Of a stretch of DNA of 33,955 bases, positions 1 to 33,955 are shown in pieces. The position numbers and the translations under genes were made by a program. The stretch covers positions 1-33,955 of the forward strand of contig JAAYVH010000165.1 in assembly GCA_012517255.1 (NCBI GenBank), written 5' to 3'. This DNA comes from Chthonomonadales bacterium (GTDB taxonomy: Bacteria; Armatimonadota; Chthonomonadetes; Chthonomonadales; CAJBBX01). Below the pieces are notes generated by a model. It ran no database searches and was not told where the DNA came from. It saw only the letters and a list, made by a program, of their open reading frames with translations. Position 1 is the first letter of the stretch; each line of letters opens with the position of its first letter.

Positions 1-1077
1 ACGGGTGTAGACCTGACGGAAGAGGGTGTTGATCGCATTCGCGACGTCCGTCGCATCCGAGTTCTGCAGCTTGAACATCCGCAGTTCATTGTTGCTAGCT
101 GCCTTGTCGAGCAGCTTCACCAGCTCGCTTATGCGCTTCACGTTGCTGGCCGTGTCGGTCACTACGAGGGCATTGGTGCCGGCGCTGCCGACCATGCTGG
201 CGCCCTTGTTGATCAGCGGCTGGAGCTCGCGAGACAGGGACGCGGCATCCACGTTTTCGATCGGAATGACCTGCGTGATCACCTGGCCCCGAATCTCATC
301 CGGGCTCAGACCGCTGTCAGGGCCTCCCAACAGCGGAGTGCTCTGTACGGCGCGATCCAGGGGGACGATCTTCAGAATCGTAGTGTCGCCGCGCTTCTCG
401 ATCTGGCCGCTGAAGCCGCGCACCTCGAGGGTTGACTGGAGCACCTGAAAGGCCTGATCCAACGTCAGCGGCTTCGGGCTGATGATGGTCACCGGGCCCG
501 TCAGGTTGGCATCAGGCACGATCTGCCAGTTGGTGGCCATGGCGAAGAACTTCAGCACGTTGCCGATATCGCTGCCGCGGAAATCGAGCGTGATCGTGCC
601 GCCTCCGCCAAACTGATTGGACGATCGGCCGCTGAACCGGTCGAAGCGGCTGCTTCCGCGCTCACGGCCCTCGTTGCCCTGCCCGGATCCCGGCGGCGTG
701 GTCTGCTCGCCAGGCGGAGGCGTCTGTTGACCTGGTGGCGGGGTCTGCTGACCCGGAGGAGGCGTCTGTTGACCTGGTGGCGGGGTCTGCTGACCCGGAG
801 GAGGCGTCTGTTGACCTGGTGGTGGGGTCTGCTGACCGTCTTGTCTCATGGCAAGGCGCGCAACCCCGCCGCCGGTGCTCAGGCCTGGCAGAACCGTGAG
901 GCCGGCGCCTCGCGACTTCACAGTGGATTTCTGATTGGTGTCCGCTTTGGGAGCGGTCTTGCCCTGGGTCTTGCTGCCCGTGGCCGGGGCATTCTGGGCT
1001 CCGGCAGACAGCGGGGCGAACGCCAGCACGCTGATCGCAACGATCAGCGCCGCGGCGCTTCGAGCGATCGCACTCAT
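1..1077 (-). CDS. gspD: Type II secretion secretin GspD/PilQ family, N-terminal part (runs off left edge)
   Basis: This is the outer-membrane channel subunit of the type II secretion system. Only the first 359 residues are in the window and the frame is open to base 1, so the C-terminal secretin pore domain lies outside. Residues 1-28 are a Sec signal peptide ending near SAGA. Residues about 81-119 are a heptad repeat of the type QQTPPPG. An N0 domain follows at about 158-238 (ITLDFRGSDIGNVLKFF), then N1 at about 264-330 (VITQVIPIENVDAASL), and the start of N2 (FKLQNSDATDVANAI). The ATG at 1077 is preferred over an in-frame ATG at 1089, because GGAGG lies 5 nt before the former and inside the latter reading. 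It is the last gene of the gsp operon, 68 nt after the GspC/PilP-like gene. Family assignment is firm; the name GspD rather than PilQ rests on the GspG/H/I/J/K neighbours. Confidence 0.88.
   Translation of the reverse strand, partial: MSAIARSAAALIVAISVLAFAPLSAGAQNAPATGSKTQGKTAPKADTNQKSTVKSRGAGLTVLPGLSTGGGVARLAMRQDGQQTPPPGQQTPPPGQQTPPPGQQTPPPGQQTPPPGQQTPPPGEQTTPPGSGQGNEGRERGSSRFDRFSGRSSNQFGGGGTITLDFRGSDIGNVLKFFAMATNWQIVPDANLTGPVTIISPKPLTLDQAFQVLQSTLEVRGFSGQIEKRGDTTILKIVPLDRAVQSTPLLGGPDSGLSPDEIRGQVITQVIPIENVDAASLSRELQPLINKGASMVGSAGTNALVVTDTASNVKRISELVKLLDKAASNNELRMFKLQNSDATDVANAINTLFRQVYTR
721..837. repeat. 42-bp tandem repeat inside gspD (QQTPPPG heptads)
   Basis: About 2.8 copies of a 42-bp unit lie head to tail, beginning at 721, 763 and 805. 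The first two copies look identical; the third differs by one base (ggtggtgggg for ggtggcgggg). Each unit is itself two diverged 21-bp halves, so the protein carries six heptads of the form QQTPPPG. A degenerate copy (EQTTPPG) precedes it at about 700-720. The near identity at DNA level suggests recent expansion by slippage or recombination. In the protein it forms an extended linker between the signal peptide and the N0 domain. Confidence 0.9.
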
Positions 1078-1145
1078 AGGGACCTCCATATCTCCACAGG
1101 CGGCCTGCCTGCGGCGCGCGTCACCGATCCTGTTCACGGGCATCC

Positions 1146-1958
1146 TCAGAAGAACCGGCGGCGACGCTGGCCGCCTTCAAACGAACGATTCATGAACCGA
1201 TTGCGCATCTGCTGCATCTGCTCGGGGCTCATGCCCTGGAACCGCTGCTGGATGCGCTGCTGCACGTCTGGCGGCAGATTCTGCATTCCCGGGAAGCCCA
1301 TGCCGCCTCCGGGCATCCCCGGCATTCCGAACGGCCCGCCCATACCGGGCATGCCCGGCTGGCCCGGAGCCCCGGGGGTCTGGGTCCGAAACGCTGCGTC
1401 CTTGTCCAGCGGCGTCAGTTTGAACTCGTCGGTCTTGTTGAGCGTCCTGGGCGATCCGGCGACCATGACGGTGAGGCCCTTGTCGGTGATCTCCCCCACA
1501 GTCCCTCCCATGAACTGGTCGCCTCGGCGCAGGTAGGTTCCTTCTTTGGTCTTGGCGTTCTCGACAAGCGCCACGTACTCATCACCCATGACGACGGTGC
1601 CAGTGTAGGCATAGTCTGCGAACGGATCAATGACCTCGGGTGCAGGGGGCGTCGTCTCCACCTTCGGAGGCTCGGGACGCACCACCACCTGCTCTTTGGC
1701 GCCGGGCATGACAAAGAGATCACCGCGCACACCCGACGTGTAGTACGACAGCGGCTTGCGCTCCGCCGGCTTGACCTCGGTGATCGGCGTGCCCTTGGCT
1801 GCCTGGGCCTTGCGGCCTGCGGCAGCCTGTGCTGTCGTTCTCGGCTTCGTCTGCGCCATGATGGCTGCCGCCAGCACGACACATATGCCGCCGGCTATGA
1901 TCAGAGGCCAGGACCCGCGCCGGGTCCCTCTCGTATTTCTGCGCAATGATCTGTTCAT
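1146..1958 (-). CDS. GspC/PilP-like inner-membrane protein of the T2SS
   Basis: This 270-residue protein likely links the inner-membrane platform to the secretin. It has an arginine-rich cytoplasmic start, one membrane segment at about 17-35, a linker, and a small beta domain at about 110-175. That domain's pattern (YTGTVVMGDEYVALV, then YLRRGDQFMGGTVGEI) resembles the GspC homology region and PilP, which bind the secretin N0 domain. Residues about 195-230 are rich in Gly, Met and Pro. The tail has a charged Gln/Met/Arg segment (SPEQMQQMRNRF) and ends in RRRRFF. The start ATG overlaps the stop of the PilO/GspM gene (ATGA), and gspD follows. The call rests on position, topology and a weak domain pattern; I would not give it a firm gene name. 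Confidence 0.62.
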   Translation of the reverse strand: MNRSLRRNTRGTRRGSWPLIIAGGICVVLAAAIMAQTKPRTTAQAAAGRKAQAAKGTPITEVKPAERKPLSYYTSGVRGDLFVMPGAKEQVVVRPEPPKVETTPPAPEVIDPFADYAYTGTVVMGDEYVALVENAKTKEGTYLRRGDQFMGGTVGEITDKGLTVMVAGSPRTLNKTDEFKLTPLDKDAAFRTQTPGAPGQPGMPGMGGPFGMPGMPGGGMGFPGMQNLPPDVQQRIQQRFQGMSPEQMQQMRNRFMNRSFEGGQRRRRFF

Positions 1959-2524
1959 GTCTTGCCACCCCCTGCTTTCGGCTCCGAGCCTTCAACCGTG
2001 AAGAGAGCCACCTGAACTTCAACGTCAACGTCCCGGCTCTTTGGGTCCGATGGCGACACGTTCATCTTCTCCACCACGAGCCGCGCCTTCGGATCCTCCA
2101 GATTGTACAGGAACGGTATCGCCTTGGCGAACGCCGTCGTGAACCGCACCGTAAGCGTCACCTTGGTGACGCCGCCCGTCTGTCTCGGTCGGAGAGGCTT
2201 CACTTCTCGCAGCCGAATGTCCGCGAGGCGGGCCTGCTCATGCAGAGACTTGAGTACAATCGGTATCACCTTTTCAGACGTATCTTTGTACGTTGCGGTG
2301 TCAACCTTCGGTCTCAACACCGCGATTTCGCGCTCCAACTCCTGCTTGCGCTTGAGCCCATCGGCATATTGCTGCTTCGCTGCTGCCGAAGAGAGCATGG
2401 CTCCGCCCACAGTGTCGCTCGGCGATAGCGCCAGGTAGACGGCGACTGCAATGACGATCACGCCGACGACGATCAGCCCGCGCTCGCGCGGCGAACGGGC
2501 TCCCCAGAGCGATGTCAGGTTCAT
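1955..2524 (-). CDS. gspM: GspM/PilO-like type II secretion protein
   Basis: This 189-residue bitopic protein of the inner-membrane assembly platform is expected to pair with the GspL-like protein encoded just before it. It shows the usual GspM start, a short cytoplasmic segment with SPRERGL, then one membrane helix at about 19-34. A coiled-coil-prone stretch (KQQYADGLKRKQELEREI) and a ferredoxin-like periplasmic region follow (VTLTVRFTTAFAKAIPFLYNLE, ending in LFTVEG). It overlaps both neighbours by 4 nt. GGAGG sits 9 nt before the ATG. PilO and GspM are structural relatives and the sequence alone does not separate them; the SPRER motif leans to GspM. Confidence 0.75.
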   Translation of the reverse strand: MNLTSLWGARSPRERGLIVVGVIVIAVAVYLALSPSDTVGGAMLSSAAAKQQYADGLKRKQELEREIAVLRPKVDTATYKDTSEKVIPIVLKSLHEQARLADIRLREVKPLRPRQTGGVTKVTLTVRFTTAFAKAIPFLYNLEDPKARLVVEKMNVSPSDPKSRDVDVEVQVALFTVEGSEPKAGGGKT

Positions 2525-4092
2525 TCGGCTGCACCTCCGTTGAGGCGCGACGACGTCGCCGACGGCCCCGTAGTCTTGCCGGCAGTCGCACCGCGGGCGC
2601 TCTTGTCTTCGTCATCAGCGACACGGGGCAAGCGACAGTAGAGCATGAAGCTGGTGGACTCGTCTGATGCCGCAGCAGCCACAGTCGGGCCCGCGGTCGC
2701 GCTTGGACCTCCCGCCGCCTTGATGTCACCCAGATAGCCCAGCCGCGCCTCCACGAACGTGCCGCTCGCCTGGAGCTGCATCAGGAAGTTGGTTACAGCC
2801 TGATGGCCGCCGGCCGCCCCATGGATCACCACCGGCCCATTTCGATCGAACGTCAGTTGGGTCAGATAGATGCCGCCATCCTTCGGCATGGCGTCGCTCA
2901 CCGTCTTGAGAACATCCACCACGGGTCTGTCCCGCCCGAGCCCAAGCGACACGGTGCGATGCATCTGCGCCAGCCGGTCGCGTTCCTCCTGAATGCGTTT
3001 GAGCGCGCCCTGCAGTGTCTTGAGCCGACGATTCTCGAACGCAGCCAGTCGCCGCTCCTTCGACTGCGCAGCCAGGCCCTGCTGAACAAACCACAGGGCC
3101 GCCGCCGCCAGCGCGATCCCAAGTACCAGCGTGAGGCGTGTCACGGTGCGCTTGCGCGCCTCTGCCCGCCGCTCGATGCGCTGCAGGGGCAGCAGGTTCA
3201 CAGAACCCACGGAATCGGTTGCCTGATGCAGAGCCAGTCCAACGGCAACGGCGGCAGGCTCCGCGATCACCGAGATCGGCATCTGCAGCGCATTGCGCAG
3301 ATGCTCCGCCATCACCTCATCGTCACTGCCGACGCCCGCAAGGATGAGGCTTTCAACCGGTTGCGATCGGTGCTCATTCTGGTAGGCCGCAAGCGAGCGG
3401 GCTATCTCGGCGGTTATCGTCTCGGCTTCCGAGAGGCCCACCATGGCCTCCCGGATATCGGCCTCGCGGCTGAAGAGGATCCGGCCGGCAGCCGCAACCG
3501 CGAGGTCGAGGCGGCCATGATTGACGCTCAAGATGCCCACAGGCATCGCTTCTGATCGGATATGCTCGGCGAGCGCCATGGACGTCACGGAAACCTGGGT
3601 GATCTCGATGGATGCCCGGTCGAACGCGGCCAGGAGATCATTGACCAGCGACTGACGCGCGGCGACGATCATCACCGTCGTCATGTCGTCGCGGGAGTCC
3701 GACACGATCTGATGGTCGAGTACCACCTCGTCCATGGGGAACGGCACGTATTGCTGGGCCTCGTAGCGGACCATGCCGGCAATCTGCTCGGGGCTGCCCT
3801 GCGGCAGTCGCGCATACTTCACGGTCACATAGCGACGCGGCAGCGCCACCACGGCCCTGGATGCCCTGATACCTGCCGCTGACGCAGCGCCCCGTATGGC
3901 ATGGGTCAGCGCGTCACGATTCGCGCCAAGGTTCTCCCACACATCGGCGCCGATCGGCGACGAGCCCGAGCGCAACGTGCGCGCCTGACCGCCGCGCAAC
4001 TCCACCTCGATCGCCGTGACCGCGGTTGGCCCGATCTCAAAAGCAACGATCCGTCGCGACCGTTGGGATGCGCCGTCCTTGCTAGAACCCAA
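2521..4092 (-). CDS. gspL: PilM-PilN fusion protein (GspL-like assembly platform subunit)
   Basis: This 523-residue protein joins two components that are usually separate. Residues about 14-297 are a PilM-type actin-like domain (FEIGPTAVTAIEV at the start, YEAQQYVPFPMDEV at 110-123, LAGVGSDDEV near 251). At 298-302 comes VNLLP, the sequence with which free PilN proteins commonly begin. It is followed by an arginine-rich segment, a membrane helix at about 319-337, a coiled coil at 340-378 and a PilN periplasmic domain at about 385-480 (DVLKTVSDAMPKDGGIYLTQL). GspL has the same overall layout, so it probably fills the GspL role, tying the GspE ATPase to the membrane platform. The start is TTG, with AGGAGG 5 nt upstream, and overlaps gspK by 11 nt. 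Confidence 0.85.
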   Translation of the reverse strand: MGSSKDGASQRSRRIVAFEIGPTAVTAIEVELRGGQARTLRSGSSPIGADVWENLGANRDALTHAIRGAASAAGIRASRAVVALPRRYVTVKYARLPQGSPEQIAGMVRYEAQQYVPFPMDEVVLDHQIVSDSRDDMTTVMIVAARQSLVNDLLAAFDRASIEITQVSVTSMALAEHIRSEAMPVGILSVNHGRLDLAVAAAGRILFSREADIREAMVGLSEAETITAEIARSLAAYQNEHRSQPVESLILAGVGSDDEVMAEHLRNALQMPISVIAEPAAVAVGLALHQATDSVGSVNLLPLQRIERRAEARKRTVTRLTLVLGIALAAAALWFVQQGLAAQSKERRLAAFENRRLKTLQGALKRIQEERDRLAQMHRTVSLGLGRDRPVVDVLKTVSDAMPKDGGIYLTQLTFDRNGPVVIHGAAGGHQAVTNFLMQLQASGTFVEARLGYLGDIKAAGGPSATAGPTVAAAASDESTSFMLYCRLPRVADDEDKSARGATAGKTTGPSATSSRLNGGAAE

Positions 4093-5440
4093 TGCTGCCT
4101 CCTGATGCGAACGCGCCGGTGGTCCACGACCTCCAGCCCGGGTCGCTACCGACCTCGCGGAACTGATACACCTTCGGCTGAGCCGCGACCTCCGTGCCGT
4201 CTTCCGCCTGGGTAGGCGGCTGAACCTCGATCAGCGCCTGAAACGCCCGGACTTCCCGCGCGCCCCGTTCGCGAACCTTGATACGCACAAGGTACACCGA
4301 CGACTTGGTGCACACGTTGTCCACCAACGCCTGCAGTTGTTGACGGTTCAGGGCCGTCAGTTGAAACAGGTCGTTCAGTCCGGTGAACACTGTCCCGCCC
4401 TGCCTGGCCTCGATGACCGCGTTGTAGATCGTCTGGTCTACGTTCGGGATGGCGGCCAGAACCTCGGCCGGAGCCGTGTTGATGTTGATGACGCCAGCCC
4501 GATACTCATCATCGGTGACGGTGATCTTGTCGCCGATCTGCTGCATGATCTGCCTCGTGAACCCCGGGATGTCCAGGAGTCCCGCGATCGAGCTGAGATT
4601 GGCGCCGTTTTGGCCGCGCTGCTCGATGAGCCTCTGGGCCACTTGCGGGGGCAATCCCAGGGTGCTGACAAGGGTATCAGCGTCCGCGGTCTTGACGTTG
4701 ATGCGTCTTGTGCCGTCGGATGCCACGTTCCGCTCGCGGGAGTATGTCGTCAGCATCTCGGCCAGCGGGATCGAGCTCTGGCCGGTCTCCAGGGGGTCGC
4801 CCGACTGTCGCGACCCCGATCGCGCGCCCGCAGTTGACGGCGAACCATACAGGAGGGAGGGCGTGATCCCGCGCACCAGCAACAACTCGTCCACGGTGTC
4901 GAACGGCCCGTTCTTCGGCGCATAGGGCGCCGGCAAAGCCAGGTAGTACTCCGACTCGGCGCCGATGGATCCCTCCAGCGTGCCCGGGGTGTCATCGGAA
5001 TCGCGCCAGTCCACGATGGCCAGGCCGATGGACGGATCGGAGCTCAACCCCGGCAACGTGTTCAGTCCCGCCGCTGTCGCGGTGTTGATGTTCACCCGGG
5101 CAGCCGTGTCGATTATGTCGATCTTGTACCAGCCGTCCCCGAGCATGGTCCATCCGTTCGAGTCGGTATCCGGGGGCGAGGTCAGCTCAGGGTAGGTTGT
5201 CCCTCCGCTGGTGGCCTGCTGAAGCTGGACGGCGGCGTAGTTCACCGCCCCACGGGCGACATAGAACATACGCGTATGCCGTGTTGAGGCGGCTGCGGCG
5301 CGCAGCTCCCGACGCGCGACGCCGGTGAGCACTACGGCAAAGGCCGTAACAACCATGACGACGAAGACGACCGGCACCAGAGCCTGCCCGCGCCGCCGCG
5401 CTCCCCGTGAGCCCCCATGTATGCGTGCGCCATACTTCAC
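4082..5440 (-). CDS. gspK: Type II secretion minor pseudopilin GspK
   Basis: This 452-residue protein would form the tip of the pseudopilus with GspI and GspJ. An arginine-rich leader ends in RRRGQALVPVVFVVMV. The glutamate normally at position 5 of the mature pseudopilin is absent, as is usual for GspK. The ectodomain contains helix-hairpin-helix motifs typical of GspK: VNINTATAAGLNTLPGLS, INVKTADADTL and ININTAPAEVLAAIPNV. It is longer than the common 300-350 residues. The start is GTG, its GTGA overlapping the gspJ stop. The C-terminus (TGAFASGGSIGF) overlaps the start of the PilM-PilN gene. Confidence 0.88.
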   Translation of the reverse strand: MKYGARIHGGSRGARRRGQALVPVVFVVMVVTAFAVVLTGVARRELRAAAASTRHTRMFYVARGAVNYAAVQLQQATSGGTTYPELTSPPDTDSNGWTMLGDGWYKIDIIDTAARVNINTATAAGLNTLPGLSSDPSIGLAIVDWRDSDDTPGTLEGSIGAESEYYLALPAPYAPKNGPFDTVDELLLVRGITPSLLYGSPSTAGARSGSRQSGDPLETGQSSIPLAEMLTTYSRERNVASDGTRRINVKTADADTLVSTLGLPPQVAQRLIEQRGQNGANLSSIAGLLDIPGFTRQIMQQIGDKITVTDDEYRAGVININTAPAEVLAAIPNVDQTIYNAVIEARQGGTVFTGLNDLFQLTALNRQQLQALVDNVCTKSSVYLVRIKVRERGAREVRAFQALIEVQPPTQAEDGTEVAAQPKVYQFREVGSDPGWRSWTTGAFASGGSIGF

Positions 5441-6294
5441 GGCGTGGGGCCTCCCCCGCCACCGGGACCGCCGCCGGGGCCGCCGCCTGCCGGCGGTCCT
5501 GCGCCCTCCCCGCCCGGCGCAGCGGGTGGAGCAGGCGGCGTCTGCCCCGCCGGCTGAGGCTCCGCGTTGGCCAGCGCGATGGAGGTTCGGAACAGCACGG
5601 ATTCATAGTCGCCGTAGGCAAGCTCGAGCTCTACGTCCACACGCACGGGCAACGTTGTGTCGTAGGACCCGCTAACGTCGGTGCCTTCCGTCCCCTGGGC
5701 TGGAGTCTGATAGTTCCACTCGTTCCGGACGTTGCCATCGGCGTCCACGAACGAGAACACAATAGACTGAACGCGACGCGAGATGATCCAGTCCGGCTGG
5801 CCTGCCTCAGGGTAGCTCTCGCTGCCCGGCAGTGTGGTGGCCAACCGGCTCAGAACGCGGGTATCAGGATCGTAGTCGTACGTCACCTGAACGATGCCGG
5901 ACTGCGGCGCCGATGTCTCGGCGGTTGGGTCGTAGACCCCCGTCATGGTCAGCTCGGGCCGCAGACGACTGGCGAGCGTCGTTATCTGCAGTATCGGGCC
6001 GCTGTCGGCGCCCGTTGCCACGAAGTAGGTCGAAGGGCTTCCTGTAACCGCGAATGCGCTTCGAACATCCCGCGTGATCAGCTCCATGAGCGCTCTGGCC
6101 TCTTGAGCGTCAGCTGCCTGGCGGCGCATATTGGCCTGGCCGCGCAGGGCCGCCGTGAGCAAGAATCCGGTCGCCAGGCTGATGAGCGCGAACATGATCA
6201 GGGCGACCAGCATCTCGATGAGCGTGTAGCCGGCGGCGCGGCAACGCGATGCGTGCGCAATGCGGCAGTTGCGGCCTGCTTGCGGGGCTCTCAT
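5437..6294 (-). CDS. gspJ: Type II secretion minor pseudopilin GspJ
   Basis: This 285-residue prepilin has a 22-residue basic leader, the cleavage motif AAG/YTLIEMLVALIMFALI with glycine at -1 and glutamate at +5, and a hydrophobic helix. The ectodomain has the GspJ hallmark of conserved segments such as LMELITRDVRSAF. The C-terminal 40 residues are a Pro/Gly/Ala-rich tail ending in repeated GGPGG, which is unusual for GspJ and probably disordered. The gene starts 12 nt after gspI and overlaps gspK by 4 nt. It is assigned as J rather than I or H from size and position between I and K. Confidence 0.82.
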   Translation of the reverse strand: MRAPQAGRNCRIAHASRCRAAGYTLIEMLVALIMFALISLATGFLLTAALRGQANMRRQAADAQEARALMELITRDVRSAFAVTGSPSTYFVATGADSGPILQITTLASRLRPELTMTGVYDPTAETSAPQSGIVQVTYDYDPDTRVLSRLATTLPGSESYPEAGQPDWIISRRVQSIVFSFVDADGNVRNEWNYQTPAQGTEGTDVSGSYDTTLPVRVDVELELAYGDYESVLFRTSIALANAEPQPAGQTPPAPPAAPGGEGAGPPAGGGPGGGPGGGGGPTP

Positions 6295-6306
6295 CAGCGA
6301 CGCGCC

Positions 6307-6702
6307 CTACGAGCCCGACGTCCGAAGCATCGTCACAAACACGGCGCGGCCGGTGCGAGTGCCGTTGGGCCATGCGATGGTGATCGTGACGCGCACGACA
6401 TCGGTGAGGTCGGTGGGCTCCACCATCTGCTGCCATTGATACCCCGGATACTCGTCGCCGAAATCGCCCTGCTGGTCGCCGGCGGTGGTAAGGTCAGGCT
6501 GGGTCTCCAGCTCGGCGAGCCGCCGCTCGGCAAGCATGGCAGCCTTCGCATGGGCTTCGGCGACACCGGTAATACGGAGGCTCGACGAGATGCACATCAT
6601 CGCCGCCACGCCCCCCACGAACAGCAGTATCGTGGCGACCACCATCTCAACCAGCGTGAAGCCAGCGGCCCGGCGTCGGGTTTTCACGATCATCGCATCC
6701 AT
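6307..6702 (-). CDS. gspI: Type II secretion minor pseudopilin GspI
   Basis: This 131-residue prepilin has the leader MDAMIVKTRRRAAG and cleavage before FTLVEMVVATILLFV, with Gly at -1 and Glu at +5. The small ectodomain includes AMLAERRLAELETQPDL, resembling the GspI pattern of a helix followed by a short beta sheet. It overlaps the end of gspH by 13 nt and is followed by gspJ after 12 nt. Size and place fit GspI, which forms the tip complex with J and K. The distinction from other minor pseudopilins is by context. Confidence 0.78.
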   Translation of the reverse strand: MDAMIVKTRRRAAGFTLVEMVVATILLFVGGVAAMMCISSSLRITGVAEAHAKAAMLAERRLAELETQPDLTTAGDQQGDFGDEYPGYQWQQMVEPTDLTDVVRVTITIAWPNGTRTGRAVFVTMLRTSGS

Positions 6703-7304
6703 GAAGCCGAGTAGCCGGCCGACGACGAAACAGCCGCGGACTCCACTTCGGCGAGTCCGGTGCTGGGCCAGACCGTGACGATGGCCATCTGCCCCGTCTT
6801 GCGCTCTACCGTGAAGCGGATGCCGTCCGAAGTCCCATCCTCGTAGAACCGAATGAGGACCTCGCTTGGCGCCGCAGCGCCGGTGAGATACGCGTCCGGG
6901 CCGAAGACCTGAACGTCGCTGATGGCAAAGTCCTCGGGCAGCGTGAACGTGCGTTCAAACACCGTGGGAGCGGTTTCGGCGCTGTCGGCCGCATCTGTCG
7001 GCATATCGCCCGAAAGATCGCCCGATTCCGCCCGAGCAGAAAACGAATCGGACTGGGCGTCATAGCGGACCTCGACGGCGCCGCCCTGCTCTACCGCAAG
7101 GGCGCGCATCTGGGCGAAGAACCCCACCACGTCGCCCATATAGGCATCGAATGCCGACCGATCACGGAGGCGCGAGAACACGGGCACCACGGCCGTGGAC
7201 AACACGACCATGATGATGATGAGCACGAGCATTTCGATGAGCGTAAAGCCCGCCGAACGTCTCATGCGCACCTGCGCTCCCGCGCCGTTCCGAGCACAGG
7301 TCAC
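6690..7304 (-). CDS. gspH: Type II secretion minor pseudopilin GspH
   Basis: This 204-residue prepilin is cleaved within MRRSAG/FTLIEMLVLIIIMVV, with Gly at -1 and Glu at +5, and has a GspH-like ectodomain (VEVRYDAQSDSFSAR, VFERTFTLPEDFAISDVQVF, IRFYEDGTSDG). The outer start is GTG at 7304, overlapping the gspG stop as GTGA. An ATG at 7265 gives a six-residue leader, which is more typical of pseudopilins, and has a GCAGGTG Shine-Dalgarno-like stretch ahead of it. Either start is possible; the mature protein is the same. GspH joins the minor pseudopilin complex to the GspG shaft. Confidence 0.8.
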   Translation of the reverse strand: MTCARNGAGAQVRMRRSAGFTLIEMLVLIIIMVVLSTAVVPVFSRLRDRSAFDAYMGDVVGFFAQMRALAVEQGGAVEVRYDAQSDSFSARAESGDLSGDMPTDAADSAETAPTVFERTFTLPEDFAISDVQVFGPDAYLTGAAAPSEVLIRFYEDGTSDGIRFTVERKTGQMAIVTVWPSTGLAEVESAAVSSSAGYSASWMR

Positions 7305-7738
7305 TGCTGCAGGTTCCAGTTGCCGATGTCGTCCTGCGTGCCCGGCTGCTTGTCGGGACCTGCCGAGTAGATGTCGTAGTCAAGCCCGTTCTCGCCCGGC
7401 ATCCGGTACAGATAGGGATTGCCCCAGGGATCCATCGGCACCTGGTTCTTGATGTACGGACCGTTCCACCGTTCGTTGTTGGCGACATTGGTCACCAGCG
7501 CCTGAAGCCCCTCGTCCGTCGTGGGGTACTCGCCCGTGTCGAGCTTGTAGTGCTCAAGCACGCCGTCAATGGTGCTGATGTCGGCAGTCGCCTTGGCGAA
7601 GCGCGCATCCTCTGTTCTGCTGATCACGCGGGGTATCACCACCGCCGCAAGGATGGCCAGGATGATGATGACCACCAGCAGCTCGATCAGCGTGAAGGCG
7701 GCGCGTCGCCGTGACTCTCTGCGTGCAACGTTGCTCAT
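7301..7738 (-). CDS. gspG: Type II secretion major pseudopilin GspG
   Basis: This 145-residue protein is the shaft subunit of the pseudopilus. The N-terminal helix begins FTLIELLVVIIILAILAAVV with Glu at +5. The ectodomain has the GspG signatures TGEYPTTDEGLQAL, GPYIK, DPWGNPYLYR and a calcium-loop-like end (DYDIYSAGPDKQPGTQDD). The residue before the cleavage site is alanine (RRRAA/FTLIE), whereas GspH, I and J in the same operon all have the usual glycine. GGAG lies ahead of the ATG. The gene follows gspF after 44 nt. Confidence 0.94.
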   Translation of the reverse strand: MSNVARRESRRRAAFTLIELLVVIIILAILAAVVIPRVISRTEDARFAKATADISTIDGVLEHYKLDTGEYPTTDEGLQALVTNVANNERWNGPYIKNQVPMDPWGNPYLYRMPGENGLDYDIYSAGPDKQPGTQDDIGNWNLQQ

Positions 7739-7782
7739 GGGTTCTTCTCCTTCGCTCCCCGAAGCTCGGGGCTAACGCACAC

Positions 7783-9039
7783 CTATTTCACAATCGTGTT
7801 GGCCTGGAATATCGGCAACAAGATGGACAAGACCACAAAGCCGACGAAACCACCCATCAAGAGAACGACGAGAGGCTCCACCAGGCTCGTGAGCCGCCGC
7901 ATGGCGTTGTCCACTTCGAAGTCCAGCGTGTCGGCGGTACGCACGAGCATTGGGGCAAGCCGTCCTGTCTCCTCTCCCACGGCCGACATGTGCACCACCA
8001 GAGGCAGGAACACGGAGTCGTTCTCCATGGCTGACGACAGGGTCTCGCCCTGACGCACTTTGTCGCGCGCCTCGGCGATCGAGGCCGTGACGACCGTGTT
8101 GCCTACAGCGGTGCCCGAGATGTCGAGAGACTCCAGAATGGGCACGCCGCCGGCGAGGAGGGTCCCGAGGGTACGCGTGAAGCGTGCCATCGCCATCTTG
8201 CGGGCGAGGACCCCGGCCAGCGGCACGTTGATGCGGAATCCATCGAACATGCGACGCCCCGCGACGGTGGCCACCCAGGTCCGAAAGCCGAACACCGCTC
8301 CCGCGATGACCAGCGCGATGACCCACCACTGATGCGCCACAAACCCCGACAGCGCCAGCAACGCCCGGGTCGGCGCCGGCAGGGCCGCGCCAAGCTCCTT
8401 GAACACATCCTCGAGACGGGGTATGACGAACGTCAACAGGAAGGTCACAGCCAGCACAGCGACCGTGATCAGGACGGCCGGATAGGTTAGCGCCGCGATC
8501 ACCTGACTTCTGCGCACCTGTTCCTTCTCGAGGAAGTCGGCAAGCCTGGTCATCACCTCGGGCAACTGGCCTGCGACCTCGCCCGCGCGGATCATGTTGG
8601 CATACAGGGGCGGGAACTCGCGCGGGTACTTGCCCAACGCTTCCGACAGCGGTTTGCCCGCTCTGATGTCCTCCTGCAAACCGCGGACCATCTCGCGCAT
8701 CGCGTCGCTGTCGGTCTGCTCCAGCAACACCGACAGCGCCCGGTCAATGGGCAGTCCTGCGTCTATGAGGTCGGCGAGCTCCCGCGTGAACAACAGCAGG
8801 TGCACCCGCGTCGGCCGCCCGCCCCGCGTGCGTCGCTCCTGCGCCCTTGGCTGCGTCTCCGTTCGCGCCTGCCTGGTCGGGGCCGCTTTGGATGAACGTC
8901 CGCCGACAGGCGTCAGGTCCACCGGGTAATAGCCCAGGCCGCGAACGCGAGCGGCCGCATCGCTGTGATCGCGACACGTAATGACGCCCGTAACCTGACG
9001 GCCCGATCGGTCCAATGCTACATACTGAAACTCAGCCAC
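7783..9039 (-). CDS. gspF: Type II secretion inner-membrane platform protein GspF
   Basis: This 418-residue polytopic protein is the rotary platform on which pseudopilin subunits are added. It starts MAEFQYVALDRSGRQVTG, the typical GspF opening, and contains two T2SSF repeats (about residues 75-200 and 278-400; for example FTRELADLIDAGLPIDRAL and FTRTLGTLLAGGVPILESL), each followed by hydrophobic helices. The last membrane helix is near residues 390-410. The start is GTG with GAGG 6 nt upstream. The length is normal for the family. It lies between gspE and gspG. Confidence 0.95.
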   Translation of the reverse strand: MAEFQYVALDRSGRQVTGVITCRDHSDAAARVRGLGYYPVDLTPVGGRSSKAAPTRQARTETQPRAQERRTRGGRPTRVHLLLFTRELADLIDAGLPIDRALSVLLEQTDSDAMREMVRGLQEDIRAGKPLSEALGKYPREFPPLYANMIRAGEVAGQLPEVMTRLADFLEKEQVRRSQVIAALTYPAVLITVAVLAVTFLLTFVIPRLEDVFKELGAALPAPTRALLALSGFVAHQWWVIALVIAGAVFGFRTWVATVAGRRMFDGFRINVPLAGVLARKMAMARFTRTLGTLLAGGVPILESLDISGTAVGNTVVTASIAEARDKVRQGETLSSAMENDSVFLPLVVHMSAVGEETGRLAPMLVRTADTLDFEVDNAMRRLTSLVEPLVVLLMGGFVGFVVLSILLPIFQANTIVK

Positions 9040-9078
9040 TGCTCGCCTCGTTCTGCCGGCACGGCGCCGGCGTCACTC

Positions 9079-10782
9079 TCAGTCAAAGTCCTCGCGCTGA
9101 CACACGCGGAGCACTTCCTTCACCGTTGTATCGCCGCTGAGGATGCGCCGACGGCCATCCTGAAGCAGCGTGTGCATTCCCTGGTTCCTCATCGCGTACT
9201 GACGTATCTCAGTTGACGGGGCTCGGTTGACGATCATCTGCCTGATGGTGTCGTCCACGGTGAGCATCTCGAACAAGCCGCTGCGGCCGCGGAAGCCGAC
9301 GCCACGGCATTCGGGACAGCCCTGACCGGCCAGAATGGTGGCGCGCTCGAGCATCTCCGGCGTGATCCCCACCTGATTCAGTTCAACCGTGCTCTCCGTG
9401 ACCGGAGCTTTGCACCGGGGGCAGTTCAGGCGCACGAGACGCTGGGCTATGCTGCCGATCAGGGACGAGGCGACAAGATAGGGCTCGGCCCCCATGTCGA
9501 GCATGCGGGATATGGCGCCGGCGGCGTCGTTGGTATGCAGCGTACTGAACACAAGGTGACCGGTCAGGGCTGCATGGATGGCGATCTCGACCGTCTCGGT
9601 GTCGCGGATCTCGCCGACCATGATCACATCCGGGTCCTGACGCACGATGTGACGCAGACCGTTGGCGAACGTCAGGTTGATCTGGGGATGAACCTGAATC
9701 TGGTTGATCCCGTTCAACTGGTATTCGACCGGGTCCTCGATCGTGATGATCTTCTTCTCGGGCGAGTAGATCTCGTTCAGCGCGGCGTATAGCGTGGTCG
9801 TCTTGCCGGAGCCCGTCGGACCGGTCACCAGGATGATGCCGTGGGGCTCGGTGATGAGATTGCGGAATCGGCCGAACATGTCGCCGTACATGCCCAGCTC
9901 CTGCAAGCCGAGCATGGCGGTCTGCTTGTCGAGGATTCTGAGCACCGCCGATTCGCCATACAGCGTCGGCACGGTGGAGACGCGGAGGTCAATCTGCCGT
10001 CCCGCGGCCCGTATGCGCATGCGCCCGTCTTGCGGGAGCCTCCGCTCGGCGATGTTCATGTCCGAGAGGATCTTGATGCGCGAGATGATGGCGGCATGAA
10101 GGCGCTTCGGCGGAGCGTTCACCTCGTGCAGCACGCCGTCCACCCGGTAGCGAACCCGCAGCTCGCGCTCGAACGGCTCGACGTGGATGTCCGACGCCCG
10201 GTCCTGAATGGCCTGATTGATGATCAGGTTCACCATCTGGATGACGAGCTCTTCGCGAGCCATCTTCTGGAGGTCGGCTACGTCGAGCCCGTCTTCCTCA
10301 GCCCCGACCTGTTCCTGCGCCTGCACGTCCTCGAGCATCTGCTGCATGTACAGCTGCTCGGCTGCTCGGCGGACTTCCGTGGGACTTGCCAGCATGGGAA
10401 CGACATTGAACCCCGTTAGCAAGCGGAGGTCATCAATGGTCTGAATGTCCAGCGGATCCGCCATGGCCACGGTCAGGGTGTGGTCCTCCTGACGAATGGG
10501 CAGGAGGTGGTGGCGCAGCGCAAACTCGCTGGGCACGATGTGTATCGCGTCGGGATCGGGAGGCTGGCGGTTGAGGTCTACGAGCGGACAGTCGAGCTGC
10601 TCAGACAGCACCTGCAGCAACGCCGCCTCTGATATGGCTCGTGCCTCCACCAGGATCTCGCCAAGGCGGCGTGCGTTGCCGTGGCGCCGCTGATCCGCCA
10701 GCGCCTGATCAACCTGGTCGCGACTGACCAGAGAACGTTCCACCAGCATCGCGCCGAGCAGTTGTCTGTTGAGCTTGAGCAC
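9079..10782 (-). CDS. gspE: Type II secretion ATPase GspE
   Basis: This is the cytoplasmic hexameric ATPase that powers pseudopilus assembly. The N-terminal region has an MshEN-like domain (GAMLVERSLVSRDQVDQAL, then LPIRQEDHTLTVAMADPLD). The ATPase core has Walker A GPTGSGKTTTL, an Asp box, Walker B DVIMVGEIRDTETVEIA and a His box (LTGHLVFSTLHTNDAAGA). The zinc-binding CxxC pairs (CPRC, CPEC) are present near the C-terminus. A longer frame opens with TTG at 10788, but GGAGG (10789-10793 on this strand) directly abuts that codon. The GTG at 10782 is 6 nt away, so I place the start there. It is the first gene of the operon. Confidence 0.94.
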   Translation of the reverse strand: MLKLNRQLLGAMLVERSLVSRDQVDQALADQRRHGNARRLGEILVEARAISEAALLQVLSEQLDCPLVDLNRQPPDPDAIHIVPSEFALRHHLLPIRQEDHTLTVAMADPLDIQTIDDLRLLTGFNVVPMLASPTEVRRAAEQLYMQQMLEDVQAQEQVGAEEDGLDVADLQKMAREELVIQMVNLIINQAIQDRASDIHVEPFERELRVRYRVDGVLHEVNAPPKRLHAAIISRIKILSDMNIAERRLPQDGRMRIRAAGRQIDLRVSTVPTLYGESAVLRILDKQTAMLGLQELGMYGDMFGRFRNLITEPHGIILVTGPTGSGKTTTLYAALNEIYSPEKKIITIEDPVEYQLNGINQIQVHPQINLTFANGLRHIVRQDPDVIMVGEIRDTETVEIAIHAALTGHLVFSTLHTNDAAGAISRMLDMGAEPYLVASSLIGSIAQRLVRLNCPRCKAPVTESTVELNQVGITPEMLERATILAGQGCPECRGVGFRGRSGLFEMLTVDDTIRQMIVNRAPSTEIRQYAMRNQGMHTLLQDGRRRILSGDTTVKEVLRVCQREDFD

Positions 10783-11028
10783 AACCAACCTCCGAAATCG
10801 AACGGGTCCGCGATCGCAGCGGACATCCGAGGTCGCCCTGCGTTACGGTCCATTCGCACTCGCGGGCTCGCTCGCCATCCGTATAGACGGGACCAGCCTA
10901 GCGTTGTTACATGCGCGCACCAGTCAACGAAACGGCAACGGCCACGGATTCGTCTCTAGATTACGTATTCCCACTATACCGAAAGCCGCGAGCATTCGGC
11001 GCGAGCGGTTCAAAGGAGACGCGTACCC
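10783..11028. other. Divergent intergenic region between gspE and the YtxH gene
   Basis: About 245 bp separate the divergent gspE and ytxH-like starts and must hold the promoters for both. TATAGT on the minus strand and TATACC on the plus strand overlap near 10974-10981, but neither has a convincing -35 box at 16-18 nt. TTGACT on the minus strand near 10925 has no clear -10 partner at the right distance. AAAGGAG at 11012-11018 is the ribosome binding site of the plus-strand gene. I cannot name a promoter with confidence. Confidence 0.4.
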
Positions 11029-11301
11029 ATGGCATCTGATGATGAATCCAGTGCGATCGGAACATCGCTGGTGGTGTTCCTGCTCGGTGTGGCGGTCGGC
11101 GCCGCAGTGGCAATACTCTACGCTCCCATGGCCGGACGCGAGACGCGAGCGCACATCGCAGAGACGGCTGAACGCGTCAAAGAGCGAGCGTCGGAAGTGG
11201 GGCATCAGGTCGCCGAAAAGGCCTCCGAGATTCGCGAGAAGGTGGCACAGGTAGTCCGTCACGGCGAAGAAGAAGAGACGTCCGCTCCCGAGGCATCGTA
11301 G
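11029..11301 (+). CDS. YtxH-domain small membrane protein
   Basis: This 90-residue protein has a membrane helix at about 10-30 (SLVVFLLGVAVGAAVAILYAP), then APMAGRETRAHI, the recognisable YtxH pattern (glycine-rich helix, AP, GxETR). An amphipathic, charged helix with heptad spacing follows (TAERVKERASEVGHQVAEKA) and an acidic tail. YtxH proteins are often linked to general stress responses, but their biochemical role is not known. AAAGGAG lies 10 nt before the ATG. The sigma factor gene starts 100 nt downstream on the same strand, so the two may be co-transcribed. Confidence 0.75.
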   Translation: MASDDESSAIGTSLVVFLLGVAVGAAVAILYAPMAGRETRAHIAETAERVKERASEVGHQVAEKASEIREKVAQVVRHGEEEETSAPEAS

Positions 11302-11401
11302 CAGACATCGGCGTTTGCATCCGCGCGCGGACGAGATCACCACACGGAGTGTTCGCTCTCGTCCGCGCCGGTTGTGCCATTCATCCAACCGGAAGGCGCT
11401 C

Positions 11402-12337
11402 ATGGCAACCGCTCAGACGGCTGGCGTACACCGAACAAGAACGGCATCACGGCCTTCCAGGCACGTGCATTCAGCATCACGTCCGGCTCAAAGCGGGTCT
11501 GCGGCGAGAACCGACATGGAACCTGCGGAGATGCCGCTGACGCTGTGCATCAATGCTCCTCTGCTCACCGCAGCCCAGGAGGCTTCTCTGGCGCGCCGGG
11601 TCGAGCAGGGCGATCAGCAAGCGCGCGAAGCCCTTGTCAACTCGAACATCCGGCTTGTGGCATCGGTGGCTCGCAGGTACATGGGTCGCGGACTGCCGCT
11701 TGAGGACATGATCCAGGAAGGCGTGATCGGGCTGATGCGCGCCATCGAAAAGTACAACTATCTGCGCGGCTACCGCTTCTCGACCTATGCGACCCATTGG
11801 ATTCGTCAGGCCATTTCCCGCGCGGTCGCCAACCAGGGACGGTGCATGCGCCTGCCAGCCCATGTGGTGGATGCTCTGGGTCGCCTGACACGTGCCCGGG
11901 AGGCGCTCCGTCAGCGCCTGGGCAGAGCCCCCACTCGCCGTGAGCTGGCGGCCGAGACGGGCTTGACAGAGCAGCGCGTCGGAGAGATGCTGGAGTGGGC
12001 GGTTCTACCGCTGTCGCTCGACACGCCGGTTGGGGACGATCTCGATGCGCACCTGGCAGACTTCGTGCCTGCCCCTGAAGAATCCGGGCCGTCGGAGACC
12101 GTGTTGCGCGGCGTGGTGAAGGACGAGCTGCGACAGGCGCTCGCGGTTCTCTCCCCCAAAGAGCGAGCGGTGATCGCCCTGCGCTTCGGCCTCGTGGACG
12201 ATGAGCCTCACACGCTGCGGGAGACAGGTCTCAAACTGGGCATGACGCGCGAACGGGCTCGTCAACTCGAGCATCAGGCGCTCGAGAAGCTGCGTCATAC
12301 GCGTGCTGCGGTGAGGGCCGCGGAAGCCCTTGTCTGA
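11402..12337 (+). CDS. RNA polymerase sigma-70 family factor (RpoD-like, group 2/3)
   Basis: This 311-residue sigma factor directs RNA polymerase to a promoter set. Region 1.2 is partial: the usual DPVxxYLREI is replaced by MPLTLCINAPLLTAAQE. Region 2 is complete (NSNIRLVASVARRYMGRGLP, DMIQEGVIGLMRAIEKYNY, RGYRFSTYATHWIRQAISRA), including the -10 recognition helix. Regions 3 and 4 follow, with LSPKERAVIALRFGL and the -35 reading helix TLRETGLKLGMTRERARQLE. There is no acidic region 1.1, so this is more likely an alternative or secondary factor than the main housekeeping one. The start is the ATG with GGAAGG 5 nt upstream; a TTG at 11315 in the same frame lacks such support. Its last 8 nt overlap zwf. 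Confidence 0.88.
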   Translation: MATAQTAGVHRTRTASRPSRHVHSASRPAQSGSAARTDMEPAEMPLTLCINAPLLTAAQEASLARRVEQGDQQAREALVNSNIRLVASVARRYMGRGLPLEDMIQEGVIGLMRAIEKYNYLRGYRFSTYATHWIRQAISRAVANQGRCMRLPAHVVDALGRLTRAREALRQRLGRAPTRRELAAETGLTEQRVGEMLEWAVLPLSLDTPVGDDLDAHLADFVPAPEESGPSETVLRGVVKDELRQALAVLSPKERAVIALRFGLVDDEPHTLRETGLKLGMTRERARQLEHQALEKLRHTRAAVRAAEALV

Positions 12338-13859
12338 CGCGCCCGGCCAACGCGCTGATGGCAGTCCTCCGGTAGCGCTTATCCTCTTTGGCGCTACCGG
12401 CGACTTGACGCGCCGCAAGCTGATACCGGCCATCTACTCGCTCTACGTTCAGGGCCTTCTGCCCGATCGGTTCCGGGTGGTCGCCGTCGCCCGGAGCGAG
12501 CGATCCGACGAGGCATACAGGAAGGAGGCTTTCGACGCCGTTAAGTCCCACGCCACGGCGGTCCCCGTCAGCGTGGCTGCATGGGATACCTTTGCATCCA
12601 ACCTGCGCTACGTCCAGTCCTCCCTGACGAGCGCCGAGGACCTCGATGGCCTCAGCCGCTGTCTCGCGGACATCCGGGCGGACCTTGGAACGGCTCCGAG
12701 CTGTTTGTTCTACTTCGCGACCCCGCCGGGATCGTTCGCTCCGCTCGCCGAGCTGCTCGCAGCTTCCGGGATCGTCCGACGCCCCGAACAACTCGCGGCT
12801 GAAGCCGGGGTCTGGCACCGCGTCATCATCGAGAAGCCGTTCGGGCGCGATCTTTCGTCGGCACGAGAACTGAATGCTCGTCTTCGTGCCGTTCTCGATG
12901 AGAGCCAGATCTACCGCATAGACCATTACCTGGGCAAGGAGACCGTCCAGAACATCCTCGTCCTCCGGTTCGCCAATCGGCTCTTCGAGCTGCTTTGGAA
13001 CCATCTATACGTTGACCATGTGCAGATCACGGTTGCGGAGACGCTGGGCCTCGAAGGACGCGGGCGCTATTTCGACCACTCGGGCATCCTGCGCGACATG
13101 ATCCAGAACCACCTGCTCCAGATACTGACGCTTGTCGCCATGGAACCGCCGGCGTCCCTCGATGCCGACTCCATTCGTGACGAGAAGGTGAAGGTACTGC
13201 GCTCCATTCGGCTGCCGATGCCGCATGAGATTGTGCGCGCGCAGTACGGCGCCGGGCGGATCGGCGCGGACGACGTGCCCGCGTATGCCGACGAGGACGG
13301 CATCGCGCCAGAATCGAGAACCGACACCTACACCGCCATGCGCCTCTATGTGGACAACTGGCGTTGGGCAGGCGTTCCGTTCTACGTCCGTGCAGGCAAA
13401 AGGCTCGCCCGGCGACTGACGCAGGTCGTGATCGAGCTGAGACCCGTTCCGGACATCCTGTTCTCGCGTCTTGCGCATTGCGAACTCGCGCCGAACAGAA
13501 TCACGCTCCGCATACAGCCGAACGAGGGCGTCGAGATCACGATGGGCGCAAAGGAACCCGGCGCAGGCATTCATGTCGCGCCCGTCCGGTTGCGGTTCAC
13601 CTATGAGAGCGAGTTCGGGAAGGCCATTCCCGATGCATACGAGAGGTTGCTGCTGAACGCCATCGCCGGCGACGCCTCGCTCTTCGCGCGCGACGACGAG
13701 GTGGACGCCGCCTGGGCCATCGTCACCCCGCTTATCGAGCTCTGGGACGCCAGCGAGCAGAAGCCCGCCACGTACGCGGCTGGCAGCTGGGGCCCGCCGG
13801 AGGCCGACGCTCTGATTGCGGCGAGCGACCGTCGCTGGTGCAACGACACAGGAAGCTGA
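12330..13859 (+). CDS. zwf: Glucose-6-phosphate 1-dehydrogenase
   Basis: This 509-residue enzyme oxidises glucose 6-phosphate to 6-phosphogluconolactone with NAD(P)+, the entry to the oxidative pentose phosphate or Entner-Doudoroff route. Seen are the dinucleotide site GATGDLTRRKL (21-31), EKPFG (near 170), and the substrate/catalytic motif RIDHYLGKE near 196-204 with its histidine. The C-terminal domain (FYVRAGKRL, ITLRIQPNEG) is also present. The length is normal. The only in-frame start upstream of the Rossmann motif is TTG at 12330, inside the last codons of the sigma gene, suggesting translational coupling to it. No gluconolactonase or 6-phosphogluconate dehydrogenase gene is nearby. Confidence 0.95.
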   Translation: MSDAPGQRADGSPPVALILFGATGDLTRRKLIPAIYSLYVQGLLPDRFRVVAVARSERSDEAYRKEAFDAVKSHATAVPVSVAAWDTFASNLRYVQSSLTSAEDLDGLSRCLADIRADLGTAPSCLFYFATPPGSFAPLAELLAASGIVRRPEQLAAEAGVWHRVIIEKPFGRDLSSARELNARLRAVLDESQIYRIDHYLGKETVQNILVLRFANRLFELLWNHLYVDHVQITVAETLGLEGRGRYFDHSGILRDMIQNHLLQILTLVAMEPPASLDADSIRDEKVKVLRSIRLPMPHEIVRAQYGAGRIGADDVPAYADEDGIAPESRTDTYTAMRLYVDNWRWAGVPFYVRAGKRLARRLTQVVIELRPVPDILFSRLAHCELAPNRITLRIQPNEGVEITMGAKEPGAGIHVAPVRLRFTYESEFGKAIPDAYERLLLNAIAGDASLFARDDEVDAAWAIVTPLIELWDASEQKPATYAAGSWGPPEADALIAASDRRWCNDTGS

Positions 13860-13888
13860 GAATCAGCCTCTGACAGGCCAGTAGCGCG

Positions 13889-14752
13889 CTACACGTCGCA
13901 GATGCGGAAGGCCTCCCTTAGCGAGGTGACAGGGTCCCGCTTCGGCACAAACTCGTGGGCGACCACTCCCTTGTATCCAGCGTCGAGGAGCGCCTTGCAC
14001 ACGCGCGGGTAGTTGATCTCCTGCGTCGCATCAATCTCGGCGCGCCCCGGCACGCCGCCGGTGTGCACATGGGCGATGTAGGCGATGTTCTCTCGGATGG
14101 TGTCGCACAGGTCGCCTTCCATGATCTGCATGTGGAAGATGTCGTAGAGCAGTTTCACGCGCTCCGAGCCGACCCGCCCGCACAGCTCCACCCCCCACGG
14201 GGTTCGATCGCACTGATAGTCAGGGTGCGAGCGCTTGCTATTGAGCAGCTCCACGCACACGGTCACCTTGTGCCGCTCGGCCAGGGCAGCAATGCGCTTC
14301 AGTCCGATCACGCAGTTGGCCAGACCCTCGTCGTCGCTGATGCCCGCACGGTTACCGGAGAAGGTCACAACGTTCGTCCATCCGGCAGCCGCCACCTTGG
14401 GGATCAGCTGCTCGGCTTCGGCAACAAGCTTGTCGTGGTTCTTGACGCGGTTCCATCCGTCAGGGATGGTGCCGATCCCGACCACCATGGTGCACTCCAG
14501 ACCGTGCTTCCGGACGGTGTCCCAGTCGCTTTCGCCCAGCAGATCTATGCCCATAAGGCCGATGTCCTTCGCCGCCTTGCATAGATCGTCGAGTGACATG
14601 CCGCCGAAACACCAGCGCGACACCGATTGTCGCAGCTTCGGCTTCGGCGCCGACTGCGCTTCATCACCCTGAGCGCCCACTATAGGCGCTGATGCCAGTG
14701 CCGCCGCCCCCATACCCATGCGCATGATCTCCCTTCGAGTCATTGCTTGCAT
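13889..14752 (-). CDS. Tat-exported sugar phosphate isomerase/epimerase family protein (hydroxypyruvate isomerase-like)
   Basis: This 287-residue TIM-barrel protein belongs to the xylose isomerase-like/AP endonuclease 2 superfamily. A twin-arginine signal opens it (MTRREIMRMGMGAAALASA), so the protein is probably folded in the cytoplasm and exported. The barrel carries the metal-site pattern of hydroxypyruvate isomerase relatives: CVELLNSKRSHPDYQCD (Glu ligand), LLYDIFHMQIMEGD (Asp, His) and AHVHTGGVPGRAEID, with a final VAHEF glutamate. The true substrate cannot be read; members act on hydroxypyruvate, tagatose, inosose and other ketoses. The start at 14752 has AAAGG 7 nt upstream. It lies 79 nt downstream of thrS. 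Confidence 0.8.
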   Translation of the reverse strand: MQAMTRREIMRMGMGAAALASAPIVGAQGDEAQSAPKPKLRQSVSRWCFGGMSLDDLCKAAKDIGLMGIDLLGESDWDTVRKHGLECTMVVGIGTIPDGWNRVKNHDKLVAEAEQLIPKVAAAGWTNVVTFSGNRAGISDDEGLANCVIGLKRIAALAERHKVTVCVELLNSKRSHPDYQCDRTPWGVELCGRVGSERVKLLYDIFHMQIMEGDLCDTIRENIAYIAHVHTGGVPGRAEIDATQEINYPRVCKALLDAGYKGVVAHEFVPKRDPVTSLREAFRICDV

Positions 14753-14831
14753 CTGTCGTCCTTTCGTCGTCGTCGAGAGGCCTTCCTCCGCCAGATCGCC
14801 ACGACCACGGTTCAGGGGCTCTCCGTCGGGC

Positions 14832-16586
14832 TCAGGCCGAGCGTTCCTCGTCCAATCGGTTGATGAACGACTCCAGCGTCATCGCCCCCAGATCGCCCTC
14901 ACCTCGCTTGCGCACGGAGACCACGCCGTTCTCGATGTCGCGCTTGCCGATGACCACCATGTACGGCAACTTCTGCATCTCAGCCTCGCGAATCTTCAGC
15001 CCGACGCGTTCCGATCTGCTGTCAATCTCCACCCGATAGCCGTTCTGCTTAAGGGCCTCGGCGACCTCCTGCGCTCTGGGAAGTTGCGCGTCGGCAATGG
15101 GAACCACCATCACCTGCACCGGCGCGAGCCACAGCGGAAACGCTCCGGCGTAGTGCTCGATGAGAAGCCCGAGAAACCGCTCCGTCGAGCCTGTCACCGC
15201 ACGGTGAAGCACCACGGGCGTCTGCTCGGAGCCGTCGGCCGCAATGTAGCGGCATCCCAACCGTGCTGGCTGGATGAAGTCCACCTGGATCGTGGAAGCC
15301 GTCCACTCTCGCCCCAGCACGTCCTTCGTCTGGAAGTCCGCCTTGGGTCCGTAGAACGCAGCCTCGCCTGCGGCCTCGTAGTACTCGACGCCGTTCTCCT
15401 CAAGAGCTCGCCGGAGCGCCTCGGTCGCCCGTGTCCACTTCTCGTCGTCGGCTACATACTTGCCGCCGGGCTCCTCGCCGCGCAGAGACAGGCGGACCCG
15501 ATAGTTGTGGAAGCCGTAGCGCCCCAACACCTCCCGTATGAGGCGCAAAGCCAGTCCAAACTCCTCGCCGACTTGATCCTCCGTGCAGAAGATGTGGCAG
15601 TCGTCTTGCGTGAGCGAACGGACGCGCGTGAGGCCCGTGAGCTCGCCGCTCTTCTCATAGCGGTACAGCGTGGCGAACTCCGCCATCCTCATGGGCAGAT
15701 CGCGGTACGACTTCAGGCCGCTGTTGTTGAAGAGCGTCATATGCGACGGGCAGTTCATGGGCTTCAAGCGATAGCTGACGTTGGCTTCCTCGTCCACGAG
15801 CGCCGGGAACATGACGTCCTTGTAGTTATCGTAGTGGCCGCTCGTCCGGTAGAGGTCCTCGCGCACGAGATGAGCCGTCCAGACGTGCTCATAGCCGTAC
15901 CGCGTCTGCGTCTCACGGACATAGGACTCCATCGTGTGCCGCAGCGCCTCCCCTCGGGGAAGGAACAGCGGTATGCCGGGGCCTACATCCTCCGGGGCAA
16001 ACACGAACAGACCGAGGTCGCGGCCGATCTTGCGGTGGTCGCGCTTCTTAGCCTCCTCGAGCCGCTGCAGATAGGCTTGCAGCTCCTCCGCGGTGTTCCA
16101 TGCTGTGCCATAGATCCGCGTCAGCATCTTGTTCTTCTCGTTGCCGCGCCAGTATGCGCCGGCTATGCTCAGCAGTTTGAAGTGGCGCACATCGGCCGTT
16201 GAGGAGACATGCGGTCCCCGACACAGGTCGGCCCAGTTGCCCTGCCGGTAGAACGACAGGACTTCGTCATCGGGCAGATCGTTGATCAGTTCCACTTTGT
16301 AGGGCTGATGGGCGTCGCGGCATTCTGCAAGGGCGCGGTCCCTATCGAGTTCGTATCGCTCGATGGGCAGCGCGGCATCGGAAAGCTCACGCATGCGAGC
16401 TTCGATGCGCTCGAGATCCTCTTCCTTGATAGGCTCGGGAAACTCGAAGTCGTAGTAGAAGCCATCCTCGATGGGAGGCCCAATCGCGTACTTGACTCCC
16501 GGGAAGAGATCGCCCACGGCCTGGGCCATCAGGTGCGCGGCTGAGTGCCGCAAGCTATGATAAGCGTCCGTCTCCATTGCGTTCAT
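14832..16586 (-). CDS. thrS: Threonyl-tRNA synthetase lacking the N-terminal TGS domain
   Basis: This 584-residue enzyme charges tRNA-Thr. The editing domain is at the N-terminus with its H14xxxH18 and C122xxxH126 motifs (HSAAH, CRGPH), so mischarged serine should still be removed. The class II core has motif 2 (YRYEKSGELTGLTRVRSLTQ), probable zinc ligands C279 (MNCPSHM), H331 and H461, and motif 3 with STERFLGLLIEHY. The anticodon-binding domain spans about 490-580. The usual TGS domain of about 60 residues is missing. The ATG at 16586 has GGAGG 9 nt upstream, and there is no earlier start in frame. I looked for a T-box leader upstream and found none. Confidence 0.96.
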   Translation of the reverse strand: MNAMETDAYHSLRHSAAHLMAQAVGDLFPGVKYAIGPPIEDGFYYDFEFPEPIKEEDLERIEARMRELSDAALPIERYELDRDRALAECRDAHQPYKVELINDLPDDEVLSFYRQGNWADLCRGPHVSSTADVRHFKLLSIAGAYWRGNEKNKMLTRIYGTAWNTAEELQAYLQRLEEAKKRDHRKIGRDLGLFVFAPEDVGPGIPLFLPRGEALRHTMESYVRETQTRYGYEHVWTAHLVREDLYRTSGHYDNYKDVMFPALVDEEANVSYRLKPMNCPSHMTLFNNSGLKSYRDLPMRMAEFATLYRYEKSGELTGLTRVRSLTQDDCHIFCTEDQVGEEFGLALRLIREVLGRYGFHNYRVRLSLRGEEPGGKYVADDEKWTRATEALRRALEENGVEYYEAAGEAAFYGPKADFQTKDVLGREWTASTIQVDFIQPARLGCRYIAADGSEQTPVVLHRAVTGSTERFLGLLIEHYAGAFPLWLAPVQVMVVPIADAQLPRAQEVAEALKQNGYRVEIDSRSERVGLKIREAEMQKLPYMVVIGKRDIENGVVSVRKRGEGDLGAMTLESFINRLDEERSA

Positions 16587-17261
16587 GATGTTTGTCCTCC
16601 ACTGTGCGGTCTTTGGGACCGGATTGGGGCTGCGCTGCAGCCGTTGCCAGCCAGAAAACGTCGGATGGGCTCCGAGATAACGGCGTCACAAACAATAACG
16701 CCGGCCCACTCAGCGGCGGGACGGCGTCCTCGATCGGGGCGAAGGCCGGCGCGAGTCAACAGCGTCGGCGACCGAAGACGCCGTCGCTCATGGTGCTAAC
16801 CGACACTGGCGATGCCTCGCTTTGCACAACCGACATAAGTTCGTCCGGCGTTGTCCGCCCCTCCTGCCGCGGCTCGCAGTTCCTGCGCGAGCCCCAAAAC
16901 GCTCCGGAGTGCATTATGCACGGATGCACGGCACAGCGTCAAGGCGATGAGGCACACGATCAGATTGTCGGCAAGGCCGGAGACGATTCGGTCGCCATTG
17001 ATGCAGCATTGCGGCGCACCGCGCTCAGGCCATTCGAATGGGGATATCAGCGTAAAGCGAGCCAGGCCTCTCAGCGAATCTGGGCCACGGATGATTGTAG
17101 CGGATCAGCCACGACCGTGAGTCCCTCGCGGAGTGAACCCGCGGCTACACAGCCATCGGCGGTAGTGTGGCTGCCAGATCATCGAGAGCGCAGGGTCGCA
17201 ATCCCGAACGATCAGGGCCGACGTACTCTCCGGCAGCATCGGCGTGCGGCAATGCGGTTCC
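16587..17261. other. Gene-poor intergenic region upstream of thrS
   Basis: This 0.7 kb stretch between the divergent thrS and zinc-ribbon genes holds no convincing protein gene. The long plus-strand open frame across it lacks any family feature, and its residues look like random GC-rich translation. I searched by eye for T-box, RNase P, tmRNA, SRP RNA and tRNA signatures and saw none. Two adjoining palindromes are present at 16902-16921. The thrS promoter should lie here, but no clear -35/-10 pair is visible on the minus strand. Confidence 0.5.
16902..16921. promoter_or_regulatory. Adjoining palindromes, possible operator
   Basis: CTCCGGAG (16902-16909) is an 8-bp palindrome. It shares its last G with GTGCATTATGCAC (16909-16921), a 13-bp perfect palindrome around a central T. 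GGATGCAC follows at once and repeats half of the second site. Such symmetry is typical of dimeric regulator sites, but no cognate regulator is encoded nearby and the position, over 300 bp from either gene, is not diagnostic. Confidence 0.3.
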
Positions 17262-17291
17262 TTGACAGTGCTTCTCGCGCGTTGATATACT
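17262..17291 (+). promoter_or_regulatory. Near-consensus sigma-70 promoter for the L7/L12-like zinc-ribbon gene
   Basis: TTGACA at 17262-17267 is a perfect -35 box and TATACT at 17286-17291 a near-perfect -10 box, with an 18-nt spacer. Transcription should begin near 17298, giving a leader of about 90 nt before the ATG at 17389. Confidence 0.8.
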
Positions 17292-17388
17292 GGTGCCGCT
17301 GGGCCGCGTGACCCTCTGGTAGATGCACGACACACAGCTACGGGCGGGCCACGGGCCGACAGGCGGCACTCTCGCTCGGGAGGCGACA

Positions 17389-18135
17389 ATGGCACAAGGT
17401 TCCACGACACGTTCCGATGTGTTGGAGCGCGAATACGAAGCCGGCATGACTCAGGCGATCGTGGGCGTGGTCATCCTGGTGGTTGCCCTGATTCTCGCGT
17501 GGCTGATGAGCAGAGTCCACCTCATGCCCCTCGTGGCTTTCGCCGCTCTGGGCGCCGCGGCCGGCGTCGTCGTGATCGTGGCGGGAGCCCGACGCATGCA
17601 TCGCGCCCGCGCGCTGCCGGCGGTCACCGTATACTGCCCCTACTGCGAGCACACGAACCAGTTCCTGAGGGAGCCCACCGAGGACTACACCTGCGAGGGG
17701 TGCAATCGGCGGGTTCACTACGAGAACGGCAAGCCTGTGCCCGTGCGTGAGATCACGTGCCCCACCTGCAAGACCGTTCACAAGGTGTCTGAGAAGACAA
17801 CTCAGTACACGTGCGACCGGTGCAACCGCGCGCTGCGCCTGGTGGATCCTCGCGATCCGAAGAAGGTCGTCGCCGAACAGACCGACATCCTGCGCAACTA
17901 CGACGTCATCCTCACGCAGGCCGGCAGGCAGCCGAACGATGTGGCCATGGCGCTCCAATCCATCCTTGTCTGCAACCTGAAAGAGGCGCGCGCCCGCATG
18001 GAGAATCTGCCGCTGACGGTCATGCGCGACGTGCCCGAACGCAAGGCGGATGCCGTGCGCACACGGTTGCGCGAGCTTGGAGCGACCGCCGTCATCAGAC
18101 CGACCGAGGACACCGCGCTTCCGCCACGACCGTAG
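17389..18135 (+). CDS. Membrane-anchored zinc-ribbon protein with ribosomal L7/L12-like C-terminal domain
   Basis: This 248-residue protein of unknown function has two membrane helices at about 22-40 and 46-66. They are followed by four CxxC pairs: C83/C86, C102/C105, C124/C127 and C142/C145. These fit two tandem zinc ribbons (CPYC...CEGC and CPTC...CDRC). The C-terminal region, about 170-240, resembles the L7/L12 C-terminal domain: YDVILTQAGRQPNDVAMALQ, then LKEARARMENLPLTVMRDV, then LRELGATAVI, matching in order the family's beta-alpha-alpha-beta pattern with the LKEAK and GA-V-hydrophobic landmarks. In the ribosome that domain recruits GTPase factors; here the role is unknown. The ATG at 17389 has GGGAGG 5 nt upstream and is preferred to ATG 17323. 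The gene converges on another zinc-ribbon gene 38 bp away. Confidence 0.72.
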   Translation: MAQGSTTRSDVLEREYEAGMTQAIVGVVILVVALILAWLMSRVHLMPLVAFAALGAAAGVVVIVAGARRMHRARALPAVTVYCPYCEHTNQFLREPTEDYTCEGCNRRVHYENGKPVPVREITCPTCKTVHKVSEKTTQYTCDRCNRALRLVDPRDPKKVVAEQTDILRNYDVILTQAGRQPNDVAMALQSILVCNLKEARARMENLPLTVMRDVPERKADAVRTRLRELGATAVIRPTEDTALPPRP

Positions 18136-18173
18136 GCCGTCGCCGCCGTTGCGAGGGAAGCTTCGCCGAGCCC

Positions 18174-20024
18174 TTACTCGTCGGGCTTGTGGAACATCGC
18201 TGCGCCGTACCAGCCGATCATGGTGGCAAAGGGCAGCCACTGCAGGGCGAGATGCGCACCCCAATCGCCGTTGGGCGGAGGCGTCACGGGCATGAGCGAC
18301 TGCAGCGCCTCCGCGAACCCGGTGCCGGCAGCGAACTGCAACGGGAATCTGAGGATAAGGTAGGAGACGAAGATCCCCACCACCGCCGGGTTAGCGTCCT
18401 GGCGCATGACCGCCAGTACTCCGTAGGCCATGCCGCCAACGATGGGGCCGAGCACAAGGATCAGCGCGATCGCCCAGGGCACATCGCTCGAGTCATCCTC
18501 GCCGAACGGAACGACGCGCAAGACCGGCATGGCCATGCCGGCAGCAACGTTGGAGACGGCAAGGAAGAGCAAATACCAGTCAGGCAGCGCACGGGTCAGC
18601 CCGACGCCCACCACCACCATCGCGAGCAAGCCCGCCAGATAGATCGCGGTCTGACGCAGCTGTTCGGCACGCTCGTCGAGCGCCAGATCCTCTTTGAGCT
18701 CGACGGGCGTATCGGTCGTGAGGCCCGTGTCGGCATCATAGTGGGTACCAGAGACCGGGTCGACGACCTGATCGGAGTAGTACTTTGACTTCTGAGCGCG
18801 GACAGCGCTCAGCGACGGCACGCCGTCATTCTTCGGTACGCGAGCCGGTCGCGCTGGCGCACGAACCGCGGGCGCGGCAACCGTGGCTGCGGCGGAGGCT
18901 CCCGACACGGCCGTCGGCACCGCCGCGGCAGGCTTCGGCGCGCTGGGAGCCGGCGCAGGGCGCGCGGCGGGGGCGGGAGCGGGGGCGGCGGCCGGCGTCG
19001 GGCGTGTCACAGGGCGCGCAGGCGGACGCTTGTTGCCCGCCAGCACAGGGCCCTTTCCAGAGCCGGAAGCGGGGAGACTCCGAAGATCGCGGTGACACCA
19101 GCTGCAACGCTCAGGCGTCTCGCTCTCCATGCCGCACCATCGGCAATACCATGTCCTGCCCACCGACTTCGGCGGGCCCGGAGGCTGCTGGGCAGGCGCC
19201 CGAACGAAGGCCGGCAACGGGCGAGCAGGAGGCTGCCGCACGACTGGCGGCGCTTGCGCCGGCGCACCGGTAAGATCCAACCTGTTGCCAGCAGGCACGA
19301 CTATGTCATCTGGCTCCTCAGTAAGCTCGGGAAGGTCGAGCGCCGGCACGTCGGACGGCCCGGTGTCAGGCCTCACGGGTCCCGGTTCGGAGATCGGCGG
19401 CGGCTCCCTGTGGAGCGCGATCGGCTCCGGACGCGCCGCGGGGGCGGCAGGCTCGGGGCTCCGCGTAGGAGTGGCCTCGGCAGGCCGTGCGGGCGCGCCT
19501 GCCTGGGCGCCAGACCCGGGCTCGACCAGTGGGCGGGTCGGCGCCGACACCGGTATCACCTCGGGCGGTGTCTGAGGAGCCGGCTTTCGGATCGGGATCG
19601 CATCAGGCGTGGGCGCAGGCTTCTTGACCGGAATGGGGGTAGCTGCGGGCCGCGCCTCAGGCACAGTCGGCGCCGGCCTCGACGGTGTGGGCTCAGGGGA
19701 CACGCGAGGCGCAGGCGTCGGCGCAGAAGACAGCTCGGCGCTTGTCTCCGCAGCCTGCGTTCGGGTCTGAGGCTGCGGCTGAGACATCACGACGGGGCCC
19801 GCGAACGGCATCTCGACCAGATCGTCGTCGAGCAGCGCAGACGCCACGGGCCTCGCAGACCCTGCAGGCTTCTCGATAGAAGGAGCTTCAGCGGGCTCCG
19901 GCGCTGCCGCCGGCTTGGCCTCCGCTTCGGGTCGGCTTACGGTTGCGGCGGTTTTGAACGGCCTCTTGCACCAACTGCATACGTCAGTGGTGTCGCTCTC
20001 GAGGCCGCACCATTTACAGAACAT
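18174..20024 (-). CDS. Proline/alanine-rich protein with duplicated zinc ribbons and a C-terminal membrane domain
   Basis: I do not recognise this 616-residue protein as a named family. It begins with a short zinc ribbon, cysteines 3, 6, 16 and 19 (FCKWCGLESDTTDVCSWC). The same element recurs with the same spacing at 294, 297, 307 and 310 (YCRWCGMESETPERCSWC), so one copy arose by duplication. Between them, and again from about 330 to 400, lie long Pro/Ala-rich stretches, probably disordered. A conserved-looking segment (VVDPVSGTHYDADTG) precedes about five membrane helices over the last 160 residues. A strong promoter lies about 210 nt upstream. Its low-complexity linker makes homology searches unreliable; the two ends should be searched separately. 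Confidence 0.72.
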   Translation of the reverse strand: MFCKWCGLESDTTDVCSWCKRPFKTAATVSRPEAEAKPAAAPEPAEAPSIEKPAGSARPVASALLDDDLVEMPFAGPVVMSQPQPQTRTQAAETSAELSSAPTPAPRVSPEPTPSRPAPTVPEARPAATPIPVKKPAPTPDAIPIRKPAPQTPPEVIPVSAPTRPLVEPGSGAQAGAPARPAEATPTRSPEPAAPAARPEPIALHREPPPISEPGPVRPDTGPSDVPALDLPELTEEPDDIVVPAGNRLDLTGAPAQAPPVVRQPPARPLPAFVRAPAQQPPGPPKSVGRTWYCRWCGMESETPERCSWCHRDLRSLPASGSGKGPVLAGNKRPPARPVTRPTPAAAPAPAPAARPAPAPSAPKPAAAVPTAVSGASAAATVAAPAVRAPARPARVPKNDGVPSLSAVRAQKSKYYSDQVVDPVSGTHYDADTGLTTDTPVELKEDLALDERAEQLRQTAIYLAGLLAMVVVGVGLTRALPDWYLLFLAVSNVAAGMAMPVLRVVPFGEDDSSDVPWAIALILVLGPIVGGMAYGVLAVMRQDANPAVVGIFVSYLILRFPLQFAAGTGFAEALQSLMPVTPPPNGDWGAHLALQWLPFATMIGWYGAAMFHKPDE

Positions 20025-20028
20025 CCAC

Positions 20029-20062
20029 GGTCTCCCGGGCTACTCCACCGGGCGAGACCCGG
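20029..20062 (-). promoter_or_regulatory. Possible alternative hairpins over the ribosome binding site of the duplicated zinc-ribbon gene
   Basis: In the transcript, CCGGG and CCCGG (20058-20062 and 20048-20052) can form a 5-bp hairpin whose loop and stem include GGTCTC. The same GGTCTC (20054-20059) is complementary to GAGACC (20029-20034), which overlaps the GGGAG Shine-Dalgarno stretch just before the ATG at 20024. The two pairings exclude each other, so one would free and the other mask the start. The leader is about 200 nt long. No known riboswitch is recognised. Confidence 0.3.
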
Positions 20063-20233
20063 CGGCGGGCGTGCATCCCAAACCTGCGTAATCCCTGCAT
20101 AGTCTTATTTGTGTAGCGCACGCCTTTCCTGCCCGCGACCGATCAAGGCCAGTTGGCGCGTTGCCCTTGCTCCTCATTGCATGTGATCGCCACAGGCACC
20201 CGCGTTTGCGCGGTCCTTCCGGACCGGCGTTCC

Positions 20234-20262
20234 ATTATAACCTGTGCCTTAGGGCAAGTCAA
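20234..20262 (-). promoter_or_regulatory. Consensus sigma-70 promoter for the duplicated zinc-ribbon gene
   Basis: On the minus strand TTGACT (20262-20257) and a perfect TATAAT (20239-20234) are separated by 17 nt. The expected start near 20227 leaves a 200-nt leader before the ATG at 20024. It is divergent from the promoter at 20283-20311, with only 20 bp between the two -35 boxes. Confidence 0.8.
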
Positions 20263-20282
20263 CGATCCGGCTATGCGCTGCC

Positions 20283-20311
20283 TTGTCTGCGCATGCTGCA
20301 TTTGCTATACT
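20283..20311 (+). promoter_or_regulatory. Sigma-70 promoter abutting the sugar permease start (leaderless transcript likely)
   Basis: TTGTCT (20283-20288) and TATACT (20306-20311) are 17 nt apart. The ATG of the permease begins at 20320, only 8 nt beyond the -10 box, where transcription would be expected to start. There is no Shine-Dalgarno sequence between them. Confidence 0.65.
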
Positions 20312-20319
20312 GCGGTCGC

Positions 20320-21480
20320 ATGTCTGGAGACGCCGTAGACCCCTCCCCTTGTTCCCGAGCGCGATGGGCAGAAGGACTGACGCGGACGCTGCGTCCGTGG
20401 CTGGGGCTCGCCCTTGTCTGCGCCGGTTTCTCGCTCCATCCGAAGTTCCTACACACATTCTGGACACGGGACTACCTGCCCAACATTCTGCAGCAGGCGG
20501 GCACCAATATCGTCGTGGCGGTCGGCATGACGTTCGTCATCATGACCGGCGGCATAGACCTGTCGGTGGGATCGGTCATGGCCCTCTGCGGCGTTGCGCT
20601 GGGTCTCGCCACAACGACCGGCGTTCCCCCCTTCATAGCGTATCTCGCCGCCGCGCCGTTCGGGGTGCTTGTGGCAACAGCGCTGGTCCGCACCGCCCCG
20701 GGTCGGTCGAGACGGGAGTGGCAGGGCCTGATCGCTGGCGTCATCGTGGTGATCGTCGGCGGGCTCGGCGTGCTGAGCCTGTGCCGCGGCGGCGCTGTCC
20801 TGGCCGTCGGCGTCTGCATTGCGCTTGGCGTCGGCGTGTCGTGCGGCTTGATCAATGGGCTCGTCATCACGAAGGGCTCCGTTCCGCCCTTTGTCGCCAC
20901 CCTCGGCATGCTGACCGCGGCGCGCGGCATCACGGTCTATGCGACCGACGGCAACAGCGTCTCGGGGCTTCCGCCGGCTCTGGGCCACGTCGGACAGGGC
21001 GCTCCGCTGGTTCTCATTGCGCTGCTCTGTGCCGGTGTGGGGACTCAGTTGCTGACACGAACCCGCATGGGCAGGTACATTACCGCGATCGGTGGAAATG
21101 AAGAGGCGTCGCGCCTGAGCGGCGTCAATGTGGGTCTCTATAAGACCATCGCCTACGCGCTGTCGGGGCTAACCGCCGGAATCGCCGCCATACTCCTGAC
21201 AGCCAAGTTTCGGCTCGCCGATACCGGGGCCGGCGCCAACGCGGAGCTGAGCGCCATCGCGGCGGTTGTAATCGGCGGCGCGAGCCTGAGCGGCGGACAG
21301 GCGAGCGTGCCGGGCAGTCTGGTTGGCGCGCTGACAATAGCGGTCCTGAACGCCGGACTGGTGCTGGTGGGCATACCCGACACACTGCAGGGCGTCATCA
21401 TCGGCGCCGTGATCATTCTGACCGTGCTCGTGGATCAGATCCAGAAGCGACGGAGCGGAACTAGAGGGGGTGTTGCATGA
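20320..21480 (+). CDS. Ribose-type (CUT2) sugar ABC transporter permease
   Basis: This 386-residue inner-membrane permease is of the RbsC family (branched-chain-type fold). It shows the family's signature TGGIDLSVGSVMAL, later FVATLGMLTAARGI and IGGNEEASRLSGVNV, and hydrophobic helices throughout. It is longer than the usual 320-340 residues because of an insert near 125-180 that adds a helix (IAGVIVVIVGGLGVLSL). The start is the ATG at 20320, directly downstream of a promoter and without a ribosome binding site; earlier in-frame starts lie upstream of the promoter. The binding protein gene overlaps its end by 4 nt. An RbsA-type ATPase, needed for function, is not encoded in the window. Confidence 0.9.
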   Translation: MSGDAVDPSPCSRARWAEGLTRTLRPWLGLALVCAGFSLHPKFLHTFWTRDYLPNILQQAGTNIVVAVGMTFVIMTGGIDLSVGSVMALCGVALGLATTTGVPPFIAYLAAAPFGVLVATALVRTAPGRSRREWQGLIAGVIVVIVGGLGVLSLCRGGAVLAVGVCIALGVGVSCGLINGLVITKGSVPPFVATLGMLTAARGITVYATDGNSVSGLPPALGHVGQGAPLVLIALLCAGVGTQLLTRTRMGRYITAIGGNEEASRLSGVNVGLYKTIAYALSGLTAGIAAILLTAKFRLADTGAGANAELSAIAAVVIGGASLSGGQASVPGSLVGALTIAVLNAGLVLVGIPDTLQGVIIGAVIILTVLVDQIQKRRSGTRGGVA

Positions 21481-22487
21481 ACCGAACGAGACTGGCCATC
21501 GGCGCTGTGCTGGCGCCGCTTATGCTAACGGCCCTCATGGGCTGTGAGCCGAGCAAGCCCAAAGAAGCTCAACCCGCGGCGCCGCCAGTCGCCGAGAAGG
21601 TCACAACCGCGGAGCTCGAGGCCGTCCAGAAGGCCCAGAAGTCCCACAAGCTGGCGCTGGTCGTGAAGACGCGCAACAACCCGTTCTTTGATCCCATGAT
21701 CAAGGCGGCAGAGGCCGAAGCCAAGCGGCTGGGGGTGTCGCTGGAGGTGCAGGCTCCGCCTCAAGAGAGCGACAAGGAGCTGCAGTTCTCGATCGTGGAG
21801 AACCTCACCGCCAAAGGGGTAGATGCCATCCTCATCGCACCAGCGGACTCCAAGGGCATCGTACCCGCGCTCAAACGCGCCGCCGATAAGGGGGTCCTTG
21901 TGATCAATCTGGACAACCGAGTGGATCCGGAGGCCGCGGCATCGGGAGGTCTCGCGCTCGGCGGCTACGTCGGCGCCGACAACGAGGAAGGCGGTCGCCT
22001 GGCCGGTCAGGCCATGATGGGCTATCTCGGCGGCTTCGGCAAGGTGGCGATCCTGGAGGGCATTCGCGGCGCCGACAACGCCGAGGCACGCAAGCGCGGG
22101 TTTGAGAACGCGGTTCAGGGATCGCTGGAGATCGTGGCGAAGGACACCGCGGAATGGGACACTCAGAAGGCCTATGCCAAGTTCCAGTCCATGCTTGCGG
22201 CTCATCCGGACGTTCGCGGCCTGTTCTGCGCCAATGACAAGATGGCGCTGGGCGCCATGAAGGCCATCGAGGAGTCGGGCCGCAGACGGCAGATCACCGT
22301 CATTGGCTACGACAACATCCCCGAAATACGCCCGTATCTGGCAGCCGGCGACATGAAGGCTACCATCGAGCAGCATCCCGACCTCATGGGGCGCTATGGC
22401 GTTCTCATGGCGGTCGGCGTGCTCGATGGCGTGATACCCAGGGGCCGCGAGTTCCTCGTACCGCTTGAGATCATAACGAAGCCGTAG
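21477..22487 (+). CDS. Sugar-binding lipoprotein of a CUT2 ABC transporter (RbsB-like)
   Basis: This 336-residue periplasmic-binding protein of the Peripla_BP_4 type delivers a sugar to the permease. A lipoprotein signal (LTALMGC, cysteine 23) is followed by a Pro/Ala linker. The binding fold then has the characteristic RNNPFFDPMIKAAEAEAKRL, GVDAILIAPADSKGIVPALK, GVLVINLDNRVD, FCANDKMALGAMKAIEE and ITVIGYDNIPE. The substrate is probably a monosaccharide but cannot be identified. The ATG overlaps the permease stop as ATGA. The arrangement permease then binding protein is normal for CUT2 systems except that the ATPase is absent. Confidence 0.92.
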   Translation: MNRTRLAIGAVLAPLMLTALMGCEPSKPKEAQPAAPPVAEKVTTAELEAVQKAQKSHKLALVVKTRNNPFFDPMIKAAEAEAKRLGVSLEVQAPPQESDKELQFSIVENLTAKGVDAILIAPADSKGIVPALKRAADKGVLVINLDNRVDPEAAASGGLALGGYVGADNEEGGRLAGQAMMGYLGGFGKVAILEGIRGADNAEARKRGFENAVQGSLEIVAKDTAEWDTQKAYAKFQSMLAAHPDVRGLFCANDKMALGAMKAIEESGRRRQITVIGYDNIPEIRPYLAAGDMKATIEQHPDLMGRYGVLMAVGVLDGVIPRGREFLVPLEIITKP

Positions 22488-22537
22488 CTTGAGGATGAAG
22501 GGCATGGGACGAGGGATGCAGGAAGAAGGACACGGCC

Positions 22538-23485
22538 ATGACCGATAGGCGCAAGGAGATACTGACCGCCTACGTGTTCCTTGCGCCGAACTTCATCGGC
22601 TTCATCGTGTTCACGTCCGCACCCGTTCTCGCCTCGCTCTACCTCGCGTTCACGCGGTGGGATCTCTTTCATGCGCCCCGCTGGGTGGGGATGCAGAACT
22701 TCGTCAGCCTGCTCGGCTTCAGCCCCTCGGCTGACGAGAGCACGAGCATCCTCGGTCTGACCCGCGTTCCCTACGCTCCCAACGATCCGTTCTTCTGGCA
22801 GTATCTCTACAACACTGCCTATCTGATGATGGCCATACCCGTGACCCTCTTTGCGTCGCTGATGTTAGCCATTGCGCTGAACCAGAAGATTCGGGGAGTC
22901 GTGGTCTACCGCACGCTGTTCTTCCTGCCCAGCATCACGGCAGGCGTGGCCGTCCTGATCCTGTGGAAGTGGCTCTACAACACCGATATTGGCCTGATCA
23001 ACAGCATCCTGACCCAGCTCGGCGTGGCCCATCCCCCCGACTGGCTGGGGAGTTCGACATGGGCCAAGCCCGCCCTCATGCTCATGGGCTTCGTGATGGG
23101 GGTCGGCGGCAGCAGCATGATCCTCTATCTTGCGGCGTTGCAGGGCGTCCCGCGCGAGCTCTATGAAGCGGCGCAGATAGACGGCGCTTCAGGGCGCCAG
23201 CAGTTCCTGACGATCACCTGGCCCCTCATCGCGCCCACCACCTTCTTCCTTGCCATCATGAGCGTCATAGGCGGTTTCCAGGGCGGCTTCATGCAGGCAT
23301 ACGTGATGACCGGCGGCGGACCCGCGGGCTCGACCACCACGCTGGAGTACTACATCTACAACAAAGCCTTCGCGGTCTTCAACATGGGCTACGCCTCGGC
23401 AATCGCCTGGGTGCTGTTTGTCGTGATCCTGATCGTCTCGCTGGCGACGTGGAAATACGGCGGCAGGGCGGTGCAGTACCACTGA
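22538..23485 (+). CDS. MalF/UgpA-type (CUT1) sugar ABC transporter permease
   Basis: This 315-residue inner-membrane permease is from the binding-protein-dependent CUT1 family. It has six or so helices, starting with YVFLAPNFIGFIVFTSAPV. The EAA loop that contacts the ATPase is intact (YEAAQIDGASGRQQFLTITWP, split here only by the reading width), followed by LIAPTTFF. AAGGA lies 7 nt before the ATG. It follows the CUT2 binding protein by 50 nt and pairs with the next gene. A typical CUT1 operon would also have its own binding protein; none is here. Confidence 0.92.
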   Translation: MTDRRKEILTAYVFLAPNFIGFIVFTSAPVLASLYLAFTRWDLFHAPRWVGMQNFVSLLGFSPSADESTSILGLTRVPYAPNDPFFWQYLYNTAYLMMAIPVTLFASLMLAIALNQKIRGVVVYRTLFFLPSITAGVAVLILWKWLYNTDIGLINSILTQLGVAHPPDWLGSSTWAKPALMLMGFVMGVGGSSMILYLAALQGVPRELYEAAQIDGASGRQQFLTITWPLIAPTTFFLAIMSVIGGFQGGFMQAYVMTGGGPAGSTTTLEYYIYNKAFAVFNMGYASAIAWVLFVVILIVSLATWKYGGRAVQYH

Positions 23486-23513
23486 TGGAACGACGACGTC
23501 TCAGGAGCGCCCG

Positions 23514-24350
23514 ATGAAGGCCGTTCGCGCCACGGCGCTGTATGCGTTCCTGACCGCGGGCGCCGTCATCATGGTGGTTCCGTTCTACTGGATGCTCGTG
23601 ACGTCGGTTCGCGAACCGAGCGCGGCCTTCTCGACCGCCTCGATCAACTGGTGGCCATCGGAGTTCCACTGGGACAACTACGCTGAGGCCATTCGTCGCA
23701 TGGCGGCGGATGGGATGAGCTTCTGGCGACTGTACGGCAACAGCCTCTTCGTCGCGGCGGTCGGAACGTTCGGCCAGGTACTCACCAGCTCCATGGCTGC
23801 GTATGCATTCGCGCGCCTGAACTTCCCCGGTCGTGAGAAGCTGTTTTTCGGCTACCTCGCCACCATGATGATTCCGGGTTCGGTGACGCTGGTGCCTGTC
23901 TTCGCCATCGTACGGGCGCTCGGGTGGGTGAATACCTACTATGCACTGATCGTTCCAGGCATCTTCAGCCCGTGGGGCACGTTCATGCTCCGCCAGTTCT
24001 TCATGTCGCTTCCGCGCGAGCTGGAGGAGTCCGCCCGCATAGACGGCGCAGGCCTGACGCAGATCTACCTCCGGGTCACCCTGCCGCTCTCGAAGACCGC
24101 TCTGGCGACTCTCGCCACGTTCACGTTCATGGGCTTCTGGGGCAGCTTTATGTGGCCGTTGATCGTCACGGTCACGCCCGAGCTCCGCACGCTGCCCATC
24201 GGCTTGACGGTCTTCACGCAACGCTACAGCACCGACTACAGTCTGCTGATGGCTGCATCGGTGATGGCGACGGTACCGGTGATTCTCGTCTTCCTGTTCA
24301 ATCAGCGGTACTTCATCGAGAGCATCAAGCTCCAGGGCATCAAGGGCTGA
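23514..24350 (+). CDS. MalG/UgpE-type (CUT1) sugar ABC transporter permease
   Basis: This 278-residue partner permease has the MalG-type opening (YAFLTAGAVIMVVPFYWMLV, TSVREP), FARLNFPGREKLFF, and an intact EAA loop (EESARIDGAGLTQIYLRVTL). It ends FLFNQRYFIESIKLQGIKG, the usual C-terminus of this family. AGGAG lies 6 nt before the ATG, and it follows the MalF-type gene by 28 nt. Its stop codon abuts the stop codon of the convergent M16 gene with no bases between (TGATCA). Confidence 0.93.
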   Translation: MKAVRATALYAFLTAGAVIMVVPFYWMLVTSVREPSAAFSTASINWWPSEFHWDNYAEAIRRMAADGMSFWRLYGNSLFVAAVGTFGQVLTSSMAAYAFARLNFPGREKLFFGYLATMMIPGSVTLVPVFAIVRALGWVNTYYALIVPGIFSPWGTFMLRQFFMSLPRELEESARIDGAGLTQIYLRVTLPLSKTALATLATFTFMGFWGSFMWPLIVTVTPELRTLPIGLTVFTQRYSTDYSLLMAASVMATVPVILVFLFNQRYFIESIKLQGIKG

Positions 24351-25682
24351 TCAGCGATCCGCGGAGCCGCTGACCGTCACCGTCGCACGACGGTCCATAA
24401 TCCTGGCCGCCACGCGCATGACGTCGTCAAGCCTCACCTTCTCGACATCGGCGATGAAGGCATCGGCGCGACGCCAGTCGCCCTCCAGGAGCTCCGCTTC
24501 GGCCAGAGCCTGCGCGACATCCACGCCGCGCTCACGGCTGCGTCGCACGGAACCCACAACAAAGGCGCGCGCACGCTCCAGTTCGGCTTCGTCGGGCGGG
24601 TTCGAGAGCAGTTCGTCGAGCATGTCCCCCACCATGCGCGCCACCGGGGTCGCCCCAGAAGAGAGCCGGCGGGCATCATACTCGACATACGCGGCAAGCC
24701 AGCCTCCATAGCGCCACAGGTTCGCATCGGCGCCGATGATGTAGCCGATGCCGCTGCCGTCTCGAATGGATCGGAACATCCGCGAGGCTTTGCCGCCCCC
24801 TATGAGAGCCGCCAGGACCGCCGTGGCTGCGGCGTCGGGCTCGCCGCGCCCGCCGGTCTGCATCCCAACGATGACAGCCGCCGATCGTGTGTCGGTGCGA
24901 ACACTCGCGGACACCGCATCGCGTGCCTCGGGCCACGGGGGCGGCGTCGCACCGAGTCGCACGGCCCGCGCGTCCGGCTGACGATCATAGTCCACCGCGT
25001 AGTTGTCCATGGCCCGGACCGCCAGCGACGCGTCAAGGTCGCCAACGATGGCCACGACAGTGTTCTCAGGCACAAAGGCGGTTCGATAGAATCTCTGGAC
25101 CGCAGCGGGCATGGCGGCGCGCGACCGAGCATCGGGGGCGGACAGTCGGTTGCCGTAGCGATGGTTGCCGAACAGAAGCGACCGTGCCGCTGCGGCGCCG
25201 ACAGATGTCGGCGATGCAGCCTCCTCCTCCATCTCGGCAGCCACGGAATCGGACGCGCGGCGCAAGGTGTCGGCGTCGAAGACGGCGCCCTTGAGCGCTT
25301 GCATCAGGATGTACGCGGCATCATTGAATGCCGCCGGGGTCGTCACACACCGCACCATGATGCAGTCTGGGAGCGTCTCGACCGTGAGGTTGCCTCCCAC
25401 GCGATGAATCTCGCGTGCGACGCTTTCAGCCGAGAGGTTGCGATTGCCGCCGAACAAAGCGCGCGCCGTGACACGTTTGATCCATACATTGGTCAGAGCT
25501 TCTGCGCCCGACGTGTCCACGACGGCAACCAGAGAGACAAGGCCCGAGCCGGTCTCGGGACTGACGATGACCCGAACACCGGTCTGCGTGACATGCCGAA
25601 CGATGTCGTCGGCACCCGAGCGCACGCCGAGAGCCAGAAGAAGGCATGCGGCATACAGGACGTTTCGGCGCTGCCTGATCAT
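24351..25682 (-). CDS. M16-family peptidase-like protein without the zinc motif (partner subunit)
   Basis: This 443-residue protein has a signal peptide (MIRQRRNVLYAACLLLALG) and the two-domain M16 fold, with conserved pieces such as RFYRTAFVPENTVVAIVGDLD and FRSIRDGSGIGYIIGAD. Where active members have HxxEH, it reads NVWIKRVTARALFGG, so it cannot bind zinc there. In bacterial M16B enzymes one active and one inactive chain commonly form a heterodimer; the active partner is the gene just upstream. The ATG at 25682 overlaps that gene's stop (ATGA), and is preferred to a start 42 nt earlier. Confidence 0.85.
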   Translation of the reverse strand: MIRQRRNVLYAACLLLALGVRSGADDIVRHVTQTGVRVIVSPETGSGLVSLVAVVDTSGAEALTNVWIKRVTARALFGGNRNLSAESVAREIHRVGGNLTVETLPDCIMVRCVTTPAAFNDAAYILMQALKGAVFDADTLRRASDSVAAEMEEEAASPTSVGAAAARSLLFGNHRYGNRLSAPDARSRAAMPAAVQRFYRTAFVPENTVVAIVGDLDASLAVRAMDNYAVDYDRQPDARAVRLGATPPPWPEARDAVSASVRTDTRSAAVIVGMQTGGRGEPDAAATAVLAALIGGGKASRMFRSIRDGSGIGYIIGADANLWRYGGWLAAYVEYDARRLSSGATPVARMVGDMLDELLSNPPDEAELERARAFVVGSVRRSRERGVDVAQALAEAELLEGDWRRADAFIADVEKVRLDDVMRVAARIMDRRATVTVSGSADR

Positions 25683-26989
25683 GGCGGAGGCGGTTCGCCC
25701 GAACGATCGCGACCGGCCGTACACCGCGTCACGAAAGCCTGAACGTCCGATCGGGTGAGGCTCATGAGCCGCTTCGGGAGGTCCAACGCCGCCTGAGCGT
25801 CACCCAGCATCCACCACACGCCGATCTCCCGAGCGAGCCCTTGCACGGTTTCGATGCGGTACAGTCTGCGGCCCAATAGCCTGCGTCGCGCGGCCTCAAC
25901 TTCTGCGGCGGACGGACCGTCGCGAACCAGCCGTCGCGTCACAGCATCTACGGCGGAGGCCATTGCCTTGATACCAGTCTCCGGGAGTTCGCTCCACACG
26001 TACATCATCGCACCGCGCTGAAGCCCCACAGCATCGCCCTGGACGGACCCGGCTCCGGGTGACCGTGCAATGGCGTCACGCACGATCTCGGAGGCTAGCT
26101 CGGCGAGGATGGCGTCGTTCGGTCCGCCTTCGGACCGCGCAGTCGCCTGAGGCTTCGCAACGCCCCATGCCCAGAGGGCAAGCGGCGATCTGGAAGCGCG
26201 CTGCTTCAGCAGCACAGGACCGCTCGAGCGTCGCGGGTCGGCTCCGTTCTCTTGCTCGGATTGATCTCGCTCTGGAGGCGTTGCAAGGCCTGCGTTGCCG
26301 AAGACACGCGCTATGCTTCTGTGCACAGCCTCCTCATCCACGTCACCCACCACAATCACCGCCATCCGGTCGGTCCGGTAGAGCCGTCGGTAGAAAGCAT
26401 GTATGCTCTCGCGCATGATGGCGCCGATGTCGGCCGATCGGCCCAACACAGGCCGCCCGTAGGCATGATCCCCCCAGGCAATCTGGAACGCCGCGTCGGC
26501 GAGAGTCTGATGGATATCGTCGTCAGACCGCGCCAGCTCATCGAGAATGACGCGCCTCTCCAGCTCGACCTGATCCTCCGCCAGAACCGACCCGAAGAGA
26601 GCATCATGCATCACGTCCAGAGCGTCGCTGACGCGTTCCGACGGAACAACGGCGAACAGGTGCGCGGCGTCGCGGATCGTGCCTGCATTGAGCATGCCGC
26701 CCATGCGTTCGATCTCGGCGTCTATCTCGCCGGGCTTTCGGCGCGAGGTGCCCTTGAACAGCAGATGCTCGAGGAAGTGCGCGGCGCCATACTCGTCTGC
26801 GCGCTCATGCGCGGATCCGGCACGTACCCATATGTCAACGGCCGCAAGACCTCGAGCCGGCCGGGCGCAGACGATGGCGGTGAGTCCGTCGGGCAGCTCG
26901 CGCCGTACAAGGGAGAGATCGCCGCCAGAGGACGGCAAGAGTAGCGCAAGCAGGGCATACGCGATGTACGTCAGACCTCCCGCAGGCAT
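25679..26989 (-). CDS. M16-family zinc metallopeptidase (catalytic subunit)
   Basis: This 436-residue peptidase of the pitrilysin/processing-peptidase type has a hydrophobic N-terminal segment (ALLALLLPS) suggesting export. The inverted zinc motif H71-F-L-E74-H75 is intact, followed by LLFKGT. E151 in VILDEL sits 76 residues later, as expected for the third ligand. The second domain carries the inactive-half features typical of M16. It lies 3 nt after the LptD-like gene and overlaps its inactive partner by 4 nt. Expected substrates are peptides or unfolded proteins in the periplasm; the link with outer-membrane biogenesis is inferred from the operon. Confidence 0.92.
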   Translation of the reverse strand: MPAGGLTYIAYALLALLLPSSGGDLSLVRRELPDGLTAIVCARPARGLAAVDIWVRAGSAHERADEYGAAHFLEHLLFKGTSRRKPGEIDAEIERMGGMLNAGTIRDAAHLFAVVPSERVSDALDVMHDALFGSVLAEDQVELERRVILDELARSDDDIHQTLADAAFQIAWGDHAYGRPVLGRSADIGAIMRESIHAFYRRLYRTDRMAVIVVGDVDEEAVHRSIARVFGNAGLATPPERDQSEQENGADPRRSSGPVLLKQRASRSPLALWAWGVAKPQATARSEGGPNDAILAELASEIVRDAIARSPGAGSVQGDAVGLQRGAMMYVWSELPETGIKAMASAVDAVTRRLVRDGPSAAEVEAARRRLLGRRLYRIETVQGLAREIGVWWMLGDAQAALDLPKRLMSLTRSDVQAFVTRCTAGRDRSGEPPPP

Positions 26990-26992
26990 CGC

Positions 26993-29320
26993 CTAGAAGT
27001 CTCCTCCGACGCTCGTGTCCAATGCCTGCCCGTACAGGCCGGTGCCGAACTGCTGGAACATGGGGAACGCCTTGACCCGGAGCTGAAACATGATCTGTCT
27101 GTCGGCACGCCAGCCGTACGGGTTGTCTATGAACGTGAGCGATGCCTCGAGGCAATGCATATCGTGGATGATCTGAATATTGCAGCTCTCGAACCGGTTC
27201 AGATAGCCGTTGTACTGCGTCAGGATGATGGCCCGCCACGCGGGCAGGACAGGCGCGCTGACATAGGCGTTGATCTGCCCGAACCTGTGCCTGCGCGGAT
27301 CATAGCGCGATACCAGGTCGAGCGCGAAGTCGTTGCGGCCTCTGATTCGCAGGTCGTTGGTCACCGATGAGAACTGGCCGTTGTTGGGATTGAACGAAAG
27401 CAGAGTTCGCATGCGCAGTGCATCCGACGGACGCACCAACAGGTTCGCCGACACCGTCTGCCATGGCTCGCTGCTGCCCCCAAAGGACACTCCGGACAGA
27501 TCATAGCCGAAACGCGCGCTCACCTGGAATCGCGGATCATCGAACCATCCCACGTCGCCGGTGATCGAATGGTACTTGCCCTGTCGGTCGAATCGGAACG
27601 GCGAGCCGCCGTGCGGCTGCTGGTAGGTGTAGCGGAGGTTCAGCCCGGACTTGCCGCCCCATCGCTGCATGAACGACGTGTTGCTTCGCAGGATGTACTG
27701 GGCCGCGCCTTCGCCATAGAGGTACTGCAGGAAGCCGGCGCCCACATTCAGCTCCGAGCCGCCGCCGATCGGCACGCGCATGGAGGTCAGGTCGAACCCG
27801 GCAGCGACGCGCTCGGTCGAGGTTGCCAGCGCTCCAGCATAGCCACCCTCCGAGTAGCGGCCAGCGCCGACACTCAGAGTCAAAGGCAGGCGGCTCAGCG
27901 CGCCTTCCGTGAAACGGAAGTGCGATAGGCTGATCTCGGGCAGGCGCTCCACCCCGCCGAAGTACGACTGTCCTGTGCTCCTGCCGACCGGTACATTGCG
28001 GTTCGCGGCAAGCTGCAGCGAGTAGTTCGAGGCGCGATAGTCGCCCTGAAGGCGAGCCGTCATCCTCTCGGTCACCTGAGCCTGTGCGGCTGAGGCGCCC
28101 GACTCATAGCGCGAGTAGTCGGTGTCCAGCGCGAGGCTTCCCCGCATGCCAAGCGCGATCTGCTGCCTGAACCCTGCGGTTTCCGAGCTGGAGCTGTAGG
28201 CGCCGGACCGATTGGTGCGTCGCGCATAGTTGACGCCGGTCTGAGATGCTGAGCCTCTCAGGCCATAGGAAAGCCGCCATCCGGAATCGCTGGTGTCTGG
28301 CAAGCCGCGATAGTCGTTCTGGCGGGTGTCGTAGCCGAGCTCGAGCTGCTGACCTCCGCCAAGCAGGAAGCTGCTCTGGAGCCGACCCGACACGTTGGTT
28401 CCCTGACCCCCTGCCGGTATGCCGTAGAGCGTTGCCTCGCCTCGCATGACAGGAGTGCTCCAGGATTGCTCGAGCCCGAGGCCGATCCCCTTGCGCTCCA
28501 TCAAGTCCACGCGGTACATCCCCGGCGCCTGCCGATTGAGGAGGTAGTTGAAACCCGTCTTGACGAACCACCCTTCCTCGATAGACCGTCCGACATAGGG
28601 CTGGTAGCCTCCTCGCGGCAGCCTTCGGCCCAGCGGCACCACGACCGTGGGCAGCGTGAAGAGCCGTCGCCCCCTGTACGCGACCGCGGCGCGCCGGAGC
28701 GTGAGCCGCGAGCCTGGTTCCACCTCGATGGCGCCTGCCATGATCTCGTAATGAGGGCGCGGCCGTTCACACGTTGTCATGCCTGAATCGCTGCCAACGA
28801 TCGGCTCGTTCTCGCGCCCTGCCACCGAACCGCCGGATAGGTACACCGGCGCCGTCGTGTAGCCCTGCAGGAACTCCGGGGTCAGCGCGGTCCTCAGGTT
28901 CTCGATGCGGTACTCTCTGGTCTTCGGATAGAAACGGATGGAGTCGCCGAGCAGAGTCTGGCCTCTGTACGTGAGGCTGGGTTGAGCCGTGAACAGAAGG
29001 ACGTCCTCCATGTCACCCTCGAGCCGACCACCCGCGACGGCATACTCGCCGTACGTCAGCTTCACGTCTGAAGCGCGGACCCGCGTGCCTTCGATGTCCG
29101 CCTCTTCGAACACGAGATGAATGAGATCGGGCCTGCCCGGCTCGAGCGCACCGCTCTGCCCCTCGCCCTGCAAGCCGGGCGAAACCGCACCGGAGGGATC
29201 GCGACCAGTCCGATGGTACGCCTGCGTCACTGCCGCATGGATCCCGAGCGATACGGCGCGTGCCGCTTCGCCCTCGGTGACTCCGGCAACGAGCGCGAAC
29301 GCGACGAGCGCTGCCGTCAC
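26993..29320 (-). CDS. lptD: LptD/OstA-like outer-membrane LPS assembly protein
   Basis: This 775-residue outer-membrane beta-barrel protein has a signal peptide (VTAALVAFALVAGVTEGEAA). An OstA-type periplasmic domain follows (VKLTYGEYAVAGGRLEGD, GDSIRFYPKTREYRIENLRT), then the LptD junction SGMTTCERPRPHYEIMAG and VVVPLG. A long run of alternating amphipathic strands comes next, and a C-terminal cysteine pair (FESCNIQIIHDMHCLEASL) is typical of the family. GTG at 29320 is chosen because GGAGGA is 4 nt upstream and the GTGA overlaps the lptF stop; an ATG at 29551 would lie deep inside lptF. It inserts lipopolysaccharide into the outer membrane with LptE-type partners, not seen here. Confidence 0.85.
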   Translation of the reverse strand: MTAALVAFALVAGVTEGEAARAVSLGIHAAVTQAYHRTGRDPSGAVSPGLQGEGQSGALEPGRPDLIHLVFEEADIEGTRVRASDVKLTYGEYAVAGGRLEGDMEDVLLFTAQPSLTYRGQTLLGDSIRFYPKTREYRIENLRTALTPEFLQGYTTAPVYLSGGSVAGRENEPIVGSDSGMTTCERPRPHYEIMAGAIEVEPGSRLTLRRAAVAYRGRRLFTLPTVVVPLGRRLPRGGYQPYVGRSIEEGWFVKTGFNYLLNRQAPGMYRVDLMERKGIGLGLEQSWSTPVMRGEATLYGIPAGGQGTNVSGRLQSSFLLGGGQQLELGYDTRQNDYRGLPDTSDSGWRLSYGLRGSASQTGVNYARRTNRSGAYSSSSETAGFRQQIALGMRGSLALDTDYSRYESGASAAQAQVTERMTARLQGDYRASNYSLQLAANRNVPVGRSTGQSYFGGVERLPEISLSHFRFTEGALSRLPLTLSVGAGRYSEGGYAGALATSTERVAAGFDLTSMRVPIGGGSELNVGAGFLQYLYGEGAAQYILRSNTSFMQRWGGKSGLNLRYTYQQPHGGSPFRFDRQGKYHSITGDVGWFDDPRFQVSARFGYDLSGVSFGGSSEPWQTVSANLLVRPSDALRMRTLLSFNPNNGQFSSVTNDLRIRGRNDFALDLVSRYDPRRHRFGQINAYVSAPVLPAWRAIILTQYNGYLNRFESCNIQIIHDMHCLEASLTFIDNPYGWRADRQIMFQLRVKAFPMFQQFGTGLYGQALDTSVGGDF

Positions 29321-30423
29321 TCGCTCCTCCAGAGGAACCAGAGGCCGACGGCTGTGAACACCACGTTCTGCCCCCAGCCCGCCAACGCGGGCGGGAACGC
29401 ATCGGGATAGCGCGATCCGATGATCTTGGCGGCCAGCAGCGTGTTCCAGTAGACAAAGACCAGAATGATGGATAGCAGCACGCCCATGAACCCGCCCGCC
29501 TTCGCGAACCGCATGGCGAGCGGCGGGCACACTATGGCGAACACGAGGCACGAGAGAGGCACCGAAAGCTTGAAGTGGAGATCCAGCACGTCCTGCGGGT
29601 TCACGTACCCTGCGCGCCGCTGAATGGCCACCCGGCCTGCGAGATCGCGGAAACTGACGGTTGCCGATGCCGAATAGAGCGGCAGCTGCAGGTAGATCAT
29701 GTTGAACATCTGCTCAGGGAGGCGAAAGTCGAGGGTCACTTTCTCGGCCCGGTTGAACAGCTCGCGATCACCCCGGTCTTCGTAAGCGTGCACGCGGGCA
29801 TCGTGCAGGGTCCAGCGCCCATCGTTGTAGTCGGCGGTGGCGGCGTGGATTACGGTGGGAAGCGGATTGTCGGGCATCCGAACCAGGAACGTCACATCGT
29901 AGAACGTGGACCGGTCCTTGTCGGACTGCATGCGCCCGACGTAGACGGTGTAACGACGATCCGCCGACTGAACCACCTGCCCTTCTTTGGGCGCCAGAAA
30001 TCGGATCTGGCGCGACAGCTCCGCCATGGTGCGCTCGTACTGAGCATTCGCCCACGGCACCACCTTCTCGCCGAACGCGAAGGCTGCCGCGCTCAAAGCG
30101 ACGCCGACAACGAAGGCGGTGCGGAAGCTCCGCCGGAGGCTGATGCCGGCAGCGCGAAAGACCGTAAGCTCGGAGTCCCGACACAGTCGGCTGATCGCCA
30201 GCGATATGGCAATCGCCGTTGCCACCGGCATCGTCAGCCCGACCAGATACGGCATGAAGTAGAGGGCGATCTTGACGATCCCGATCGCCGGAATGCTGTA
30301 GGAAAGGAACGTGTCGGCGTTGTTGTACAGCACCGTCCCCGTGAGCATGAGGACGACGGCAGCCTGACCGATGAGAAAGGGCACCACCATCTCGCGGGCC
30401 AGATAACGGTCCAGCAGCTTCAT
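29317..30423 (-). CDS. LptF/LptG-type LPS export permease (YjgP/YjgQ family)
   Basis: This 368-residue inner-membrane permease starts MKLLDRYLAREMVVPFLIG. It has three N-terminal helices, with MPVATAIAISLAISRLCRDSE in the conserved coupling region, FRAAGIS, and a periplasmic beta-jellyroll (about 130-260). Three C-terminal helices follow (LSVPLSCLVFAIVCPPLAM). Normally two such permeases, LptF and LptG, act together with LptB; only one is encoded here. The ATG at 30423 is chosen over the ATG at 30432 because the latter lies inside a -10 box, and 30423 falls where transcription should begin. The LptD-like gene overlaps its end. Confidence 0.9.
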   Translation of the reverse strand: MKLLDRYLAREMVVPFLIGQAAVVLMLTGTVLYNNADTFLSYSIPAIGIVKIALYFMPYLVGLTMPVATAIAISLAISRLCRDSELTVFRAAGISLRRSFRTAFVVGVALSAAAFAFGEKVVPWANAQYERTMAELSRQIRFLAPKEGQVVQSADRRYTVYVGRMQSDKDRSTFYDVTFLVRMPDNPLPTVIHAATADYNDGRWTLHDARVHAYEDRGDRELFNRAEKVTLDFRLPEQMFNMIYLQLPLYSASATVSFRDLAGRVAIQRRAGYVNPQDVLDLHFKLSVPLSCLVFAIVCPPLAMRFAKAGGFMGVLLSIILVFVYWNTLLAAKIIGSRYPDAFPPALAGWGQNVVFTAVGLWFLWRSE

Positions 30424-30430
30424 GGCCCGC

Positions 30431-30460
30431 ATGATACGTGCATGCCGCCCATCGCGTCAA
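30431..30460 (-). promoter_or_regulatory. Promoter abutting the lptF/G start (leaderless transcript likely)
   Basis: On the minus strand TTGACG (30460-30455) and TATCAT (30436-30431) are 18 nt apart. The ATG at 30423 is 7 nt past the -10 box, so its A would be about the first transcribed base. No Shine-Dalgarno sequence is present. The -35 box lies in the loop of the inverted repeat at 30439-30471. Confidence 0.5.
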
Positions 30461-30471
30461 GGCGGCATGCA
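30439..30471. repeat. Perfect 11-bp inverted repeat between the oxidoreductase and lptF/G genes
   Basis: TGCATGCCGCC (30439-30449), an 11-nt loop and GGCGGCATGCA (30461-30471) would form a stable GC-rich hairpin on either strand. It lies 18 nt past the stop of the upstream oxidoreductase gene, as a terminator would. It has no T-run, so it may be a weak or factor-assisted terminator, or a regulator site over the promoter that overlaps it. Confidence 0.75.
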
Positions 30472-30489
30472 ACCCGCCGCCGACCCTGA

Positions 30490-31473
30490 CTATGCCAGCC
30501 GCACCGCTTGCCCGGTCTCGATGCTCCGGTAGGCTGCCTCGCCGATGGCGATCTGAGGCACCAGTTGCTCGGCGCGCACCTCGAGCTCCTCGCGGCCAGC
30601 GAGATAGGCCGCTATGTTGGCATAGTACGCGCCCCAGTTGGACGGAGCAAGGGGGATTTCCGTCTCCTTCGGGGCGCCCTCCCACAGCTTGCGCACGCGG
30701 GCGGGTGTCTCGAAGCCGTCTACCTGCAGGGCGCCGTACTCGCCGATGGCATACCAGCGGGGCATCGGGATCATGTTCAGATAGCCGATCACCGTGGTAG
30801 CCGTGAAGCCGCTGTCGAAGGTGATCGTACAGTTGATGTAGTCCTCGACGCTGCTGCGGTCGTCGAAACGATAGTGACAGAAGGCATAGACCGAGACGGG
30901 CTTCGCGCCGGCCAGCAACAAGATCTGATCCACCGTGTGCGCGCCCCAATCGAACATCCACCCGCCCATGGCCGCGCGGTCGCGTCGCCATCCGCCGGGC
31001 TTGCCCCAATCGGTCACGCAGGACTGGAGGTGGAACAGCCGTCCGAGCTGGAACTCGGCCAGAACCTGGCGCACCGTGAGGAAATCGCCATCCCAGCGCC
31101 GGTTGTGAAACACCGACAGGAGCACTCCCGCCCGGTCGCGCGCTGCGATCATCTGCTCGGCCTCGGCTACCGAGAGACACATGGCCTTGTCGGTAATCGT
31201 ATGCTTGCCGGCATTCATCCCGCGGATCGCCAGCTCGGCATGGGTATTGTGCGGCGTGACGATCACCACGCCGTCCACATCGGGATCGGCCAGCACGTCA
31301 TCGTAGTTTGAGTAGGGCTTGATCGCAGGATGCTCGCCAAGGGCCTTCTGCAGACGCTCTGGCGCCACATCGCAGACTCCTCGCAACTCCAGGCCTTCCG
31401 TGGCTTCGATGAACCGCGCATGATGCCATCCCATGCCGTAACCGACAACAACCCATCGTGTTACCGCCGTCAT
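30490..31473 (-). CDS. Gfo/Idh/MocA family oxidoreductase
   Basis: This 327-residue NAD(P)-dependent dehydrogenase has a Rossmann start (RWVVVGYGMGWHHARFIEA), then VVIVTPHNTHAELAIRGMNA. It has TDKAMC, where most members have EKP (the catalytic lysine is kept), and GGWMFDWGAHTVDQILLL with the Asp/His active-site pair. Family members oxidise or isomerise sugars, inositols and similar polyols; the substrate cannot be read. GGAGG lies 8 nt before the ATG, which overlaps the stop of the preceding gene. It is the last gene of the larE-larB operon. Confidence 0.9.
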   Translation of the reverse strand: MTAVTRWVVVGYGMGWHHARFIEATEGLELRGVCDVAPERLQKALGEHPAIKPYSNYDDVLADPDVDGVVIVTPHNTHAELAIRGMNAGKHTITDKAMCLSVAEAEQMIAARDRAGVLLSVFHNRRWDGDFLTVRQVLAEFQLGRLFHLQSCVTDWGKPGGWRRDRAAMGGWMFDWGAHTVDQILLLAGAKPVSVYAFCHYRFDDRSSVEDYINCTITFDSGFTATTVIGYLNMIPMPRWYAIGEYGALQVDGFETPARVRKLWEGAPKETEIPLAPSNWGAYYANIAAYLAGREELEVRAEQLVPQIAIGEAAYRSIETGQAVRLA

Positions 31474-32408
31474 TCGGCGTTACCTCCATCCGTCGTGTTA
31501 GTCCTGGGCGCATTGCCCCTGCCCGACTGGCGGGCATGACTCTGCGCCACATCACGGTCACGGAGCGGCGCGGTGAGCACTGCCACCCGCTCTACGATCT
31601 CGTCTTCATCGGTGCGATCGGCAACCGGCACGCACGGCAGAGACAGCGCTGCGCGGTCGGTCTGCCTGAACTTCTTGCGGAACTTCTCCGCGCGAACGGC
31701 GCTGCTTTCGGCATGCCACACCACGCGGATGCCAACTGATGCCGCGAGCTTCATGACACTGGTCACGCTCTGCGGGGAGGCCGCCATCAGGTGCAGGTCC
31801 CTTCGGTGCGTCTTATCGCGGAACGCGCGCAATGCCGCGCGAAGACGTTCGGTGTTACCTGGGGACGTTGCGGCAAGGCAGTGAAACTCCGCTCCACGGG
31901 CCTGAAGCTGCATGAGGTCGTCCCATGTGAAGGTCGCGTCGCCGATTCTGGCCGGATCAACGAACACCGCCAGCGGGACTCCGGCAGTAGCGACGAGCGC
32001 CTGCGTCTCTGCCACCGGCAGCTTGCCGCCAGCCTCGACCGCGAACGCAACACACCGCTCGGGCAGTCTGCCCTGATCCGACAGGGCGCCCGTTATCTGC
32101 GAGACCGACACAATGTCGTAGCCCCGAGCGCGCAGGGCGACAGCATGGGGGCGAATCGCCTCGATTCCGGTCTTGTCTCCCTTATAGAGCAGGACAGGCG
32201 TCGTGAAGTCCTCGACCAACCGGCGCAACACCGCGGCCTCGGGCAAGGCACGCTTCTTCGCGCAGAGGTCGCATTTCCGGCTGTTGATGTACTGCACGCC
32301 TGTCCAGATGGCTGCCACCACACCGGCAGCCAGTACTACGCTGTAGGCGATGGCCTTGCCGCGGCTAAGCGATGCCGGCGGCCGGGCCGGAGTGGGATCG
32401 TGCTCCAT
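31470..32408 (-). CDS. Membrane-anchored polysaccharide deacetylase-like protein without catalytic residues
   Basis: This 312-residue protein has one membrane helix at about 17-38, then a CxxC pair (C46, C49). The rest resembles the NodB/polysaccharide deacetylase fold in order: TTPVLLYKG, LRARGYDIVSVSQITGAL, LPERCVAFAVEAGGK, GVPLAVFVDPARIGDATFTW, DDLMQLQARGAEFHCLAATS. The metal-binding Asp-Asp-Gly of active enzymes is replaced by VEAG, and the HxxxH motif by FHCLAAT, so it is probably inactive or has a changed role. The resemblance is by pattern and the call is moderate. Start ATG 32408 has a G-rich stretch 8 nt upstream; ATG 32462 is an alternative deeper inside larB. It overlaps both neighbours. 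Confidence 0.55.
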   Translation of the reverse strand: MEHDPTPARPPASLSRGKAIAYSVVLAAGVVAAIWTGVQYINSRKCDLCAKKRALPEAAVLRRLVEDFTTPVLLYKGDKTGIEAIRPHAVALRARGYDIVSVSQITGALSDQGRLPERCVAFAVEAGGKLPVAETQALVATAGVPLAVFVDPARIGDATFTWDDLMQLQARGAEFHCLAATSPGNTERLRAALRAFRDKTHRRDLHLMAASPQSVTSVMKLAASVGIRVVWHAESSAVRAEKFRKKFRQTDRAALSLPCVPVADRTDEDEIVERVAVLTAPLRDRDVAQSHARQSGRGNAPRTNTTDGGNAE

Positions 32409-33189
32409 GGTCTCGTCCCCCCGTATTGACTGCGTGCGCGAAACATCCGGCGCCGAATCCATTGTCGATGTTCATGACCGCCACGCCGGTAGCGCAGGAG
32501 TTCAGCATGGTGAGCAGCGCAGACAGGCCCTGGAAGTTCGCACCGTAGCCCACGCTGGTCGGCACCGCCACGACGGGCCGACCGACGAGCCCGCCGACTA
32601 CCGACGCCAGAGCCCCCTCCATGCCAGCAACGACGATGATGACATTCGCCGCGAAGAGACGGTCCCGCTGGTCGAGTAGCCGGTGCAGCCCTGCCACTCC
32701 CACGTCGTATAGGCGCTCAACGGGAGATCCCAGCTCGCTCGCCGTCACCGCAGCCTCTTCCGCCACCGGCTGATCAGCGGTGCCCGCAGATACCACCAGC
32801 ACCGTGCCGACGGTTGGCGGGTTATGTTCCCGGTCGTCCTCGGTCTGGCCCGCCATTTGAGGGACCACCACGATCCTGGCGGCTTCGTGATAGACGGCAT
32901 GGGGAAAAGCGGCTTGCATGGCCTCGGCTACATTCCCGTCGGCGCGTGTCGCCATAACCTTGGCGCCGGTCCGAGCGAGCCGCTCAGCTATCTGCACCAC
33001 CTGCGAGACTGTCTTGCCCGGGCAGTAGATCACCTCGGGGAAACCGGTCCGCAACGCGCGATGATGATCCACGCGCGCAAAGCCGAGATCCTCGTAGGGC
33101 ATGGATCGAAGGCGCTGCAGAGCCTCATCCACCGACGCCGCGCCGTCTCGAACCTGTTCCAGGAGCCTCCGCAGCTGCTCAGGCTGCAC
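32365..33189 (-). CDS. larB: Nickel-pincer nucleotide cofactor biosynthesis protein LarB
   Basis: This 274-residue enzyme carboxylates and hydrolyses nicotinic acid adenine dinucleotide, the first step to the nickel-pincer nucleotide of lactate racemase. The C-terminal half is the AIR-carboxylase-like domain (VLVVSAGTADQPVAEEAAVTA, LYDVGVAGLHRLL, VIIVVAGMEGALASVVGGL, VVAVPTSVGYGANFQGL and NIDNGFGAG). The N-terminal part has DHHRALRTGFPEVIYCPGKT, also conserved. About 25 residues follow the usual end, where the frame runs over the next gene. The start is GTG with GGAGG 6 nt upstream and overlaps larE by 11 nt. Confidence 0.92.
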   Translation of the reverse strand: MQPEQLRRLLEQVRDGAASVDEALQRLRSMPYEDLGFARVDHHRALRTGFPEVIYCPGKTVSQVVQIAERLARTGAKVMATRADGNVAEAMQAAFPHAVYHEAARIVVVPQMAGQTEDDREHNPPTVGTVLVVSAGTADQPVAEEAAVTASELGSPVERLYDVGVAGLHRLLDQRDRLFAANVIIVVAGMEGALASVVGGLVGRPVVAVPTSVGYGANFQGLSALLTMLNSCATGVAVMNIDNGFGAGCFAHAVNTGGRDHGARSHSGPAAGIA

Positions 33190-33955
33190 GGCCGACCTCC
33201 TCCGTGTTGCGCTGAAGGGCGCCGATGCGTATGACGTCGTTCATTTTTCCGGACCGGAAGCCTTCGATGTCCATGGTGACGTAGGCGTATCCCTGCTCAC
33301 GGAACCGTTCGAGCACCTCCTCCCGGTTCTCCAGCAACCTTGGGAAGTCCTCGACCGGCAGTTCGATTCGGCAGACGGTGTCATGATGCCGCACACGGAA
33401 CTGGCGAAAGCCGAGCTTTCGCAGGTGACGCTCGCAGGCATCCACTCTGGCCAGAAGCTCCGGCGTGATCTCGGTGCCATAGGGGAAGCGTGACGACAGA
33501 CACGCGAACGATGGCTTGTCCCAGTTGCTGAGCCCAAGAGCCCTTCCCAGCGCCCGAACGTCGGCCTTGGCCATGCCCGCTTCACGCAGAGGGCTTCGGA
33601 CGCCGAGCTCGGCGGCAGCCTGCATGCCGGGCCGAAAATCGCCCACGTCATCGGCATTCGAGCCGTCCGCGACACAGCGGAGTCCGCGCTCATCGGCAAC
33701 GCGGCGGAGCACAGAAAAAAGCTCCGATTTGCAGTGATAGCAGCGGTCCGGATTGTTCACCCGAAACGCAGGATCGCTGAGCTCGTGGGTCGGCACGCAC
33801 ACGACCTCGACGCCGATCTGCCGGGCAACCTCGATGGCGGCATCCACCTCGCCCTGCGGAAACGCCTCCGAGTTTCCGATCACCGCCACTGCGTTGTGTC
33901 CCAACGTATCGAACGCCACTTTCACGAGCACGGTGCTATCCACGCCGCCGGAGTA
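33179..33955 (-). CDS. larE: Nickel-pincer cofactor sulfur transferase LarE (5' end missing)
   Basis: This PP-loop ATPase adenylates the LarB product and adds sulfur. The visible first codons read YSGGVDST, the PP-loop, so only about the first 20-25 residues are lost beyond the right edge. It continues with FRVNNPDRCYHCKSELF, VADGSNADD and PSFACLSSRFPYG. The cysteine in the last motif corresponds to the region of the sacrificial cysteine in the lactobacillar enzyme, and the CxxC pair is common in the family. It is the first visible gene of the operon. LarC, the nickel insertase, is not in the window. Confidence 0.92.
   Translation of the reverse strand, partial: YSGGVDSTVLVKVAFDTLGHNAVAVIGNSEAFPQGEVDAAIEVARQIGVEVVCVPTHELSDPAFRVNNPDRCYHCKSELFSVLRRVADERGLRCVADGSNADDVGDFRPGMQAAAELGVRSPLREAGMAKADVRALGRALGLSNWDKPSFACLSSRFPYGTEITPELLARVDACERHLRKLGFRQFRVRHHDTVCRIELPVEDFPRLLENREEVLERFREQGYAYVTMDIEGFRSGKMNDVIRIGALQRNTEEVGRAA

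Follow-up and report, generated by a model that had tools for sequence, protein, structure and literature searches.

A conserved Armatimonadota membrane protein joining tandem zinc ribbons to a ribosomal L7/L12-type C-terminal domain

The window, which here means the whole stretch of DNA analysed (33,955 nucleotides), encodes a protein of 248 residues in which two predicted transmembrane helices are followed by two tandem zinc ribbons and a C-terminal domain of the ribosomal L7/L12 type. Its family is new and has no name, although the domains that compose it are known, and it is present in a large share of Armatimonadota genomes. Our favoured reading, at a probability of about 0.5, is that of a cytoplasmic adaptor anchored in the membrane, with a putative cytoplasmic partner. 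The features of the locus are as follows.

17262..17291, + strand: sigma-70-type promoter, TTGACA-18-TATACT, the second hexamer being preceded by TG (11 of 12 positions)
17389..18135, + strand: coding sequence, 248 residues, membrane zinc-ribbon protein with L12-type C-terminal domain (open reading frame and domain matches)
17389..17448, + strand: N-terminal tail, residues 1-20, with an invariant E13 (alignment of relatives)
17449..17604, + strand: two predicted transmembrane helices with a short loop between them, residues about 21-72 (hydrophobicity and a low-confidence model)
17635..17706, + strand: predicted zinc ribbon 1, residues 83-106 (C83, C86, C102, C105), followed by an invariant R107 (invariant cysteines)
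17758..17826, + strand: predicted zinc ribbon 2, residues 124-146 (C124, C127, C142, C145; invariant cysteines)
17899..18096, + strand: predicted L7/L12 C-terminal-type domain, residues 171-236 (Pfam, profile-profile comparison and core positions)

The open reading frame extends from an ATG at 17389 to a stop codon ending at 18135, and its start methionine is common to close relatives, which begin with MAQ or MAK. Open reading frames antisense to the gene were set aside as spurious. A preliminary description of this DNA had assigned the gene a near-consensus promoter, and the assignment holds up: shuffled sequence yields on average 0.2 promoter-like sites per 1.8 kb, and the arrangement TTGAC(A/T)-17/18-TATACT recurs 92-147 bp 5' of the start codon, both in the window gene and in all ten relatives compared, which come from its own family and a sister family. 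The gene therefore has its own conserved strong promoter. It is also under purifying selection, with the L12-type domain as the most constrained part of the protein. Compared with the closest named relative, a Chthonomonas calidirosea metagenome bin (L003, 81% identity), dN/dS is 0.11 for the whole gene; by region it is highest in the helices (0.20), lower in the ribbons (0.10) and lowest in the C-terminal domain (0.065), the L12-type region being 91% identical.

The identity of the C-terminal domain was supported by several independent matches. Pfam Ribosomal_L12 (PF00542) aligned to residues 171-236 over model positions 1-66 of 67, with an E-value of 8.6e-8 for the whole protein and of 1.1e-8 (35.7 bits, against a curated cut-off of 25.9 bits) for the C-terminal part alone. 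The top sequence matches in the PDB were L7/L12 structures, the best being the E. coli L7/L12 C-terminal domain (CTD; 1ctf, E 6.5e-4), and Ribosomal_L12 was the most frequent Pfam family among relatives scanned singly (22 of 36). The preliminary description had proposed a profile search of the C-terminal part, and in such comparisons the domains of five subclades matched the bL12 CTD with probabilities of 97, 97, 96, 94 and 49%, while 15 column-shuffled controls reached at most 0.4%. Beyond this full-length match, the family domain shares with the bL12 CTD (PF00542, 1ctf) its core positions and a conserved Pro91, Ala103 and Gly114-Ala115 (E. coli numbering); at 16 core positions the canonical kind of residue is kept in 41-50 of 50 members. 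Taken as sequence evidence, the resemblance is beyond chance, the C-terminal domain and the CTD of the ribosomal stalk appear to descend from one family, and an L12 fold is predicted for the former.

The opposite reading, that the C-terminal part is not L12 and that the likeness is a convergent feature of helix-rich sequence, could draw on the structural models: AlphaFold with a two-row alignment (the window protein and one relative), and thus without a deep alignment, gave low confidence (mean pLDDT 61-67), and Foldseek with the low-confidence C-terminal model returned no meaningful match. We nevertheless regard convergence as hardly credible, given a Pfam match above the curated cut-off over the full model, independent matches in many relatives, profile matches accompanied by null shuffles, and agreeing core positions. 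The domain assignment of the preliminary description thus stands, with one restriction on the motif by which it was recognised: the LKEA motif is limited to part of the window's own group, and most family members differ there.

The N-terminal part agrees with what had been described for it, two membrane helices and two tandem ribbons made of four CxxC pairs (83/86, 102/105, 124/127 and 142/145). Hydrophobic helices lie at residues about 22-40 and 46-70, and the low-confidence model places them at 8-40 and 46-74. Lys and Arg residues are more numerous after helix 2 than in the loop in 43 of 50 relatives, and positive charge is found at the two outer ends of the helix pair. By the positive-inside rule, this suggests that both ends are cytoplasmic. 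All eight cysteines are invariant in 50 of 50 distinct relatives at identities down to about 25%, and E13, R107 and P208 are likewise invariant in 50 distinct sequences. Zinc-ribbon Pfam families gave several weak matches, none above cut-off; zinc binding by the ribbons is predicted.

The family differs from ribosomal bL12 in several respects. A canonical bL12 is encoded elsewhere in the window genome (G000:C141, 107 bits). Matches to TIGR00855 (L12) score 26.8-30.3 bits, below its cut-off of 84.4. No L12 N-terminal dimerisation/uL10-binding domain was found among the Pfam matches of the protein, which has membrane helices and zinc ribbons in its place. A tree built from 50 family and 27 canonical domains splits the two sets at a single branch with support 100/100, so that the L12-type domains form one group apart from ribosomal bL12. 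Rooting aside, the tree fits a single capture of the domain, and it supports the view that the domain would have parted from the stalk CTD before the family diversified.

The main difference lies in the face through which bL12 binds translation factors. The EF-Tu/EF-G-binding residues K65, V66, K70 and R73 (E. coli numbering) are present in 0, 1, 2 and 2 of 50 members, respectively, and I69 in 16 of 50; all five are present in 26/26 canonical bL12 proteins of the same phylum. G79, also found in 26/26 of these, is absent from every family member (0/50). In the largest subclade (f14), a nearly invariant LALNRNQVK lies on the same helix pair. New conserved residues thus occupy, in the family, the two helices through which bL12 contacts translation factors. 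The rewritten face therefore probably still binds, but something else.

These results bear on the proposal that the protein recruits translation GTPases, or ribosomes together with their factors, to the membrane as the ribosomal stalk does. The homology to the bL12 CTD is real, position 84 is still K or R in 49 of 50 members, the family gene of f43 is clustered with those for Obg, a GTPase that binds the ribosome, and for the silencing factor RsfS, and the family gene of f2 is convergent with bL28. However, an Obg-RsfS neighbourhood is a common bacterial gene order, and it accompanies the family gene in one family only. K65, V66, K70, R73 and G79 are lost in nearly all family members; according to a previous study, K65Q/R or K70Q/R singly weakens EF-Tu binding in E. 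coli-type L7/L12 (PMC10602876). With the factor-binding residues lost and the hydrophobic core kept, recruitment of translation GTPases in the ribosomal manner is unlikely, and the evidence argues against the GTPase adaptor of the preliminary description in this sense.

A protease adaptor in the sense of ClpS had also been suggested. The fold of ClpS is regarded as related to that of the L12 CTD, and the profile of the pooled family matched ClpS with a probability of 66% over 49 columns, a weak similarity over the first half. Single subclades reached only 0.06-19%, Pfam ClpS (PF02617) gave no match to the window protein at E up to 1, no ClpS context was found for the family, and a separate ClpS is encoded in the same genome (G000:C139). 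The match to L12 is far stronger. The similarity to ClpS is a weak lead, and a role as a ClpS-like adaptor, tethered to the membrane and handing substrates to a Clp protease, is very improbable. What endures of the original proposal is the membrane-tethered adaptor in its general sense, which is the best reading of the protein, while its ribosomal GTPase and ClpS versions are poorly supported.

As such an adaptor, the protein would use its two-helix hairpin to keep both the ribbons and the interaction domain of L7/L12 type against the cytoplasmic face of the inner membrane, a topology deduced from charge. The L12-type domain would most likely bind another cytoplasmic protein through its rewritten face. 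The invariant zinc ribbons would probably serve as a structural hinge, possibly one sensitive to redox state or metal. From these elements we infer an adaptor role, a new partner and redox sensitivity. The last of these is touched by the gene neighbourhood: a glutaredoxin gene (PF00462, mostly WCxDC) lies directly downstream, on the same strand and within about 110 bp, at 14 loci from f1, f2 and f45. In 4/4 tested genomes that have it, the neighbouring glutaredoxin is the sole genomic match of that protein and thus looks like a dedicated partner. Its position in these three families suggests that the cysteines of the ribbons, or of the partner, may be kept reduced by it. According to a genome match check, however, neither the window's own genome and genus nor several other families have this gene, so that glutaredoxin cannot be essential to function, which counts against the adaptor reading.

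The same observations lend some colour to a different reading, in which the protein is a membrane redox or zinc sensor and zinc loss or ribbon oxidation frees or captures a regulator on the L12-type domain, for example a sigma or anti-sigma system in f14. Eight invariant cysteines and the dedicated glutaredoxin of f1, f2 and f45 are consistent with it, as are the regulators found upstream of the family gene in two lineages: an ECF sigma factor with a probable partner gene in f14 (15 loci), and DUF2089, a zinc-ribbon HTH protein, in f6. These regulators vary by lineage, however, and none adjoins the window gene; a promoter this strong and conserved is consistent with constant expression, and the eight cysteines may be purely structural. 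We consider a sensor possible, though on the unlikely side. More doubtful still is the idea of a stalk-type domain that was captured long ago and would now be a redox-controlled dock tying a cytoplasmic machine, possibly a ribosome assembly or silencing factor, to the inner membrane in a large part of one phylum.

The variation of neighbours also counts against the adaptor reading itself: besides the ECF sigma factor of f14 and the DUF2089 gene of f6, a membrane H+-pyrophosphatase is often the next gene in f14 as well as in f43, and a DUF4097 gene neighbours the family gene in f6. No neighbour common to all lineages was found among the loci compared. A frequent pseudopilin neighbour was set aside as a candidate, as the N-terminus shared by these proteins is a common one and neither position nor strand is constant.

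In the window, the gene stands alone, and its 3' neighbour (18174-20024, - strand) is convergent. This neighbour encodes an uncharacterised proline-rich protein of 616 residues with two CxxC-type ribbons and C-terminal membrane helices, for which a Pfam scan gave no match. A convergent neighbour of this type recurs at 10 loci of f1 and f3, window included. At the f14 loci (L041:7398-8111, L042:7008-7997 and others), the ECF sigma factor gene is followed by the companion gene, whose product is probably a single-helix protein ending in a secretin/STN-like region and gave no Pfam match either. In f43 (L136-L139), the gene order is obgE, nadD, rsfS, a TPR protein gene and then the family gene, which thus lies within a ribosome-associated cluster. 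The H+-pyrophosphatases of f14 and f43 (L147:6802-10497, L136:7051-10446, G123:C1:4903087-4904099) are about 1,060-1,230 residues long, with some 340 additional residues inserted where positions 297 and 298 of the Pfam model would adjoin; their genes start 19-135 bp after the family gene.

A family profile was searched against 237 Armatimonadota genomes of at least 85% completeness at a threshold of E 1e-12. It matched 133 of the 237, about four of which represent bL12 or a short paralogue, so that about 130 genomes carry the family, nearly always as a single copy. Full-length members occur in nine GTDB-type families (f1, f2, f3, f6, f14, f40, f43, f44 and f45). The preliminary description had proposed to collect homologues and see whether the fusion and its neighbours are conserved: the fusion is conserved across these families, and its neighbours differ between lineages. 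One genus (G148, G230, G231) has lost the L12-type domain and kept the helices and both ribbons; in G148 (L133:5892-6350) the operon context is kept as well. The domain is therefore not always needed, a further point against the adaptor reading. No full-length member was found in plasmid and phage collections, which returned bL12-type proteins or nothing.

The combination had been described as one without a known family name, and we also found no Pfam or NCBIfam entry that names it. A literature search by domain names found no description of the architecture, the sole other fusion mentioned being a cyanobacterial orthocaspase with a Ribosomal_L12 domain. The family also represents an unnamed core gene of a phylum that has been little studied. 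Textbooks present the L7/L12 CTD as a ribosomal module; in many Armatimonadota families it is a stable component, in single copy, of a membrane protein, which offers a direct route to asking what else the fold binds.

An L12 CTD outside the ribosome is in itself already known from other proteins (L124, L125 and L135); the novelty lies in the union of the complete domain with tandem ribbons, in the loss of the factor-binding face and in how widely the family is spread. Short Armatimonadota proteins (L126-L132) share with the family a two-helix hairpin followed by a ribbon that can be aligned with ribbon 1, but they have one ribbon and no L12-type domain. Other small Armatimonadota membrane proteins (for example L124:1119-1538 and L125:1354-1971, the latter on the - strand) contain just one half of the L12 CTD, alpha4-alpha5 (KIEAIKLYRERSGVGLKEAR and similar). 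Like the family, they join an L12-derived segment to membrane helices; unlike it, they are without zinc ribbons, and their half motif, KIxAIKxYRexxGvGLKEAr plus a helix, is of the canonical GLKEA/GLKDA type. Finally, a stand-alone L12 CTD protein of 84 residues, absent from the gene table of the collection, is encoded on the Streptomyces nigrescens plasmid SNP1 (L135:1465-1719). It resembles the family in having an L12 CTD outside the ribosome and differs in being without a membrane or zinc part and in having kept Lys and Arg at the positions comparable to K70 and R73.
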